A stretch of 64,000 bases of DNA, taken from Streptomyces sp. NBC_00224 (GTDB lineage Bacteria > Actinomycetota > Actinomycetes > Streptomycetales > Streptomycetaceae). Shown here piece by piece: positions 1 to 64,000 of this stretch. The notes under the pieces were generated by a model that saw only the letters and a list, made by a program, of their open reading frames with translations, was not told the DNA's origin and did no database searches. A program made the position numbers and the translations under genes. Location: contig NZ_CP108107.1 in NCBI RefSeq assembly GCF_041435195.1, positions 62,001 through 126,000 on the forward strand, in the 5' to 3' direction. Every line of letters begins with the position of its first letter. The stretch's first letter is position 1.

Positions 1-876
1 GATCGCGTCGTCGGCGAAGGTGAAGCGGAGTGCCACGCGCAGGCGGCCGTACGGGGCCATGGTGAGGCCGGGGGTTCCGTCGACCAGGGCCACGCCGGTG
101 AAGCGGGCGCGGCCGATCGCGGCCATCGCGGCCTTGGCGACCGTGACGGCGCCGCCGAGGAAGATGGGCTCGGGGGAGGGGACGACCGCCTTGTCGGCGC
201 GCAGGACCACGTCGGGGTGGAGCAGTGTGACCAGGGCTTCGAAGTTCCCCTCGCGGGTGGCGGCCAGGAAGGCCTGGGCTACCTGGCGGCGGCGGGCCAG
301 GTCGGGGGCGGGTGCGGTGGTCCCGCCCTTGACCCGTCGGCGTGCGCGGCTGGCCAGTTGGCGGGCGGTGGCCGGGGTCCGCTCGATCATCGGGGCGATC
401 TGGTCGAAGGGCACGGCGAACATGTCGTGCAGGACGAACGCGAGCCGTTCCGCCGGGGAGAGCGTGTCGAGTACGACGAGCAGCGCGTGCCCGACCGAGT
501 CGGCCATGACCGCTTCCTGCTCGGGGTCGGGCCGCCCCTCCTCCTGGTCGGGGCCGCCGGTGTCGGCGTCGGGGGTCACCTCGTCCAGCGGGTCCTCGCC
601 GCGGGTGCGGCGGGTGCGGAGCATGTTCAGGCACACCCGCGCCACGACCGTCGTCAGCCACCCGCCGAGGTTCTCGACGTCGCTGATGTCGGCGCGGCTG
701 GCGCGCAGCCAGGCGTCCTGCAGGGCGTCCTCGGCCTCGCTGAGCGAGCCGAGCATCCGGTAGGCCACCGACCGCAGATGGGTCCGGTCCTGCTCGAAAC
801 GGTCCGTCAGTGTCTGTGTCTGCGCCGGTGTTTGCGCCTGCGCCTGCGTCTGTGGCTCCGCTATGTGCTCGTCCAT
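1..876 (-). CDS. ECF sigma factor with C-terminal NTF2/SnoaL-like domain (C-terminus beyond window)
   Basis: The protein starts MDEHIAEPQTQ and continues off the left edge; 292 residues are visible. Sigma region 2 is seen in 'AYRMLGSLSEAEDALQDAWL' and region 4 in 'LSPAERLAFVLHDMF', followed by a helix-turn-helix. A SnoaL/NTF2-like extension begins near residue 205. This is the architecture of ECF41/ECF56 (SigJ-like) factors, which lack a classical anti-sigma factor and regulate themselves through the tail. The DGGGK signature of canonical ECF41 tails was not found at the expected place ('LRADKAVVPSPEPIFLGG'), so the exact subgroup is open. The start at 876 has GGAGG about nine bases upstream; an in-frame ATG at 885 would abut that site. 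The gene is divergent from an NmrA/epimerase-like gene, the typical ECF41 partner type (carboxymuconolactone decarboxylase, oxidoreductase or epimerase). Confidence 0.9.
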   Translation of the reverse strand, partial: MDEHIAEPQTQAQAQTPAQTQTLTDRFEQDRTHLRSVAYRMLGSLSEAEDALQDAWLRASRADISDVENLGGWLTTVVARVCLNMLRTRRTRGEDPLDEVTPDADTGGPDQEEGRPDPEQEAVMADSVGHALLVVLDTLSPAERLAFVLHDMFAVPFDQIAPMIERTPATARQLASRARRRVKGGTTAPAPDLARRRQVAQAFLAATREGNFEALVTLLHPDVVLRADKAVVPSPEPIFLGGAVTVAKAAMAAIGRARFTGVALVDGTPGLTMAPYGRLRVALRFTFADDAI

Positions 877-891
877 TGGCCCCATTCCTCC

Positions 892-918
892 GGTCACATT
901 CCTCACGCGCGGTGTGTC
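892..918 (+). promoter_or_regulatory. candidate ECF41-type promoter for the NmrA-like gene
   Basis: GGTCACA at 892-898 is followed after exactly 16 bases by TGTC at 915-918. As I recall it, the described ECF41 target motif is TGTCACA, a 16-base spacer, then CGTC, so there is one mismatch in each box. The element points toward the gene at 981 and lies in the sigma/oxidoreductase intergenic region, where ECF41 factors usually act. The assignment rests on motif similarity and context only. Confidence 0.45.
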
Positions 919-980
919 CAGAGAAGTAGATCACCGCTTACCTGCTCATCTTCTACGAAACGAATTGAGGAGCAGCAGCG

Positions 981-1745
981 ATGGCGTCAACGATCCTGGT
1001 CACCGGTGGCACCGGCACGCTCGGCGGTCATGTCGTCCCGCTCCTGCTCGACGCGGGCCACCACGTACGCGTGCTCAGCCGCCACGGTCGCGAGGACGGC
1101 GGCGGTGTCGAGTACGTCGCCGCCGACCTGCTGCGGCCCGAGGGGCTCGGGCTCGCGGTCGACGGCGCCGACGTCGTCCTGCACCTCGCGGGCGGTCCCA
1201 AAGGTGACGACGAGGCGACCACCAACCTTGTACGGGTCGCCTCCGACGTCGGGGTGCGGCACCTCGTGTACGTCTCCGTCATCGGCGCGGACCGCGTCCC
1301 GCTGGGCTGGTTCGGGGCGAAGCTGGCGGCCGAGCAGGCGGTGAGGCTGTCCGGCATTCCGTGGTCGGGGCTGCGCGCGGCCCAGTTCTACGACCTGATC
1401 CTGCTGATGGCGCAGAAGATGACCAAGCTGCCGGTCGTCCCCGTTCCGGCGGGCCTGCGCTTCCAGCCGGTCGACTCGCGTGACGTGGCGGCCCGGCTGG
1501 TGGAGCTGACCCTGGGCGAGCCGTCCGGGCAGGCGCCCGACCTGGCTGGGCCGAAGACGTACGGGATGGGGGACCTGATCCGTACGTATCTCCAGGCGCG
1601 CGGCACGCGTCGGCTGCTGGTTCCGGTGCCCCTGCCGGGCAAGGCGGGGCGCGCCTACCGGGCGGGCGAGAACCTCTGCCTGGACGGCACGGCCACGCTG
1701 GGCGAGCGCACCTGGGAGGCGTTCCTCGCCGAGCGACTGGGGTAG
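981..1745 (+). CDS. NAD(P)-binding NmrA/SDR-e type oxidoreductase, ECF-sigma partner (copy 1)
   Basis: This 254-aa atypical short-chain dehydrogenase/epimerase-fold protein has the dinucleotide-binding motif 'ILVTGGTGTLGGHV' at its N-terminus and the NmrA-like segment 'VLHLAGGPKGDD'. No Tyr-x3-Lys catalytic pair stands out, as is usual for NmrA-type members. The start is preceded by GAGGAGCAGCAGCG. It is divergently transcribed from the ECF sigma gene and is its presumed target. It is roughly two-thirds identical by eye to the protein at 51554-52339 over the whole length, so the family is duplicated in this window. The substrate is unknown. Confidence 0.88.
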   Translation: MASTILVTGGTGTLGGHVVPLLLDAGHHVRVLSRHGREDGGGVEYVAADLLRPEGLGLAVDGADVVLHLAGGPKGDDEATTNLVRVASDVGVRHLVYVSVIGADRVPLGWFGAKLAAEQAVRLSGIPWSGLRAAQFYDLILLMAQKMTKLPVVPVPAGLRFQPVDSRDVAARLVELTLGEPSGQAPDLAGPKTYGMGDLIRTYLQARGTRRLLVPVPLPGKAGRAYRAGENLCLDGTATLGERTWEAFLAERLG

Positions 1746-1801
1746 TCCTTATTCCTCGGTTCCATGCGGTTTTCGCATCGCTGGTTGGTAGGGTGGGGTC
1801 T

Positions 1802-2104
1802 ATGGGAGGACTGGGGCTTGAGGAGTCGCTGCGGTTGACCGTGGCGGCGCTGATGCAGGCGACGGGCGAGTCGCAGCGGGACCTGGCCGTGGTGCTGGGT
1901 CTGACGCAGACTCAGGTGTCGCGGCGTCAGGCGGGCACCACGGCGTGGAGCCTGCGCGACTGTGATGTGCTGGCCGCGCACTATGGGATCGGTTCTCTGG
2001 AGCTGTTGGCAGGGCCGACGCGGGCGTGTGAGGCGCGGGCGCTGCGGACGGGCGAGAACGTGAACGTGAACGGGAACGTGAAGGACGGGGTGGCGGGACG
2101 GTGA
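1802..2104 (+). CDS. small Cro/C1-type HTH protein, first gene of Tap/Tpg-like operon
   Basis: This 100-aa protein carries a helix-turn-helix around residues 24-50 ('SQRDLAVVLGLTQTQVSRR') and an unstructured tail rich in N, V and G. The ATG at 1802 is chosen; a GTG three codons upstream in frame is possible. It overlaps the next gene by four bases (GTGA), so the two are translationally coupled. It is probably the autoregulator or DNA-binding accessory of the operon. That role is inferred from fold and position only. Confidence 0.7.
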   Translation: MGGLGLEESLRLTVAALMQATGESQRDLAVVLGLTQTQVSRRQAGTTAWSLRDCDVLAAHYGIGSLELLAGPTRACEARALRTGENVNVNGNVKDGVAGR

Positions 2105-3702
2105 GCGACTTCGACGCGATCGACTCGCTGCTCGCCTCGGTCGGGCCCGAGGCCGTGCTCCCGGCGCCCGAGCAGCGCCTGCGGCTGCGCGAGGCCGCCC
2201 GCCTCTCGAAGGCGCAGGTCGCCCGCGCGCTCGGTGTCAGCCCGTCGACGGTCACGGGGTGGGAGACGGGCCGTGACCCGTCGGGCGAGGTGCGTACGCG
2301 GTACGCGTATCTGCTGGAGGGGGTGCGGGAGCGGCTGGAGGAGTACGAACCGGAGTCTGAACCGGGGTCTGAACCGGGGTCTGAACCTGTAGTCGAACCT
2401 GAGCCTGAACCGGTGGATGCGGATGAGGCCGGGGACGATGTCGAGTTGCTCGGTGCGCCCGAGCCGTGCGTGCTGTGTGGGCGGCCGGCCCGGCAGCGGG
2501 TGGCGGGGTTCGCGCAGCATCTGGATCCGGCGGAGTGCGAGGAGGCGGGGCAGACGGCTTCGGCTCCGGCGGCTTCGGTTCCGGAGGCTGTGGTCTCGGA
2601 GGCCCCGGCCCCGGCGGTCCCGGCCCGTACGGAGAAGGCGGCCGCCCCAGCCCGTACGGAATCGTCGAGGCCTGCCACGTCCGCGACCGCTCCGGCCGGG
2701 TCCCCCAAACCCCCCACCCGCCGGGCCTTCCAGCCTCCCCGTCCCGAGCCCTCCGACCTCGTCACCCAGGCTGTGCGCGGGGCCCTCGCCGAGCATCACG
2801 GGGACATCGAGGCGGCCACCGCCGCGCTGGTCAAGCGGGCGATCCCGGACGCGATGCGGCTGCTGGACGAGTCGCGCAAGGGCGCGCGTTACGACATCAT
2901 CGCCCACCCCTGGATCCCGGACGTGCTGCGCAAGCAGACGGCCAAGGGTGCCGACCAGATCTGGGAGGCGCGCCCCAAATGGACGCGGCGCGAGCTGCCG
3001 CCGGGTGAGCACGAGGTGACGGCGCTCGACATCAACGGCGCGTACCTGTCGGCCCTGAAGACGCATCTGCCGCTGGGGCAGTTGGAGCACTCCACCGGGT
3101 TCGCGCACGACCGGCGCCGGGCGGGCGTACACCTGATCACGCCGCCGGCGTGGGAGCACGAGGACGTACTGCCGAACCCGATCGGCAACCGCGACGAGCC
3201 CGGCCCGCTGTGGGTGACCGAGCCGACCCTGCGCCTGCTGCAACGGCTGTCGGGCCCGAAGTACGGTTTGTGCGAACCCCCGGAGATCCACGAGTCGTTC
3301 ACGTCCGGGGCGACGGAGAACCTCCTGGAGAAGTTCCGTATCGCCCTCAAGGACGCCCGTGACGCGGCGATCACGGACGGGGACGAGGTGACGCTGGAGT
3401 ACGTGAAGGCGATGTACTCCAAGTTCGTCTCCACGATGGGGGAGTCGAACTACAACCGTGAGCTGTACCGTCCGGACTGGATGCACATCATCCGCTCCCA
3501 GGCGTTCGCCAACCTCTGGATGAAGGCGTACAAGGCGCACGACGAGGGTTTGGCGGTGGTACGGGCGATGGGCACCGACGAACTCCATGTGATCGGCGAC
3601 TGGCGCGGGGTGTTCGCGGAGGGCCGGGGCGTGACGGAGGTCAAGGTCAAGGACACGTATACCGCCGGCGCTGTTGCTGTCGCTGAGGGTGTGGAGGACT
3701 GA
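2101..3702 (+). CDS. Tap-like protein: HTH, Zn finger and phi29-like DNA polymerase B palm motifs
   Basis: This 533-aa protein has four visible parts. An Xre-type HTH lies at about residues 24-60 ('SKAQVARALGVSPSTVTGWE'). An acidic repeat is built on EPESEPGS units (82-104). A C-x2-C...H...C putative zinc finger (about 116-140) is followed by an Ala/Pro linker. The C-terminal domain (about 215-533) contains 'LDINGAYLSALKTHLPLG' (D310), 'VKAMYSKFVST' and 'GTDELHVIG' (D493). These match in order and spacing motifs A (DVNSLYP...LLPYG), B (NSLYGKFAS) and C (DTDSIHL) of phi29-type protein-primed family B polymerases. Both key metal-binding Asp positions are kept, the first Asp of DTD is Gly, and the motif B Lys is displaced. 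No exonuclease domain is seen. N-terminal HTH plus position just upstream of a Tpg-like gene is the layout of Streptomyces tap-tpg telomere operons. It could instead be a plasmid-type regulator; the telomere role is inferred. Confidence 0.7.
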   Translation: MSDFDAIDSLLASVGPEAVLPAPEQRLRLREAARLSKAQVARALGVSPSTVTGWETGRDPSGEVRTRYAYLLEGVRERLEEYEPESEPGSEPGSEPVVEPEPEPVDADEAGDDVELLGAPEPCVLCGRPARQRVAGFAQHLDPAECEEAGQTASAPAASVPEAVVSEAPAPAVPARTEKAAAPARTESSRPATSATAPAGSPKPPTRRAFQPPRPEPSDLVTQAVRGALAEHHGDIEAATAALVKRAIPDAMRLLDESRKGARYDIIAHPWIPDVLRKQTAKGADQIWEARPKWTRRELPPGEHEVTALDINGAYLSALKTHLPLGQLEHSTGFAHDRRRAGVHLITPPAWEHEDVLPNPIGNRDEPGPLWVTEPTLRLLQRLSGPKYGLCEPPEIHESFTSGATENLLEKFRIALKDARDAAITDGDEVTLEYVKAMYSKFVSTMGESNYNRELYRPDWMHIIRSQAFANLWMKAYKAHDEGLAVVRAMGTDELHVIGDWRGVFAEGRGVTEVKVKDTYTAGAVAVAEGVED

Positions 3703-3703
3703 A

Positions 3704-4273
3704 GTGCCGGAGCAGAGCCATGAGTTCGGCAAGTACGGGGCGCGCGGCATCAAGGGCAGCGAGGCCGTGTCCCGGGTCCTGGACGGGCTGGCGGGCGGCA
3801 TCGCGACGCCGGTCACGGTCAAGCGAGGGTTGATGGCGCGGTTGCACTATCTGACGCGTACGCCGCATGCGTGGGCGGCGGCGCGGGAGGCGGGGCTCAC
3901 GGTCACCGACCGTACGGTCAAGGCGTGGCTGGCGGGCGTCCGTAACCCGACGGCGGCGAACCTGGAGCGGATCGACGCGGCGTACTGGACGGTCCGCCGC
4001 CACAACGTGGCCCGCCATCTGCTGCGCCGCCTCAACTCGGCGGGGGGCACGCGGGTGGAGCTGCACCCCCTCAACCAGTCCCAGGTGCCGCGTCCGCGGC
4101 AGCGGGTGGTGGAGTACCGGGCCCTGAACGTACGGCGGTGGGACCGCATCGTTGAGGCGTGGGCGGAGGCGGATGCGGAGGCGTTGGACGGGGCGTGGAC
4201 GGATGTCATCGAGGACTTGGGGTCGCAGTGGGGGCAGTACGAGTACGTGACGAATGTGGGGTTTGCGGCGTGA
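3704..4273 (+). CDS. Tpg-like (telomere terminal protein-like) HTH protein
   Basis: This 189-aa protein begins at a GTG preceded by GGAGGACTGAA, one base after the stop of the Tap-like gene. A central HTH lies at about residues 55-85 ('LTVTDRTVKAWLAGVRNPTA'). It is followed by a basic helix and a strand-rich tail ('GGTRVELHPLNQ', 'QRVVEYRALNVRRWDRIVEA'). Size, HTH position and the GG-x-x-V-E segment after the HTH resemble Streptomyces Tpg terminal proteins (about 185 aa), and tap-tpg is a conserved operon. The similarity is by eye and partial. The priming Thr/Ser/Tyr cannot be assigned. It could alternatively be an ordinary Xre-like regulator. Confidence 0.6.
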   Translation: MPEQSHEFGKYGARGIKGSEAVSRVLDGLAGGIATPVTVKRGLMARLHYLTRTPHAWAAAREAGLTVTDRTVKAWLAGVRNPTAANLERIDAAYWTVRRHNVARHLLRRLNSAGGTRVELHPLNQSQVPRPRQRVVEYRALNVRRWDRIVEAWAEADAEALDGAWTDVIEDLGSQWGQYEYVTNVGFAA

Positions 4274-4373
4274 GGCTGCGCGCCCGCTGCTCGGCTCACT
4301 TGGTCTCTGTGCGCTCGTAGAGCGGGTGTCGTGTCGGTGCCGAGGGTCCATTCCGCGTGCCGGATCACGGACC

Positions 4374-4868
4374 TCATGGCGTCCGCTCCGGCGTCGGCGT
4401 CTGGCGCAGTCTGTTCTGCCCGAGGGCGACGAGGTCGACGACGGCTTGGGCCGCGCATACGCTGCCGACGGCGGTTGGTGGCAGGGTCCAGTGCGGGCCG
4501 GGGCGTGCGGTGAGGTCGAGGCGGGGTACTCCCAGCCAGGTTCCGGGCCGTAGGCACTCGACGTCCGGCACCTGCCAGTGGGTGTGGGTGCCCGGTGGGA
4601 CGAGTGCGTAGTACCAGACGCCGATGCCGTACGCGTCGTGGATGACGGCCCCGTTCTTCAGGGCCTCGGTGAGGTATGCGGCGACGGCGTCCGGGTCTTG
4701 GCTGCCTGCGGCCGCGTGGACGACGGGGGCGGGCAGGCGGATGGCGTCGAACTGCTCGCCGGTCGGCACGAGGGCGATACCCACGTCGAACTCCCGCCGG
4801 GCCTGGGCGGGTACGTGGTGTGTGGAGGCGAGCCAGTTGGTGATGGCTGTGGCGGCTTGGGTCATCAC
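4374..4868 (-). CDS. hypothetical protein, similar to a fragment of primase-polymerase N-domains
   Basis: This 164-aa protein of no certain family contains 'WYYALVPPGTHTHW' and 'CLRPGTWLGVPRLDLT', which resemble part of the N-terminal domain of bifunctional primase/polymerase proteins. It is too short, and lacks the catalytic acidic motifs, to be one. The ATG overlaps the stop of the upstream gene (4865-5197) by four bases, so the pair is coupled. Its stop lies about 100 bases from the convergent Tpg-like gene. The function is unknown. Confidence 0.6.
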   Translation of the reverse strand: MMTQAATAITNWLASTHHVPAQARREFDVGIALVPTGEQFDAIRLPAPVVHAAAGSQDPDAVAAYLTEALKNGAVIHDAYGIGVWYYALVPPGTHTHWQVPDVECLRPGTWLGVPRLDLTARPGPHWTLPPTAVGSVCAAQAVVDLVALGQNRLRQTPTPERTP

Positions 4869-5197
4869 GGCGTGATCACCTCGGCGTGCAGGCCGACGCG
4901 GCAGTCCTCCGTGGTCGCGCGGGCGGGGGCGGCTAGCGGGGCTGGTTCCAAGGCCCCGCCGTCCAGTACCTCACTGGCCCCGGCCACCCCGGCGCAGCCA
5001 CGGTGCGCGTAGCTCGTGTGGGCGCCGCCGGAGTTGGTGACGAACATGCGGGTGACGACGTCCGCGCCCATCTCGTGGCACACCTCGCAGCGCCGGTACC
5101 GCGCCGGGTCGTCCGGCCGGCGGTTGAGCGCGTCCTCGATGCCGGTCGCCTGCAGGCGGGTGCCTGTGGCGGAAGGGTTTGTGGGCGGGGTGGACAT
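4865..5197 (-). CDS. small CxxC protein downstream of Xre regulator
   Basis: This 110-aa protein contains 'RRCEVCHEMGADVVTRMFVTN', a C-x2-C pair followed by HTSYAHRGC, so a small zinc knuckle is plausible. The start at MSTPPTNPS is chosen because GAGGCGAC precedes it; a longer reading with an upstream GTG is possible. It lies between the Xre regulator and the 164-aa hypothetical on the same strand. I do not recognise a function. Confidence 0.55.
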   Translation of the reverse strand: MSTPPTNPSATGTRLQATGIEDALNRRPDDPARYRRCEVCHEMGADVVTRMFVTNSGGAHTSYAHRGCAGVAGASEVLDGGALEPAPLAAPARATTEDCRVGLHAEVITP

Positions 5198-5252
5198 GTC
5201 GCCTCGTCTCCTCGGGGATGGGGAGACGGTAGGGGCTGGGGCGGTGCACACC

Positions 5253-5286
5253 ATGAACTGAGAGTTCGCATGAACTCTCAGTTCAT
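5253..5286. terminator. perfect 15-bp inverted repeat with 4-nt loop
   Basis: ATGAACTGAGAGTTC at 5253-5267 is exactly mirrored at 5272-5286 around the loop GCAT. It spans the stop codon of the Xre regulator and lies upstream of the small CxxC gene. It can act as a terminator/attenuator hairpin or, being unusually AT-rich for this DNA, as a regulator binding site. The sequence does not decide between them. Confidence 0.6.
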
Positions 5287-6497
5287 GTCAGTCCCGCCCT
5301 CGCTGCGAGGCCGTCGACCTGGTCCCGGTACGTGGGCCGGGCTCTTCTACGCAGGTCGGCAAGGAGATCGAGGGCGGCTGGGCTGCGAGCCAGGTCCTCG
5401 GTGGAAAGTTCCTCCAGGCGCAGGAGGTGGACGAGAGTCGCGGCGTCTTCGTGCCGCATGGCGTAGCAGCGCGCCACTTCAAGGGTGAACGTGAATGCCC
5501 TTTCGCGGCTGGGGAGTTGGCGGGTGTCAATGCTGTCGGCCACACGCAGCGCTTCCCCGGCCTCCCCGGCGAGCATCTCGATGCTCAGCGCGTGCAGAGC
5601 GACGTTGGTAGGGCCGAACACCGTGTGCTGAACGTTCCCCTCACCCGCGCGGTCACCGAGGCCGCGCGCCTGGTTGGTGAGTCGGTCGCGGGCTCTCCAC
5701 CACTGGCGGCGACGGGCGGAGGCGACGACGGCGACGAGTTGGAGAGCCCCGGCCATGGCGCGGGCTTCGCGGGTCTCTTTGCCTCGGCTGAGGGTCTCGA
5801 TGGCGGAGAGTGCGATGTCGGCGGCTTCTTCCACGGCGCCTTCGTGCGGGTCGGACAGCATGACGTGGCCCATGTTCCAGCTGGCTGCCGCGATACGGAT
5901 GGGATCGTCGGCATCTTCGGCGGCGCGCAGAGCCCGGTCGGCGACCATGAGGGCGAGGTCGTTGCGGCCGGTGCGGCGGCAGTAGGAGCGTGTCAATCCG
6001 TAGAGGTCAGCGGCAGTACGCAGGACGTCGCGCCGTGCCGGGGCGTCGGTTCCGAGACGGCGTGCGCGAGTGGCGTGCTCGACCTCTCCGATCAGTCGAG
6101 GGAGCACAGTGGCGATTTCCGTGAAGCGTGTCTTGGACGTCTGCCAGATCCGCCAGGCCGCCTCGACGGCATCGCGGAGTTCCGCGGCCGGGATGACGTC
6201 GCGGGAGCGTGGCGGCCCGTAGCCCATGAGGGCTTGGGCGATGGCGGGTGCGACGGTCAGCGGGGCTGCTTGTTCGGGCGTGTCGACCTCGGTGAGGAGC
6301 GCGCTGACGGGGACTCCGAGTTCGGCGGCGATGCGGACGAGGACGCCATGGGAGGGGATGCGCTGACCGCCCTCGATGTAGGCGAGGTAGCGCTCGCTGA
6401 TGCCGCAGAGCCCGGCGACGGCGGCTCGCGTGCGGTTGCCGTTCTCTCGGCGGTAGTACACGATCCGCTCACCGACGGGCAGCCTCGGTGAGTCCAT
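5283..6497 (-). CDS. Xre-family HTH regulator with TPR-like C-terminal region
   Basis: This 404-aa protein starts at MDSPRLPVGERI. An N-terminal Cro/C1 HTH lies at about residues 8-62 ('RAAVAGLCGISERYLAYIE'). A long Ala/Leu/Arg-rich alpha-helical region of repeat pairs follows ('NDLALMVADRALRAAEDADD'), as in the TPR-type sensor half of many actinobacterial Xre regulators. It is divergent from a HAD hydrolase gene across about 100 bases. The ligand and targets are unknown. Confidence 0.82.
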   Translation of the reverse strand: MDSPRLPVGERIVYYRRENGNRTRAAVAGLCGISERYLAYIEGGQRIPSHGVLVRIAAELGVPVSALLTEVDTPEQAAPLTVAPAIAQALMGYGPPRSRDVIPAAELRDAVEAAWRIWQTSKTRFTEIATVLPRLIGEVEHATRARRLGTDAPARRDVLRTAADLYGLTRSYCRRTGRNDLALMVADRALRAAEDADDPIRIAAASWNMGHVMLSDPHEGAVEEAADIALSAIETLSRGKETREARAMAGALQLVAVVASARRRQWWRARDRLTNQARGLGDRAGEGNVQHTVFGPTNVALHALSIEMLAGEAGEALRVADSIDTRQLPSRERAFTFTLEVARCYAMRHEDAATLVHLLRLEELSTEDLARSPAALDLLADLRRRARPTYRDQVDGLAARAGLT

Positions 6498-6600
6498 AGT
6501 GGTCAGCGTAGGGCGAGAAACGGTGTTCGGGCACGCTGTGTGCCCGCTTGGGTCGACTCTCGTAACCCAGTGGATTTTCCGGGCAGTTGGGGAGGACGAC

Positions 6601-7275
6601 ATGCGGCTGGTGTTGTGGGATGTCGATCACACGCTGATCGATACGTGCGGGGTGGGGCGGGAGTTGTCGGCGGCGGCGTTCCTCGCGGCTACGGGTGTGC
6701 CGATGCGGGAGCAGGCGGCGATCGACGGGATCACCGAACCGGTCATTTTCCGGGAGACCGCGAAGCTGCACGGGCTGGTCACGGATCGGGAAGACTTCGA
6801 GCGGTTCGCTCAGGCCCTCGAAGAGCAGCATCTGAAGCGAGCGGCCGAGCTCCGGGAACGAGGGCAGGCACTTCCCGGAGCCGCGGTGGCCCTGGGGGCC
6901 TTGGCCGCGGCGGGCGTCCGGCAGACGGTGGTGTCGGGCAACATCCAGGCCGCCGCCAGGATCAAGTTGTCCGTGTTCGGCCTGGATACACACATCGAAT
7001 GGGAGATCGGGGCTTACGGCGAGGACGCCGACGAGCGTGGCGACCTGGTGCGACTGGCCCTCGACCAGGCGGGCGTCGCTGCGGCTGACGCGATTCTGAT
7101 CGGCGACACTCCGGCCGACGTCGAGGGCGGCCGGACCCAGGGGGTACGGGTCATCGCCGTCGCCTCCGGCAGGAGCAGCGAGGCCGATCTGAAGGCGGTC
7201 GGCGCCGATGTCGCGCTGCCGGATCTGCGGGATGTGGGTCTGCTGGTGCAGTTGGTGCGGGACGGTGTCGGCTGA
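6601..7275 (+). CDS. HAD-superfamily hydrolase (phosphatase-like)
   Basis: This 224-aa protein has HAD motif I 'LWDVDHTLID' (nucleophile Asp7, Asp9), motif II 'VVSGN', a conserved Lys in 'ARIKLSVFGL' and motif IV 'ILIGDTPADVEGG'. This fits a phosphoglycolate-phosphatase-like cytosolic phosphatase with a helical cap. GGGGAGGACGAC precedes the ATG. It is divergent from the Xre regulator. The substrate cannot be read from sequence. Confidence 0.88.
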   Translation: MRLVLWDVDHTLIDTCGVGRELSAAAFLAATGVPMREQAAIDGITEPVIFRETAKLHGLVTDREDFERFAQALEEQHLKRAAELRERGQALPGAAVALGALAAAGVRQTVVSGNIQAAARIKLSVFGLDTHIEWEIGAYGEDADERGDLVRLALDQAGVAAADAILIGDTPADVEGGRTQGVRVIAVASGRSSEADLKAVGADVALPDLRDVGLLVQLVRDGVG

Positions 7276-7433
7276 CCGGGGCTCGACCGCAGGCGTCGCC
7301 CGAAGCCGTCTGCGCCCGCGAGGCCGACAAGCTGGAGTGCATGCTCCAGGGCATCGAATACGGGCGCAGGCTACGAGCACGCCCAGCGCTGGACTGGCTG
7401 CGAATGGCGCTCGGGGAGAAGGACGACTGACTG
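7276..7433 (+). pseudogene. remnant of HD-domain phosphohydrolase C-terminus
   Basis: Directly after the HAD stop, one frame encodes 'ASPEAVCAREADKLECMLQ' and ends EKDD-stop. This closely resembles the 'SPEARVCRDADKLECLLQ' segment near the C-terminus of YfbR-like HD hydrolases. The HD metal-binding part is absent and there is no start codon, so this is a gene relic of about 50 codons. Confidence 0.6.
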
Positions 7434-7500
7434 CGTCCACGCCCTGTACGGCGGCGCCGACGCCGCCGCACCAGGCCGGGCCGCCGTGTGGCGGCGGCTG

Positions 7501-8187
7501 TCAGAGGCGGTGGAGCACGGGATCACCGAGGGCGACTTTGGGAGTTTTGAAGTCGGCCTGCCCGACCTCGATCGTGAGGATGGCGACGCCCGTGAGCTCC
7601 ACGGTCACCTTGGCCGGCCGATTGATCTGTGCGGTCACCGTCTTGAGGGTCTTGCCGCTCTCGTCACCGCTCTTGAACGTCACTGTGGCGGGATACGCCA
7701 GGCCGTCGTCGTCAAGACCGACGGTGGCGGTGAGGCTCTGGTAGCGCTCGTTGATGCTGTAGCCCACACTTTCGCCGTTGCCCGGCTCGGTGGTGACGGC
7801 ATTGGAGAAGCGCTTGCCACCCATCACCACAGGCCCGACCGCCCAGTTGACGTATGACCCACCGAGAGGCGCGATGTCGGTCAGCGGTACGTCTTTGGTC
7901 CCGTCGGCGCGTGGGCTCGGAGGCGAGCTCGTGGATCCGCTCGGGTCGGGAGCGGGGGAAGCTGTCACTGTCGCCGTTGCCGTGACAGTCGTCGTGGCCG
8001 TGACCGTGCGCGCGGTGGGTGGCGTCACGAACGAGGGGACTCCGAAGAATCCGAGCAGGAGCCCGGCGAGGCCGGTGAACGCGGTCACGAGCGCCGCGGT
8101 TTCGGCTCTTCGGCCGCTGCGTGGCGGCGTCGGTGGTGGTGACGGTGGGCGAGGGGGTAACCCCGGACCCGGCTGTCCCGTACTCAT
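7501..8187 (-). CDS. membrane-anchored protein with NPCBM/NEW2-like domain
   Basis: This 228-aa protein has a Pro-rich cytosolic N-terminus, one transmembrane helix at about residues 30-52 ('AALVTAFTGLAGLLLGFFG') and a Thr/Val/Ala-rich stalk. The extracytoplasmic domain of about 125 aa contains 'YSINERYQSLTATVGLDDDG', typical of NPCBM/NEW2 carbohydrate-binding beta-sandwiches. It probably sits on the cell surface and binds glycans. The ligand is unknown. Confidence 0.7.
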   Translation of the reverse strand: MSTGQPGPGLPPRPPSPPPTPPRSGRRAETAALVTAFTGLAGLLLGFFGVPSFVTPPTARTVTATTTVTATATVTASPAPDPSGSTSSPPSPRADGTKDVPLTDIAPLGGSYVNWAVGPVVMGGKRFSNAVTTEPGNGESVGYSINERYQSLTATVGLDDDGLAYPATVTFKSGDESGKTLKTVTAQINRPAKVTVELTGVAILTIEVGQADFKTPKVALGDPVLHRL

Positions 8188-8621
8188 CTCCGACTCCCCG
8201 TCTGTCGTCGTCCGTCGTTACACCTGTGGCCGTCGTTGCCGTATGCAGAACAGACAGATTCTTGCCAGAGAGGCCAACAGGCGGCAAGGGGACCCGGGTT
8301 GAGCCCTATCACGCCGTGATAGGCGACCCGGAGAGTGGAGCCGTCATTACCACTTCCGCCACGGCCCAAAAGAATTTCCCGTGGTCGTGTCACGTTCCTC
8401 CGCCCCCGCGTTTCACAGAAGCAGAGCCACGGAGAGGAGCGGCTCGCCTCTCCGGAACGGCAGGGGCACGAAAGCGAGTTCTGGAGCGAAGCGTCGTGGC
8501 GAAGCCCATCCCGGAAGGTCCGACACGGCGGGCACCACCAGCTCCGTGGCGATGGACGCCCGGTCGGGGCAACCGGATCGATCTTTTCTCGTCCGCGGTC
8601 GCTCGCAGGTAGCGTCGTGGC
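8188..8621 (+). pseudogene. 434-bp gap holding decayed copy of the promoter and 5' end of the NmrA-like gene
   Basis: From about 8301 to 8513 the sequence closely follows 51397-51570. Shared elements are an ATCACGCCGTGATAGG palindrome, GTCGTGTCACGTTCC, CCGCGTTTCACAGAAGCAGA, GAGTTCTGGAGCGAAG, and a start context GTG GCG AAG CCC ATC (GTG at 8496) equal to MAKPI of the intact gene. After about six codons the similarity is lost and no NAD-binding motif follows. It appears to be a truncated duplication that kept the regulatory region. The rest of the gap shows nothing. Confidence 0.65.
8305..8323. promoter_or_regulatory. 19-bp palindromic operator candidate (leader relic copy)
   Basis: CCTATCACGCCGTGATAGG is a perfect palindrome around a central C. 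A slightly degenerate copy (ATCACGCCGTGAT core) is at 51401-51413 upstream of the intact NmrA-like gene. It looks like the site of a dimeric repressor. The regulator is not identified. Confidence 0.5.
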
Positions 8622-9146
8622 ATGAGCGCACACCGACCATCCGCCGAAGAGCCCTGGCAGGGCTGGGGTCCGAGCGGGGCGGCGCGGGCCGCGTACGGCG
8701 AGGGTCTGGGGCGCGTGGTCGAACTCGTCCCCGCGCTGGTGTACCGGTACGCGATGGACCGTGCCGCTCTGACGGCCGCCCATGCCAGCGGGCTGCCCGA
8801 GGCGGTGCGGAGCGAGGCGTTCGGCGTGGCGCTGGAGTGCCGGGACGACCTGCTGGAGAGCGGGGTCGTCCTGGACGTCCTCGCTCTGTGCCAGGTGCCG
8901 GGTGGGTATTTGCCCCGGCCGTACCGGGAAGTGCCCGGTGGGCCGCCCGCCGGGGACGAGCTCCGTACCGACTCCTCCGACCTCGCCGACGAGTTGGTGC
9001 GTTACGACCACCGGTACGGCACCAGTGTCACCGGCGCGCTGCCGTCGGCGCTCGGGGACGGGTGCCAGGACGCCGAACGCGACGCCGTACGCGCCTACTT
9101 GCGCCGTGAGTGGTTCGCCGCGGAGCACGGCCGGTCGGCCGGCTGA
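8622..9146 (+). CDS. hypothetical protein
   Basis: This is a 174-aa acidic, mostly helical protein with no signal peptide or membrane segment. It contains 'LVPALVYRYAMDRAALTAAH' and 'YRREWFAAEHG'-like helical stretches and has no recognised motif. Codon use is normal for the window. The ATG has only a weak upstream purine run. It follows the relic of the NmrA leader. Confidence 0.55.
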   Translation: MSAHRPSAEEPWQGWGPSGAARAAYGEGLGRVVELVPALVYRYAMDRAALTAAHASGLPEAVRSEAFGVALECRDDLLESGVVLDVLALCQVPGGYLPRPYREVPGGPPAGDELRTDSSDLADELVRYDHRYGTSVTGALPSALGDGCQDAERDAVRAYLRREWFAAEHGRSAG

Positions 9147-9263
9147 ACATACCCCTTAGGGCGGACGTCCGGCCCCGGTCGTCCGGCGTTGACTCAATTC
9201 CGCACCTGACGAGCGGTTGCTCCCGCTTGTTCCCCACGTATCCGGGCGGAGTAGGTCGGCGCT

Positions 9264-10556
9264 ATGAGGCATCGAAGGAAGATCAATCGTACGTTCGCGG
9301 GAGCCTTCGTGGCGCTGGCCGTCGGCGGCGGTACGGCGGCGGTGCTCGGTGCCGCCTACGCGGATTCGCCGCTGATCATAGGTGGGCAGCCCGCGGCGGA
9401 AACGTATGCGTTCATGGGGTCGCTTCAAGTGAACGGGCAACATGACTGCGGTGCCACCCTCATCGGCTCGAAGGTCATGGTGACGGCGAAGCACTGCGTC
9501 ATGGGGCAGAACGCGGCATCCATGACGGTGCGTATCGGATCGAACGACCGCGCCGCCGGTGGCACCGTGGCCCGAGTCGCCAGGGTGGTGCCCTTCGACA
9601 CCTCGCAGAACCTGCCGGGCCAGGACATCGCGCTGCTCGTCCTGGCCGACGACGTACCGAACACGCCCGCCGAGATCGCCTCGGCGCCGCCGAAGGCGGA
9701 CGCGGAGCTGCGATTGATCGGGTGGGGCCAGGACAAGTGCCCCGTCAAGGGCTGCCAGCCCGAACCGCCGCGTCAGCTGAAGATGCTGAACACCGCCGTC
9801 AAATCCGGCAGTTCGTGCGGGAGCACCTTCGTGGCGGGCAAGGAACTGTGCGTCGGCGGGACGGCGAGCGACACCGCGTGCTTCGGCGATTCGGGAGGTC
9901 CCGCGCTCGTCAAGAATGCCGATAAGTGGCAATTGGTGGGTGCTACGAGCAGGGGTACGGGGAGCGGGCCCCAGGGCGAATCCCGCTGCGACACCGGTAA
10001 CGCGATCTACACGGACGTCTCGGCCTTCCGGGACTGGGTGAAGCAGAACTCCTCGGGCGGGCCCGCGCGGGGCGCGGAGCCCGGCGGCGCCGGCGGCGGG
10101 CCCGGACTTCCCGGCGGGATGCCCGGCGGGATGCCTCGTGGAATGCCTCACGGGATGCCTGGTGGGATGCCCGGAGGCGCGACGGGTGGTGCCGGTATGC
10201 CGGGGTTCCCCGGCCGTGGGCCTGGTGGGCCTGGTGGGCCCGGGGGGCCCGGGGGGATGCCGGGCGGTGGCGGTGGTGGTGGCGGTATACCAGGGGGTGG
10301 CGGTGGCGGCATGCCGGGCCTGCCTGGTCTGCCCGGCCTGCCGGGCCTGCCTGGCGGTACCGGGGGTATGCCCGAGATGCCTGGCATGCCGGGCCCGGGT
10401 GGCCCTGGAGGCTGGCCGGGCATGCCGGGCTTCCCCGGTCTCCCCGGTCTCCCCGGTGGTCCCGGCGGTCCCGACGGCTTCCCCGGCTTCCCCGGCGGTG
10501 GCCCCGAGGGGATGCCGGGGATGCCGGGGATGCCGGACATGCCGCCGTTCGTCTGA
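9264..10556 (+). CDS. secreted trypsin-like serine protease with collagen-like Gly-rich tail
   Basis: This 430-aa protein has a signal peptide (about residues 1-34, ending AAYA|DSP) and then an S1 domain. The activation-site-like 'IIGGQPA' is followed by catalytic His77 ('TAKHC'), Asp121 ('GQDIALL') and Ser210 ('GDSGGP'). From about residue 270 to the end it is a low-complexity tail of GXY-like triplets rich in Gly, Pro and Met ('[11 protein letters not shown]'). S1 proteases of this family normally end near residue 260-270, so the tail is an addition, perhaps a rod or surface-retention segment. GGAGTAGG lies upstream of the start. Confidence 0.88.
10081..10553 (+). repeat. Gly/Pro/Met-rich collagen-like coding repeat
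   Basis: Imperfect 9-12 bp units encode GMP, GLP, GFP and GGP triplets in the protease tail. The same pattern gives long Pro-rich shadow frames on the other strand, which I do not count as genes. Confidence 0.75.
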
Positions 10557-10757
10557 CCACCCCTCATCCTCCCCTGATGAACCGGCCGGCCGCCCCGGAG
10601 AGATCTGTCAGTAGCGGACAAATCGCCGCTTTCCGGTTTCGTGGTTGTCTAGGCTCCCCACGTGGCAGATCTCGTGGCGGCCAAGAAACGCGGGTGTATT
10701 TCCGAGGCGGCCGCTGCGCGGCCGCACCACCCCCTCGCTCTGCGGGGTGTGTAACGG

Positions 10758-12164
10758 GTGTCCGGCCTGGAGTCGACGGTATCCACGGTGTCCCGGGGAG
10801 AGCGGCAGTCCGAGCCGGTCGAGCCGGTCGAGCCGGAAACGCCCGGCGCCGACACCCGGCGGACCGAGGAACCCGGTCCCCTCACGGGGCTGGCTCCACG
10901 GCCGAAGCTACGCAGCTTCATCTATGACCTGATGCTGGCGGCGGTAGCCACCGCCTACGCACTCCTCGCCCCACTCTCCCTCGCCCTGTTTCCCGCCATG
11001 CCCGCCGATCCCGGGGTGCCGTTCGCCCAGCCCTCGCCACTGGCCGTATCGGTGTCGGTGTACGCGTCGCTCGCGGCCTCGCTCTCGGTGCTCCTGCGCC
11101 GCCGCCTGCCACTCGTTCCCGCCGTGCTGGCCGTCGTGTCCTTGTCGGTGCACGGCGTGAGGGAGCTGTACCCGGTCGCGCTGTACACGCTCGTCGTGCA
11201 AGGGCGACACCGCTGGGCCGTGTTCGTCGGCCTCGCCGGTGCCGCGATTCCGATCGCCTTGACGGTGGCCTTCCCTCCGCCCCCACCCCCGCCGGGGCTG
11301 CCCGCGCCTCCACCCATCGCACTGTTCAATGAATACGTCCTGGGCCACCTCGCTCCCCTGGTCGCCGCCCCGGTACTGATCGGAGCGTCGGTCCGTACGT
11401 ACCGCCTGTACATCGAGCTCGCGCGCGACCGCGCCCGCCGCCTCGAACGCGAGCAGGAGTTGACGGCGCTCAACGCCCGGCTGGAGGAGCGCACCCGGAT
11501 CGCCCGCGACCTGCACGACGTGGTCGCCCACTACGTCGGCCTGTCGGTCATCCAGGCCGGGGCCCTGGAAATCCGCTCCACGGACGGACCCGTGACGGAC
11601 ACCGCCCGCCTCATCGGCGACCTCGGCCGCCGGGCCATGTCCGAACTCAGGGATCTGCTCGACGTGCTGCGCTCCGACGCCGACCCGGCGGCGCAGGGGT
11701 CCGTGTCGGACGAGGAGACCACCGGTATCTGGCGGGGCAAAGTGCAGGACCTGGTGGTCCGTACGCAGCAGGCCGGTGCCTCCGTGTCGTGGGAGATGAG
11801 CGGCGAAGTCACGCAGAGCGGCGCGGACACGAACGACATCGCCTACCGGGTCGTCCAGGAGGGACTGTCGAACGCCCTGCGGCACGCACCCGGTGCCCCG
11901 ATCCATTTCACTGTCGCCGCGAGCCCGCGCGAACTGCACGTCCGCGTACGCAACGGGGCGCCCACGGCCGCGAGTCCACCGGGAGGACGCCCGCCCAGCG
12001 GCGGTTACGGCCTGGTCGGCATGCGCGAGCGCATCGCGGGGATGGGCGGCTCGCTGGTGACCCTCCCGACCTCCGACGCGGGCTTCCTCCTGGAGGCGAC
12101 CATCCCCACGGCAGGCACCACGGCAGGCACCAAGACAGGCTCGACGACAGGGAACACCCCATGA
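10758..12164 (+). CDS. sensor histidine kinase (HisKA_3/NarL type)
   Basis: This 468-aa protein has about four to six hydrophobic segments between residues 55 and 205. A coiled linker follows, then the dimerisation/phosphoacceptor helix 'RTRIARDLHDVVAHYVG' with His253. The HATPase domain ends with the G-box 'GYGLVGMRERIAGMGG'. The GTG start is inferred. It overlaps the response-regulator ATG by four bases. The signal is unknown; the position between secreted-protein genes suggests an envelope cue, which is only an inference. Confidence 0.9.
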   Translation: MSGLESTVSTVSRGERQSEPVEPVEPETPGADTRRTEEPGPLTGLAPRPKLRSFIYDLMLAAVATAYALLAPLSLALFPAMPADPGVPFAQPSPLAVSVSVYASLAASLSVLLRRRLPLVPAVLAVVSLSVHGVRELYPVALYTLVVQGRHRWAVFVGLAGAAIPIALTVAFPPPPPPPGLPAPPPIALFNEYVLGHLAPLVAAPVLIGASVRTYRLYIELARDRARRLEREQELTALNARLEERTRIARDLHDVVAHYVGLSVIQAGALEIRSTDGPVTDTARLIGDLGRRAMSELRDLLDVLRSDADPAAQGSVSDEETTGIWRGKVQDLVVRTQQAGASVSWEMSGEVTQSGADTNDIAYRVVQEGLSNALRHAPGAPIHFTVAASPRELHVRVRNGAPTAASPPGGRPPSGGYGLVGMRERIAGMGGSLVTLPTSDAGFLLEATIPTAGTTAGTKTGSTTGNTP

Positions 12165-12814
12165 TCCGCGTCCTGCTCGTCGACGACGAGACCCTTGTGC
12201 GGCAGGGCATCCGGCTGATCCTGGAGGCCGCCGGCGACATCGTCGTCGTCGGCGAGGCGAGCGACGGCTCGCAGGTCGTGGACGCCGTCCGCACGCACCG
12301 GCCCGACATCGTCCTCGTCGACATCAACATGCCCCGCGTCGACGGCCTCGCCGCCACGCGTGAGCTGCTCAGCGGCTCGTTCCGCCCGCGCGTGGTCGTC
12401 CTCACCGCGCACGCGCTCGACGAGCACCTCTACGCGGCGCTCGACGCCGGGGCGGACGGGTTCATCGTCAAGGACGTCTCGCCCCACGACCTGATCGCCG
12501 CCGTCCGGACCGTGCAGACGGGAGACGCGCTCATCTCGCCGTCGATGACCCGCCGCCTCATCGACCGGTACGCCTGCTCCACCGCGGTACGTGCCAACCG
12601 CGCCCAGGAACAGCTGGACCGGCTCTCCGCCCGGCAGCGCGGCACGCTGGCCCTGCTCGCCCGCGGTCTGTCGAACGCGCAGATCGGCGTCGAGCTCGGT
12701 ATCACCGAGTCCCGCGTCAAGGCCCAGGTCAGCGAGCTCCTGGGCGCGCTCGGTGTGGCGAACAGAGTGCAGGCGGCCACGCTCGCCTGTACCGCCGGGC
12801 TGCTCGACTCATGA
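12161..12814 (+). CDS. LuxR/NarL-family response regulator
   Basis: This 217-aa protein has a receiver domain with the acidic pair in 'LLVDDE', phosphoacceptor Asp54 ('VLVDINMP'), Thr in 'VVLTAHA' and Lys in 'FIVKD'. The C-terminal LuxR-type HTH is 'LSARQRGTLALLARGLSNAQ'. Translation is coupled to the upstream kinase (ATGA). A DUF1996/redox operon begins 220 bases downstream on the same strand and may be a target, but nothing in the sequence proves it. Confidence 0.9.
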   Translation: MIRVLLVDDETLVRQGIRLILEAAGDIVVVGEASDGSQVVDAVRTHRPDIVLVDINMPRVDGLAATRELLSGSFRPRVVVLTAHALDEHLYAALDAGADGFIVKDVSPHDLIAAVRTVQTGDALISPSMTRRLIDRYACSTAVRANRAQEQLDRLSARQRGTLALLARGLSNAQIGVELGITESRVKAQVSELLGALGVANRVQAATLACTAGLLDS

Positions 12815-13036
12815 GTCCGGCACGTGAACTCGGCCGGTGGGTGCGGCTCGTGAGCCTACATACCCCTTGGCAATCCGAAACAACCGGACGAGTTCTTTAT
12901 CCAATCCGAACGGACCGCTGGTCCCTGCATGTCCATGCTTTATTGTCGTCCTTGTCCTGAGCGTGTCGCTGATTTTCGGGAACGTGCTACGGGTAGGTGC
13001 GTCGAGTGCGAATCGCCACAGATTTAGGAGAGCGAC

Positions 13037-14494
13037 ATGCGGCGTGGTCGTCGATATCGAAATCGAAATCGGTCTCAGCGTGGGAAGTTGATTCCCTTCC
13101 TCGCCGTGGTGGCGCTCGCGGGTACGGCGGCCGTCGCCGCCGTATCGAACTACACAGGCGGTTCGCCCGGCCTCGTTGCGAGCGCCAGCACTGTTCAGTG
13201 CCCGGACCTCACCGACAGTCTCAGCCAGGTGTCCGATGCGGACAAGCAGATGGTCGACGAGAGTGTCGCCCTCCTCGATGTGCAGGTCAGCGGCGCCTAC
13301 GACCGTCTCCAGCAGACTCCGGTCGCCAAGCGGGACGCTCTGGTGAACGACCTATGGGTACAGCGCATGCCGATCCTCACGCGGATCTCCGGCGCCCTGG
13401 CGCGGTCGTCCTCGGCCCCCATGGACCCGAGGCAGATGGCTTCCTGCAAGGTCGTCACGGCATCGAGCGAGGCCGACAGCATCGTTTCTCTGCGGGGGCG
13501 CGGAAAGGGTAAGGGCAAGGGGAAGGCCAAGGACAACGGCAACGGCAACGGGAATGAGAATGGGGGCGGGGACGGGGGTGCGGACGAGGACAACGTCGGA
13601 CAGGGGCAGGGTCTCTCCCGCAAGGATTTCGCGGACATCACCCAGGTCCGCCCCAATGCCGGGGGCAAAGGGAATGGGAAAAACGCATCCGGGGGCGGCC
13701 AGTTCACCTCCAAGTGCGGCCGCAACGAAAACGGTCACTCGAACCCCGACAACGTCATCGTGGCGCCTGGTGTGAGCAACGGTGCGCACCATATGCACGA
13801 CTATGTGGGCAACCTCGACACCAGCGCGTTCTCCACGAACGACAGCCTCTCCGGCGCGGGCACGACCTGCAGCAACGGGGATAAATCGGCGTACTACTGG
13901 CCGGTCCTGCGCCTGCTGGACGGCTCGCGCGAGCGCGACGCGAAGGCACCGGGCGGTGGTCAGGACAAGAACGTCGGAAAGATCCTGCAGCCCGCCGACG
14001 TGAAGCTCACCATGGACGGGAACGCCGTCGACAACGTGACGGAGATGCCGCCCTTCATGCGCGTCATCACGGGGGACGCCAAGGCGTTCACGGACGGCGT
14101 CAAGAACGCCAACGCCTCGTGGAGTTGCACCGGGTTCGAGGACCGCCAGCTCAAGGACAAGTACCCGATCTGCCCGCAGGGCAGCCGTGTCGTGCGGAAC
14201 CTTGAATTTCCGAGCTGCTGGGACGGCAAGAACGCCGACAGTGCCAACCACCGTACGCACGTCGTGTTCCCGAAGGGCGACGGGTCGTGCCCGAAGCAGT
14301 TCGTGGCCGTCCCCAAGCTCACCATGGTGCTCGCCTACGACGTTCCCAAGAACGCGTTCTTCGCGATCGACAGCTTCCCGGAGCAGGTGCACAAGCCGGT
14401 CACCGATCACGGGGACTTCATCAATGTGATGCCTCAGAAGTTGATGCGCCGGGCCGTGAACTGCATCAACAGCGGCCGCCAGTGCGAGAACTGA
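13037..14494 (+). CDS. secreted DUF1996-domain protein, first gene of redox operon
   Basis: This 485-aa protein has an N-terminal signal anchor (about residues 16-38, 'LIPFLAVVALAGTAAVAA'). A low-complexity basic/Gly/Asn linker ('GKGKGKGKAKDNGNGNGNEN') is at about 155-180. A DUF1996 domain occupies about 225-480, with 'VSNGAHHMHDYVGN' and 'FPSCWDGKNADSANHRTHVV', the His- and Cys-containing motifs of that family. The function of DUF1996 is unknown; it is common in fungal and actinobacterial secreted proteins. AGGAGAGCGAC precedes the ATG, and only 38 bases separate it from the lipoprotein gene. Confidence 0.85.
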   Translation: MRRGRRYRNRNRSQRGKLIPFLAVVALAGTAAVAAVSNYTGGSPGLVASASTVQCPDLTDSLSQVSDADKQMVDESVALLDVQVSGAYDRLQQTPVAKRDALVNDLWVQRMPILTRISGALARSSSAPMDPRQMASCKVVTASSEADSIVSLRGRGKGKGKGKAKDNGNGNGNENGGGDGGADEDNVGQGQGLSRKDFADITQVRPNAGGKGNGKNASGGGQFTSKCGRNENGHSNPDNVIVAPGVSNGAHHMHDYVGNLDTSAFSTNDSLSGAGTTCSNGDKSAYYWPVLRLLDGSRERDAKAPGGGQDKNVGKILQPADVKLTMDGNAVDNVTEMPPFMRVITGDAKAFTDGVKNANASWSCTGFEDRQLKDKYPICPQGSRVVRNLEFPSCWDGKNADSANHRTHVVFPKGDGSCPKQFVAVPKLTMVLAYDVPKNAFFAIDSFPEQVHKPVTDHGDFINVMPQKLMRRAVNCINSGRQCEN

Positions 14495-14532
14495 GGCGGC
14501 GGCAGCCGTGCCGCCGAAACGAAAGGGCAGTG

Positions 14533-15660
14533 ATGTTGAGGAAACGCCATCTCCGCGCGGTCGTCACCGGGGCGGTCTCAGCCGTCCTCCTCTTCACGGC
14601 GGGCTGTGGCACCAAGGACCCCGACCCGCCGCCGCCCTCGACCGTTCCCAACGCCGGGTCCGGGGGAGCCCTGCCCCCCCTGCCGCCGCCCCCCGGAGGC
14701 GGCGGGCCCTCCACCTCTCCCGGCGGCGCGCCGCTCGGTGGCGGCCCGGGCTCGGGAGCCGGGCAACTGGGCGTACGCCAGGACGCGGCCCTGGGACCGA
14801 TAGTGATGGACAGCCAGGGCAACACTCTCTACCGGTTCGACAACGACACGCCCCAGCCCCCCAAGTCGAGCTGCGACGGCGCCTGCGCACAGACGTGGCC
14901 CCCGGTGCCCGCCGACGGTGTGTCCGGCGGGGCCGGCATCAAGGCCGCCGACCTCGGTTCGGTCCAGCGCGCCGACGGGACCCGCCAGGCGACTCTGGCG
15001 GGCTGGCCGCTGTACCGCTACTCACAGGACGCGCGCCCCGGTGACACCAAGGGCCAGGGGGTCAAGAACACCTGGTTCGCGTCCACGCCCGAGGGGAAGC
15101 GCGCTCCCGGCGGAGGGGCCGGCGGAGGGGCCGGCGGCCAGGGGAAGGGCAAGCAGCCGCAGGGCTCCGGCGGCATGGGGGACATGGGGGGAATGGGAGG
15201 CTCGGGAGGAATGGGAGGCTCGGGAGGCGGACGGGGCGGCGGAGGAGGTACGGGTTCCGCCGATCAGAACCGCCAGGGCGGCGGTTCGTCCCGGGACGGG
15301 CGCGGACGCGGCGACAACGGACTGACCGTCATCGTCCAGCCGGTCCTCGGGGAGATCATCGTGGACTCGTCCGGGCGGACGCTGTACCGCAACGGCGGCG
15401 GCAGGCGGCAGACGACCTGCCGGGGCGGCTGTCTCGGGAACTGGACGCCGGCCCGCGCCGTGGACATTTCGCTCGTCAGCGGCATCGACGTCAAGCTGAT
15501 CAGCAGCGTGCAGCGCTCCGACGGGATCGCCCAACTCGTGATCAACGGAGAGCCCATGTTCACCTTCAACGGGGACAGGCGGATCAGGGACGTCAACGGA
15601 CAGGGCCTCCACAACTGTTGGTCAGCGGTCGGGCGGGGTGGCGGCAGCGTGGGCAAATAG
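14533..15660 (+). CDS. lipoprotein with two Yx(FWY)xxD (PF03640-type) repeats
   Basis: This 375-aa protein has the lipobox 'LLFTAGC' with Cys at about residue 24, so it should be lipid-anchored outside the membrane. After a Pro/Gly linker, a first PF03640/COG4315 unit pair shows 'LYRFDND', 'CDGACAQTWPP' and 'LYRYSQD'. A Gly/Met linker follows, then a second, partly degenerate unit ('TLYRNGGGRR', 'CRGGCLGNWTP', 'MFTFNGD'). Each half has paired Cys and a Trp. The family's role is unknown. Here it sits between DUF1996 and membrane redox genes, suggesting an extracytoplasmic electron-transfer or metal-related part. Confidence 0.85.
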   Translation: MLRKRHLRAVVTGAVSAVLLFTAGCGTKDPDPPPPSTVPNAGSGGALPPLPPPPGGGGPSTSPGGAPLGGGPGSGAGQLGVRQDAALGPIVMDSQGNTLYRFDNDTPQPPKSSCDGACAQTWPPVPADGVSGGAGIKAADLGSVQRADGTRQATLAGWPLYRYSQDARPGDTKGQGVKNTWFASTPEGKRAPGGGAGGGAGGQGKGKQPQGSGGMGDMGGMGGSGGMGGSGGGRGGGGGTGSADQNRQGGGSSRDGRGRGDNGLTVIVQPVLGEIIVDSSGRTLYRNGGGRRQTTCRGGCLGNWTPARAVDISLVSGIDVKLISSVQRSDGIAQLVINGEPMFTFNGDRRIRDVNGQGLHNCWSAVGRGGGSVGK

Positions 15661-15687
15661 GGCGCACGGCGACGGAGGCGGCACACG

Positions 15688-16479
15688 GTGAAACGTCTGG
15701 TTGTCCTGGTCGCCTGTCTGGCGGCGGCACTCGGTTCGGTCGGCCTCGCGGTCCGTGAGGGTCTCGTGGGCGAAGAGCAGGAACATCCCCTGGGAAGCGC
15801 GGAGATCGCCGCTGCCATCGGCTGCACGCTGGATACGGCGGTGGATGCCCAGGAGCTGCGCGAAGCGGCCTGCGAGGCCAAGGGGAACCATTACTGGGTG
15901 ATGAGCTTTTCCTCCGCTGGAGGGGAAAAGGTCTGGCTCGACGAAGCGAAGGCGTACGGCGGTACCTACCTGGTGGGGCCGCGGTGGGTCGTCGTCTCCC
16001 AGCCCGAGGGCGCGGCGGAGGCTCTGAAGGCAGAGCTCGGCGGTGAGTTGCAGAAGGGGAGCACCCACCACGGCTCGGGCGACTCGGACCCGCACGGCAC
16101 CGCCACCCCCGCCAGCCCGCACGGCACCGCCACCCCGGCCAGCCCGCACGGCACCGCCACCCCGGCCAGCCCGCACGGCACCGCCACCCATGCCAGCCCG
16201 CACGGCACCGCCACCCCCGCCAGCCCGCACGGCACCGCCACCCCGGCCAACCCGCACGGCACCGCCACCCCCGCCAACCCGCACGGGACCGCCACCCCGG
16301 CCAACCCCCACGCCACCACCACCCATGCCAGCCCGCACGGGACCGCGACCCCCGCCAACCCGCACGGCACCGCATCCCACCCGGACCCCCACGGCACCGC
16401 ACCCCACCCGGACCCGCACGGGACCGCATCCCATGCCGCCCCCGACGGGACCGCACACGAGGGAGCGTCGGCCGGCTGA
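15688..16479 (+). CDS. secreted protein with 14 His-containing 9-aa repeats
   Basis: This 263-aa protein has a signal peptide (about residues 1-22, 'LVVLVACLAAALGSVGLAV') and a small domain of about 100 aa with two Cys ('AIGCTL', 'EAACEAKGNHYW'). Then 14 tandem nonapeptides of the pattern SPHGTATPA follow, nearly every one with a His. Such a His-rich tail could bind metal or haem; this is inference. It begins 27 bases after the lipoprotein and 107 bases before the cytochrome gene, within a likely operon. Confidence 0.8.
   Translation: MKRLVVLVACLAAALGSVGLAVREGLVGEEQEHPLGSAEIAAAIGCTLDTAVDAQELREAACEAKGNHYWVMSFSSAGGEKVWLDEAKAYGGTYLVGPRWVVVSQPEGAAEALKAELGGELQKGSTHHGSGDSDPHGTATPASPHGTATPASPHGTATPASPHGTATHASPHGTATPASPHGTATPANPHGTATPANPHGTATPANPHATTTHASPHGTATPANPHGTASHPDPHGTAPHPDPHGTASHAAPDGTAHEGASAG
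16087..16464 (+). repeat. 14 x 27-bp tandem coding repeat
   Basis: Fourteen 27-bp units encode (S/N/D)PHGTATPA. Units 1-8 and 10 are nearly identical, and the last three drift to ASHP/APHP. It is fully in frame, so unit-number changes would not break the gene. Confidence 0.9.
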
Positions 16480-16585
16480 CGAGCCGCCCGCCTCGATCCC
16501 CTCGCCTCCCCCCGACACACGACCGTCCTGTGCGGGCAGCCCCCTGCCGGGCACCGCACCCGCATGATCCGAAGGACCAAGCCCT

Positions 16586-17458
16586 ATGCCACCCAGTCAG
16601 CGTTCCCGATCCCGTGGCGGGTCGGCCGGGCCTCCCGAGACGGAGGCGATCAGAGACGCCGTGGCGCGGCGCATGAGCTTGCTGCCCGGCGCCGGGCTCC
16701 TGGTCGTCGCGGCGCTCGCCACCCTGTTCGTCACGGCCGTGCAGTTCTCGCCCCTCATCCAGGACTTCCTCGACTTCGGTGCCGGGGTGCTGGCCCTCGT
16801 GTCGCTCACCTCGGCGGTCATGTGGGGCCTGGTGGCTCCCGACCGCAAACTCCTCTACTCCGAGCACCGGTTGTTCACCCAGCGCGTCCACCGCGTGCTC
16901 GCGGTCGCCGGTCTCGCCTTCCTCGCCCTGCACATCTGGATCAAGGTCGCCCGCGACCGGGTGTCCGCGTCCGCCGCGGCCCTGCCGTTCACCGACTCCT
17001 CGCAGCCCGTCCTCGTCGGCCTTGGCACGCTGGCCGGCTACACGTTCGTGGGGGTGGCCCTCACCGGGGCGGCGCGCAGCTCGTTCACGTCTCCGCAGCG
17101 GTCCCGGATGTGGCGGGTGCTGCACATGTCGGCGTACCTCGGCTGGGGCGCCGCCCTGCTCCACGGGCTCAGGGCGGGGCGCGAGGCGGCGGACTGGGTG
17201 ACGTTCTCGTACACCGCCTGCGTCGCACTCGTCGCCGTCGTGCTGCTGCTGCGGTCACGAGCCGGCACCGGTCTCGACGGTCAGAAGCAGCCGCGGCGCG
17301 AGGCCCGGGCAGCGGCGGCACCGCCGTCGTCGCCGTCACCGTCGCCACAGCAGCCGACGCCCGCCTACGCACCGCCGACAGCCCGGGGCCCGGCTCCCGG
17401 CGGCGCCCCCACGCAGCCGATCCCCTCGCGTCTGGTCTATGAGAGGCGGTCGGAATGA
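16586..17458 (+). CDS. six-TM bis-heme b protein, ferric-reductase/NOX-like membrane domain
   Basis: This 290-aa protein has six predicted membrane helices and a short Pro-rich cytosolic tail. Helix 3 carries His102 and His116 (H-x13-H, 'VHRVLAVAGLAFLALH') and helix 5 carries His180 and His193 (H-x12-H, 'LHMSAYLGWGAALLH'). The same spacings bind the two haems of NADPH oxidases and ferric reductases (in NOX2 H101/H115 and H209/H222). The C-terminal FAD/NAD(P)H dehydrogenase domain of those enzymes is absent; the next gene, overlapping by ATGA, encodes a NuoF-like dehydrogenase. It should carry electrons from the cytosol to the cell exterior. A two-haem b561-like protein is the alternative. Confidence 0.85.
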   Translation: MPPSQRSRSRGGSAGPPETEAIRDAVARRMSLLPGAGLLVVAALATLFVTAVQFSPLIQDFLDFGAGVLALVSLTSAVMWGLVAPDRKLLYSEHRLFTQRVHRVLAVAGLAFLALHIWIKVARDRVSASAAALPFTDSSQPVLVGLGTLAGYTFVGVALTGAARSSFTSPQRSRMWRVLHMSAYLGWGAALLHGLRAGREAADWVTFSYTACVALVAVVLLLRSRAGTGLDGQKQPRREARAAAAPPSSPSPSPQQPTPAYAPPTARGPAPGGAPTQPIPSRLVYERRSE

Positions 17459-18906
17459 GCCTGGTCCAGCCCGACATCATGTCCTTCGGGCCGCCCACCC
17501 TCCTCGCGGGGCTGGAGAAAGCGGAGCGGATGGACCGCGACCAGCATCTCGACGTCCACGGTCCGCTGAGACTGCTGCGCACCGACGACCTCGTGGAGCT
17601 CGCGACCTCCATCGACCTGCGTGGGCGCGGCGGCGCGGGATTCCCCTTCGCGCGCAAACTCCAGGCCGTGATGAAGTCCGCGGCGGCCGGCACCGACAAG
17701 CCCGCCGTGATCGTCAACGGCAGTGAGGGGGAGCCGAGTTGCCTCAAGGACACCGCCCTGCTGCTGCGCGCCCCGCACCTGGTGATCGACGGGGCGGAGC
17801 TGGCGGCGGCGGCCATCGGCGCGGACCAGGTCGTCCTCGGCGTGACCCGCCCCGACGTCGAGAAGGCGCTGGTCGACGCGCTGGCCGAGCGGGGTCCTTC
17901 CACCATCGACATCGCGGCCCAACGGCTGCCGGAACGCTTCGTCACCGGCGAGAGCACCGCCATGACCAACGGGCTGAACAACGGCCAGGCGCTTCCCACC
18001 GGGCGCAAGGTCCGCACCAGTGAGCGCGGGCTCGACGGTGTGCCGACCCTGTTCTCCAACACGGAGACCTTCGCCCAGCTGGCCGTCGCCTCCAGGCTCG
18101 GTGCGGCGGGCTACCGCAGGACCGGTCTGGCCGAGGAGCCCGGAACCGTCCTGCTGACCATGTCCGGCTCACTCGTCGTGGAGTGCCCCACCGGGGTTCC
18201 GCTGAACTACGTGCTGGAGATGTGCGGCATGGCGGCCGGGCAGGGCGTCCTGGTCGGGGGCTACCACGGCCTGTGGCTCGACCCGATGGCCGCACAGCAG
18301 GCGCTGGTCTCCCGGGAGTCCATGAAGTCCCTGGGGGCGACGCTCGGAGCCGGGGCCGTGCTGCCGCTGCCCGAGGACACCTGCCCGGTGGGCGAGGTCG
18401 CGCGGGTGGCCCGGTGGATGGCCGGCGAGTCGGCGCAGCAGTGCGGCCCGTGCGTGTGGGGGCTCGCCCGCCTGGCCGACGAGCTGGCCGCGCTGGCGGG
18501 CGGCGGCGGACTGGCTGCGTACGACGCGGTGTTCACCCATATCAAGGGGGTCGTGGGCCGGGGCGCCTGCAGCCATCCGGACGGCACGTCCAAATTCGTC
18601 GCCTCCGCGCTCTCGATCTTCGGGGACGATGTGGCCCGGCACGTCCAGTCGGACGGATGCGGGCGGCCAGTCCTGGGCGTGCTCCCGCTGACGAACGAGG
18701 AGGCGGCGAAGAACCAGAGCCTGGTGGTGGACTGGACGCTGTGCCGGGGCCACGGCCTGTGCGCCGACGTCCTGCCCGAGGTCGTCCAGCTCGGCCCCGA
18801 CTCCTATCCGGTGTCGCCCAGGATGTCGCTGGGTGCGGAGTACCGCGAGGACGCCCTCAAGGCTGTACGCCGCTGCCCTGCGCTCGCCCTGCGCATCGAG
18901 GCCTGA
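17455..18906 (+). CDS. NuoF-like NADH dehydrogenase fused to a C-terminal [3Fe-4S]-type ferredoxin
   Basis: This 483-aa protein shows the NADH-binding 'RGRGGAGFP', the FMN-binding 'VNGSEGEPS' and the Fe-S region of complex I NuoF. The usual E-S-C-x-x-C-x-x-C reads ESAQQCGPC (residues 325-333), so the first Cys is Ala; Cys330, Cys333 and a distal Cys372 ('RGACSHP') remain. The last 65 residues form a ferredoxin of the P450-redox-partner type: Cys430-x5-Cys436 and Cys474-Pro. Predicted flow is NADH to FMN, Fe-S, ferredoxin and then the membrane haems of the preceding gene. It is cytosolic and translationally coupled to that gene. Confidence 0.88.
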   Translation: MSLVQPDIMSFGPPTLLAGLEKAERMDRDQHLDVHGPLRLLRTDDLVELATSIDLRGRGGAGFPFARKLQAVMKSAAAGTDKPAVIVNGSEGEPSCLKDTALLLRAPHLVIDGAELAAAAIGADQVVLGVTRPDVEKALVDALAERGPSTIDIAAQRLPERFVTGESTAMTNGLNNGQALPTGRKVRTSERGLDGVPTLFSNTETFAQLAVASRLGAAGYRRTGLAEEPGTVLLTMSGSLVVECPTGVPLNYVLEMCGMAAGQGVLVGGYHGLWLDPMAAQQALVSRESMKSLGATLGAGAVLPLPEDTCPVGEVARVARWMAGESAQQCGPCVWGLARLADELAALAGGGGLAAYDAVFTHIKGVVGRGACSHPDGTSKFVASALSIFGDDVARHVQSDGCGRPVLGVLPLTNEEAAKNQSLVVDWTLCRGHGLCADVLPEVVQLGPDSYPVSPRMSLGAEYREDALKAVRRCPALALRIEA

Positions 18907-18951
18907 GCGCGGGACGCCGGCCGGGGCCGGGGCCGGGAGCGGCCTTCGGCC

Positions 18952-19446
18952 TCATCCCACGGCGCGGTAGATGTCGATCAGCGTCCGGTAGCGCGCGCTC
19001 TCCACGAACGGGGTGGGGGTGTAGACCCACCCGCCCATCGCCGCGGCCGGACTCCGCGCCAGATAGGTGTGGACGTCCGCGACCCACCGGTGGACGTCGG
19101 ACTGTACGCGCACGTTCCTGCCGAGCTGGACGTCGGCCTCCGTGCGGTCCTTGCGCCACTCGCGCCGCGCAAGGCTGTTCGGCCCGATCATGTACCGGAA
19201 GTCGTGCTGGGCGAACGCCTTCCAGGTGTCGTCCGTGGTGACGACACCCGGCATGTCCGTACGGGCGGGGGAGTAGAAACTCGTCTGCAGCGCGCAGATC
19301 TCGGGGATGTCCGAATGGCGTACGAGTACGCGCGCGCGGAGTTTCATGAAATCCTCGTTGCGCATTCCGGCTATGAGTCGGTAGAGGTGGGGCTCGAAGA
19401 CTGCTACACCAAAAGATTCCGATGGCGGTGCGGGAATGACGGACAC
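18952..19446 (-). CDS. phospholipase A2-like protein, no signal peptide
   Basis: This 164-aa protein has 'AGMRNEDFMKLRARVL', 'FAQHDFRYMIGP' (catalytic His-Asp dyad of prokaryotic PLA2) and 'TEADVQLGRNV'. These match in order the two PLA2-like proteins at 37502 and 38324. Unlike them it has no signal peptide and lacks the Cys just before the dyad, so it is probably cytosolic and may not keep the usual disulphides. The GTG start at 19446 is chosen for its strong AGGAGAGG site; the frame is open upstream. It follows the membrane sigma factor gene on the same strand. Confidence 0.7.
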   Translation of the reverse strand: MSVIPAPPSESFGVAVFEPHLYRLIAGMRNEDFMKLRARVLVRHSDIPEICALQTSFYSPARTDMPGVVTTDDTWKAFAQHDFRYMIGPNSLARREWRKDRTEADVQLGRNVRVQSDVHRWVADVHTYLARSPAAAMGGWVYTPTPFVESARYRTLIDIYRAVG

Positions 19447-19574
19447 GCTGCTCGCCTCTCCTGAGATCCCGGGGGAAACAATTCCGTACCGAAAATCTTG
19501 CCCCTCCGTTGTATCGGACCGGGTGTGGTACCGGAAGCAATTGCCTGAAACTGTATGCTCCGTTGACAAGGCGT

Positions 19575-20615
19575 TCAGTTGTGCTGTCGCTGTCGGTCAA
19601 TCAGGTCGCTCGTGGTCGCCGTGCCGGACTCCCGGTGACCGTCCGCCCATACAGAGGTCACGAGGGCGCCGAGAATGACGCCAACGGCGAAACCGGCGAT
19701 GACGAGTCCCAGGCGTTTCCGCAGGGCGACGAGTGGTCCGGCGGCCTTCGGTCCTTGGTCATGAGCGGTTCTCGCCTGCTGGATCGCGCGTTCCAGGAAA
19801 GGCGGGTCGGAGGAGGGCGACATGACGGACGCTTTGAGGGTGGGGTATTCAAGGGTCGGCCACCAGCCGAGGAGGCGCCCGGGCAGATGCGAGGTGAGGC
19901 GGGCGTCGAGATGCGCGACGTCCTGGTACACCTCGTAGCAGCTCTCGCACGCATAGGCATGATGAAGAGGGGTCGGGCTGTTGGGCTGGACCGCCAGCGC
20001 CTGGATGGCGTCCCGGCATTCCGGAAGGACGTCCAGCCGCCCCAGATAGAGCGCCATGCGGCCGTAACGCAGCGAGCTCAGCGTGCCGGCGCGGGTGTCC
20101 TCGATCGCGCGCTGGTCGATGCCGGTGATCCGCGAGGCGAGCAGCGGCTCGTCCCGGTCGAGGACGGTGTGCCACAGCAGGCAGCGGGCGTCCCGGGAGG
20201 ACTTCTCCCAGGCCAGCGTGAACTGTTCTCTCTCCTGCAGGGGCCACGGTGCGCCGGCGGCCACCCACTCGCGAAAACGCGGCGAGAACCCTTCGCCGTC
20301 CTGTGCGCACCTGCGTACGGCGAGGGTACGGACGCTGTCCATGAGCTGGAGGCGCAGGGATCCCGCCAGATGGTCCTTCGGGCGTTCCTTGCCGATGAGC
20401 CGCTGGAGCGTTTCGGTGAATGCCTGGAGCGTGAGTTCGTACGCGTCCAGTGAGGTCCGGGCGCAGGTGAGGGCATAGGCGAATACGGCCGGATAGTGCC
20501 GGTGGTAGAGAGGCCTGAATTCGGCGGGGTGGCCCGCACGCACACGCGACATGAGGATGTCGTCCGGTGCCCGTGCGGAGGCAGCGGTGGATTTCTCGTT
20601 CAGGGTGGAAACCAT
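19575..20615 (-). CDS. ECF-like sigma factor fused to zinc-finger and C-terminal transmembrane helix
   Basis: This 346-aa protein has region 2-like helices ('SRVRAGHPAEFRPLYHRHYP', 'AYALTCARTSLDAYELT') and a region 4-like helical segment ('LLASRITGIDQRAIEDTR'). A Cys pair 'HAYACESCYEVYQDVAH' resembling the zinc-finger of anti-sigma factors follows. A single membrane helix close to the C-terminus is 'LGLVIAGFAVGVILGALVTS'. Start chosen at MVSTLNEK with GAGGAG upstream. Sigma and zinc-finger/TM anti-sigma parts are normally separate proteins, so this looks like a self-sequestering, membrane-tethered regulator. Release by proteolysis is an inference. Confidence 0.75.
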   Translation of the reverse strand: MVSTLNEKSTAASARAPDDILMSRVRAGHPAEFRPLYHRHYPAVFAYALTCARTSLDAYELTLQAFTETLQRLIGKERPKDHLAGSLRLQLMDSVRTLAVRRCAQDGEGFSPRFREWVAAGAPWPLQEREQFTLAWEKSSRDARCLLWHTVLDRDEPLLASRITGIDQRAIEDTRAGTLSSLRYGRMALYLGRLDVLPECRDAIQALAVQPNSPTPLHHAYACESCYEVYQDVAHLDARLTSHLPGRLLGWWPTLEYPTLKASVMSPSSDPPFLERAIQQARTAHDQGPKAAGPLVALRKRLGLVIAGFAVGVILGALVTSVWADGHRESGTATTSDLIDRQRQHN

Positions 20616-20935
20616 CGGATTCTCCTCTCGCGCCCGGGAACTGCGGTGCGGGCTGAGGCATGGGGATCGCTCACAAATTACAAGGACGCGGGCCCGCCCA
20701 CGGCGAAGGGGGAGTGCCTTCGAGGTGCCTCGGTGCGGCCCGCCCCCCGGGATCGACTCGCGCGGGAGGCCGGGCGGCGCCGCGTCGGCCGCGCACAGCA
20801 CGAGGCTGCGGACGTTTGGCAATCCGCGAGCAAGGGAGTACGAGAACTTTTCCGGTTTCCCAAAAGGCCTTTACGGGGTGCGTATCGAAGCCGGAGAGTC
20901 TGAGAGCCGGCTCTTCCGAACGAAAGGCCTGTGCG
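20616..20935. other. divergent intergenic region (320 bp)
   Basis: This region separates the membrane sigma factor gene from the RsbW-like ATPase gene. It should hold both promoters. A GTTT (about 20812) and GAGTAC pair loosely resembles a stress-sigma promoter but is too weak to call. No convincing small gene was seen. Confidence 0.4.
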
Positions 20936-21367
20936 ATGGGGTTACTGGAGGATATGAGCAGCCCCTACACGTTCCGTGTGCCGGAGGGCCGGGAGACAGT
21001 GCGCCGCGCACGCCGTCGAGTTGTCGGGGTCGCGCGCGCCAGAAGGTATCCGCTCGACGAGGAGTTGATGTGTTGTCTGGAACTTCTGGCAAGCGAACTG
21101 ATAATGAATGCCGTTCAGCACGGCGGAGGGCCGAACGAGGTGTCCGTCTCCTGGACCGGAGCCCGGGTGCGGGTCGAGGTCAGTGACATCGACCCCACCG
21201 ACACGAGGCCGGAGCCGGCGGGCCCGGAGGACGAACACGGCCGGGGGCTCGTGATCGTCGACGCGCTGGCCGACGCCTGGGGGAGGCGGCGCCACCGCCT
21301 GGGCAAGATCACGTGGTTCGAACTGGGACCCGCGGCTCCTCGCGCCACGGGCGCGCGGGCCTGCTGA
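20936..21367 (+). CDS. RsbW-like ATP-binding (HATPase_c_2) protein
   Basis: This 143-aa protein has the N-box 'LLASELIMNAVQHGG' and G-box 'EDEHGRGLVIVDALADAWG' of the anti-sigma/serine kinase family. There is no membrane segment. Starts at 20936 (AAAGG eight bases upstream) or 20954 (GGAGG only two bases upstream) are both possible. Proteins of this type phosphorylate anti-anti-sigma factors or bind sigma factors. Its divergent position next to the unusual sigma gene suggests a regulatory link, but no STAS partner lies beside it. Confidence 0.82.
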   Translation: MGLLEDMSSPYTFRVPEGRETVRRARRRVVGVARARRYPLDEELMCCLELLASELIMNAVQHGGGPNEVSVSWTGARVRVEVSDIDPTDTRPEPAGPEDEHGRGLVIVDALADAWGRRRHRLGKITWFELGPAAPRATGARAC

Positions 21368-21589
21368 GGCCACCCGGTGACCGGGCCCGTGAGCCCGTAC
21401 GGGCCTTGTTCCCGCCCCTTTCAGACTCCCTCGCCTCCCCACGGGCGAGGGGCCCGGTGCGGCTGTTGAAAGGGTCGGCCGCACCGGATGCCCGAGGGCA
21501 GGCCCCCGCCTATCCCGCCCTGCTCTCGGGCTCCACTGCGCGTCCCGCCGCTTCCCCCGCCGCACCCCACCACCGAGGAGGATCCTGTC

Positions 21590-22273
21590 GTGATGTTCCG
21601 CCGCACCACCACGGCCCCCAGGGGGCCGTCCGCTCCCGGCCGTGAACTCCAGATACCCAGGCCCCTGGTGACCGGGGTGATAGTCCTGGGACTGGCCACG
21701 ACCGTTTCCGCACTGCTCTTCCCGGTGAAACCGTTCGCCGAGGCCCGCCAGGGGATCGGGGTCGCCCCCGCGTCCGCGCTGGCGGACGACGGCCGAGGTG
21801 TCGTCAACACGGCCCAGGGGCCGCTCACTCCGGCCGACCGGGAGTTCATGCGGAAGATCGCTCTCGCGGGTCTGTGGGAGCTGCCGTCGGGCCAGCTGGC
21901 GCAGAGCCGCAGCAGCAGCCCCTCGGTGAAGGAGGCGGGCATGCATCTGCTCATGGGGCACCAGGACCTGAACAACACCGTGGCCCAGGACGCCCAGCTC
22001 CTCAACGTTCCACTCCCCGTTGAGCCCAATACCCAGCAGAAGGGATGGCTGGCCCAGATGAACGCCGATCAGGGGCAGGCCTTCGACCGGGACTTCGCCA
22101 ACCTGCTGCGCAGTGCGCACGGGAAGGTGTTCCCCCTCGTCGCGGAGACGCGCGCCAAAACACAGAACAGCCTGGTCCGCGCGCTGGCCGATCAGGCGAA
22201 CACCACCGTCCTCGACCACATCGGCATGCTGGAGAAGACCGGCCTTGTCGACTTCCCGTCCATGGCCAAATGA
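21590..22273 (+). CDS. DUF4142 (ferritin-like) membrane-anchored protein
   Basis: This protein of about 227 aa has an N-terminal membrane helix (about residues 22-44, 'PLVTGVIVLGLATTVSALLF'). An extracytoplasmic helical DUF4142 domain follows: 'LTPADREFMRKIALAGLWEL', 'AGMHLLMGHQDLN' and 'TTVLDHIGMLEK'. The family adopts a ferritin-like four-helix bundle; its biochemical role is unknown. The GTG at 21590 fits GGAGG better than the adjacent ATG at 21593. It leads a possible operon with the two genes downstream. Confidence 0.82.
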   Translation: MMFRRTTTAPRGPSAPGRELQIPRPLVTGVIVLGLATTVSALLFPVKPFAEARQGIGVAPASALADDGRGVVNTAQGPLTPADREFMRKIALAGLWELPSGQLAQSRSSSPSVKEAGMHLLMGHQDLNNTVAQDAQLLNVPLPVEPNTQQKGWLAQMNADQGQAFDRDFANLLRSAHGKVFPLVAETRAKTQNSLVRALADQANTTVLDHIGMLEKTGLVDFPSMAK

Positions 22274-22291
22274 GCGGGCCCGAGGCCCGAC

Positions 22292-23596
22292 ATGATCAGA
22301 ATCAGCAGGCTTCCCTGGGAAGCCGAAGCCGAAGCCGAAGTCGAAGCCCCGCAGGACCGCGAGCCGCCGCCGCGCGAGCCGTCGTACCGCGAGCCGCTGC
22401 CCCCCGTCCCGCCGTACCGCCCCGACGGGCCGACGCCCGTACCCCTGAACGGCGGGCGCCCGGCACGTCCTGAGCGGCCGACGGGCCTTGAGAGCCCGTC
22501 AGGCCCTGAGTGGCCCGCAGGCCCCGAGCGGCGGCCGACCGGTCTGGTGCCGGTGCCGCCGGTCCCGGTCCCGGACCCGGTCCGGTTGCCCCGGATCCGG
22601 GCGGCGGAGCCGGAAGTCGTCCGGCGCATGCCGTCACCCGTACTGCTGGCAGGCCCCGCCGGTCCCGCCGCCCTCGACCTGGGCGGTGCCGGGCCCAGCG
22701 TGTCCGACTGCCTGTACTGGCTCTACCGGATCAAGCAGCTCGTCCACTTCGCGGAGGACCTGCACGCACGCCTGCGCGGCGTTTCGATGCCCGCCCATCA
22801 GGGCGGAGACCGCCGGGGCGGCGACCTTCTGCGTGCCTGCGGCGCCGGTACGGCCCACGCGGCCCAGGTGCTCGCCGCCGCCATCCAGGAAGCGGTCCCC
22901 ACTCCCGGCAGGCTGCCGCGCCCGCGCCCGCAGCAGGCTCCCATCGCCCACCGGGCCTGGGTCGAGGCCGTGTGCAGTGTGCACGCCGAGCACGCGATCT
23001 GCCGCGAGCTGGTCGCCAGGGCGCCGCAGCACCAACTCGTCCACGGCATCACGGAGTTGGCGCACCGCGCGGAGCAGGAGTTCCGCAAGATGGCGGGCAC
23101 CCCGTCGTTCGCCTCCTGGTACGAGAGGGCGGACCCCCTGTACCGGTCCTGGATCGGCGGCACGCTCAGGGGCACGGCCCAGCCGCCCGCCCTCTTCCCC
23201 GACCGCACCGCGCTCTACCGGGCCCGGCCGGAGCTGGCGACCGGCTGGGACCTCGACGGCTCGGCCGAGCGGGGCGGCGACGGGCTGCCACTGGGGAGCC
23301 TGGAGCGGTACGTCTCGGACGAGCGGGGGGACGTGTGGGCCATCGTCCTGGCGGCGCCCGGTCACGTGGACGACCCCCGGGACTGGCCCGAGCCCTCGGG
23401 CGCGGTGATCGCCGCGCACACCGGCCCAGGACAGCCCCCCACCCGGTGCTATCTGCTGGCGGACTCGATCGTGCCGCGGCAGGCCCTGACGCTCATCGGC
23501 CCGGGGCAGGGGCGCGACCAGTTGGAGCACGTCGCCTCCTCCGTGGCCGCGTTGCGTTACCCGCCGTCCATTCCATCCCTGGAGGAACGTCCATGA
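22292..23596 (+). CDS. hypothetical protein with acidic/Pro-rich N-terminus
   Basis: This 434-aa protein has residues 1-110 disordered and rich in Glu, Pro and Arg. About 140-300 is helical ('CLYWLYRIKQLVHFAEDLHA', 'LVHGITELAHRAEQEFRKMA'), and the C-terminus is mixed alpha/beta. No signal peptide or known motif is visible. It lies 18 bases after the DUF4142 gene and overlaps the protease gene by four bases (ATGA), so it is probably made together with both. The function is not recognised. Confidence 0.7.
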   Translation: MIRISRLPWEAEAEAEVEAPQDREPPPREPSYREPLPPVPPYRPDGPTPVPLNGGRPARPERPTGLESPSGPEWPAGPERRPTGLVPVPPVPVPDPVRLPRIRAAEPEVVRRMPSPVLLAGPAGPAALDLGGAGPSVSDCLYWLYRIKQLVHFAEDLHARLRGVSMPAHQGGDRRGGDLLRACGAGTAHAAQVLAAAIQEAVPTPGRLPRPRPQQAPIAHRAWVEAVCSVHAEHAICRELVARAPQHQLVHGITELAHRAEQEFRKMAGTPSFASWYERADPLYRSWIGGTLRGTAQPPALFPDRTALYRARPELATGWDLDGSAERGGDGLPLGSLERYVSDERGDVWAIVLAAPGHVDDPRDWPEPSGAVIAAHTGPGQPPTRCYLLADSIVPRQALTLIGPGQGRDQLEHVASSVAALRYPPSIPSLEERP

Positions 23597-24732
23597 GGCT
23601 CGTCTGGCGACGGCCGGCGGTCGCCGTCGTACTCATCACGGTGCTGGCGCTCACCGCCGTCGCCTGCGGATCCGGGCAGCGGGACGGCCGGGCCGGCGCG
23701 GCTCCCGCCGCCGGGCCGACGCGGCCCGCGGACCTGGAGCGGTGGAAGGACGGCGGCTGGAAGGACTGGGATCCGGGCCAATGGCTGCGCGCGGCGGAGG
23801 ACTTCTTCAATCCGGTGATCGCGGGGCTGTGGGGGCCGGACCGCATGCGTACCGCCGGCGGGTCCGCGAAGGCCGTCGACGGGAGGATCGCCGACGGCGG
23901 GGTCTCCGACCCGGAGCCCGCGCCGGTGGTCGCCAAGGCCGCGAGTCTCCCGTACCGCCAGAACGCGGCCCCCGTCGGGAAGATCTTCTTCGACACCCCG
24001 GAGGGGACGGCCGTGTGCTCGGGCACCGTGGTGAAGGACCCCGCGCATCCGGGGCGGTCCGATCTCGTGTGGACGGCGGGCCATTGCGTCCACGCGGGCA
24101 TGGAGGGCGGCTGGTTCCGGAACATCGCCTTCGTCCCGGACTTCAACGACACGGCCGCTGCGTCGACGGCGTCCGGGGCGTCCGACTTCTCCGGCACTCC
24201 TCAGGGCGCGACCGGCGTGACACCGCTGGGAACCTGGTGGGCCGACGGGGCGCAGACCTCGCAGCAATGGATCGACACCGGGAGAAAGGTCGGCGGCGCG
24301 GGCGCACCGTTCGACTTCGCCGTACTCCATGTGCGGCCCGGCCCGGGGATGACCACGTCCCTGGAGGAGGCCGTCGGTTCGGCGGCACAGGTCGATTTCA
24401 ACGCCCCCCAGCCGAACGCCACCCCCTCCATCCAGGCCATGGGCTATCCGGCCGCGGAGCCCTTCGACGGCACCCGCATGTTCGGGTGCGTCGGACCACC
24501 CGGCCGCCTCTCCGTCAAGGCCGACCAGCCGACGATGTACCGGATCGGCTGCACCATGACGGGCGGCTCCTCCGGCGGCGGCTGGTTCGCCCAGAAGGCG
24601 GGGGGAGAACTCTCCCTGGTCTCCAACACCTCCATCGGCCCGGAGCCGGCGTCCTGGCTGGCCGGGCCGCATCTGGGACCGGAGGCGCGCGGCGTCTTCG
24701 AGGCGGTGAGCGGCCGTTTCGCCGGTCCCTAG
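23593..24732 (+). CDS. trypsin-like (V8/glutamyl-endopeptidase-like) protease lipoprotein
   Basis: This 379-aa protein has lipobox 'LTAVACGSG' with Cys near residue 23, a linker, and then an S1-fold protease. The catalytic set is 'VWTAGHCVHAG' (His), 'FDFAVLHVRP' (Asp) and 'MTGGSSGGGW' (Ser). The G-S-S-G-G active site and the long insertion after the His are typical of secreted V8-like actinobacterial peptidases. It should be anchored to the outer face of the membrane. Translation is coupled to the hypothetical gene upstream. Confidence 0.87.
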   Translation: MRLVWRRPAVAVVLITVLALTAVACGSGQRDGRAGAAPAAGPTRPADLERWKDGGWKDWDPGQWLRAAEDFFNPVIAGLWGPDRMRTAGGSAKAVDGRIADGGVSDPEPAPVVAKAASLPYRQNAAPVGKIFFDTPEGTAVCSGTVVKDPAHPGRSDLVWTAGHCVHAGMEGGWFRNIAFVPDFNDTAAASTASGASDFSGTPQGATGVTPLGTWWADGAQTSQQWIDTGRKVGGAGAPFDFAVLHVRPGPGMTTSLEEAVGSAAQVDFNAPQPNATPSIQAMGYPAAEPFDGTRMFGCVGPPGRLSVKADQPTMYRIGCTMTGGSSGGGWFAQKAGGELSLVSNTSIGPEPASWLAGPHLGPEARGVFEAVSGRFAGP

Positions 24733-24926
24733 GGATACGGGCAACAGGCATACGCATACGGCGACTTGTATGCGTGGCCGGCGCACGAGGCACACCGAGG
24801 CACTCCGGCGGATCTTGGTTCTTCGAGGCGATGAAGATTCCCTGGGACAAAGGCACTTCGGGCGCGAACGCGCAATGCGCGGCGCCTTTCATGGCCGGTT
24901 CAGAAAGCTCTCTTCCGTGTTGGGTG

Positions 24927-25997
24927 ATGTGCATCACTATGGACAGTCCGCTTCCGCAGCCTGCGCGAGCAGGTTCGCAGACATTCCTCCGGGCCCTCGC
25001 CTCTCTCCTGGAGGAAGCACTGGAAATCCTCGAACGGCAAGGTCTCGTCGTCTTCACCCAGACCCCGGCCCCGTCGGCGGCCGATCTGCGGGCCCTGACG
25101 GAGTACGCGCTCTCGATCGTGATGCGGACACTGACCGTTCCGCAGGGCGCGGCCGGGGCGGCCGACGGTGATCGGGCGAGCCGTGACGTCGTGCCCGTCG
25201 CCCCGCGGCCGACGGACGGTCTCCCGGAGTTCCCCTTCCCCCGGCAGCACACCACGGCCCAGGCGGTCCATGCCCGCCAGCAGCTCTTCGACGCCTTCGT
25301 CGGGGAAGTGGCCCTGCCCTCCGGAGTCCTGGAGGACCTGGCGGTCTCGGCCGGCTGGCCCGCGCTGCCCCAGCGGATCCAGCCGGTCGTCCTGGCCCCC
25401 GGAGTCACCCTGCCCTGTCTGCCCTCCTCCCAGCACATCCTGGTCGGTACCGCGTCGCAGGAGCCCTGCCTGCTCCTGCTCGATCCGACACCGCAGAAGT
25501 CCGCCGCCCTGCGGGCGGCTCTGGGCACCCACACGGCCGCCGTCGGGCTGGCGGTGGGCGTCGCCGAGGCGGGCGCGTCGCTGCGCTGGGCGCGTCGGCT
25601 CGTCCACTTCCATGTCGCCCGCAACGGCCAACTGGGCGGCCCCCTCTGCGTGGAGGACCACCTCTCCACCTTGATGCTGCTGCAGGACGAGGTCCTCTCC
25701 CAGGCGCACGCCGCGCACTGGCTGCGCCCGCTGACCGACCTGCCCGCCCAGCGCGGCGAACGGCTCGGGGACACCCTCCAGGCCTGGCTGGACGGCGGGG
25801 GCGCGACCGAGGCGGCGAAGCTCCTCGGCGTCCACCCCCAGACCATCCGCTACCGGCTGCGCCAGATCGACAAGCTCTTCGGCGCCCAGCTGCGCGATCC
25901 CCGCAGCCGCCTGGAGCTGAAGCTGGCGCTGCGCAGCCGGACGCTGATGGCCTCGCGCCCCGCCCGGTCCCTGGACCGCACCGCCCGGACGTCGTAA
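24927..25997 (+). CDS. PucR-type transcriptional regulator
   Basis: This protein of about 356 aa has a C-terminal PucR/HTH_30 domain: 'LGDTLQAWLDGGGATEAAKL' followed by 'LGVHPQTIRYRLRQID'. The N-terminal 230 residues are helical and resemble a CdaR/PucR GGDEF-like sensory part ('HILVGTASQEPCLLLLDP'). The start is uncertain: 24927, 24939 or 24831 are in frame and none has a clear ribosome site. It ends 62 bases before the Pls-like synthetase on the same strand and may regulate it. Confidence 0.75.
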   Translation: MCITMDSPLPQPARAGSQTFLRALASLLEEALEILERQGLVVFTQTPAPSAADLRALTEYALSIVMRTLTVPQGAAGAADGDRASRDVVPVAPRPTDGLPEFPFPRQHTTAQAVHARQQLFDAFVGEVALPSGVLEDLAVSAGWPALPQRIQPVVLAPGVTLPCLPSSQHILVGTASQEPCLLLLDPTPQKSAALRAALGTHTAAVGLAVGVAEAGASLRWARRLVHFHVARNGQLGGPLCVEDHLSTLMLLQDEVLSQAHAAHWLRPLTDLPAQRGERLGDTLQAWLDGGGATEAAKLLGVHPQTIRYRLRQIDKLFGAQLRDPRSRLELKLALRSRTLMASRPARSLDRTARTS

Positions 25998-26059
25998 CCC
26001 TCTTTGCCGTGCTTCCCCGCCCTTCGCCGTAACCCCACCCCCGCAGAGGAGATCTGGCG

Positions 26060-29000
26060 ATGACCGTCGCGGCCGAGCGGCTGCCCGATGCCGGGCCCAC
26101 CATGCTGCCCGGTGCCGGGCCCACCACGCTGCCCGAGCTGTTCGAGACCGCGGCCCGGCTCCGGCCGGGAGCGCTGGCGCTCGACCTGCCGCCCGCCGAG
26201 GGCCGGCCGCGCCGGTCGCTGACGTACGCCGAGCTGAAGGCGCAGGCCGACGCGCTCGCCGGGGCCGTCGGCGCGCTGGTGGGGCAGGGGCGGATCGCGG
26301 CCGTTCTGCTGCCCCGCACCACCGAGCGGCTCTACGCCGCGCAACTCGGCGTGCTGCGGGCCGGTGCCGCGTACGTGTGTCTGGACCCGGCGTTCCCGGA
26401 CGCGCAGATATGCGAGATCCTCGCCGCGTCCGGCGCCGCGGCCGTACTCACCGACCTGGACGGCCAGTTGCGTATGCGGCTCGCCGGTTACGAGGGCCCG
26501 GTGCTCCGTGTCGACAGGCCGCTGGAGCCGGTGCGCGCCGCGTTACCGGCTCCTCCGGACCCGGAGGAGCTCGCCTACCTCATCTACACCTCCGGCACCA
26601 CCGGCAGACCCAAGGGCGTGATGATCGCCCACCGCTCGATTGCCTCCCTGGTCGCCTCCGACGTCGCGGAGTTCGCGCTCGGCCCCGGCGACCGGGTGGC
26701 GCAGGGCTCCTCCAGCGCGTACGACTCCTCGGTCGAGGAGACCTGGATGGCGCTGGCGTCCGGCGCGACGGCCGTGGTGATGGACGACGAGGTGGTGCGG
26801 CTCGGCCCCGACCTGGTGCCCTGGCTGCGGCGGGAGGGCATCACCGTGCTCTGCCCGCCCCCGACACTGCTGCGAGCGGCCAGTTGCGAGGACCCGGGCA
26901 CGGAACTGCCCGAGCTGAGACTGCTGTACGTGGGCGGCGAGGCACTGCCCGCCGACGTCGCCGACGCCTGGTCGGTGGGCCGCCGCATGGTCAACGGCTA
27001 CGGGCCGACCGAGTGCACGGTCACCTGTGTGCGCCACGACGTCGTCCCCGGCGAGCGGATCGCGATCGGCCGGGCGGTGCCGGGCATGCGGGCCTGGGTC
27101 CTGGACCGCAACCTGGAGCCGGTGCCGCGCGGCGAGCGGGGCGAGTTGTGCATGAGCGGCAACGGGCTCGCCCTCGGCTACCTCGGCGAGCCCGACAAGA
27201 CCGCCGCGAGCTTCCTCCCCCACCCTCACCTCGGCCGCCTCTACCGGACGGGCGACCTGGTGCACCAGGAGCCGGACGGCACGCTGGTCTGCCACGGCCG
27301 CATCGACTCGCAGGTCAAACTCCGGGGCTACCGGGTCGAGTTGGAGGCCATCGAGGCCGCCCTCGCCCGCTGCCCCGGGGTGCGTGAGGCCGTCTGCCGG
27401 GTGCAGGGCGAGGGCTCGGCGCAGCTCCTGGCCGCGCACATCGTGCCGGTCGACGCCTCCCGGCCGCCGGAGTCCGACGTCCTGGCCGGGCGGCTGCGGG
27501 AGGTGCTGCCGTCGTACATGGTGCCCGCCCGGTTCGGTGTGCTGCGCGAGCTGCCGAAGAGCGCGGGCGGCAAGGTGCGCCGGGCCGATCTGCCGCTGCT
27601 GGAGCCGGCCGGGACCGGCGGCGGGCGTGCGACGCGCGGCCCGGATCCCGAGGACGCCGCCGCCCTGCGGATCGCCCAGGCCGCGGCGCAGGTGCTCGAC
27701 CTCTCGTACGTCCCCGTGGACGCGGACTTCTTCACCGGTCTCGGCGGCACCTCCCTGCAGGCCGCGATGCTCGTCTCGTACCTGCGCGCCGACCCGGCCA
27801 CCGCCTCCCTCACCGTGCGCGACGTGTACGAGGCGCGCACCGTCGAGAAGCTGGCGCGCAAGGCACGCGGATCCGGGCGTCCCCGGACGGACCCGCCGCC
27901 CGGGAGCGACCCGGACGGGCAGGACGTGCGGGACCGTTACGCGGACGCCCCCGTCGCGACGGCGGAGCAGACGGCCTGGCTGATCACCGAGCTCATCGCC
28001 CTCTCGTTCCCCGCCTACCTGGTCGTCTTCGGGCTGCTGCCATGGCTGTGCGACACGGTGGGCCTGGTCCCCCTGCTCCTGCTGGGCCCGCTGATCGCGG
28101 CACCCGTGCGCCTGCTGCTGGCGCCGCTGACCGTACGGATCGCGGTCCTCGCCAAGAAGGCGCTGGTGGGGACGTACGTGCCGGAGGCCTTGCCGGTGTG
28201 GAGCGAGCGCGCGGTGCGGATGTGGATGGTCCGCCAGGTGGTGCGCATCGTGCCGTGGGGATCCCTGGCGGGCACCGAGTACCAGTGCATGGCGCTGCGC
28301 GCGCTGGGTGCCCGGATCGGGGAGCGGGTCCACATCCACCGCGGGGTGAACCTCCAGCAGGGCGGCTGGGACCTGCTCGACATCGGCGACGACGTGACGC
28401 TCGGCCAGGACGCGTCGCTGGGGCTGATGCACCTGGAGGCGGGCCAGGTGGTCGTCGGCTCCGTCGTGCTGGGCGACGGGGCCACCCTCGACGTCCGCGC
28501 GGGCGTCGGAGCGGGCACGCGGGTCGGCAAGGGCGCGTGGCTGACCGCGCTGTCCTCGCTGCCGAGCGGCACGGTGGTGCCCGACGGCGAACTGGCCGAC
28601 GGTGTCCCGGCGCGGATCGGCGGGTGGGTGCCCCCGCCGCCCCCGCCCACCCGCGGCGACTGGGAACTCTCGCCCAGGGCCCACGGTGTGGCGCTGATGC
28701 TGAGTCAGGCCCTGCTGCGAGGCGTCATGGCCGCGCCCTACGGGCTGTTGGCGGTGCTGCTCGTCAGCGGACTCGACCTCGACTACCCCTCACTGCTCAC
28801 CGCCCTGACGCACCCGGCGGGGCACCCGGGGCTGCTCGCCGGGATCGCCGCCCTGACCTGCCTGGGAGTCGCCTCGTCCGTCATGCTGGAGGCGCTGGCC
28901 GTACGGGTGCTCGGCACGGTCGCGCCCGGGGTGATCAGCCTCTGGAGCCCCGGCTACATCCGGGTGTGGCTGAAGACCTCCCTGGTCGACTCGGCGAGCA

Positions 29001-30079
29001 ACTGGCTCAGCGGAACCCTGCTGTGGCCCCGGTGGCTGCGCGCCGCGGGCATGGACATCGGCCCCGACTGCGAGATCAGCACCATCATCGACGTGGTGCC
29101 CGAACTGGTGTCCATCGGCGGGGGATCGTTCCTGGCCGACGGCATCTACCTCGGCGGGCCGCGCATCCACCGAGGCACGGTCGCGCTCGGGCTGCTGGGC
29201 CTGGGCAGCGGCACGTTCGTCGGCAACCACGCGGTGCTGCCGGGTGGTGCCTCGCTCCCCGACGACCTGCTGATCGGCGTCGCGACCCCCGGCCACGACC
29301 GCGCTTTCCGGCCCGGCAGCTCCTGGTTCGGCCATCCCGTGTTCGAACTGCCGCGCCGCGAGGTCGTCGAGGCGGACCGGGAGCTGACCCACGAGCCGAC
29401 GCCGCTGCGGCGGTTCAACCGCTGGGTGTGGGAGCTCGCCCGGTTCCTCCTGCCGCTCGTCCCGCTCGCGGCGACGCAGGCCTGGCTCCTCGGGGTCGAC
29501 GCCCTGAACCCGACCCCCTTCTACCCGTGGCCGGTGCTCGCCGTACCGGCCGTCACGCTCGGCTGCGCCGTCGCGCTGTGCGCCGTGGTGCTCGCGATGA
29601 AGTGGACCCTGCTCGGCCGGGTGCGTCCGGGGGTCCACCCGCTGTGGTCGTGCTGGTGCAGCCGCTGGGACTTCCTCTACGTGGCCTGGGGGGTCATCGC
29701 GCTGCGCCCGCTCACCGCTCTGGAAGGAACGTTGCTGCTGCCGATGTTCCTGCGCCGGACGGGAATGCGGATCGGCCGCCGGGTGGTGCTGGGCGAGGGC
29801 TTCGCCCAGGTCGTCGACCCGGACATGCTCGACATCGGCGACGGGGCCACGGTCTGCGCGAACTTCCAGGCCCACACCTTCGAGGACCGCGTGCTCAAGA
29901 CCGACCACGTCCGGGTGGGCGCGGGCGCCACGCTCGCCGAGAACACCGTGGTGCTGTACGGGGCGGACATCGGGCCGGACACGTTCGTCGCCCCGCACAG
30001 CGTGGTGATGAAGCGGGAGAGCCTGCTGCCCGGGAGCCGCTACGAAGGCGTGCCGACCCGGCCCGTGAGCGTCGGCTAG
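26060..30079 (+). CDS. Pls/PosA-family single-module peptide synthetase
   Basis: This 1339-aa protein has an N-terminal adenylation domain with 'LIYTSGTTGRPKG', 'YGPTE' and 'YRTGDLV', then a thiolation domain with Ser565 in 'GGTSLQAAM'. Several membrane helices follow, interleaved with three hexapeptide/left-handed-beta-helix-like soluble domains (about 755-855, 990-1090, 1235-1335). This is the architecture and length of epsilon-poly-lysine synthetase and its relatives, which polymerise a basic amino acid without a condensation or thioesterase domain. In the substrate pocket 'AYDSSVEE' gives Asp235, Ser236 and Glu239; the acidic 239 suggests a diamino acid substrate (inference). GAGGAGATCTGGCG precedes the ATG. 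No depolymerase gene lies adjacent. Confidence 0.88.
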   Translation: MTVAAERLPDAGPTMLPGAGPTTLPELFETAARLRPGALALDLPPAEGRPRRSLTYAELKAQADALAGAVGALVGQGRIAAVLLPRTTERLYAAQLGVLRAGAAYVCLDPAFPDAQICEILAASGAAAVLTDLDGQLRMRLAGYEGPVLRVDRPLEPVRAALPAPPDPEELAYLIYTSGTTGRPKGVMIAHRSIASLVASDVAEFALGPGDRVAQGSSSAYDSSVEETWMALASGATAVVMDDEVVRLGPDLVPWLRREGITVLCPPPTLLRAASCEDPGTELPELRLLYVGGEALPADVADAWSVGRRMVNGYGPTECTVTCVRHDVVPGERIAIGRAVPGMRAWVLDRNLEPVPRGERGELCMSGNGLALGYLGEPDKTAASFLPHPHLGRLYRTGDLVHQEPDGTLVCHGRIDSQVKLRGYRVELEAIEAALARCPGVREAVCRVQGEGSAQLLAAHIVPVDASRPPESDVLAGRLREVLPSYMVPARFGVLRELPKSAGGKVRRADLPLLEPAGTGGGRATRGPDPEDAAALRIAQAAAQVLDLSYVPVDADFFTGLGGTSLQAAMLVSYLRADPATASLTVRDVYEARTVEKLARKARGSGRPRTDPPPGSDPDGQDVRDRYADAPVATAEQTAWLITELIALSFPAYLVVFGLLPWLCDTVGLVPLLLLGPLIAAPVRLLLAPLTVRIAVLAKKALVGTYVPEALPVWSERAVRMWMVRQVVRIVPWGSLAGTEYQCMALRALGARIGERVHIHRGVNLQQGGWDLLDIGDDVTLGQDASLGLMHLEAGQVVVGSVVLGDGATLDVRAGVGAGTRVGKGAWLTALSSLPSGTVVPDGELADGVPARIGGWVPPPPPPTRGDWELSPRAHGVALMLSQALLRGVMAAPYGLLAVLLVSGLDLDYPSLLTALTHPAGHPGLLAGIAALTCLGVASSVMLEALAVRVLGTVAPGVISLWSPGYIRVWLKTSLVDSASNWLSGTLLWPRWLRAAGMDIGPDCEISTIIDVVPELVSIGGGSFLADGIYLGGPRIHRGTVALGLLGLGSGTFVGNHAVLPGGASLPDDLLIGVATPGHDRAFRPGSSWFGHPVFELPRREVVEADRELTHEPTPLRRFNRWVWELARFLLPLVPLAATQAWLLGVDALNPTPFYPWPVLAVPAVTLGCAVALCAVVLAMKWTLLGRVRPGVHPLWSCWCSRWDFLYVAWGVIALRPLTALEGTLLLPMFLRRTGMRIGRRVVLGEGFAQVVDPDMLDIGDGATVCANFQAHTFEDRVLKTDHVRVGAGATLAENTVVLYGADIGPDTFVAPHSVVMKRESLLPGSRYEGVPTRPVSVG

Positions 30080-30192
30080 CCCGACTCACCACGCCACAGG
30101 CCCGGATGACAGACATGCGCCGGGGGGCGTGCTTCGCAGGTGCCTTCCGCCGCTGGTCACTGGTTGGGGGCCGGACCCGACTCCTACGATCT

Positions 30193-30210
30193 GTGACCGT
30201 TGAACTACTG
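30193..30210 (+). promoter_or_regulatory. 18-bp element shared upstream of two HTH-TPR regulators (copy 1)
   Basis: GTGACCGTTGAACTACTG lies 38 bases before the regulator at 30248. GTGATCGTTCAACTACTG (two differences) lies just before the paralog at 34973. Two similar sites at equivalent positions suggest a common operator or promoter element. Confidence 0.35.
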
Positions 30211-30247
30211 AGGCCGGGGACGGTGCTCAGAAGGCGGGAGACCACTC

Positions 30248-31624
30248 ATGGCAGCACACCCTTTGGCGTTCCTGCGGGCGTCGACCGGCGTGTCCCATCC
30301 CTCGTACGCACGGCTGGTGGCCGAGACCCACGCCAAGCTGGGCTACGGGCACATGGCCGCGCGGCGCGAGAAGATCTGGCGCTGGGAGTCGGGCCGTACG
30401 GTTCCCGAGCTCACCGCGCAGCTGGCCATCGCCCATCTCCACCAGGTCCCCGAAGACGACGTCCGGCGCCTGGGCTGGCCCCACTGGCTGCATCTGGCCG
30501 CCGGGGACGCGGTGTTGCTGACGCGTCCCTGGACTCCCCGGGGCGCCATCGACGCCCTGCGCGACGGGAGCCGCCTCGCCGAACGCCGCGACCTCTCCTA
30601 CCTCGCCGTGACCGGCCCGTTCGTGGACACCCTCACCCGGCAGTGGACGTCGGCGGCGGCCCCGGCGCTGCCCGTGCGGGCGGACGGGAGAAAACCCGGC
30701 GAGCCGCACCCGACCGAGCCGCACCCCGGTGAGCCCGACACCGTGTACCGGGCGCGGGTGCGCGTGGAGGCCCTGGAGACCATGGCGTCGACGCTGCCCG
30801 CGGCCGTCCTCCACCCCGCCGCCCGCGACGACCTCTCCCTGCTGACCTCGCTCGTGTCCGCCGCCGGTCACGACAGCGCGGCGACCGCCCCGCTGCTCCT
30901 GCTCGCCGCCCGTACCGCGAACCTGTGCGCGGGGCTGTGCATCGCGCTGGGCGAGGGCGCCACCGCCGAGCGGTACTACCTCCTGGCCGCCCGCGCGGCC
31001 ACCGCGGCCGACCACCCCGAGCTGTCGGCCGCCTGCCTGGCCGGCATCGCCTACAGCCACCTCCTCGAAGGGGCACCCGGGGAAGTGATCCCCCTGGTCG
31101 AGGCGGCCTTCACCGCGCTGCGCACGCCCAGCCATCATCTCGCGGGGGTGCTGCACCTGTTGGCCGCCCGGGCCCACGCGCTGGCCGGGGAGGCCACACC
31201 CTGTGCCCGCGCCCTGGAACGCGCCGGGACGGCGCTGGCCGCGCACGCCGCCGCGCGGCTGGGCGAGCCGTGCCCGCTCGCCAGGGACCTGGACGAGGAC
31301 TGTGCCGCCGTGGTCGCGGGCACCACCGCGTTCCACCTCGGCCGTCCCCGGCAGGCGCTCGGGCACTTCGCTCCGCTGCTGGACACGTCACGCTTCTTCG
31401 GGATCCGCCCGTTCGCGGTCCACGAACTCCTCCACGTGGTGGACACCCAACTCGCCCTGGGCGAGGTGGAGGCCGCGGCCGACACCGCCGGCCGCGCTGT
31501 TGCCCACTGCGACGGCCCCCCGGCCAAAGTCGTCCGGCAGTACCAGAAACGGTTCGCCGCGCATGGCACCGTCCCCGCGGTGCGTGACCTGCTCGCCTCT
31601 CTGACCCCCCACCTCGTGGGGTGA
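30248..31624 (+). CDS. HTH-TPR type regulator, paralog 1
   Basis: This 458-aa protein has an N-terminal divergent Xre HTH ('YARLVAETHAKLGYGHMAAR', 'REKIWRWESGRTVPELTAQL') and the conserved 'RLGWPHWLHLAAGD'. A long helical region of repeat pairs fills the rest ('LLAARTANLCAGLCIALGEG', 'YYLLAARAATAADHPELSAA'), typical of TPR sensor domains. Three paralogs lie at 33448, 34973 and 36487. No signal peptide is seen. It probably binds DNA in response to a peptide or small ligand. The start has GGCGGGAGACCACTC upstream. Confidence 0.8.
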   Translation: MAAHPLAFLRASTGVSHPSYARLVAETHAKLGYGHMAARREKIWRWESGRTVPELTAQLAIAHLHQVPEDDVRRLGWPHWLHLAAGDAVLLTRPWTPRGAIDALRDGSRLAERRDLSYLAVTGPFVDTLTRQWTSAAAPALPVRADGRKPGEPHPTEPHPGEPDTVYRARVRVEALETMASTLPAAVLHPAARDDLSLLTSLVSAAGHDSAATAPLLLLAARTANLCAGLCIALGEGATAERYYLLAARAATAADHPELSAACLAGIAYSHLLEGAPGEVIPLVEAAFTALRTPSHHLAGVLHLLAARAHALAGEATPCARALERAGTALAAHAAARLGEPCPLARDLDEDCAAVVAGTTAFHLGRPRQALGHFAPLLDTSRFFGIRPFAVHELLHVVDTQLALGEVEAAADTAGRAVAHCDGPPAKVVRQYQKRFAAHGTVPAVRDLLASLTPHLVG

Positions 31625-31669
31625 CCAGCCCCGTCAAAGCCGGTCCGCCACGACCTGGCGGCGCCCGCG

Positions 31670-33046
31670 ATGCCTGAGGCGTGCGCGGTGCCCGAGGCCG
31701 CGGGCGGCAAACCGGTGTCCCGGCAGCGGGTGCGGGTGCCCATGCGGCTGGTGTCGTCCCCGGACTACCCGGACATCGCGTTATCGGTGTACGTGAAAGT
31801 GGCGGCGCTCGGCGCCAGGCCCGAGGGCTGTACGGCGAGGACCTCGACGATCGCCGCCTACCTGGGGGTGTCCAAGGCATCGGTGGAGCGGGGGCTGACC
31901 GCCCTGCGCCGCCCGGGCACCGACGGGGTGGTGGAGCTGGTGTCCCGACGGCGTACGAGCCGGGGCGGCACGGGGACGTCGGCGCTGCGCGCGGTGCGCC
32001 CGATGACGCACAGGGAGGCTTTCGTGTGGCTTCCGGTGGTGGCCGCAGAAGATTTGACGCCTCGTCAGTTCAGGGCGTACGCGCTGATCGTGTACGCGGG
32101 GCAGCGGAACATCGCGCTGACCGAGGGGGAGTTGGCGGGTTCGCTCTTCCACCACTCGGGCGAACGGGCCGGACAGCCGCTGACGGTGACGGCGGCCGGG
32201 GTGATCGTGGACGAGTTGGAGGCAGCGCGGTGGCTCACGGTGCACCGGCGGGCCGGAGCGCAGGGCCGCCACCGCTTCGTCGCCCATGACATCGCGCCGA
32301 CGGGCATCGTGCCGACGGAGGAAGGCGGCGGTTCCCCGGTCGGTGAGGGATCGGGTTCGCCGTCCGGTGAGGGATCCCTCGCGACTGAGGAATCACCTAG
32401 GACTGACCGACCTGATGCCGGGCGAGCGCTTTTGCCACCCGCCGTAGGCGAGATACCGGTGGATGGGGTCTTCGGGGGTGTACGGGGGAGGCCGCCCCGG
32501 CCGCCGTACGACGGGCCGCCGCTGACCCTGAGCGCACGGATCCACGACGTCCTCGAACCCGTCCACTGGCTGCTGCGGCGCGTGGACAGCCCCTTCGTAC
32601 AGCGGCAGATAGCCCGGGAGGTCGGCCGCCGGCTGCGCGACGGCACGGCGGACGACCGGCTGCGCCACCGCCTGTCCGCCCGGTTCGCGGCCACCTCGCC
32701 GTCGGAGATCCGGGACCCGGGGCGCTGGCTGCTGGGGGTGGCACTGCCGCGCTGGGGCTGCGGCCACGCCGACTGCGAGGCCGGGGTGATGTGGTCGACC
32801 GGCCGCCGCTGCGAGGTGTGCGCCGAAGCCGTCGTGGACCGGTACGCCGCCCGGGCGGCCCAAGTGCCCGTCACCGTCCCCGAGTTGGAGCACGGGCGAC
32901 CGCCGAACGGCCCGCCGCGCGGCTCCTGCGGCGACTGCGGCTGCCGGATCTTCCTGGTCGGCCCGGCGTGCGCCGACGGGCTGTGCAAGCCGTGCCGTAC
33001 CGAACGGGCCGACCGCGCGGGGGGCCTACGGCAGTCGTCCGCGTAA
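31670..33046 (+). CDS. winged-helix protein with C-terminal Cys-rich zinc-ribbon region
   Basis: This 458-aa protein has an N-terminal winged-helix region ('TARTSTIAAYLGVSKASVER') like replication-initiator or GntR-like HTH domains. A second helical domain follows, then a Gly/Ser/Glu linker (about 225-250). The C-terminus is Cys-rich: 'WGCGHADCEAGVMW', 'RRCEVCAEAVV', 'CGDCGCR' and 'CADGLCKPC', probably two or three zinc sites. It could be a regulator or a plasmid-type replication protein. I cannot decide between them. It sits between two HTH-TPR regulators on the same strand. Confidence 0.65.
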   Translation: MPEACAVPEAAGGKPVSRQRVRVPMRLVSSPDYPDIALSVYVKVAALGARPEGCTARTSTIAAYLGVSKASVERGLTALRRPGTDGVVELVSRRRTSRGGTGTSALRAVRPMTHREAFVWLPVVAAEDLTPRQFRAYALIVYAGQRNIALTEGELAGSLFHHSGERAGQPLTVTAAGVIVDELEAARWLTVHRRAGAQGRHRFVAHDIAPTGIVPTEEGGGSPVGEGSGSPSGEGSLATEESPRTDRPDAGRALLPPAVGEIPVDGVFGGVRGRPPRPPYDGPPLTLSARIHDVLEPVHWLLRRVDSPFVQRQIAREVGRRLRDGTADDRLRHRLSARFAATSPSEIRDPGRWLLGVALPRWGCGHADCEAGVMWSTGRRCEVCAEAVVDRYAARAAQVPVTVPELEHGRPPNGPPRGSCGDCGCRIFLVGPACADGLCKPCRTERADRAGGLRQSSA

Positions 33047-33219
33047 GCCGTTCCCAAGGCGGCTCCCCGCGCGGCGCGGCCACTCGTACCGCCGGATCTC
33101 CGCCTGGAGGGGGATCTCCGCGACCGTTCGTCCGCTCTTCAATGGGGACACCGCCCGCCGGACCCCGCGGCGGCGGCCCGGCCCGGACGAGGGCTGGAAG
33201 GAGGGGTCGAGGAGATGCG

Positions 33220-33399
33220 ATGAAAAATGACCGAGCGTCATCCCGCGAGGGTCGCTTCACGGCTGTTCTCGGCATAGCGCTGGTGGTCGGGCTGACGCTG
33301 GCCGGCGCCGCCGGGACATCCGCGCGAGCACAGGAGCCCCCGCCCCGGATCGGCAGCGCCTCGGGAGCGCCCACCCACCTGATTGGTGTAGACCAATAA
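33220..33399 (+). CDS. 59-aa secreted peptide precursor between HTH-TPR regulators
   Basis: This small gene has a good ribosome site (GAGGAGATGCG). It encodes a basic N-terminus, a hydrophobic core ('FTAVLGIALVVGLTLAG') and a signal-peptidase site ARA|QEP near residue 37. About 22 exported residues end THLIGVDQ. It stops 48 bases before an HTH-TPR regulator, and its last codons form a palindromic operator. By analogy with RRNPP systems it could be the ligand precursor of a neighbouring regulator; that is inference. It may instead be an unrelated small secreted protein. Confidence 0.55.
   Translation: MKNDRASSREGRFTAVLGIALVVGLTLAGAAGTSARAQEPPPRIGSASGAPTHLIGVDQ
33382..33397. promoter_or_regulatory. 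DasR/HutC-type operator candidate overlapping a promoter
   Basis: ATTGGTGTAGACCAAT is a near-perfect palindrome. Its core TGGTGTAGACCA differs by one base from the DasR dre core TGGTCTAGACCA and fits the HutC-subfamily pattern GT-N-TA-N-AC. It overlaps the candidate -35 TTGGTG (33383-33388). A -10 TAGAAT follows at 33408-33413 after 19 bases, upstream of the regulator at 33448. This placement predicts repression. Confidence 0.5.
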
Positions 33400-33413
33400 A
33401 GTCTCTCTAGAAT
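33383..33413 (+). promoter_or_regulatory. candidate sigma-70-type promoter of regulator 33448
   Basis: -35 TTGGTG (33383-33388), a 19-base spacer and -10 TAGAAT (33408-33413) predict a start near 33420, about 28 bases ahead of the ATG. The dre-like palindrome covers the -35. Confidence 0.45.
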
Positions 33414-33447
33414 CCGGCGACCCGTTCCATCACCAGGGGCAAGGCGC

Positions 33448-34830
33448 ATGTACCAGAGACCAGACGAGCCGGACGGCGCGCGGCATCCGCTGAAAGCCGC
33501 GCGGCAGGCGCTCGGCCTCTCCCAGATCGCGTACGCGCGGCTGGTCGCCAAGACGCACGACGAACTCGGCTTCGGGCCCATGGCCGTCAGGAACCACCAC
33601 AAGGTCCTGCGGTGGGAGTCCGGGGGGACCGCGCCCGAGCACACCGCACAGCTCGCCATCGCCCGCATCCACCAGGTGCCCGAGGACGAGGTGTCGCGCC
33701 TCGGCTGGCCCCACTGGCTGCATCTGGCCACCGACGACGCCACGCTGCTCCATCAGCGGCTGACCCCCCGCAGCGCCATCGACGCCCTGCACACCACCGC
33801 CCGGCTCACCGACGAGAGCCCCCGCTCCTACCTCGCCGTCACCGGTCCCGCCCTCGGCTCCCAGCTCAGGAACGTGCTCACCGCGCTGGACAACCCGCAG
33901 CCGCTGCCCTCCCGCCACGGGCACTGCCTCACCCCGGACGCGCTGGCCCACGTCGAGGCCCGGCTCGAAGCGCTGGAGCTCCAGGAGGCGGGCGCCCAGG
34001 TCACCCCGGCGGTCCTGTACTTCGCCGCCCGCGCGGAGCACAGGCTGATCACCGGCCTTCTGACCGACGGCGGCTACAGCCGTACGACCGGCGCCCGGCT
34101 GCTCCTGCTCGCCGCCCGCGCCGCCGTGCTGTGCGCCTGGCTCTGCGGATGCCTGGGGGAGGAGGCGCGGGCGGAGCGCTTCTCGCTGGCCGCCATCCGC
34201 GCCGCCGCCGCCGCGGGCGCACCCCGGCACGTCGCCTCGTACCTGCCCGACCTGGCATTCCGTCACCTTCTCGCCGGTGCTCCCCAGGACGTGCTGTCCC
34301 TGGTCACCGCTGCCCGGGCGATCGTCCGCCACCCCTCGCCCCAGCTGGCGGCCGTCCTGCACACCCGGGAGGCCCAGGCCTTCGCCCGCCTCGGGGAGGA
34401 CAGGGCCGCCGGCCGGGCGCTGCACCGCGCCGCCGCCGCGCTGTCCGACCGGCACGGCAGCCCCGACCCGTTTTCCGTCAACGTCGACGAGACGTGGCTG
34501 GCCTCGGCCGCCGGGTCCGTCTGGCTCCACCTGGGCCGGCCAGGGAAAGCACTGCCGCACTTCGCCCCGCTGCTCGACGAAGGCCCCGCCCCGCACCGCC
34601 CCGACCCGCTCTCCCCCTACGCCGCGAGGCGGCTCCTGTCCGTGGTCGACACCCAGCTGGCCCTCGGGGATCTCGACGCCGCCGCCGCCACCGCCCACCG
34701 CGCCATCGCCTTCGTCGGCAGCCTGCCCCCGGGACTCGCCCGGCAGTACCGGCAGCGGTTCGCTTCCCGTGCCGCCGAACCCGTCGTACGGGACCTCTCG
34801 CAGGCGCTGTCCGAACAGCCCGGACGGTGA
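33448..34830 (+). CDS. HTH-TPR type regulator, paralog 2
   Basis: This 460-aa protein is closely related to the genes at 30248, 34973 and 36487. The HTH region is 'LSQIAYARLVAKTHDELGFG' with 'HHKVLRWESGGTAPEHTAQL', then 'RLGWPHWLHLATDD' and helical repeats to the end ('LLLLAARAAVLCAWLCGCLG'). It carries the candidate DasR-like operator upstream and follows the small secreted peptide gene. It is most similar to the next gene (34973), suggesting a recent tandem duplication. Confidence 0.8.
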   Translation: MYQRPDEPDGARHPLKAARQALGLSQIAYARLVAKTHDELGFGPMAVRNHHKVLRWESGGTAPEHTAQLAIARIHQVPEDEVSRLGWPHWLHLATDDATLLHQRLTPRSAIDALHTTARLTDESPRSYLAVTGPALGSQLRNVLTALDNPQPLPSRHGHCLTPDALAHVEARLEALELQEAGAQVTPAVLYFAARAEHRLITGLLTDGGYSRTTGARLLLLAARAAVLCAWLCGCLGEEARAERFSLAAIRAAAAAGAPRHVASYLPDLAFRHLLAGAPQDVLSLVTAARAIVRHPSPQLAAVLHTREAQAFARLGEDRAAGRALHRAAAALSDRHGSPDPFSVNVDETWLASAAGSVWLHLGRPGKALPHFAPLLDEGPAPHRPDPLSPYAARRLLSVVDTQLALGDLDAAAATAHRAIAFVGSLPPGLARQYRQRFASRAAEPVVRDLSQALSEQPGR

Positions 34831-34892
34831 GGCCGGGAGGCGCACGCGGGTCTTGGGAAACCGTCCGCCGAGGGGCTCGCCCCGCCTGTAAC

Positions 34893-34911
34893 TAAGGTGT
34901 GCCTTGCTTAG
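34893..34911. promoter_or_regulatory. weak iron-box-like sequence
   Basis: TAAGGTGTGCCTTGCTTAG resembles the DmdR/IdeR box TTAGGTTAGGCTAACCTAA at roughly two-thirds of positions and has AAGG/CCTT half-sites. It lies about 60 bases before the regulator at 34973. It may be coincidental. Confidence 0.2.
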
Positions 34912-34942
34912 CCGTCCTGTGTAGAAACGCTCCCTATGGTTA

Positions 34943-34960
34943 GTGATCGTTCAACTACTG
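34943..34960 (+). promoter_or_regulatory. 18-bp element shared upstream of two HTH-TPR regulators (copy 2)
   Basis: GTGATCGTTCAACTACTG ends 12 bases before the regulator ATG and matches the copy at 30193 in 16 of 18 positions. At this distance it would overlap the transcription start or leader. Confidence 0.35.
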
Positions 34961-34972
34961 CGGGGGTGGGGT

Positions 34973-36367
34973 ATGCACTCGGGACCGGACCAGTCCGACA
35001 TCGTCCAGCATCCGTTGGAGATGGCGCGCGCATCGCTCGGCCTCTCCCGGGTCGCGTACGCGCGGCTGATCGCCGATGCCTACAACGAACTCGGGTCCGT
35101 ACTCGCGGCGCCCGACCACCGCACCACGGTTCCGCGCCCGGGGTCCGGGGCAGAGGCACCCGGGCTCACCGCGCAGCTCGCCATCGCCCATGTCCACCGG
35201 GTGCCCGAGGCCGAGGTGGTGCGCCTGGGCTGGCCGCACTGGCTGCACCTGGTCACCGACGACGCCGCGCTGCTGTACCGGCGATGGACCCCGCAGAGCG
35301 CCATCGACGCCCTGGGCAGCACCGCCCGGCTCGCTGACGCCAGGCCCCGCACCTACCTGGCCGTCACCGGCCGCGCCCTTGAGACCCTGGTCAAAAAGGC
35401 GCTCACCGCCCTGGACCACCCGCTGCCGGTGCCCTCCCGCGACGGCTGCCGCGTCAGCCCCGAGACGCTGGCCCATGCCGAGGCCCGCCTCGAAGCGCTG
35501 GAGCTCCAGGAGGCGGGCGCGCGCGTCACCCCGGCGGTCCTCTACCTCGCCGCCCTCGCGGAACACCAACTGCTCACCGGCCTGCTGACCAGCGGCGGCT
35601 ACAACCCCACCAGCGGGGCCCGGCTGCTCCTGCTCGCCGCCCGCGCCGCCGTGCTGTGCGGCTGGCTCAGCGGCTGCCTGGGCGAAGAAGCGCGGGCGGA
35701 GCGCCACTGCCTGGCCGCCATCCGCGCCGCCGCCGCGGCCGGCGCGCCCAAGCGCGTCGCCTGCTACCTGGTCGAGCTGGCGTCCCGTCACCTGCTCGTC
35801 GGTGCTCCCAAGGACGCGCTGTCCCTGGTCAAAGCCGCCCGTGTCGCCATCCGGCACCCTTCGCCCCGGTTCGCGGCCGTCCTGCACACCCGCGAAGCGC
35901 AGGCCTTCGCCCGCCTCGGGGAAGAGAAGGCCGCCACCCGGGCGCTGATCCGCGCCACCACCGCGCTGTCCGACGACGAGCCGGACCGCCACCGCGCGCC
36001 CGACCCGCTCTGCCTCAACGTCGACGAGACATGGCTGGCCGCAGCCTCCGGGACGGCCTGGCTCCATCTGGGCCGGCCCGAGAAGGCGATGCCCTGCTTC
36101 ACCGGGCTGCTCGTCGGCAGTCCCGCGGCACGCCCGCACCTGCCGCCGTCTCCCTACCTTGCCCGGTGCCTCCTGCCCGTGGTCGACACCCAACTGGCCC
36201 TCGGGGAACTCGACGACGCCGCCGCCACCGCCCACCGCGCCATCGCCCTGGTCGGCAGCCTGCCCCCCGGGCTCGCCCGCCAGTACCGGGAGCGGTTCGC
36301 CCCCCAAGCCGCCGATCCCGCCGTGCGCGACCTCGTCGAGGCACTGGCCGAACAGCGCGGCCACTGA
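34973..36367 (+). CDS. HTH-TPR type regulator, paralog 3, with degenerate HTH
   Basis: This 464-aa protein starts at MHSGPDQSD with GGGGGTGGGG upstream. It keeps 'LSRVAYARLIADAYNELG', 'LTAQLAIAHVHRV', 'RLGWPHWLHLVTDD' and the helical repeat body of its neighbours. The segment corresponding to RRE-KI-WRWESGRT reads 'PDHRTTVPRPGSGAEAPG', so the recognition part of the HTH appears lost. It may have become a non-DNA-binding homologue that sequesters ligand or heterodimerises. That is inference. Confidence 0.78.
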   Translation: MHSGPDQSDIVQHPLEMARASLGLSRVAYARLIADAYNELGSVLAAPDHRTTVPRPGSGAEAPGLTAQLAIAHVHRVPEAEVVRLGWPHWLHLVTDDAALLYRRWTPQSAIDALGSTARLADARPRTYLAVTGRALETLVKKALTALDHPLPVPSRDGCRVSPETLAHAEARLEALELQEAGARVTPAVLYLAALAEHQLLTGLLTSGGYNPTSGARLLLLAARAAVLCGWLSGCLGEEARAERHCLAAIRAAAAAGAPKRVACYLVELASRHLLVGAPKDALSLVKAARVAIRHPSPRFAAVLHTREAQAFARLGEEKAATRALIRATTALSDDEPDRHRAPDPLCLNVDETWLAAASGTAWLHLGRPEKAMPCFTGLLVGSPAARPHLPPSPYLARCLLPVVDTQLALGELDDAAATAHRAIALVGSLPPGLARQYRERFAPQAADPAVRDLVEALAEQRGH

Positions 36368-36486
36368 CTCCATGTCCGCGCCCACGTCCGCCTCCAGCGC
36401 CGCCGCCCGCCCCGCCGTCGACCGCTCACGGGCCGCGCAGGCGTCGAGCGGCACCCACCGCCGACCCTCAAGACGAGAAACTCCCC

Positions 36487-37509
36487 ATGGCAAAACACCC
36501 CTTGGCCTCCCTGCGGGAATCGATAGGGGCCTCGCATCCGTCCTACGCCCGCCTGCTGGCCGACACCCACGAGAAACTGGGGTACGGGCACATGGCCGCG
36601 CGCCGGGAGAAGGTCTCGCGCTGGGAGTCCGGCCGTACGGTGCCGGAGCTCACCGCGCAACTGGCCATCGCCCACCTCCACCGCGTTCCCGCGCGCGAGG
36701 TGACGCGCCTGGGCTGGCCCGCCTGGGTCGAGTCGGCGACCGAGGACACCACCGGGCTGCTCGCGCTCCCGTGGACCCGCGCCGGAGCGACGGACGCCCT
36801 GCACGAGGGAAGCCGGCTGGGCAGCGGCGCGGCCCCGCGCCGCCTCGCCCTGACCGGGCCGTTCGCGCACACCTTCGTCGAGCAGTGGCGTGCGACGGTG
36901 GCCGACGGGGGATCCGTACCGGCCCGGAAGGAGCGCCCCCCCGTCCTTCCCTCCGGCCCTCCCTCCAGCCCTCCCACCGGTGCGGGCAGCGGCCTTCACG
37001 CCGGTACGGACTCCCTGAACTGGGCCCGGGCCAGAGTCGAGTCCCTGGAGACCATGGCGGGGACCGTCGGCCCGGACATCCTCTATCCGGCCGCCCGCAG
37101 CGATCTGTCCCTGCTCGCCACCGTCCTGTCCGCCGCCGACGACCGGGCGTCGGACACCGAGTTGCTTTCCCTCGCCGCCCGGACGGCGAGCCTGTGCGCC
37201 GGACTCACCATCGGCCTCGGTGACAGCGTCACGGCCGAGCGCTACTACCTCGTCGCCGCCCGGACAGCCGCGGTGGCCGGACAGCGCGAGCTGTCAGCCG
37301 CGTGCCTGAGGGGTGTCGCGTACAGCCACCTTCTCAAGGGCGAGTCCAGTGAGGTGGTCCTGCTTGTCGACACGGCGCTGTCGGTAGTGAGTACGAGGCC
37401 GTCTTTGTCCACTTCGGGCAAGTTTCCCACGCTGCCATTTCTGCCGGTGGAAGCTCTGGTAGAACGGCCTCAGTATGGCTGGCCAAAGGGAGGAGAACGG
37501 TATGCCTAA
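36487..37509 (+). CDS. HTH-TPR type regulator, paralog 4, C-terminally truncated
   Basis: This 340-aa protein is nearest to paralog 1 ('YARLLADTHEKLGYGHMAAR', 'REKVSRWESGRTVPELTAQL', 'RLGWPAWVESATED'). It follows the family to 'YSHLLKGESSEVVLLVDTAL', then diverges into an unrelated tail ending GGERYA. It is about 120 residues shorter than the other three. Its last codons overlap the ribosome site and start of the PLA2-like gene at 37502. This looks like a deletion or recombination junction near 37380, so activity is uncertain. Confidence 0.7.
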   Translation: MAKHPLASLRESIGASHPSYARLLADTHEKLGYGHMAARREKVSRWESGRTVPELTAQLAIAHLHRVPAREVTRLGWPAWVESATEDTTGLLALPWTRAGATDALHEGSRLGSGAAPRRLALTGPFAHTFVEQWRATVADGGSVPARKERPPVLPSGPPSSPPTGAGSGLHAGTDSLNWARARVESLETMAGTVGPDILYPAARSDLSLLATVLSAADDRASDTELLSLAARTASLCAGLTIGLGDSVTAERYYLVAARTAAVAGQRELSAACLRGVAYSHLLKGESSEVVLLVDTALSVVSTRPSLSTSGKFPTLPFLPVEALVERPQYGWPKGGERYA

Positions 37510-38158
37510 GAAAAGGAAATTAGCGGTGCTGACCGGAGTGGGGGCGTCGGTCGCTGCCGTGGCGGCCGGGGCATCGGTGTATGTCGGCGCGGCTGGTGCG
37601 GAGCCCGCCCATTCGACTGCCCGGGGCGACGACCTCGGGGTCCGTGCTGCAGAAAAGGACAAGCGCGAGCCGCCCGCGGAGAAAAAACCCGGAGCGAATG
37701 CCGAGCGGGACGAATACCTGAGGATCGCGAATCTGGACAACCGGAGCTTCATCAGGCTTCGCGATGCCGTCAGCGCGGGTGACCTCACGGGAGTCGACCA
37801 GGTACAGATGAAGCTCCTGCAGGCCAGTCTCGCCTCGGACCGGTGCCCGGCCGAACCGCCGAAATCCTTGCGGAAGGCCGTCAGTGGTCTTTCGTCCCAG
37901 CAGATCGTCAACGGCTGCCTTCAGCACGATTTCCGCTACACCGTGGGACCGACCGTGTTCAAGCGCGACGCGTCGGCGGGGTTGGCGGAAAGGGCAGCGG
38001 CCGACAACCAGCTCGCGAGCCTGTTCAACGTGGCCCTCCAGCAGCTCATACAGCTCGGCCTCAGCTTCCTGGGAGGAGGGGCGGGCCTTGTGCCGAACCT
38101 TGGGCAAGGGAGCCAGGGGGCGGCAGGCGTGTCGATCGGCGGACCCGGCTTCGGCTAG
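37502..38158 (+). CDS. secreted phospholipase A2-like protein
   Basis: This 218-aa protein starts after a perfect GGGAGGAG site. A signal peptide covers residues 1-32 ('VLTGVGASVAAVAAGASVYV'), followed by a Lys/Glu linker. The PLA2-like domain has 'YLRIANLDNRSFIRLRDAVS', Cys115, Cys139 and the dyad His142-Asp143 ('GCLQHDFRYTVGP'), then 'AAADNQLASLF'. A Gly-rich tail with a hydrophobic helix follows. It is a paralog of the proteins at 18952 and 38324. The expected reaction is hydrolysis of the sn-2 ester of phospholipids outside the cell. It overlaps the truncated regulator by eight bases. Confidence 0.75.
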   Translation: MPKKRKLAVLTGVGASVAAVAAGASVYVGAAGAEPAHSTARGDDLGVRAAEKDKREPPAEKKPGANAERDEYLRIANLDNRSFIRLRDAVSAGDLTGVDQVQMKLLQASLASDRCPAEPPKSLRKAVSGLSSQQIVNGCLQHDFRYTVGPTVFKRDASAGLAERAAADNQLASLFNVALQQLIQLGLSFLGGGAGLVPNLGQGSQGAAGVSIGGPGFG

Positions 38159-38323
38159 ACGGGCGAGTCGGGCGGAGCCGCTCCCGGTCGGATGGACGGA
38201 GGAACGTGGGGGCTGCCCCAGGCGCTGAACCCACTCACGTGACGGGGACGGGGGACGCCGGACGGCCGAGTTCTTCCGCACCGCCCCGCGCCACCCCGTC
38301 AGCCCCCCTGCCCATCCGGCATG

Positions 38324-39763
38324 TCACGCACCTTGCTTCATGATTCCGAAAAGGTCTCCCACAGGCCGGCCGGCTGTCGGCGTAGCCGAGTAGAAGAGCC
38401 CCCCGGCGGCCTTTGTCAGCCACTTCGCCAACCAGCCCGTGCCGCCGCCGACATTGTCTCCGAGCTGAACATTGGCAGCGTCCCTCTCGGACGAGAAGGT
38501 CCCCGGGGACAGGTTGGGACCAGCGGTGTATCGGAAGTCGTGCTGAAGGCAGGCGTTGAGGGTCTGCTGACTCACCCACGACACTCCTGTGCAGCCGTTC
38601 GCGTAGAAACTGCGCTGCAGCCGTGCCCATCCGGGATCCGAGGGGGACTGCTGAAGAACGCGGTCCCGAATCCGTACGAAATCGTCGTTCTTCAGATTCG
38701 CGATCCGCTCGTACAGTTCCTTGGTGAATACGGCTCCCGGATTCTGCGCCGAAGGAAGTCCCGGCCCCTCGGCCCATGTCGGTGCGCTACGACCCTGTCG
38801 ACCTGGCCCGCCGCTCTTGGGGTCGGTGGGGCAGATGCTGCTCTGCGGCTTGTTCGCCGCCTTCTTCTCGGCGGGTACGCAGTGGATGTCGATGCCCGCC
38901 GACGGGTCCTCCTCGGTCACCGGCTTCGCCGGAGTCGAGGGCGTTGCGGGCCGTGGAGGTGCCGGGGATGCCGGGGGCGCCGGGGTGGTGCTGCCCGTTC
39001 CTCCTGCCCCGGCGGGCGGGCATCCGGGCGCGGCCTCGGTCTGAACATCTGCCCCTTCGTCGGTTTGGTCGCTCGGCTCGGCTTGTCCGGGCTCCTCGGC
39101 TTGTTCGCCCTGCTCGGCTTGTTCGTCCTCCTCGGCTGTGCTCCCTTCGGGTGCGTTGGTGTTGTCGTCGTCGTTGCCAGTGACGTTTGTGCCGTCGGTG
39201 GGGAGTTCGGTGTCAGTGCTGGAGGCAGGTGCCTCCTTGTCGGTGTCGGTGTCGGTGGGTGCGTTGCTGTTGTCGGGGGTGCTCCTGTCGTCGGGGCTGG
39301 CGGTGGGTTCCGGGATGTCGGCGGTGTCGGGGGCGGGAGACTTGGCGGCGCCGGTCTGGTCGCCGGTGTCGGCAGGGTCTTGGGTGGGAGTGTTGGTGGG
39401 GGGTTTCTTGTCGTCGGTACCGTCAGGTTCTTTGGTGGGGGTGGTGGGGGTGGTGGTGGCGCTGGAAGGGCCGTCCTTGGCGCCGGTGCCGGCGCTACCA
39501 CCCGTACTTCCGGCGGTCCCAGGAGCGCGGCCGGGGACTCCGGTACCGCCGGTGCCTGCGGCAGTGCCTCCGGCGGTGGCGGGCGTGCCGCCCGTGGCAC
39601 CAGGGGCGGGGAGGCCGGAACAAGCGGCCAACGCCTTGCTGTTGACGTTCGAGTGTGACGGGGTGGTGCCGTGTGCGGCGTTCACAGCGAGGGCCGTGCC
39701 CCCGGCACTCAGCGTCAGGCTCACTGCGAGTGCTGCTCGTAATTTGTGCTTCCTTTTGTGCAA
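38324..39763 (-). CDS. secreted phospholipase A2-like protein with long Thr/Pro/Glu linker
   Basis: This 479-aa protein probably starts at a TTG ('LHKRKHKLRAALAVS') with GGAG five bases upstream; a GTG lies 12 codons earlier. A signal peptide is followed by a roughly 280-residue low-complexity linker of Thr, Pro, Asp, Glu and Gly. The PLA2-like domain (about 375-460) has 'YERIANLKNDDFVRIRDRVL', 'NACLQHDFRYTAGP' and 'RDAANVQLGDN'. The linker resembles cell-wall-spanning regions. Its leader is nearly the same as that of the SGNH hydrolase gene immediately upstream, so the two share a secretion module. Confidence 0.75.
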   Translation of the reverse strand: MHKRKHKLRAALAVSLTLSAGGTALAVNAAHGTTPSHSNVNSKALAACSGLPAPGATGGTPATAGGTAAGTGGTGVPGRAPGTAGSTGGSAGTGAKDGPSSATTTPTTPTKEPDGTDDKKPPTNTPTQDPADTGDQTGAAKSPAPDTADIPEPTASPDDRSTPDNSNAPTDTDTDKEAPASSTDTELPTDGTNVTGNDDDNTNAPEGSTAEEDEQAEQGEQAEEPGQAEPSDQTDEGADVQTEAAPGCPPAGAGGTGSTTPAPPASPAPPRPATPSTPAKPVTEEDPSAGIDIHCVPAEKKAANKPQSSICPTDPKSGGPGRQGRSAPTWAEGPGLPSAQNPGAVFTKELYERIANLKNDDFVRIRDRVLQQSPSDPGWARLQRSFYANGCTGVSWVSQQTLNACLQHDFRYTAGPNLSPGTFSSERDAANVQLGDNVGGGTGWLAKWLTKAAGGLFYSATPTAGRPVGDLFGIMKQGA

Positions 39764-39835
39764 ATCTGCTCCAGGGGGTAGGGGCGCATGGTTTCCCACG
39801 CGCCCAAGGGGGAGACATCTCAGGTCAGACGAGCG

Positions 39836-41539
39836 TCAATCGGCCCCACCCCCTGGCGTAGACACCGACCCGCTTCCGCCGGCTGAGACCTGTACCGTCT
39901 CCGGCCCTCCGCCGCCGGCGGCCTTGCAGCTGAACTCGCTCTGCCCGCCGGTGTGCTGGCGAACGGTCTCGGTCAGGCAGCGGCTGAGCGCCTTCTGGCC
40001 GTAGGCGTTGGGGTGAACTGCCTCCTGCTTGCTCCCTTGCGTGACTCCGACCTTGAGCAGAAAGGGGATCCAGCGGATCCATTCGGCTCGATCTCCGGTC
40101 AATGGCTTGGCCGAGGTATTGTCCTTAGCCGCCAACTGGGAGGTTTTGGCGCCCAGTTCGTGCCCGGCGAACGCATCAGCCAGGTCGAGGAAGACGGCAT
40201 CCTTGCTCTTGGCCAGAGCGCGCAGCGTTGCACTGATACGGGGGACGACGGACTTGTGTGCCCAGTTGGAATCCGCGTTGTAGAAGGGGAAACCGTCCCT
40301 GGTGTAGCGGCGGTAGCTCTCGCTGGTAGAGCGGATCTGGTCGGCGGCGGGCAGCGGGTTCGGGTAGGACTGGAGCACCAGCGTGTAGGCGCCGTCGTCG
40401 TAGCCGGCGTCACGCATCACCTTGCGGATGGCATCCACCGAGGAAGCGACTCCGGTCTTCATGCGCTGAAGGCTGCCCGAGAAATTGGGCTCCTGATCGC
40501 CCTTGCAGGGGCCGCCTACAGGATTCAGGAACTGCTTGGCGCAGCTTTCGAGGATGTCGGCGAACTTCAGGTCATTTCCGCCGATGGACAACGCGATCGC
40601 TTTGACGTTGTTGGACGATGCGATTTTGGCGAGCTGTTCCGTCTGCGGCTTCTCGCCCTTGAAGCTCTCGCTGATCACATGCCTCGTCTCGGCGCCGGAG
40701 CAGGCGATGTTGAAGCGTCGGTCCGGCGGGATCCCGTCAATATCCGCTCCCTTGATCTCTGCCACGTCGGAGCGGTCGCAGTTGTCCGCGGTGTCTCCAT
40801 AAATCCGGGCGACGTCTTGGGTGCACGAGCTCTCGGACGCGTTGCAGTTCATAGCTGCCCGGTCGGTCCCCAGGACAGATCCGCTGTTCTGCCCCCAATA
40901 ACTGCCGTTGCCCGCCCACCGGCCTCCCTCACCGGAGATGAAACTGTCGCCCATGGAGACAATGGCCGCGGGCTTGCCTTCGTTGCCCCGGCAGTTCGGC
41001 GATGCGCTGCCGTCGGCGGGTGGGGCGGGTTCGGTGGGCTGGGTGGCGTCGCCGTTGGCACCCGGAGGGCTCGTACCCTCGGCACCGGCGGCACCATTGG
41101 TGGGTTCGGGGACGCCGGGATCGGCCTTGTAACCGGCTTCGGCACCGGGCTCGGCGCCGACACCGGTACTGGCACCGGCCTCGGGGCTGGCCTCGGCGGT
41201 GGCTCCGGCATCGGGCGCAGTCGGTTCGGCGGGCGTGCTGGGTGCGGCGGGTTCGGCAGGCGCGCCGGGTTCGGCCGGTGCGGCGGGTGTGTCGGGTGCA
41301 GCCGGTGTGGCGGGATCGACAGCTGAGGGGGTGTCAGGCTCGCTGCCCGCGCGTCCCGGGGTGGGAAGACCCCGTCCCGGGGCGGGAACCCCGGCGCAGG
41401 CGCCGGGCTTCTTGCTGCTGACGCTCGACTGCTGCGGGGCGGAGCCGTGTGCGGCGTTCATGGCGAGCGCGGTGCCCCCGGCACTCAGGGTCAGACTTAC
41501 TGCGAGTAATGCTCGTATATTGTGCTTCCTTTTGTGCAA
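39836..41539 (-). CDS. secreted SGNH/GDSL hydrolase (lipase/esterase-like) with Pro/Ala/Glu linker
   Basis: This 567-aa protein probably starts at TTG ('LHKRKHNIRALLAVS') with GGAGCAGGT upstream; no ATG/GTG lies nearby in frame. A signal peptide and a roughly 145-residue Ala/Pro/Glu linker precede the SGNH domain. That domain has block I 'VSMGDSFISGEG' (Ser), 'CSGAETRHV', block III 'LSIGGNDLKF' and block V 'HPNAYGQKAL' (Asp/His region). Several Cys pairs suggest disulphides. Together with the PLA2-like neighbour it forms a lipolytic pair on the cell surface. Confidence 0.85.
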   Translation of the reverse strand: MHKRKHNIRALLAVSLTLSAGGTALAMNAAHGSAPQQSSVSSKKPGACAGVPAPGRGLPTPGRAGSEPDTPSAVDPATPAAPDTPAAPAEPGAPAEPAAPSTPAEPTAPDAGATAEASPEAGASTGVGAEPGAEAGYKADPGVPEPTNGAAGAEGTSPPGANGDATQPTEPAPPADGSASPNCRGNEGKPAAIVSMGDSFISGEGGRWAGNGSYWGQNSGSVLGTDRAAMNCNASESSCTQDVARIYGDTADNCDRSDVAEIKGADIDGIPPDRRFNIACSGAETRHVISESFKGEKPQTEQLAKIASSNNVKAIALSIGGNDLKFADILESCAKQFLNPVGGPCKGDQEPNFSGSLQRMKTGVASSVDAIRKVMRDAGYDDGAYTLVLQSYPNPLPAADQIRSTSESYRRYTRDGFPFYNADSNWAHKSVVPRISATLRALAKSKDAVFLDLADAFAGHELGAKTSQLAAKDNTSAKPLTGDRAEWIRWIPFLLKVGVTQGSKQEAVHPNAYGQKALSRCLTETVRQHTGGQSEFSCKAAGGGGPETVQVSAGGSGSVSTPGGGAD

Positions 41540-41837
41540 ACCTGCTCCAGGAGATAGGGGGCAAGCTGATGTCCACTCGTCCGTTTCGTCTGTTGGGAGA
41601 TATCCAAAGGCAGACGATCGGGAATGCGGATCCATCCGTGGAAGGAGGTGTCTGCAATCGGTCGGCGGTGGAAGCACGCGGACCCAGGAGGAGGTACCCG
41701 GATTCAGAAGGAGGCACCTGCGAGGCACGTCCCGTACCTCTCCGCGGACGGCACCGCAGCGGTGATACTCGCTGCCGGGAGCTCGAAGCTGCCCCGGCCG
41801 GACCACGGTCGGACCACGGCCCGTTGGGAAGGTCCGC

Positions 41838-42116
41838 GTGCATTTCTCGTCGTACCAGCTGATCCGTACCACCGAACTGGCCGAGCTCCGGATGGCCGCG
41901 GCCACCGGCGAGCTCGATGCGCAGGAGGCCGTGGCGCTGGAGGAGGAGCGCGACGAACTGCTCGTCGAGTGCCGCAGGTTGCTCGAACAGCAGGCTGGTC
42001 TCCGGAGCCGTATCGACGCTCTGGAACTGGCCTTGGTGACGGTCGAGCAGGAGAGACTGCGACTGCGCGGTGGGTCGCGCCGAAAGCCCGGCATGGCGGT
42101 GTTCCCGCCCTGTTGA
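41838..42116 (+). CDS. small coiled-coil protein
   Basis: This 92-aa protein starts at GTG with GGAAGG upstream. Residues 10-75 form a heptad-rich acidic helix ('EAVALEEERDELLVECRRLL'). It has a single Cys in the coil and a terminal Cys, and no signal or membrane segment. Its stop faces the SulP transporter stop 15 bases away. The function is unknown. Confidence 0.55.
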   Translation: MHFSSYQLIRTTELAELRMAAATGELDAQEAVALEEERDELLVECRRLLEQQAGLRSRIDALELALVTVEQERLRLRGGSRRKPGMAVFPPC

Positions 42117-42131
42117 ACGCCTCGGGCGGCG

Positions 42132-43604
42132 CTACGCGGGCCGCGCGCTCGGGAGCCGGTGCGTCCGAGCCGGGTGATGGGCCTGCTTCGACCAGCTCTC
42201 GAACGCGGTCGCGCAGGCGTGGTCGAGGTGGCGCAGCCCGCTGAGGTCGAGTTCGAGCGGGCGGTCGCGCGGCAGCGCCTCCAGCTGGTCGAGGAGCGCG
42301 GGCAGTCGCAGGAAGGTGGCGTTGCCGGTGGCGCGCACCCGCAGGCCGCCCCCCTCGGTGTCCTCGACCTCCAACTGCACCCGAGACGTCTCCCACGCCG
42401 ACTTGGCGACGGCGACGAGCAGCCCAGCGAGTACCCCCTCGAAGAGGTTGGTCGCCACGATCGCGGAGGCGGTGACGGCCAGGACGACCGCTTCTGCCCG
42501 GTGGGTGCGCCACATCCGGACGAAGTCCCGTACGGGGATGAGCTTGCAGCCCGCGTGGACGAGTACCCCCGCCAGCGCGGCCAGCGGGATGACACCCAGA
42601 GCGGCCGGGAAGGCGGCGGCGAAGAGCAGCAGCCAGATGCCGTGCAGGACGCGGGAGAGTTTCGTACGGGCGCCTGCTTGGACGTTGGCGGCGCTGCGGA
42701 CGATGACGGCGGTCATCGGCAGCGAACCGAGCATCCCGCAGACCGAGTTGCCCACGCCCTGCGCGATGAGCTCCTTGTCGAAGTCGGTACGCGGCCCGTC
42801 GTGCAGCCGGTCCACCGCGGCGGCGCTGAACAGGGACTCGGCCGACGCGATCAGCGTGAAGGCCACGAGCGTGCCGAGCGCGCTCAGCAGCACCGGCCCG
42901 CCGGTCAGGCGGCCGAAGTCCTCGCGCTCGGGCAGAGAGACGGCGTAGGCAAGTCCGTTGACCTCAAGGCGCGGTACAGGTAGATGGAGCAGCGCGACCG
43001 CGCCCGTGGCCAGCGCGGTGGCGAGGAGCGGCGCGGGCAGGACGCGCGCGGCGCGGCGCAAGCGGGGCCACCCGATCAGGATGGCGATGGTATTCCCGCC
43101 GATGCCCAGGGCGGTGGCGGCGTCGTCGGAACGCACGGTGTGCAGGGCGAGGTCGGGCAGCCCGGCGAGGTTGGCGAGCCCGCTGCCATGGGCGTGTGCG
43201 CCGGTGAGGGTGTAGAGCTGCCCGGCGACCAGGACGACCCCGATCCCCGCCAACATGCCCTGGACCACCCCGGTGGAAATCGCCCGGAACCAGCGCCCCA
43301 GCTTCAGCGCGCCCAGGGCGATCTGGAGCAGCCCGGCCAGCAGCACGAGGACACCGAGCGCGCCGGGCCCGTACGTCTCCACGGCCTCGTACACCAGCAC
43401 CGTGAGTCCGGCGGCGGGCCCGCTGACCTGGAGGCTGCTGCCGGGCAGCAGCCCGGTGAGCAGTCCGCCCACGATGCCGGTGACCAGCCCCAGTTCGGCA
43501 GGCACCCCCGAGGCCACCGCCACCCCGACACACAGGGGCAGCGCCACCAGGAACACCACGAGCGATGCGGTCACGTCGGCACGCGAGAGCCGGACCCGCC
43601 TCAT
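42132..43604 (-). CDS. SulP-family anion transporter with STAS domain
   Basis: This 490-aa protein has ten or more hydrophobic helices starting 'SLVVFLVALPLCVGVAVASG', and the SulP signature 'GLVTGIVGGLLTGLLPGSSL'. A C-terminal STAS domain ends the protein ('LELDLSGLRHLDHACATAF'). Family members carry sulfate, bicarbonate or other anions across the membrane; the substrate here is not readable. No carbonic anhydrase lies next to it. The start is chosen at MRRVRLSRAD, which has a poor ribosome site. It follows the SET-domain gene by 34 bases on the same strand. Confidence 0.88.
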   Translation of the reverse strand: MRRVRLSRADVTASLVVFLVALPLCVGVAVASGVPAELGLVTGIVGGLLTGLLPGSSLQVSGPAAGLTVLVYEAVETYGPGALGVLVLLAGLLQIALGALKLGRWFRAISTGVVQGMLAGIGVVLVAGQLYTLTGAHAHGSGLANLAGLPDLALHTVRSDDAATALGIGGNTIAILIGWPRLRRAARVLPAPLLATALATGAVALLHLPVPRLEVNGLAYAVSLPEREDFGRLTGGPVLLSALGTLVAFTLIASAESLFSAAAVDRLHDGPRTDFDKELIAQGVGNSVCGMLGSLPMTAVIVRSAANVQAGARTKLSRVLHGIWLLLFAAAFPAALGVIPLAALAGVLVHAGCKLIPVRDFVRMWRTHRAEAVVLAVTASAIVATNLFEGVLAGLLVAVAKSAWETSRVQLEVEDTEGGGLRVRATGNATFLRLPALLDQLEALPRDRPLELDLSGLRHLDHACATAFESWSKQAHHPARTHRLPSARPA

Positions 43605-43638
43605 GTGGGGGCGCCGGGAGGCCGTACGGCCGCGAGGA

Positions 43639-44241
43639 TCACGGTGCGGCGGCCGGGCCGACGGGCTCCGGCGCACTGGCAACAGGCGCCGGGCCGCCCG
43701 TCAGCAGATGCTGAGCCAGCCACGGCCGCAGCCGCTCGCGCTCGGCGTCCGAAGCCATCGTGAAGCCGGCGATGTGGCCCGCGCAGTTCACGCTCCCGCA
43801 CCGGCAGTCGAACGGCTCGGCCATGAAGAACTCGGTGGTGCTGTAGTGAAACGTGATCTCGTCGCCCACACCGATGTCGGTGGCCGCGAGCACCTGCCGC
43901 CCCGCGATCCTGGAATTCGGCGAGCAACTGTGATTCATGAACCGCCAGAAGTACGCGTCCATGGTTTCCTCGTTCCCCACACCCTCGGGCAGATCGAGGT
44001 GCACGTCCTTGCCGACCTGTACGGAATACCGGCTCGGTACGTTCGTCGGCTCGCCGTGCACCTCGAACAGCGGCGCCCCCGCCCGCGCGGGTTCGCAGGC
44101 GATCAGCGCGTATTCACCGGCCGTTCGCAGTACCCCCACCTGTATTTCCCCATGGCTCACAAGAGGAGCTGTCTCGGTGAGCGGCCCCATGAGAACCAGT
44201 GTGCTCTGTTCGTCGGTCAACGCTGAAGCGAGCTCGGTCAT
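43639..44241 (-). CDS. SET-domain protein (putative lysine methyltransferase)
   Basis: This 200-aa protein has the SET hallmarks 'RFMNHSCSPNSRIAG' and 'GDEITFHYSTTEF', followed by a post-SET-like zinc motif with spaced Cys ('FDCRCGSVNCAGHI'). SET enzymes transfer methyl from S-adenosylmethionine to lysines. Bacterial targets are mostly unknown. GAGG lies eight bases ahead of the ATG. It is upstream of and close to the SulP gene, and divergent from a small unknown gene. Confidence 0.85.
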   Translation of the reverse strand: MTELASALTDEQSTLVLMGPLTETAPLVSHGEIQVGVLRTAGEYALIACEPARAGAPLFEVHGEPTNVPSRYSVQVGKDVHLDLPEGVGNEETMDAYFWRFMNHSCSPNSRIAGRQVLAATDIGVGDEITFHYSTTEFFMAEPFDCRCGSVNCAGHIAGFTMASDAERERLRPWLAQHLLTGGPAPVASAPEPVGPAAAP

Positions 44242-44445
44242 GCAGTCAACCTCATTAAAGGGGAAACGTGCCGGTCTGCGAGTATGTCTAACGCCCGCGC
44301 ACGACGTTTTCAAGCAATCGTTCGGCCGGTGACAACGCCTCGGGTGCGTTGCTCGCATGCGTGCAAAAGCGTTCAAGTTCCGCCCTGGTGGGACGGAGGA
44401 TCGGGCAAGGGGTGGGCGGGTCCGGCGCCGAGCGAGGAGTACGTC

Positions 44446-44829
44446 ATGGCATGGGGTGCGAACCAGGACATCCGCGTCACCAACCATCTCGACCGGGACA
44501 TCTATGTGATGCCGGCCTTCAGCACCTTTGCCGCCCCCAGCCCCTTCCTGAGGATTCCGGCCGGCGGGAGCGAGGACGTGAAGGAGGAGGTGCTGGCGTT
44601 TCTCGGCGGCTACTTCAAACCGGCCGGCGGATGGTTCACCATGACCGGTTTCATCAAGGTGAGTCTGACCGTCGTGACATGTGACGGAAAGCGGACCGCG
44701 GAAATCGAATCGTCCCCGGGCCAATCCTGGACAGTCACAGACGCGGGGATCACTCGCGCGATACCCGGGACCCCGGACAACCCCGGCGCCCCGCTCGAAC
44801 CCGTCGCGTGGAACCTGTCCGTCAGGTGA
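44446..44829 (+). CDS. small beta-rich hypothetical protein
   Basis: This 127-aa protein has a strong GAGGAG site. It is predicted mostly beta ('QDIRVTNHLDRDIYVMPAF', 'VSLTVVTCDGKRTAEIESS') with no signal peptide. The pattern of N-terminal strands plus 'GWFTMTGFIKV' loosely recalls lectin-like or aegerolysin-like beta sandwiches, but I cannot assign a family. Its stop overlaps the LPMO gene stop by eight bases on the opposite strand. Confidence 0.6.
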   Translation: MAWGANQDIRVTNHLDRDIYVMPAFSTFAAPSPFLRIPAGGSEDVKEEVLAFLGGYFKPAGGWFTMTGFIKVSLTVVTCDGKRTAEIESSPGQSWTVTDAGITRAIPGTPDNPGAPLEPVAWNLSVR

Positions 44830-45469
44830 AGTCCACGTCCGAGCAGGCGTAGAACGCCTCCCCGCTGGAAGGGAGTTCGCGCTGCCAGATGGTGAAGACG
44901 AGATGCCTGCCCTTCTTGGCGGGCAGTTGGGTGGCCCAGCTCGTCCGGGTGTCGAGCGCGGGTTGTTGGGCGACGAGGAAGGGGATGGCCTCCAGGTCCT
45001 TCCAGGCCAGCGGCTTGGTGGGGTTGTAGCCGTCCTTGGTGACGTAGTACTCGAAGTGGCTGGGGGCGTGGCGGGCCGTCTCCTTGAACACCAAGGTCTG
45101 CTCGGTGTTCGACGGCAGCTTCTGGGCGGGCCAGTCGTCACGCGCGAGATCGAGCCCGGAGAATTTGGGCTGATTGCCGCTGCACAGCTTCCCGTCGGGC
45201 AGGAAGGACCGGTGGCGGCCGGCCACGTCGATCTGCGCCACACTCATCCAGTCGCTGAAAGGGGACTCCCCACTGCGCTGATAGGCGGCGTTGCACGCCT
45301 TGTTCGGCGTACGGCCGCCGCCCCCCTTCACGACTCCGAGGTCCTTGCAGACCAGGGCCCGGCTGGGGGGAGACGACGACGTACCGTGTGCGGAGGCCGT
45401 GCCCCCGGTGGTGAGGGCCAGGGGAGCCAGCAGCAGCGCGCAGGCCGTGGCCGCGAGGTGTTTCCTCAT
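44822..45469 (-). CDS. AA10 lytic polysaccharide monooxygenase
   Basis: This 215-aa protein has a signal peptide ending TASA, so His28 becomes the mature N-terminus ('HGTSSSPPSR'), the first ligand of the copper histidine brace. His134 in 'TARHAPSHFEYY' is the likely second. Two or more Cys pairs and the C-terminal 'VFTIWQRELPSSGEAFYACS' are typical of chitin/cellulose-active AA10 enzymes. It is a single domain without a CBM. It lies downstream of a CBM2-like protein gene on the same strand. Confidence 0.92.
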   Translation of the reverse strand: MRKHLAATACALLLAPLALTTGGTASAHGTSSSPPSRALVCKDLGVVKGGGGRTPNKACNAAYQRSGESPFSDWMSVAQIDVAGRHRSFLPDGKLCSGNQPKFSGLDLARDDWPAQKLPSNTEQTLVFKETARHAPSHFEYYVTKDGYNPTKPLAWKDLEAIPFLVAQQPALDTRTSWATQLPAKKGRHLVFTIWQRELPSSGEAFYACSDVDFT

Positions 45470-45522
45470 GGTGATGATCTGCCTACTCGTCGGTTGCCCG
45501 GGGGCGGGGTGAGCGGTCACCG

Positions 45523-46431
45523 TCACGGGACGGAGACCGTCTGCTCGGAGGAGAAGGCACTCCAACGTCCGTCGTTCTGCTGAGCCCTGATCTTGATCTT
45601 CATGGCGGATACGGGGGACGAGCCGACGGGCAGTGTCTGTGCGACCTTTCCGCGCACCGCCGTCGTATAGACGGTGGAGGCGAGCCGACCGTCCACGTAC
45701 ACCTCGTAGCGCCGCATCGCGTCGGAGCCGCCGGGCGCCGCCCAGGTCAGCTGGAGCAGACGGAGTTTGGTGGCGCCGTCCGTCTTCGATTCCGCGCGGA
45801 CGGAGAGACCGGCGAGCGCGGCCCCCGTGGTGCCGGAGGGGCTGCCGCCGTCCGGCGCGGGAGCGCGGCTGTCCGGCTCCGCGGGAGCGGGTACGACGGG
45901 AGGGGCAGCCGGGGAGGCGGGGGCAGCCGGTGGCTTCTTGGCGGATTCCTCGGGCTCGGCCGGATGCGCGTGCCCGTCGCTCTCACATCCCTTGACCGAG
46001 TCCCCATCCAGCGAGCAGTTCGTGATGCGGAGTCCGGAGGTGCCCTGCCCGCTGATGCCCCACAACACGTCCTGCGTGCCCGAGGGGCGCAGCGGATGAC
46101 CTTCCTTCGGGGTGAGCTTCACGTGGCCGCCGGACTGGACGGCCGTGGTGTTCCAGGACGAATGGTTGTCGAATTTCCCTCCTACGACGTCGAATTCGAG
46201 CTTCCAGCTGTCAGCGGGGGTTCCGGACTTGTTGGAGATACGGAACTTTCCGCCCGCGTACCAGGTGTTCCCGCTTCCGGCCTCCAGACTTCCGGACAGG
46301 TTTCCCCCGCCGTGGTCGTCGTGTGTCGCCATCGCGACGGTGGGAACGAGTCCGAGGGTGGCGATCACCGCAGCGGACCCCAGGACTCTCTTCCGCTTCC
46401 TCCTGGAGTGCAGCTGCCTCATCTGCTTCAT
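45523..46431 (-). CDS. secreted carbohydrate-binding protein (CBM2-like plus Fn3-like)
   Basis: This 302-aa protein has a signal peptide (about residues 1-35), then a CBM2-like domain at about 40-150 ('WYAGGKFRISNKSG', 'SSWNTTAVQSGGHVKLTP'). A Pro/Ala/Glu linker leads to an Fn3-like domain ('LRLLQLTWAAPGGSDAMRRY'). No catalytic domain is present. GGGAGAAGCCG precedes the ATG. It is 53 bases upstream of the AA10 LPMO gene and may hold that enzyme's substrate or the cell surface to polysaccharide. Confidence 0.82.
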   Translation of the reverse strand: MKQMRQLHSRRKRKRVLGSAAVIATLGLVPTVAMATHDDHGGGNLSGSLEAGSGNTWYAGGKFRISNKSGTPADSWKLEFDVVGGKFDNHSSWNTTAVQSGGHVKLTPKEGHPLRPSGTQDVLWGISGQGTSGLRITNCSLDGDSVKGCESDGHAHPAEPEESAKKPPAAPASPAAPPVVPAPAEPDSRAPAPDGGSPSGTTGAALAGLSVRAESKTDGATKLRLLQLTWAAPGGSDAMRRYEVYVDGRLASTVYTTAVRGKVAQTLPVGSSPVSAMKIKIRAQQNDGRWSAFSSEQTVSVP

Positions 46432-46656
46432 CGGCTTCTCCCTGCGGTCTGATCGTGAACTGCTGAAGAGTCAACCGCAGACGAAAGTTCGGGAAGTCGG
46501 CATCAGGAATGACTTAGGTGGAGACGATCGGCGCCCCACCTGAATAAGCCGCTGGGCACGTGCGAGGCACCTCCCCATCCCTTGAACCACGAAGAGGGCC
46601 ACGATTTCCTGGGCCGTGACTGTGCCTCAGGTGTCGTGATCCGAGGAGAGAACATC

Positions 46657-47907
46657 ATGCCGCTCCACCGTGCGGAATCCTGCCCCGTATGCGTCAGGTA
46701 TGCGAAAATCAATGAAGTGGGGAACCCCTATTACCGAAAAGTGACAGGGAAAAGCGGAACGACCATCGAGTTCGACGGCGAGCCCACGCTGCTCGCCGCC
46801 GGAAACGACTATCTGGACCTGTCCACCGATCCCCGGGTCACCCGGGCGGCGCACGACGCGATCGACCGCTACGGCGTGGGCATCACCGGGTCCCCGTTGA
46901 TGAACGGGTATCTCGACATCCACGCCCAGCTGGAGGACGAGCTGGCCGAGTGGGTCGGGAAGGAAGCCGGCATGGTGTTCGCCGCCGGCCTGCTGGCCAA
47001 CGTCGGCCCGCTCTCCCAGATCATCCGGTTCAACTACGACACCGCGGTCGTGAGCGATGAGTCGATCCACGCTTCCCTGATCGACGGAATCAGGCTCGGC
47101 CGCCCCAAGTATGTCGCTCGGTTCGCCCACAACGACGTGTCCGAGTTGCGGGCTGGACTCCAGAAGGTCTCGGAGAAAACCAGCAACATCCTGATCGTCG
47201 TCGAGGGCACGTACTCCGTGGAGGGCGACCTCGCCGCGCTGCCCGACATCGTGGCCGTCGCGCGGGAGTTCGGTGCGGAGATCTTCTTGGACGACGCGCA
47301 CGGTGTGGGCGTCCTGGGTGCTGGTCGAGGCACCGCCGCGCACTTCGGTCTTGCTGATCAAATCGACTACATCACGGGTACGTTCAGCAAGAGCTTCGGC
47401 TCCTCGGGTGGCTTCCTGTGTACTTCCCGAGAAGCCATGCACCATTTCGCGGCACAGTGCCCGAGCCATATGTTCGCAGCCGCCCTGGCCCCCGCCCTGA
47501 CCGCTGCCGCCCTGTGCGCTCTGGAGATCATGCGGCAGGAGCCGCACCGTTCTGATCACGCGCTCCACATGGCGAACACCCTGCGCGAGGAGCTTCGCGC
47601 TCTGGGATTCGATGCGACGGGTGTCACCCCCGTTGTCCCCGTCTCCCTCAAGGGCCTTTTCGGTTCCAGCGGCGATCTCGACCTGCTCCAGAAGGAGATG
47701 ATCGGTGCGATCGAGGCGCAGAGCAGGCTGCTGTCGGAACACGGCGTCTATGCCAACCCTTTCATCCCGCCGGGCTCTCCCGATCCACTGCTCCGCCTCA
47801 GCGTCACCGCCGGGTTCGATGACGACGACATCAAAAAGATCGTCGACGCGTTCGCCGCTCTCCGGGAGACGATCCCCGGCTTCGGCACCGAGCAGCCGGC
47901 GTCGTGA
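46657..47907 (+). CDS. PLP-dependent alpha-oxoamine synthase (AONS/SPT/CqsA-like)
   Basis: This 416-aa fold-type I enzyme has the PLP Lys245 in 'TGTFSKSFGSSGG', 'LDDAHGVGVLGAGRG' and the family N-terminal 'NDYLDLSTDPRV'. Members condense an amino acid with an acyl-CoA/ACP with loss of CO2 (8-amino-7-oxononanoate, 3-ketosphinganine, CqsA ketoamines). It starts at MPLHRAESCP with GAGGAGAG upstream. An SDR and a P450 follow in the same operon rather than biotin genes. This suggests a sphingoid-like or ketoamine lipid, but the substrates are unproven. Confidence 0.88.
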   Translation: MPLHRAESCPVCVRYAKINEVGNPYYRKVTGKSGTTIEFDGEPTLLAAGNDYLDLSTDPRVTRAAHDAIDRYGVGITGSPLMNGYLDIHAQLEDELAEWVGKEAGMVFAAGLLANVGPLSQIIRFNYDTAVVSDESIHASLIDGIRLGRPKYVARFAHNDVSELRAGLQKVSEKTSNILIVVEGTYSVEGDLAALPDIVAVAREFGAEIFLDDAHGVGVLGAGRGTAAHFGLADQIDYITGTFSKSFGSSGGFLCTSREAMHHFAAQCPSHMFAAALAPALTAAALCALEIMRQEPHRSDHALHMANTLREELRALGFDATGVTPVVPVSLKGLFGSSGDLDLLQKEMIGAIEAQSRLLSEHGVYANPFIPPGSPDPLLRLSVTAGFDDDDIKKIVDAFAALRETIPGFGTEQPAS

Positions 47908-47950
47908 AGCCGAGCGTCCCCGCGCAGCCCGCACAGAAAGCAGTTCGAGT

Positions 47951-48742
47951 GTGTCGTCTCCCACGGCCCTGATCACGGGCGCGAGTTCCGGAATCGGGCG
48001 CGAATTCGCCCGACAACTGGCGGTTCGCGGCTACCGGCTCGTCCTCGTCGCCCGCAGTGAGGTGAAGCTTGAGGAGACGGCGGCGGAGCTGTCCGACATG
48101 TCCTTCTCCCAAGCCGAGATCCTGGCAGCGGATCTCGGCACCAAGACCGGACGGGCCGCGGTCCTGAGCCGGTTGCGGCAAGGGGACATCGACCTCTTGG
48201 TCAACAACGCGGGGATCGGGTACGCGATGCCGGCGAGCCGCAACCCGGTCGAGGACGAGATGTATCTCCTGGAGGTGAACGGGTTGGCGAAGGTCGAGCT
48301 CTCGCTGACGGCTCTCCAGATGATGCTCAAGCGCGATCGGGGGGCGATCATCAACGTATCCAGCATCGCGGGAATGGCTCCGGCGTGGCTCGACTCCAGC
48401 TATGGACCGAGCAAGTCCCTGGTGCTTTCCCACACGGAGGCGATGGCGTATAGCCGGGCCGTCCGGGCCAGCAACGTCAGGATGATGGCTCTGTGCCCGG
48501 GCGATGTGCGCACCGAGTTCAATGCCTCCGCCGGAATCCGGGACGCGACGTCTTTCGGGTGGATCGCTCCCGATTTCCTTGTCCGCACCGCGTTGGCCGA
48601 CCTGCGAAAAGGAAAGGTTGTCAGTGTCCCGCGTCGCTGGTATGCGTTCCTTGCCTGTCTGATACGGCTGATGCCCAATCGTGCAAGCAAACTGTACGGG
48701 TACGACCTCGGCAAAGAGCGGGAAAGGGGGGCAGCGGCGTGA
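47951..48742 (+). CDS. short-chain dehydrogenase/reductase
   Basis: This 263-aa classical SDR has 'GASSGIGREFARQL' (NADP-type GxxxGxG), 'NNAG', the Ser of 'NVSSIAG' and 'YGPSK' (Tyr-x3-Lys). A C-terminal hydrophobic stretch ('WYAFLACLIRLMP') may touch the membrane. Following an alpha-oxoamine synthase, it is a natural candidate to reduce the 2-amino-ketone to an amino alcohol, like 3-ketosphinganine reductase. It lies 43 bases after the synthase gene and overlaps the P450 start (GTGA). Confidence 0.88.
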   Translation: MSSPTALITGASSGIGREFARQLAVRGYRLVLVARSEVKLEETAAELSDMSFSQAEILAADLGTKTGRAAVLSRLRQGDIDLLVNNAGIGYAMPASRNPVEDEMYLLEVNGLAKVELSLTALQMMLKRDRGAIINVSSIAGMAPAWLDSSYGPSKSLVLSHTEAMAYSRAVRASNVRMMALCPGDVRTEFNASAGIRDATSFGWIAPDFLVRTALADLRKGKVVSVPRRWYAFLACLIRLMPNRASKLYGYDLGKERERGAAA

Positions 48743-50088
48743 CCTCTCGTAACCTCCCGCCCGGCCCCTCGAAGAGTTCCCTCATCCAGGCGCTCCAGCT
48801 CGCGCGCACGCCCTACGCCGTACTGGCCGACAACCAGGCACGTTACGGCGACCTCTTCGCGATGAGGATATGGGGCTGGGGCGACTTCGTCGTGGCAAGC
48901 GATCCCGACGACATCAAGAAGATCTTCACGGCACCTCCCGCCGTGCTGTCGGCGGGCCGGGCCAGGTGGATGCTGGACCCCGTCTTCGGCAGGAAGAGCC
49001 TGCTGACCCGGGACGGTTCCGAGCATGCGTGGCAGAGGCGGTTTCTCATGCCGTACTTCCACCGTGAGAACCTGAAGAAGGGGCAGCAGATCGCCATCGA
49101 CGCAACGTATGACGCCATGAGTCGATGGCCTGCGCGGGCCGACATATCCATGGCGGGGGACCTGGCGTCCATTACCACCGACGTACTCATCAAGAAGTTC
49201 CTCGGCTTCGACCAGCCGGAAGAGTCGGAGTCCGTCAAGACCGTTCTGTTGGACTTCCTGAAGGAATCCCGCCAAGCGGCGGTCTTCAACATCCCGGCGC
49301 TCATCAACATGAACGTCGGCCCCTGGCGCCGCTATCACAAGGCCCGCCGCCGGATGGACGAGTTGCTCTACAAGGAGATCGCCGAGCGCCGCGAGCGGCC
49401 TCGTCCGGTGGAGAACGACATCATCACCGCGCTGCATCAGGCGGAGAAGAACGACGGGGAGCCGCTGAGCGACTCCGTTGTCCGCGACATCGTCGTCATG
49501 CTCCTCGGATCAGGGCAGGAGACCGTCGCGTACACCCTCGCATGGGTGCTTGAGGCGATCCTCTCCCACCGCGAGGTCGTCGACCGGATCCGAGGTGAGA
49601 TCGACCGGGCCACGGCCGGGGACAGGCTCGCGGTCCCCCACCTGGAGCAACTGCCCTACCTCCACGCCGCCGTCACCGAGGCGATGCGTCTCTACCCGAT
49701 CAACCCGATCATCCCGAGGCTGGTGCTCCAGCCCGGATTCACCGTCGGCGGGTACGAGCTGCCGGTCGGAACTCATGTCGCGGGCAACAGTTACGGCGCC
49801 CAGCGGAGGGCCGCGACCTATTCCGACCCCTTGGCCTTCCGCCCCGAACGATTTCTCGGTGACGCCAGGCCGGACATCTACACCTGGCTGCCGTTCGGCG
49901 GCGGGGCCCGCAAGTGCATCGCGGCCACGTATGTGATGTACGAGGTCCCGGCCATTGTCGCGACGCTGCTCACGCATCCGGACCTCCGGCTGAGGGCCGA
50001 CCGGGTCCAGCCGGGCGTATCGGCCAGGGACATGGTCGCCCCGGCAGGCGGAACCGTCGTCAGCACCGCGCCTGCCCGGCCGCGCTAG
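48739..50088 (+). CDS. cytochrome P450
   Basis: This 449-aa P450 has the haem ligand Cys393 in 'FGGGARKCIA', ExxR in 'EAMRLYPINP' and I-helix 'LLGSGQETVAYT'. Length and motifs resemble fatty-acid/long-chain hydroxylating classes (CYP102/CYP4-like, G-x-x-A-R-x-C-I) more than the smaller macrolide-type P450s of Streptomyces. It is translationally coupled to the SDR, so it probably oxidises the lipid-like product of the operon. No ferredoxin gene is adjacent. Confidence 0.9.
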   Translation: MTSRNLPPGPSKSSLIQALQLARTPYAVLADNQARYGDLFAMRIWGWGDFVVASDPDDIKKIFTAPPAVLSAGRARWMLDPVFGRKSLLTRDGSEHAWQRRFLMPYFHRENLKKGQQIAIDATYDAMSRWPARADISMAGDLASITTDVLIKKFLGFDQPEESESVKTVLLDFLKESRQAAVFNIPALINMNVGPWRRYHKARRRMDELLYKEIAERRERPRPVENDIITALHQAEKNDGEPLSDSVVRDIVVMLLGSGQETVAYTLAWVLEAILSHREVVDRIRGEIDRATAGDRLAVPHLEQLPYLHAAVTEAMRLYPINPIIPRLVLQPGFTVGGYELPVGTHVAGNSYGAQRRAATYSDPLAFRPERFLGDARPDIYTWLPFGGGARKCIAATYVMYEVPAIVATLLTHPDLRLRADRVQPGVSARDMVAPAGGTVVSTAPARPR

Positions 50089-50140
50089 GGCGTTGGACAC
50101 GAACGTCCGCCGGGTGGGACGGCAGGGGTCGAGGAGGGTG

Positions 50141-50173
50141 GGCCTCCGCCTCGCGAAAGCCGAGGCGGAGGCC
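50141..50173. terminator. strong bidirectional hairpin terminator
   Basis: GGCCTCCGCCTCG (50141-50153) pairs perfectly with CGAGGCGGAGGCC (50161-50173) over a 7-base loop. It lies between the stops of the convergent P450 and protease genes. Confidence 0.8.
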
Positions 50174-50199
50174 TGTTGTCTCACCGATGCCGGGCGATG

Positions 50200-51096
50200 C
50201 TACCGGCCGAGCTTGTGCTGGAACTTCTTCCCCGCCGCGCTGTCGGGGGCGAAGGTGTCCCACAGCTCGGCCGAACTGGTGGAGGTGTAGACGCCGGGCG
50301 CCCCCCGTTCGCCGCAGCCGTCGCCGTAGGAGACGATTCCGATCTGGATCGGGTCCTGCCTGCCGGGTACGGTGCGGAACAACGGACCTCCGCTGTCTCC
50401 TTGGCAGGAGTCCTTGCCCTCGACGCCCGCACACACATTGACCTGCTCGTTGTAATCCGGGTAGCTCGTCTTGCATTCAGGGTGCGAGAGGATGGGGACA
50501 TCCACCTGGCGGAGCCGGTCCGGGAAGTGGTCCATCGAGGTGTCGGTGTTGCCCCAACCGGCGACCGTGGCCAGTGCACCAGGGCGGATCAGGGCATCCG
50601 TGCCCGGGGTCGGCAGTTTGACGGGGGTGATTCCTTCGACGGGATTGTCGAGGGTGATCAGAGCCACGTCGTAGTCATTGCCCGAGTCGGCGTAACGGGC
50701 ATGGACGACGAATTCGTCGACATTGCGGACCTGCCCCTGGCGGTCATTCGACAGCACCGTGCGCCCGACAACTACCTCCATCTTGGAGGCGGTCTCGCCT
50801 GCGACACAGTGGGCGGCCGTCAGAATCGTCTCAGGGTCGATCAGCGAGCCGCCGCAGAACTGGCGATCTGAAGCGCTGCCCTTGCCCTTGTGCAGCAGGG
50901 CGGCCATGAACGGGAGTCCGTCGACGGGTACCTCTTTGCCGCCGATGATGGGGTGAATCTTCTGTTGCTGGCCTACCGGTGCGGGACTGGCCGCTGTCGC
51001 TGTTGCCGGGCACGCTGCGATGAGCGCGACAGTGCCGGTCGCTGCCAGTAGCCCTTTGAGATTCCGGCGGCGGGAACTTTTCTGAGAGATGCGCAT
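50200..51096 (-). CDS. secreted trypsin-like serine protease
   Basis: This 298-aa protein has a signal peptide (residues 1-36, 'LLAATGTVALIAACPATATA') and a short propeptide. A complete S1 domain follows, from 'IIGGKEV' through 'LTAAHCVAG' (His) and 'NDYDVALITLDNP' (Asp) to 'KDSCQGDSGGPLF' (Asp at the S1 base, Ser). The Asp of 'KDSCQGDSGGP' predicts trypsin-like cleavage after Arg/Lys. AGGAGAACGTC precedes the ATG. It is convergent with the P450 operon. Confidence 0.93.
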   Translation of the reverse strand: MRISQKSSRRRNLKGLLAATGTVALIAACPATATAASPAPVGQQQKIHPIIGGKEVPVDGLPFMAALLHKGKGSASDRQFCGGSLIDPETILTAAHCVAGETASKMEVVVGRTVLSNDRQGQVRNVDEFVVHARYADSGNDYDVALITLDNPVEGITPVKLPTPGTDALIRPGALATVAGWGNTDTSMDHFPDRLRQVDVPILSHPECKTSYPDYNEQVNVCAGVEGKDSCQGDSGGPLFRTVPGRQDPIQIGIVSYGDGCGERGAPGVYTSTSSAELWDTFAPDSAAGKKFQHKLGR

Positions 51097-51553
51097 GACG
51101 TTCTCCTGTATTCGAGGGATGGTTTGCCCGGGCGCGGCTTGGTGAAGTGGCGACTGAGGGAGGTGGAGCCTGTGAATGACCGTAGCCATGCGCCTGCCGC
51201 CGGTCACTGGCTCCCTGGAGAAGGGCACACCCAAGGCACTCATCAGGACGAAATGCTTTTCGGGAGTAGTCCCTTGATGGAATTGCTGCGCTTATGCCTC
51301 GGGGATGAGTAACCCCCGGCGCGAACGATGAAGACCGGTGGGCAGCCGCCGGGCGCTCACCGCGCCGGTGCCCAACTGCCGCGTCGGCACTGCCGAGGCC
51401 ATCACGCCGTGATAGGTGACCCCTCCGAAAAAACTTCTCGTGATCGTGTCACGTTCCCCCGCCCCCGCGTTTCACAGAAGCAGAGCCACCGAGAAGTGCG
51501 GCTCCCCTCGCCGAACCGGCGGGGCACGAAGGCGAGTTCTGGAGCGAAGAGTC
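51097..51553. other. divergent intergenic region (457 bp) with NmrA-gene leader
   Basis: The right half (51397-51553) is the leader duplicated as a relic at 8301-8495. It contains the ATCACGCCGTGAT palindrome, TGTCACG at 51447-51453 (matching the ECF41 -35 box in six of seven bases) and a conserved CGCGTTTCACAGAAGCAGAG. The left half should hold the protease promoter. A 62-codon frame there has no coding features, so I do not call it. Confidence 0.5.
51401..51413. promoter_or_regulatory. palindromic operator candidate upstream of NmrA-like gene (copy 2)
   Basis: ATCACGCCGTGAT, followed by AGGTGACCC, is the counterpart of the 19-bp palindrome at 8305-8323. It sits 34 bases before the TGTCACG box, consistent with repression or activation of that promoter. 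Confidence 0.45.
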
Positions 51554-52339
51554 ATGGCGAAGCCCATCCTGGTCACCGGCGGCACCGGCACCCTCGGCAA
51601 CCACGTCGTTCCCCTCCTGCGGAAGGCCGGGCGTACCGTACGTGTGCTCAGCCGGAGCCCCCGTCAGAGCAGCGACAGCGGTGTTGAGTACGTGGGGTGT
51701 GACCTGCTCAAGGGGGAGGGGATCGATGCCGCCGTGGACGGGGTCGAGACCGTTCTTCATCTTGCCGGTGGGCCCAAGGGGGACGACGTCGCCACCCGCA
51801 ACCTCGTCGCCGCCGCCTCCCGCGCCGGGGTCAAGCACCTCGTCTACATCTCCGTCATCGGCGCCGACACCGTCCCTCTCGGCTACTTCCAGGCCAAGCT
51901 CGGCGCCGAGCGGGCCATCGAGGAGTCCGGGATTCCGTGGACGACGCTGCGGGCGGCCCAGTTCCACGACCTGGTGCTCACCATGGCGGAGAAGATGGCC
52001 AAGATGCCGGTGGTTCCGGTGCCGGGCGGCATTCGTTTTCAGCCGGTCGACTCGCGTGAAGTCGCTGCACGGCTGGTGGAGTTGGTCCTGGGTGAGCCTG
52101 CCGGGCTGGTGGCCGATCTCGCCGGGCCGAGGGTGTACGGGATGGGGGACCTGAACCGTACGTACCTCCAGGCGCGCGGCAAGCACCGGCTGATGATGCC
52201 CGTACGGGTGCCGGGCAAGGCGGGCCGCGCCTACCGCGCCGGGGACAACCTCTCCCTCACGGAGGGCGCCGTCGTGGGGACGCGCACCTGGGAGGACTTC
52301 CTGGCGGAGAAGGTGGAGAAGGTGGCGAAGGTCGCGTAA
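51554..52339 (+). CDS. NAD(P)-binding NmrA/SDR-e type oxidoreductase (copy 2)
   Basis: This 261-aa paralog of the protein at 981 matches along its full length: 'ILVTGGTGTLGNHVVPLL', 'VLHLAGGPKGDD', 'LVYISVIGAD' and 'RFQPVDSREVAARLVEL'. It extends slightly at the C-terminus (EKVAKVA). It has no adjacent sigma gene. Its leader carries a TGTCACG box, so it may belong to the same ECF regulon as copy 1. The substrate is unknown. Confidence 0.88.
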   Translation: MAKPILVTGGTGTLGNHVVPLLRKAGRTVRVLSRSPRQSSDSGVEYVGCDLLKGEGIDAAVDGVETVLHLAGGPKGDDVATRNLVAAASRAGVKHLVYISVIGADTVPLGYFQAKLGAERAIEESGIPWTTLRAAQFHDLVLTMAEKMAKMPVVPVPGGIRFQPVDSREVAARLVELVLGEPAGLVADLAGPRVYGMGDLNRTYLQARGKHRLMMPVRVPGKAGRAYRAGDNLSLTEGAVVGTRTWEDFLAEKVEKVAKVA

Positions 52340-52361
52340 TGAAGATGAAGGCTCTGGACCC

Positions 52362-53474
52362 TCATCCCGCCCGCAGCCGCCCGCCCAACCACCCCAGCGC
52401 CGGCGGAATCTCCCGCCGCCACGTGTTGAAGTTGTGTCCGCCCGTGTCGAGTGTGATCGACGAGACGCGGGCGGGGGCACGCACCTTCGCGATGAACTGC
52501 TGCGTCGCCCGGTAGTTGGTCTCGCCGTGCTTCGACGTCGTGACCAGGAACGACGAGTTGCCCTGCGGTAGATGGTCCAGGCTCCACAGCAGGTTGGCGC
52601 GCTTCTGCTCCCGCTTGTTGCCGTGGAAGAGGTCGCCGGAGTCGCGGTCCACCTCCGCGTTGTAGTCGGCGGACAAACCCACCCCGGCGGCGTACGCCTC
52701 GGGGTGCTGGAGGGCGAGCTTCAGGGCGCAGTAGCCGCCCGTGGAGTCACCGATGAAGCCCCAGTTACGGGGCGCGGTGCCCACCCGGAACGTCCCCGAG
52801 ATCGCCTTCGGCAGGTCCTTGGCGAAGAACGTCTCCGTCTGCGGGCCGCCGGGGATGTCGATGCACTGGGTGTTGCGCGGCGGCGCCACCGTCGGCCGCA
52901 TCATCACCAGGATCATCGGCTGCATCTTCTTCTGCTTGACCTGCATCCACGCCGTCTTGGGGTAGCGCAGCCCCTTCAGCAGGTTCTCGGCGGTGCCGGG
53001 GAAGCCGGTGAGGACGACGGCGGCGGGGAAGGTCTTCTTCTCGTACTCCTTCTGGAAGTACTCCGGCGGCAGATACACGTACGCCGGGCTGACGATCCGC
53101 GACCGCTCGCCCTGCACCGAGATCTTCTGCACCTCGCCGCTGAGGTGGGGCGTCCCGGACCCCGGAACGGGGACCTCCTCCTTGCCCACGAGCTTCACCC
53201 CCGGGTTGCCGATGGCCTGCGTGCCGAGCACCCCCACACCGGTCTGCTGCCCGAACAGGTCCGCCCACGACCCGTAGAAGAGGAACGTCCTGTTCGCCGC
53301 CAGTCCCACCGACGAGAACAGCAGCACCTGGATCGCCAGAACCAGGCTCACCCGGCCCACGACCGGCATCCACGCCCGCCGCGCCAGGAACGGCCACAGC
53401 CAGATCGTCGCGGCGAACAGCAGCACCGTGCAGATCACGGCCATCAGCAGAACGGTGGTACTTGTCAGGCCCAT
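52362..53474 (-). CDS. membrane-anchored alpha/beta-hydrolase esterase
   Basis: This 370-aa protein has two N-terminal membrane helices ('VLLMAVICTVLLFAATIWLW', 'VSLVLAIQVLLFSSVGLA'). An extracytoplasmic esterase-D/antigen-85-like domain follows, with nucleophile Ser in 'FIGDSTGGYCALKLA' and a late His in 'DTGGHNFNTW'. Family members act on esters or transfer mycolyl-type acyl groups; the substrate is not known here. The ribosome site at the chosen ATG is weak. It is convergent with the NmrA-like gene. Confidence 0.82.
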   Translation of the reverse strand: MGLTSTTVLLMAVICTVLLFAATIWLWPFLARRAWMPVVGRVSLVLAIQVLLFSSVGLAANRTFLFYGSWADLFGQQTGVGVLGTQAIGNPGVKLVGKEEVPVPGSGTPHLSGEVQKISVQGERSRIVSPAYVYLPPEYFQKEYEKKTFPAAVVLTGFPGTAENLLKGLRYPKTAWMQVKQKKMQPMILVMMRPTVAPPRNTQCIDIPGGPQTETFFAKDLPKAISGTFRVGTAPRNWGFIGDSTGGYCALKLALQHPEAYAAGVGLSADYNAEVDRDSGDLFHGNKREQKRANLLWSLDHLPQGNSSFLVTTSKHGETNYRATQQFIAKVRAPARVSSITLDTGGHNFNTWRREIPPALGWLGGRLRAG

Positions 53475-53659
53475 GAACCGTGAAGACTCTCTATCGGGTG
53501 GCCGGATGGTGAATGAGCATCCTCTTTGCCCAGTTCTACCGTCCCGTCGGTGCGCACCCCGGTAGATGGCGTTCGCGGGCGATCCGTTCCCGAGGCCGCC
53601 ACCGGGTGCCCCGCACCCGCTCGCTATGATCCCCAACTCCCGACGAACTGGAGGATGCC

Positions 53660-54037
53660 GTGAGCGAACGCCTTGTCCGTACGGTCGAAGTGCCCCTGGC
53701 CGACGGCAGTGACGAAACGATTCGCGTCCAGGTCCGCGAGGTGGACGAGAGCCTCGTACGGGTGGGCCGGGGCGACGGCTCCGTCACACGGGCCCAGCGG
53801 ACGTTCGGGCAGATGCTGGACACCGTACGGCCCGTCGCGGAGAGTTTCGTCGGACGGTTCAGGGATCTGGCGAACTCGCCCGACGAGATAACCCTGGAAT
53901 TCGGGGTGTCGCTGTCGGCCGAGGCGGACGTCGTCATCGCCAGCACCGCCACCGAGGCCAATTTCTCCGTGAGTCTGACTTGGAACAGGAGTGACACACG
54001 GGGCGGCGCGACCGACGATACTGCGCAAGGGAGTTGA
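53660..54037 (+). CDS. Trypco1/CU044_2847-type small protein
   Basis: This 125-aa protein starts at GTG with GGAGGATGCC upstream. The pattern of N-terminal strands ('RVQVREVDESLVRVGRG'), a central helix ('FGQMLDTVRPVAESFVGRFR') and 'PDEITLEFGVSLSAEADVVI' is that of the trypsin-co-occurring domain 1 family. That family sits beside trypsin-like/STAND effectors in bacterial conflict systems. It lies just upstream of exactly such a gene, which supports the call. Its molecular role is unknown. Confidence 0.75.
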   Translation: MSERLVRTVEVPLADGSDETIRVQVREVDESLVRVGRGDGSVTRAQRTFGQMLDTVRPVAESFVGRFRDLANSPDEITLEFGVSLSAEADVVIASTATEANFSVSLTWNRSDTRGGATDDTAQGS

Positions 54038-54083
54038 CCCGGCCGTCCCGCCATCCCGGGGGCGCGAGGATGCGGAGGACGTG

Positions 54084-57000
54084 GTGACGGGGGCTCAGTC
54101 ACGGAGTGCGGACGAGGTGCTGGCCTCGACGGTCGTACGGATCTCGGGGCGCGGCGGCGCGGTCTGCGGCGCGGGCGCCCTCGTCGCACCCGATCTGGTG
54201 GTGACCTGCGCCCATGTGGTCTCGGACGCGCTGGGGCGGCCCCGTCAGGAGGACGTGGCGGCCGGAGCCGAGCTCACCGTCGACTTCCCGCTGGCCGGGA
54301 ACGGGTCGGGGAACGGGGCCGGGACCGGGAACGGGGCCGGGGCGGCAGGTCCAAACGACGGCACCCCGGCCCCCGACCGGCCCCGAACCGCCACCCCTAC
54401 CCCTACCCCCACCCCCACCGTCACCGCCGTCGTCGAGCACTGGATACCGATCCGCCCCGACCGCACCGGAGACATAGCCGTCCTCCGCCTGCCCGAGCCC
54501 GTCCCCGGCGCCTCGCCCCTCCCGATGGCCGACCCCGACACCGTCTGGGAGCACGGGGCTCGCGCCGTCGGTTTCACCGGCGGGGAGCCGGGCGAGGTGT
54601 GGTTCCGGGGGAAGTTCAGCGGGGCTACCAGCGAGGGCTGGATCCAGCTCTCCCGGGCCGACGGGCAGAGCGCCCACGTCAGACGGGGGTTCAGCGGCAG
54701 CCCCGTCTGGGACAACGAACTCGGCGCCGCCGTCGGCCTCGTGGTGGCCGCCCAGCCCGAACAGGACGCCCAGCAGGCCTTCGTGCTCAGCACCCGCACC
54801 CTGCTCAGGGAGGTGCCCGCGCTCGCTGCCGTCATCAGCCCAGCCCCGCCGTTCCGGGGGCTCGCCACGTTCCAGGAAAGCGACGCGGACGTCTACTTCG
54901 GCCGGGACGACGACATCGAAGAAGTGGTCCGGGCCCTGCGGGGCGAGCACCAGACTGTCACGCTGTACGGGCCCTCCGGCTCGGGCAAGTCGTCGCTGGC
55001 CCTGGCCGGAGTGGCCCCCCGGATGCGGCAGGCCGGATACGACGTGCTGGTGGTGAACGCCGGGCGCATCGCCTCCCCCCGGGCCGCGATCGCCACCGAG
55101 CTGTACGAGCAGATACGTTCCGGGCGGTACGGGCTGCCCGCCCGGGCCTCCGGCGCCGACCAGATCGAGACCTGGCTCGCCTCGCTGGGCCTCGCCGACA
55201 CCCTCCACCGGGCTACGGGCAGCCCGTCCGGCAGGCTCCTGATCGTCCTCGACCAGGCCGAGGCCCTCCTCGACCGCACCGAGGACGAGCTCGCCCAAGC
55301 CGCCGACCTGCTCTTTCCCGCACACCCCGCACCGGGCTCGCGCGTCCTGCTCACCCTGCGCTCCGACTTCATGGACGCGACGCTCAAACACCCGCGCCTG
55401 GGCCCCGCGCTGCGCGGCGGCGCCACGCTCCCGCTGACGCCGATGTCCCGCGACCAGCTCCGCGACGTCGTCGTCCGGCCGCTGGAACGCGTCCCGGCCG
55501 TCGCGTACGACCCGGGCCTGGAGCAGCGCATCCTGGACGACGCGGGCGGCGAGCCGGGGATCCTGCCGCTGCTCGGCTTCGTACTGGAACAGCTGTGGGA
55601 GCGGCGGGCCACCGGACGGCTGCGCTCGGCGGCGTACGAGGAGATGGGCGGCGTACGCGGCGCGCTTGAGCTCCACTCCGAGCGGGCCTGGCGCGACATC
55701 GTGGACCCGGGGACGGAGCCCGAGGCGCTGCGGCTGCTCACCGGCCTGGTCCGGGTGCACCCCGGCAGCGAGACCCCGCTGCGCCGCAGACTCACCCGGC
55801 AGGAGGCGGGCGAGGAGCGGTGGGCGCTGGCGCGGGCGTTCGCCGAGCGGCGCCTGCTCGTGCTGCACGGCGGCGAGGAGGAGCCGGAGACCGCCGAACT
55901 CGCCCACGAGGCGCTGGTCACGGCCTGGCCCGCGCTGCGGCAGCAGGTCAAGGCCGACGGCGAGTTCCTGGCGGGCCGGGCGGAACTGGTCCACGACCGC
56001 CGGCGCTGGGAACGGGGTGGCCGGACCGCCGACCTGCTGCCCGGCGCGCGCCAGCTCGCGGCAACCGAGCACTGGCTGGGCGGCGGGCGGGAGCGCGAAC
56101 TGAGCGAGCAGGAACGGGAGTTCCTCGCCCTCGCCCGCCGCCGCCACCGTGCCCGTCGCACCCGGCTGCGCGCAGCCTGGACCGCCGCCGCCCTGGTGCT
56201 CGCGCTGATCGCCGGGCTCGGCACCTTCCTGGTCTACCAGTCGCGGGTCAGCGACCAGCGCCGGGCGGAGGCCCGCTCGCGCTCCCTGGCCAGCATGTCG
56301 CGCGACCTCACCCAGACCGACCCGGGACAGGCCGCCCTGGCCGCGATCGCCGCGTACGAAATCGCCCCCACACAGGAGGCCCGCAGCGCGCTGCTGCGCC
56401 GGTACGACCAGTTCAGGAACGCGGACTGGGTGCTGACGGGCACTCAGGGGAAGATCGACGCGGTCGCGATGAGCGCGGACGGCACGGTGACGCTGGTGAC
56501 GACCAAGGCGGGCCGCGCGACGCTGTTCGTACGGGCCCGGGGCAGGGTGCTGCGCACACCGCTGCCGGGCAAGGTCGGCGCGCCGATGGTGAGCGGGGAC
56601 GGCCGACGGGTCGCCTACCTGGGGGAGAAGGACGGCACGCTGTCGTGGCACGAGGTGAATCCGGTGGCTCGGGAAGCGGAGCACCTGGTGGGGCCCGCGC
56701 GACCGATCCCCGGCGCCTTCAAGACCCCCGAGCGGCTGGGGTTCGTGGGCTCGGTCGGCTTCGCGGCCCTGTCCCCGAGCGGTGCCCGGGCGGTCGCGAG
56801 GGACGCCGACGGGCGGCTGTGGCTGTGGGACTTGCGTACGAAAGAGCGACGGCAACTGCCACCGTCCGGGTCCAAGATCCAGGCGGTCTGGTACGGCCCC
56901 GACGAGAACACCCTGGTGACCCAGCGGCCCGGCCCCTCGCTCCAGGAGTCGACGATGGTGGCGGTCGACATCGCCACGGGAAAGACACGCCAGTTGGTGG

Positions 57001-58454
57001 AACGGGCCAGTACGGACGGGGGCGTCGTACAGCTCGGCCTGTCCGGCGACGGCGGCGTCCTCGTCGTCTGCCGGGCGGGCGCCACCGTGAGCACCCCCAC
57101 CTACCAGGCCATCCGGGTCGCGGACGGCCGCCAGATCCACAGCCACACCGCAGACTCGCCCTGCCACGGCCTGGCCATCGACCGTACGGGGACGCAGTAC
57201 GCGGTGCACCAGGCCGGCGGCTGGCACCTCATCGACACCCGCCCGGGCAGGGAGATGAAGCCGCTGCTCGGCCCTCGGGTCTCGTCCCTCACCAACATGC
57301 GACTCCTCGGCCAGGAGCCCGCCTTCACCATGGTCGCCTGGGGCGAGGACGACAAGGCCGCCGCCGTCACCGGGTGGTCGCTGGGCATGGACACCACCGA
57401 TATCTCCAGCACGCCGGTGCTGCTCGGCAGCGGCGACAGGATGCTTGCCCACGTGGGCAAGAAAGGCGAGCAGTTGGTGCTGCTGGACACGACCGAGGAG
57501 TCGTTCGACGGCCCCGGCCCGCCGCGCCGCCTGGCCGAGGTGACACGCGACCCGGCGACGTCCCCACAGCCGCCGGGCGATGTGAAGGTCAACCGGGCAC
57601 AGACACTGCTGGCCGACCTCGTCGGCCGCACCACGGTGATGATCCGGGACACCTCCACCCTGCGCGAGGTGGCGCGGATCAGCACGGCCGAGCCGCCCCT
57701 CGACAAGGACGGCAAGCCCGAGCAGGTGGAGTACGTGTTCACCACCACCGACGAACTCGTCACCGTCTCCGGCAGCCTGGTCGAGCACTGGAACGCCCGC
57801 ACCGGAAAGCGTTTGTCGCAACCGTTCGAGGTGGGCGACACGGGGGTGAGCAAGGACAAGCACCCCAAGTTCAGGCTGTTCCGCCACCCCGAGCCGGGCC
57901 ACGTACAAATCATCATCCCCGGAGACCGGGAGGTACACCTCGTCGACCTGCGAACGGGCCGCGAGGACAAGAGACTTCGCCTGGGACCGGACGTGATCGA
58001 CGCGGGCTTCGACAGCAGCGGACGGTACGCGGCGGTGCGCACGGGCGGCGACATGGTGGAACTGTGGTCGGTACGGACCGGCGGAGACCCGCAGAAGGTG
58101 TACGGGCCGATCGGCCCGCTGAAGCGGTTCGACGGCTTCAAGGCCGGATTCGTGGGCGACACCTCCGAATTCTTCCTGGCCAACGACACCTCCGTACGCT
58201 TCCTCCAGCCGTCCGACCCCGGCCGGGCCCAGTCGTACGACTTCGACGAATCCCAGACCTACGTCGCGGGCTCCCCGGACGCCAAGGCGCTGCTGCGGGT
58301 CGGCCAGGACTCGCGGGTGGACCTGCTCCGCCTCGACCCCGACCGCTGGAAGACCCGCGTGTGCAAGGTCCTGGGCCGCGACCTCGACCCGGAGGAGCGC
58401 CGGAGCCTGTCGGGCGGCCTGCCGAAGCGGATCTGCCCGGCGCCCACCGGGTGA
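54084..58454 (+). CDS. trypsin-like protease / STAND NTPase / beta-propeller conflict protein
   Basis: This protein of about 1456 aa has a trypsin-like domain with His44 ('CAHVV'), Asp130 ('GDIAVLRL') and Ser204 ('GFSGSPVW'). A STAND/AAA-type NTPase follows, with P-loop 'GPSGSGKSS' near 297-304 and Walker B 'LLIVLDQAEALLD'. Then come a helical arm, one membrane helix (about 697-721) and a long WD40/beta-propeller-like C-terminus (about 800-1456). Start chosen at GTG 54084, behind GGAGG; the frame is open to 53991. Such proteins are proposed to sense an invader, oligomerise through the NTPase and release protease activity. The membrane helix puts the propeller opposite the NTPase, which is unusual for a cytosolic sensor. 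Confidence 0.88.
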   Translation: MTGAQSRSADEVLASTVVRISGRGGAVCGAGALVAPDLVVTCAHVVSDALGRPRQEDVAAGAELTVDFPLAGNGSGNGAGTGNGAGAAGPNDGTPAPDRPRTATPTPTPTPTVTAVVEHWIPIRPDRTGDIAVLRLPEPVPGASPLPMADPDTVWEHGARAVGFTGGEPGEVWFRGKFSGATSEGWIQLSRADGQSAHVRRGFSGSPVWDNELGAAVGLVVAAQPEQDAQQAFVLSTRTLLREVPALAAVISPAPPFRGLATFQESDADVYFGRDDDIEEVVRALRGEHQTVTLYGPSGSGKSSLALAGVAPRMRQAGYDVLVVNAGRIASPRAAIATELYEQIRSGRYGLPARASGADQIETWLASLGLADTLHRATGSPSGRLLIVLDQAEALLDRTEDELAQAADLLFPAHPAPGSRVLLTLRSDFMDATLKHPRLGPALRGGATLPLTPMSRDQLRDVVVRPLERVPAVAYDPGLEQRILDDAGGEPGILPLLGFVLEQLWERRATGRLRSAAYEEMGGVRGALELHSERAWRDIVDPGTEPEALRLLTGLVRVHPGSETPLRRRLTRQEAGEERWALARAFAERRLLVLHGGEEEPETAELAHEALVTAWPALRQQVKADGEFLAGRAELVHDRRRWERGGRTADLLPGARQLAATEHWLGGGRERELSEQEREFLALARRRHRARRTRLRAAWTAAALVLALIAGLGTFLVYQSRVSDQRRAEARSRSLASMSRDLTQTDPGQAALAAIAAYEIAPTQEARSALLRRYDQFRNADWVLTGTQGKIDAVAMSADGTVTLVTTKAGRATLFVRARGRVLRTPLPGKVGAPMVSGDGRRVAYLGEKDGTLSWHEVNPVAREAEHLVGPARPIPGAFKTPERLGFVGSVGFAALSPSGARAVARDADGRLWLWDLRTKERRQLPPSGSKIQAVWYGPDENTLVTQRPGPSLQESTMVAVDIATGKTRQLVERASTDGGVVQLGLSGDGGVLVVCRAGATVSTPTYQAIRVADGRQIHSHTADSPCHGLAIDRTGTQYAVHQAGGWHLIDTRPGREMKPLLGPRVSSLTNMRLLGQEPAFTMVAWGEDDKAAAVTGWSLGMDTTDISSTPVLLGSGDRMLAHVGKKGEQLVLLDTTEESFDGPGPPRRLAEVTRDPATSPQPPGDVKVNRAQTLLADLVGRTTVMIRDTSTLREVARISTAEPPLDKDGKPEQVEYVFTTTDELVTVSGSLVEHWNARTGKRLSQPFEVGDTGVSKDKHPKFRLFRHPEPGHVQIIIPGDREVHLVDLRTGREDKRLRLGPDVIDAGFDSSGRYAAVRTGGDMVELWSVRTGGDPQKVYGPIGPLKRFDGFKAGFVGDTSEFFLANDTSVRFLQPSDPGRAQSYDFDESQTYVAGSPDAKALLRVGQDSRVDLLRLDPDRWKTRVCKVLGRDLDPEERRSLSGGLPKRICPAPTG

Positions 58455-58457
58455 GGC

Positions 58458-59396
58458 CTACGCCTCGAAGTGGCTCGGCCGGCCGTCCTGGTGGACCAGG
58501 TGGCCGAGCCGGGCCGCCGCCGCGCTCGGCATCAGGGTCCACGTGCCGTCCGCGCGCCGCAGCGCCGCCGAGTGCCACGGGGTGGTCCAGGCGTCGGGTG
58601 CGTCCAGGAGGCGGATGCCGAACTTGGGGGCGCCGACCGGCTGTGGGTGGATGGACAGGCGTACGGCACGGGCGTGGTGGTCGGCGATCAGGTCGCCCCA
58701 GGCGCGGCTGCGCTGGATGACGCCGTACGCCCGTACGCGGCATTCGCGCTGGAGGGCCGACCGTGTTCCGGTGAAGCCCGCCGTGTCCTCCACCAGGAAG
58801 CGTGTGATGCCCCGGTAGAGGGCGAGGGTGTGCTCGTCCGTACGGACCTCGGCGCGCAGGGTCTCCACGCTCGGGGCGTAGCGGTCGTGGACGTGGGTGC
58901 GTTTGTCGGTGTGCGACAAATCGCCGAGTACGTCGCGCAGGTCGAAGACGGAGAGCCGGTCCAGGCCTGACGCGGCGATGAGCGTGCGCAGTTCGTCGGC
59001 GTACGCGTCGATGTGGTCGTCGGGGACGTGGACGAGGTCCCCGAAGACATGGCCGTCGGAGCAGATGACGATACGGGCACCCGGTGGGTATATCCGGCCG
59101 ATGTCTCTGCACAGGGAGTCGAGGAACCGGAGCGAGAGGCGTTCGCCCTGGTCGGGGAGGTGGCCGAGGACCTTGGCCGGGTTGGGGGACTTGCAGGGGA
59201 AGCCGGGCAGGGTGAAGACGACGGGGGCGTTGGCTCGTACGTAGGCCGATATTTGGCGTAGTTGGTGGGGGAAGGACTCCGCGTCGGCCGCAGATTCGCG
59301 GTGGTCGTCCGTCGTGCGGTGGTGTGGCAGCAGCAGGTTCAGAATCGAGGCGCTCAGGCTCGTGGAGACGGGGTCCGGTGCGGTCGTCAGCGGCAT
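58458..59396 (-). CDS. isonitrile (isocyanide) synthase, IsnA/PvcA/DIT1 family
   Basis: This 312-aa protein has the family core 'VVFTLPGFPCKSPNPAKVLG', 'GARIVICSDGHVFGD' and 'HDRYAPSVETLRAEVRTD'. IsnA/PvcA enzymes convert the amino group of Trp or Tyr to an isonitrile using ribulose-5-phosphate. The amino acid used here cannot be read with certainty. GGAGAAACCCC precedes the ATG. No IsnB-type Fe/2-oxoglutarate oxygenase lies beside it; a P450 does. A hairpin separates it from the P450 upstream. Confidence 0.87.
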   Translation of the reverse strand: MPLTTAPDPVSTSLSASILNLLLPHHRTTDDHRESAADAESFPHQLRQISAYVRANAPVVFTLPGFPCKSPNPAKVLGHLPDQGERLSLRFLDSLCRDIGRIYPPGARIVICSDGHVFGDLVHVPDDHIDAYADELRTLIAASGLDRLSVFDLRDVLGDLSHTDKRTHVHDRYAPSVETLRAEVRTDEHTLALYRGITRFLVEDTAGFTGTRSALQRECRVRAYGVIQRSRAWGDLIADHHARAVRLSIHPQPVGAPKFGIRLLDAPDAWTTPWHSAALRRADGTWTLMPSAAAARLGHLVHQDGRPSHFEA

Positions 59397-59497
59397 GGGG
59401 TTTCTCCATGAGGGCGTGGTGGGTGTGTCGGGGCATGCGGGCATGGCGGTATGGCGCCTCGGCCGTGTGCCGGGCGCCGTAGTACTGGGGTGAGGTT

Positions 59498-59522
59498 GAT
59501 CCCCCGGCGACTCCGGGGGATC
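59498..59522. terminator. 10-bp stem hairpin between P450 and isonitrile synthase genes
   Basis: GATCCCCCGG and CCGGGGGATC form a perfect 10-bp stem around CGACT. It lies 23 bases after the P450 stop on the minus strand, so it may attenuate read-through into the synthase gene. A CAGCTGTCAG direct repeat lies beside it (59522-59550 region). Confidence 0.65.
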
Positions 59523-59545
59523 AGCTGTCAGGGGTTGGTCAGCTG

Positions 59546-60814
59546 TCAGACCCGGCGCTCGTACGTCACCGGCAGCCGCGCCGTCCCCCGGCCAAGCACC
59601 GCCTGGATCCACTCCAGGTCCTCGTCCGCTACGGCGAGCCGCAGCCCCGGCAGCCGGGTCAGTACCGTGCCTAGGGCGATCTGGAGTTCGGCCCGGGCCA
59701 GCGCGGCGCCGGGGCAGAAGTGGATGCCGTGGCCGAAGGCGAGGTGGGGGTTGGGGGAGCGGTCGAGGTCGAGCGCGTCGGGGTCCTCGAAGCGGCGCGG
59801 GTCGCGGTTGGCGGCGCACAGGGAGACGATCACCGAGTCCCCGGCGGGTACGACCGTGCCGTGCAGGTCGCTGTCCTCCGCGAGGAAGCGCCAGGTGGTG
59901 AGCTCGAAGGCGCTGTCGTAGCGCAGGAGTTCCTCGACCGCGCGGGGCAGCAGCGCCGGGTCGTCGCGCAGCCGGGCCAGCTGGTCCGGGTGGCGCAGCA
60001 GCGCGATCAGCGCGGTGGTGATCTGGTTGGTGACCGGCTCCTGGCCCGCGACCAGGAGCTGGAAGATCATGGAGTCCAGTTCCTCCGGGGTGAGCTCGCC
60101 CTCGTCGCGGGCCACCACCAGACGGCTGAGCAGGTCGCCGCCCGCGTCCTCGCGCTTGTGGGCGACGACCTCGGCTATGTAGCTCTGCAGGCCGTGCAGC
60201 CGCGCCTCGTACATCGGCCGCCCCGGGTCGGTGGGGCCGACCGGCTGGACGACCTTGCCCCAGTCGCGGTCGAAGCGGGCGGCCAGCTCCGCCGGGAGCC
60301 CGATGGTCTCCGCGAGGACCTGGAAGGGGAAGTGGGCGGCGAAGCCCGCGACGAGGTCGGCGGGGCCCTCCTCGGGCAGGGCGTCGACGAGGGCGTCGGC
60401 CAGTTCCTGGAAGCGGGGCCGCAGCGCGTCGACGCGGCGCGGGGTGAACGCGTCCGTCACGAAGCGCCGCATCCGGGTGTGCCGGGGCGGGTCCTGGTGC
60501 AGGAGGTGGACCTGGAGCTGGGAGTGCTGCGGCTCGGGCATGATCGAGGCGCGGGCCCGCCAGCGGTCGTTGCCCCGGTCGTGGTTCTTGCCCAGGCGAT
60601 CGTCGTTCAGCGCCGAGTGCGCGGCCTCGTACCCGGTGACGAGCCAGGCGTTCACCCCGCTGGGGAACAGGACGCGGTGGATCGGCCCGTCCTCGCGCAT
60701 CTGCTCGTAGAGCGGGTACGGGTCGCGCTTGTACGGGCAGCCCATGAGCGGGACGACGGGCTCGGCGGCGTCCCCACCGGCCTCAGCGACCGGCAGCGGT
60801 TCCTGGATGGTCAT
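59546..60814 (-). CDS. cytochrome P450 of isonitrile cluster
   Basis: This 422-aa actinobacterial-type P450 has the haem ligand Cys367 in 'AFGHGIHFCPGAALARAEL' and ExxR in 'EELLRYDSAF'. I-helix 'LLVAGQEPVTNQ' replaces the usual AGHET/T with AGQEP, so the conserved Thr next to the acid is Pro. This may change oxygen activation. It starts 12 bases after the stop of the asparagine-synthetase-like gene, with GAGGAG upstream. It is a candidate for tailoring the isonitrile product. Confidence 0.9.
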   Translation of the reverse strand: MTIQEPLPVAEAGGDAAEPVVPLMGCPYKRDPYPLYEQMREDGPIHRVLFPSGVNAWLVTGYEAAHSALNDDRLGKNHDRGNDRWRARASIMPEPQHSQLQVHLLHQDPPRHTRMRRFVTDAFTPRRVDALRPRFQELADALVDALPEEGPADLVAGFAAHFPFQVLAETIGLPAELAARFDRDWGKVVQPVGPTDPGRPMYEARLHGLQSYIAEVVAHKREDAGGDLLSRLVVARDEGELTPEELDSMIFQLLVAGQEPVTNQITTALIALLRHPDQLARLRDDPALLPRAVEELLRYDSAFELTTWRFLAEDSDLHGTVVPAGDSVIVSLCAANRDPRRFEDPDALDLDRSPNPHLAFGHGIHFCPGAALARAELQIALGTVLTRLPGLRLAVADEDLEWIQAVLGRGTARLPVTYERRV

Positions 60815-60826
60815 GAAAGGCGCTCC

Positions 60827-62677
60827 TCAGAGGGCGAGTTCGGGCTGGTGGTGCTCCAGCCACAGGGCGAGGTCGACGACACGTTCGAGGCGGAGCCGGT
60901 GGCCCCACTGCAACTGCTCGGGCGGGGTGTCGAGGAACGGTTTGATCTGCGTCTCGTCGGCGAGGTCGCGGACCCGGCCGCCGTACGCGTTCAGCGCGTC
61001 GCGGGCCATGTTCTGCAGCCCGCGGTTGTAGTCGGGGTGGTGGGTGGCCGGGTAGTGGTTCTTGGGCCGCCACAGCACCGACTCGGGGGCGAGGCCCGCG
61101 CCCGCCGCGCGCAGCAGGCTCTTCTCGCGGCCGTCGAAGCTCTTCAGCGCCCACGGGGTGGCGAAGGCGTACTCGACGAGCCGGTGGTCGCAGTAGGGCA
61201 CCCGCACCTCCAGGCCCTGCGCCATGCTGAGCCGGTCCTTGCGGTGCAGGAGCTGGCGCAGCCAGCGGGTCAGCGACAGGTGCTGCATCTCGCGCTGGCG
61301 GTGCTCCTCGGGGCTCTCGCCCTCCGCGTGCGGCACGGCGGCCAGCGCACTGCGATACGTATCGTCGCGGAACTCCCCGATACGCAGGCCCAGATCCGGG
61401 TTGAGCGGCATCGCCGCCTCGTCGCCGGTGACCAGGAGCCAGGGGAAGGTGTTCGCGGCGAGCGCCTTGGGGTTGTGGAACCAGGGGTAGCCGCCGAACA
61501 CCTCGTCCGCCGCCTCGCCGGACAGGGCGACGGTGGAGTGGCGGCGTATCTCCCCGAAGAGGAGGTACAGCGAGGTGTCCATGTCGCCGACGCCGATGGG
61601 CGAATCGCGGGCCACCACGACCGCCCTGCGGTGCTCGGGGTCGAGCAGGGCGCGCGGGTCGAGGACGACCGTGCTGTGGTCGGTGCCGATGTGGGCACCC
61701 GCCTCGATGGCGTACGGGGTGTCGTGGCCGGTGCGCAGCACATCGCCGGTGAACTGCTCGGCCTGGTCGCTGTAGTCGACGGCGTACGAGCGGATACGGG
61801 CGTCCGGGCCCTCGCGCAGGCGCAGTTCGTCGGCGAGCAGGGCGGTCAGGACGGTGGAGTCGATGCCGCCGGACAGCAGGCTGCACAGCGGGACGTCGGC
61901 CTCCAGCTGGGCGCGGGCGGCCCCGCTCACCAGGTGGTGGACGCGGTCGACGGCGGTGTCCCGGTCGTCGCCGTGCACCCCGGCCTCCAGCTGCCAGTAG
62001 CGGCGCTCGCGGATGCCGTTCCGGTCGAGGACGAGCAGCCCGCCGGGCTCGACCTCCCGTACGCCCGACCACACCGTGGGGCCGGTGTTGAAGAGCAGGC
62101 TGTACGCCTCGCGCAGGCCGTCGGCGTCCACCCGGGGGTGTATCTCCGGGTGGGAGAAGAGCGCCTTGGGTTCGGAGGCGAAGGCCAGGCCGCCGTCGAC
62201 GGCCGCCCAGAACAGCGGTTTGACGCCGAGTCGGTCGCGGACCAGGAGCAGGCGCTGCTCGCGGGCGTCCCAGACGGCGAAGGCGAACATGCCGTCGAGG
62301 TGGTCGGCCAGCGACTCGCCCCACTGGGCGTAGGCGCGCAGCACCACCTCGGTGTCGCTGCGCGTGTGGAAGGTGTGCCCCAACTGCCGTAGTTCCGTAC
62401 GCAGTTGGTGGTGGTTGTAGACCTCGCCGCTGTAGGAGAGGACGGCGGTGGGGGCGTCGGGCCGGTCGGGCATCGGCTGGACGCCGCCCGCCAGGTCGAT
62501 GACGGACAGGCGCCGGTGGCCGATCGCGGCGTGCTCGTCGAGCCAGACACCGCCCGCGTCGGGGCCGCGCGGGGTGAGGGCGGCGGTCATGGCCTCGATG
62601 ACGCGGGTCCGGTCGCGGGTGCCACGGGTGCCAGGGGTGTCGCGGTGGAAGGACACCCAGCCGGTGATTCCGCACAT
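60827..62677 (-). CDS. asparagine-synthetase-like glutamine amidotransferase
   Basis: This 616-aa protein starts MCGITGW, so Cys2 is free to act as glutaminase nucleophile. The N-terminal Ntn domain has 'GHRRLSVIDLAGGVQPM' and 'YSGEVYNH'. The synthetase domain has the ATP-binding 'LLSGGIDST' and 'LSGEAADEVFGGYPWF'. In secondary-metabolite clusters such AsnB homologues make amides on pathway intermediates rather than free asparagine. It lies between the MFS exporter and the P450 on the same strand with short gaps. Confidence 0.9.
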   Translation of the reverse strand: MCGITGWVSFHRDTPGTRGTRDRTRVIEAMTAALTPRGPDAGGVWLDEHAAIGHRRLSVIDLAGGVQPMPDRPDAPTAVLSYSGEVYNHHQLRTELRQLGHTFHTRSDTEVVLRAYAQWGESLADHLDGMFAFAVWDAREQRLLLVRDRLGVKPLFWAAVDGGLAFASEPKALFSHPEIHPRVDADGLREAYSLLFNTGPTVWSGVREVEPGGLLVLDRNGIRERRYWQLEAGVHGDDRDTAVDRVHHLVSGAARAQLEADVPLCSLLSGGIDSTVLTALLADELRLREGPDARIRSYAVDYSDQAEQFTGDVLRTGHDTPYAIEAGAHIGTDHSTVVLDPRALLDPEHRRAVVVARDSPIGVGDMDTSLYLLFGEIRRHSTVALSGEAADEVFGGYPWFHNPKALAANTFPWLLVTGDEAAMPLNPDLGLRIGEFRDDTYRSALAAVPHAEGESPEEHRQREMQHLSLTRWLRQLLHRKDRLSMAQGLEVRVPYCDHRLVEYAFATPWALKSFDGREKSLLRAAGAGLAPESVLWRPKNHYPATHHPDYNRGLQNMARDALNAYGGRVRDLADETQIKPFLDTPPEQLQWGHRLRLERVVDLALWLEHHQPELAL

Positions 62678-62712
62678 GGGGCAACTCCAGGGTCAGGGTT
62701 AGGGATGGGCGG

Positions 62713-64000
62713 TCAGGGCCGGGCGGCGGGCACCGGGTCGGTGCTCTGCGCCTTCAGGGGGAGCCGGACCGGCACGGCCAGCAACGGCACGGCCAGGCAG
62801 GCGGCGACGGCGGCGAGCGCGAGCCCGGCCCGTACGCCGTCCCCGTCCCCGGCAAGCCCCCACGCGGCGGTGGCCAGGGCCGGGCCGAGGGTGAAGCCGA
62901 GGCTGCGGGCGAGCTGCACGGCCGAGCCGACGGTGGCGGCCAGCTCGGGCACGGCGGCGCCCATGACCAGCGCCTGCGTGGGACCGCCGTTCAGGCCCAT
63001 GCCGAGGCCCGCGAGCGCCAGGCGCCAGGCCACGTCCGGCACGGACCAGTCGTCGCCCAGCGGGACGAGCAGCAGCAGCCCGGCGGCGGTGATCACGGCG
63101 CCTGCGGCGGCCACTTGGCGGGCGCCGTACTTGTCGGCGAGGCGTCCGCCGAGCGGTCCGGCGAGGCCCATGCCGAGCGGGAACGCGAGCACGGTGAGCC
63201 CGGTGGAGGTGGCGCTGAAGCCGTCGTCGCGCTGGAGGTGCAGGGCGACCACGTAGTGCATGGCGGCGAATCCGGCCGCGAGGGCCAGGACCGCGCCGTG
63301 CGCCCGGTACAGCCCCGAGGCGCGCAGCGCGCCGGTCACCGGCCGCCCGCCGGGCCCGCGCAGCCACCACCACAGCGGCGGTACGGCGGCGAGCGCGGCG
63401 GCCAGCCACCACGAGCCGTGCGAGGAGGCCAGGGTCAGCGTCAGCAGCAGGACGGTGACCCCCGTACCGACGAGCAGCGCGTCGGCCGCCGAGCGCCGGT
63501 CGGGCCGGTGCAGACGCCCGTCCTTCGGCATCGCCTTGTACGCGACGGCCAGCGCCAGTACGCAGACGGGGATCTTGACGAGGAACACGGCTCGCCAGCC
63601 GAGGTGGTCCAGGAGGAGCCCGCCGAGGGCGGGCCCGGTCACCGCGCCGAGCGGGCCCAGCGTCGCGGGCACGCTCATCGCCCGCGCGCGCAACTCGGGC
63701 CGTACCGACCGCATCGCGAGGACGGGCATCAGCACGAACAGCACCGCCCCGAACGCGCCCTGCCCGACCCGGGCGGCGATCAGCCAGGCCGCCCACGGCG
63801 AGAGCGCGGCCAGCGCGCTGCACACCGCGAACCCGGAGGTCGCGGTCAGCAGGGCCGGGCGCGGGCCGACCCCGTCCAGCCAGCGCCCGACGGGCAACAG
63901 CAGGGCGACGACGGGGAGTTGGTAGCCGAGGACCGCCCACTGGGCGGTGGCGGCGGACACGTCGAGGCCGCTGGATATGTCGGCCAGGGCCACGTTGACG
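62713..64000 (-). CDS. MFS transporter (N-terminus beyond window)
   Basis: At least 429 residues are visible and the frame is still open at the right edge, where 'NVALADISSGL' is typical of the end of MFS helix 1. The motif A-like loop 'GRWLDGVGPRP' after helix 2 and 'GPLGGRLADKYGAR' in the second half support a 12-14 helix drug:H+ antiporter. It probably exports the isonitrile product or provides self-resistance. It lies 35 bases upstream of the AsnB-like gene. Confidence 0.9.
   Translation of the reverse strand, partial: VNVALADISSGLDVSAATAQWAVLGYQLPVVALLLPVGRWLDGVGPRPALLTATSGFAVCSALAALSPWAAWLIAARVGQGAFGAVLFVLMPVLAMRSVRPELRARAMSVPATLGPLGAVTGPALGGLLLDHLGWRAVFLVKIPVCVLALAVAYKAMPKDGRLHRPDRRSAADALLVGTGVTVLLLTLTLASSHGSWWLAAALAAVPPLWWWLRGPGGRPVTGALRASGLYRAHGAVLALAAGFAAMHYVVALHLQRDDGFSATSTGLTVLAFPLGMGLAGPLGGRLADKYGARQVAAAGAVITAAGLLLLVPLGDDWSVPDVAWRLALAGLGMGLNGGPTQALVMGAAVPELAATVGSAVQLARSLGFTLGPALATAAWGLAGDGDGVRAGLALAAVAACLAVPLLAVPVRLPLKAQSTDPVPAARP

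Follow-up and report, generated by a model that had tools for sequence, protein, structure and literature searches.

Organization of the operon and of its replicon

The window analyzed here, a stretch of 64,000 nucleotides, corresponds to positions 62001-126000 of the 220,250-bp replicon C2 (NZ_CP108107.1) and carries an operon in which a small XRE/HTH gene, with weak Pfam HTH matches, precedes the genes for a 533-aa Tap-like protein and a 189-aa terminal-protein (TP)-like protein (Table 1). The two larger reading frames and the single base between them, as given in a preliminary description of this DNA, are borne out by the ORF coordinates, and both gene starts, together with the arrangement of the XRE gene, are the same in the annotation of NZ_CP108254.1 (Streptomyces sp. 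NBC_00060, 220,216 bp). This close relative of C2 is marked linear in its record and encodes a Tap-like protein 99.8% identical to that of the window over 521 residues. The ends of C2 have in common a 56-bp inverted repeat (87.5% identity), and both are predicted to form rows of hairpins with three-base loops. That description had tied its telomeric reading to the position of the locus relative to replicon ends; the operon maps to a linear replicon, 64 kb from its left end, and in plasmid records its relatives are concentrated toward the ends.

Table 1. Features of the operon in window coordinates
Feature	Position	Strand	Basis or remark
Small XRE/HTH gene, first of the operon	ATG 1802..2104	+	ORF; 4-nt overlap with the Tap-like start
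Tap-like (probably GtpB-class) telomere-associated protein, 533 aa	GTG 2101..3702	+	ORF
N-terminal HTH, ~residues 25-65, common with Tap	2173..2295	+	PF01381/PF13560; NF047542
Zinc-finger-like Cys123/Cys126/His140/Cys146	2467..2538	+	Invariance; zinc binding presumed
PolB-like module, ~residues 205-521	2713..3663	+	Sequence, profile and predicted-structure comparisons
Motif A Asp D310 (phi29 D249 equivalent)	3028..3030	+	58/58 modules with a letter there
Y315, steric-gate position (phi29 Y254 equivalent)	3043..3045	+	Tyr 31, Phe 26, Trp 1 of 58
Motif B Lys K436 (phi29 K383 equivalent)	3406..3408	+	57/58 modules
Motif C Asp D493 (phi29 D458 equivalent)	3577..3579	+	58/58 modules; first motif C Asp is Gly491
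Terminal-protein-like protein, 189 aa, weak HTH	GTG 3704..4273	+	ORF; starts one base after the 533-aa stop

Beside the TP gene, the window encodes on the reverse strand (4374-4868) a small protein that resembles by eye another small C2 protein (L009:1947-2546, forward strand), encoded 2 kb from the left telomere; neither has a Pfam match. Farther along lie a 1487-aa protein (53991-58454, forward strand) with a trypsin-like peptidase, an nSTAND1 NTPase and a beta-propeller, a layout known from defence proteins, and a predicted protein that matches a SET domain weakly (43639-45243, reverse strand; 6.6e-6). A defence-system reading of the operon itself was discarded, the PADLOC matches being to the HTH only.

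The Tap-like protein and its terminal-protein-like partner

The preliminary description of a helix-turn-helix and a zinc finger ahead of the palm agrees with a PF01381 match at 2.7e-8 and with the invariance of C123, C126, H140 and C146 in 26/26 aligned rows, the window included; zinc would presumably be bound by these four residues. As an archetypal Tap the protein does not qualify: the NCBIfam model telomere_Tap (NF047542), whose cut-off is 600 bits, gives it 68.7, with the best stretch at residues 4-170, and gives 1137.7 bits to the SirexAA-E protein (L100) that served as archetypal reference. Its C-terminal module is homologous to that of Tap. With Tap/Tpg the window pair has in common the operon order, the N-terminal HTH, the homologous module and a small TP gene downstream, but the window protein is ~190 aa shorter and has the zinc-finger-like segment, and its TP resembles Tpg weakly. 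Assigned by description, the pair is probably of the GtpB/GtpA class (SGR_RS00475/SGR_RS00470 in Streptomyces griseus), likewise a two-gene Tap-like/TP pair on Streptomyces chromosomes, described as a third pair found in all strains of the population studied, with GGA-loop telomeres (PMC7205883). The same source likens the ends of SirexAA-E to one of the GtpB/GtpA telomere groups; in that genome a family member of the 533-aa protein lies 18 kb from an end.

The resemblance of the 189-aa protein to Streptomyces terminal proteins, also proposed beforehand, is thin. Its HTH_3 match (0.016) falls below the cut-off, Tpg being a protein of ~185 aa with an HTH, and its similarity to Tpg is confined to the HTH region (hhalign 42.9%, against 0.2% for the reversed control). 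A Brachybacterium kimchii protein, encoded downstream of the module protein L096, serves as a bridge, with E-values of 9e-7 to Tpg and 1e-3 to the window TP (for sets of nine). TP relatives, sought by tblastn anywhere in the locus, are present in 65 of 80 related loci at 63-96% identity, and T71, T116 and S174 are invariant in all 65 TP rows, the window included. The priming residue of Tpg is T114 (PMC3572947), for which the Tpg alignment offers no clear counterpart in the 189-aa protein; T116 and S174 were considered for this role, T116 being missing from the S. albidoflavus TP. A relative of the XRE gene lies upstream in 47/80 loci, and in 51/59 cases an ORF of 110-260 aa begins no more than 30 nt from the stop codon of the module. 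In the 15 loci without a TP relative (L050, L051, L052, L056, L058, L061-L063, L065, L066, L070, L071, L074, L078 and L081), other ORFs, or none, follow closely behind the module; all six of these that were examined have an intact motif C stretch.

A C-terminal module related to protein-primed polymerases

All three motifs that had been likened to motifs A, B and C of phi29 DNA polymerase occur in the protein: DINGAY (D310), KAMYSKFVST (Y439) and GTDELH (D493). They vary little or not at all across 26 aligned rows, one of them from the window. Among 59 module-bearing ORFs gathered from genome and plasmid loci, a set with near-duplicates (L099/L147, L161/L196), the two principal metal-binding Asp are kept as proposed (D310 and D493, each 58/58), position 315 is almost always Tyr or Phe (Table 1), and G508 and K515 are kept in 56/58 and 55/58 rows. 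The replacement of the first motif C Asp by Gly was likewise correctly noted, G491 aligning with phi29 D456; across 58 modules this position holds Gly (23), Leu (20), Asn (5) or other residues. The motif B Lys, in contrast, is not displaced: K436 (57/58) aligns with phi29 K383, the earlier register of motif B having been a few residues off. The phi29 numbering used here is the canonical one, three higher than in the aligned sequence, which starts three residues later.

A pooled module profile aligned with 19 phi29- and PRD1-type family B polymerases (PolBs) of phages at hhalign 91.8% over 212 columns, with an E of 7.5e-7 that is a pairwise profile-comparison value and not a database-search value. 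The score was 60.1, and 60 controls with permuted PolB columns reached 17.9 at most; reversal of one partner gave 0.2%, that of both partners giving 88.8%, as expected. Judged by these controls, the likeness of the module to PolB is more than chance. Some results speak against this reading: the global mode gave 37.9%. The result depends on pooling, because single module subsets score low (window-like modules alone, 10%; Tap-like alone, 0.3%), the 12 most divergent modules reaching 81.5%; with subsets of the polymerases, PRD1/Badulia alone gave 2.4% and the Idefix group 0.7%. A narrow phi29-only profile (28 sequences) was without significance at 0.4%, motifs A and B being nonetheless paired; Pfam DNA_pol_B_2 did not match the Tap-like protein, and a profile search of PDB sequences gave no polymerase match. 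The polymerase palm expected of the predicted fold is in keeping with a low-confidence model of the module, for which phi29 DNA polymerase is the best PDB match, and the profile comparison agrees. The AlphaFold model of Tap was set aside as evidence for a palm: it is poor (pLDDT 53.5, pTM 0.32), and among 50 Foldseek rows, dominated by HTH-type matches, phi29 DNA polymerase ranks 6 and 16 with prob 0.09. Homology of the C-terminal module to protein-primed family B DNA polymerases is supported, and from it the module's chemistry may be surmised.

The palm would not be confined to the window protein. The module aligns with the Tap C-terminus at hhalign 94.7%, or 98.8% with a Brachybacterium bridge; both motif Asp are invariant in the nine-row alignment A2, and D429, K575 and D645 (SirexAA-E numbering) are invariant in 28 Tap rows. 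The putative palm is, by the homology of the C-terminal module, that of Tap too, and our claim on the window protein is widened for this reason; the link of Tap to PolB runs through the module, since Tap-like rows alone score as low as given above. The bridging protein, L096 of the B. kimchii linear plasmid pCBA3104-01, is 30.8% identical to Tap over 289 residues (4e-26) and 26.9% identical to the window module over 350 (3e-15; E-values for sets of nine). It has 1733 aa with the module at its C-terminal end, and its middle, a region without Pfam match, is 23-24% identical over 530-580 aa to a 1073-aa protein of S. sp. NBC_01506. No description of a polymerase palm in Tap was found among open-licence PMC titles and abstract openings; a 2026 survey has Actinobacteria typically lacking B-family polymerases (PMC12926913), and another paper states that Streptomyces encodes no B-family enzyme.

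Compared with phi29, with which it has in register motifs A, B and C, the Asp/Asp/Lys set, the Tyr/Phe gate and a TP partner, the module is reduced. Its longest gap, of 16 residues, falls against phi29 ~402-419, other gaps being of at most 7, and this is the region of TPR2. TPR2 confers processivity and strand displacement (PMC6921018). As to TPR1 and the thumb, motifs A and B are 126 residues apart, against 134 in phi29, and only 40 residues follow motif C; this would leave little room for a thumb, which is apparently absent from the module. As for the 3'-5' exonuclease, the Pfam matches within residues 1-204 of the Tap-like protein are to HTH families only, and an exonuclease-like domain in the middle region of Tap was ruled out (hhalign 0.5%). 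The gene order also differs, the polymerase-like gene preceding the TP gene in the window and following it in phi29. Because some defining features fail when tested, we do not class the 533-aa protein as a canonical protein-primed PolB; it is a divergent relative that probably works like one.

Distribution and placement of the module

At least 1905 of 7995 scored candidates match the 533-aa protein at E<=1e-3, and the best 120 of these are, where named, nearly all from Streptomyces. In a class-wide draw the module occurs in 46/394 genomes (37 Streptomyces and 9 outside the genus), with at least three Streptomyces genomes lacking it; the genome scan kept 80 loci of 129 relatives. Searches for phage relatives gave no match at E<=0.1, and the patterns applied to viral contigs yielded none. 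PLSDB has 145 plasmid records with a match, and of the 60 listed many cover residues ~215-521 only. The fronts vary: HTH and a zinc-finger-like segment in the window, full DnaB (L095), DnaB_C (L097) or DUF927 (L190, L195), with little else in L093 (annotated as 326 aa, open frame 424 aa). From these C-terminal-only matches and varied N-terminal fusions, we regard the C-terminal part as a module with changing fronts.

The 60 listed plasmid matches are a spread sample of the 145 records and mutually non-independent; for 27 of them the distance to a record end is at most 10 kb, where 10.1 such matches would be expected, and every one of the 27 is read toward that end. All eight plasmid records examined are marked linear. 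In S. albidoflavus a module gene paired with a TP gene lies 0.7-2.3 kb from the end of a plasmid, and module proteins are encoded on contigs of 7.0-7.1 Mb; these are candidates for the Sg2247-type telomeres, the proteins of which have been called elusive (PMC8743542).

The host genome contains the module once. No full Tap was found in it, the sole other match being to HTH positions (21.9 bits), nor any PF03175/PF00136 polymerase at E<=0.01, in a search that for PF03175 was positive in only 1/14 control genomes. The ends of the chromosome, of C2 and of C3 have related terminal sequences, with the exception of the left end of C3, which is dissimilar; given a single module copy, no full Tap and no PolB, no candidate for patching all the related ends was found other than the plasmid operon. 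Judging from its single genomic copy, this operon probably acts on the ends of both the chromosome and the plasmids, and plasmid-borne tap-tpg serves the chromosome in S. rochei (PMC6662830). C3 itself (49.6 kb) has repeats at its left end (L144:1-200) that look like a CRISPR array rather than a telomere and a right end equal to the C2 right telomere over 198 bases, and is probably an incomplete linear plasmid.

A putative end-patching machine

The suggestion that a terminal protein and a polymerase-like partner form a dedicated telomere end-patching machine is supported by the fold and profile comparisons and by the location on a linear replicon, and we consider it likely that the operon works as follows. 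The N-terminal HTH and zinc finger would carry the Tap-like protein to the 3'-overhang hairpins at the replicon end. The C-terminal module, a pared-down palm/fingers that either descends from protein-primed family B DNA polymerases or is their sister, would hold metals through D310 and D493 and the dNTP through K436, with Y315 selecting deoxynucleotides, as expected by homology. It would link a first nucleotide to the 189-aa TP through a hydroxyl of that protein, add a few more, stop early and hand over to another polymerase; the bound TP may complete the polymerase. The early stop would follow from the lack of a recognizable exonuclease, of TPR2 and apparently of a thumb, and agrees with the product made in vitro by Tap and Tpg, a TP-linked 13-mer whose first step is stimulated by Mn2+ (PMC4513846). 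Tac and Tpc of plasmid SCP1, likened to the window pair by description, act alike in TP-primed synthesis by the telomere-associated protein, and the 2015 authors noted a thumb-like region in Tpg and suggested that activity may need the heterodimer (PMC4513846).

An unlikely alternative is that the palm, although derived from PolB, has lost catalysis and only recruits the TP to telomere hairpins, DinB1 or DinB2 making the first bonds. The lost motif C Asp, the thumb that is not visible and the genetic need of linear replicons for DinB1 or DinB2 (cited in PMC4513846) would fit it, but near-invariance of D310, K436 and D493 across very divergent modules is unusual for dead enzymes, and Tap and Tac deoxynucleotidylate TPs in vitro without added polymerase. 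That the module is a primase/polymerase of a different, convergent fold, its likeness to PolB coincidental, seems very unlikely to us: four catalytic positions agree in order, spacing and register, hhalign, Foldseek and VIA also indicate PolB, and the recognized polymerases among the structure matches listed are of the B family, even though canonical profiles do not detect PolB and the title of a 2017 paper names Tap as a telomere-associated primase. An ordinary pair of HTH regulators with a chance motif resemblance, as the mostly HTH-regulator database names and the 15/80 loci without a TP relative might suggest, is hardly credible in view of the end-proximal placement, the DnaB fusions, the Tap homology and the decoy controls.

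Beyond an end-patching operon in the window, a broader proposal, to which as a whole we give as much credence as doubt, is that all Tap-type systems (Tap/Tpg, the GtpB-like class of the window, and the S. albidoflavus and Kitasatospora plasmid-end pairs) have one minimal PolB-derived polymerase, found in nearly every Streptomyces. The enzyme would be split, with palm and fingers in the telomere-associated protein and the thumb or processivity function from the bound TP, yielding a short protein-linked primer; the module would have been grafted onto various target-finders (HTH, DnaB, DUF927), telomere classes evolving by swaps of the front end.

A palm in a chromosome-end protein, beside a likely protein primer, would explain how the ends of linear Streptomyces chromosomes are completed, and its reduced form is a possible reason for synthesis to stop at ~13 nt. 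Its identification supplies candidate catalytic residues, making the chemistry of end patching a question for point mutants, and proteins bearing the module become candidates for those telomere classes whose end-patching proteins have been elusive (PMC8743542).
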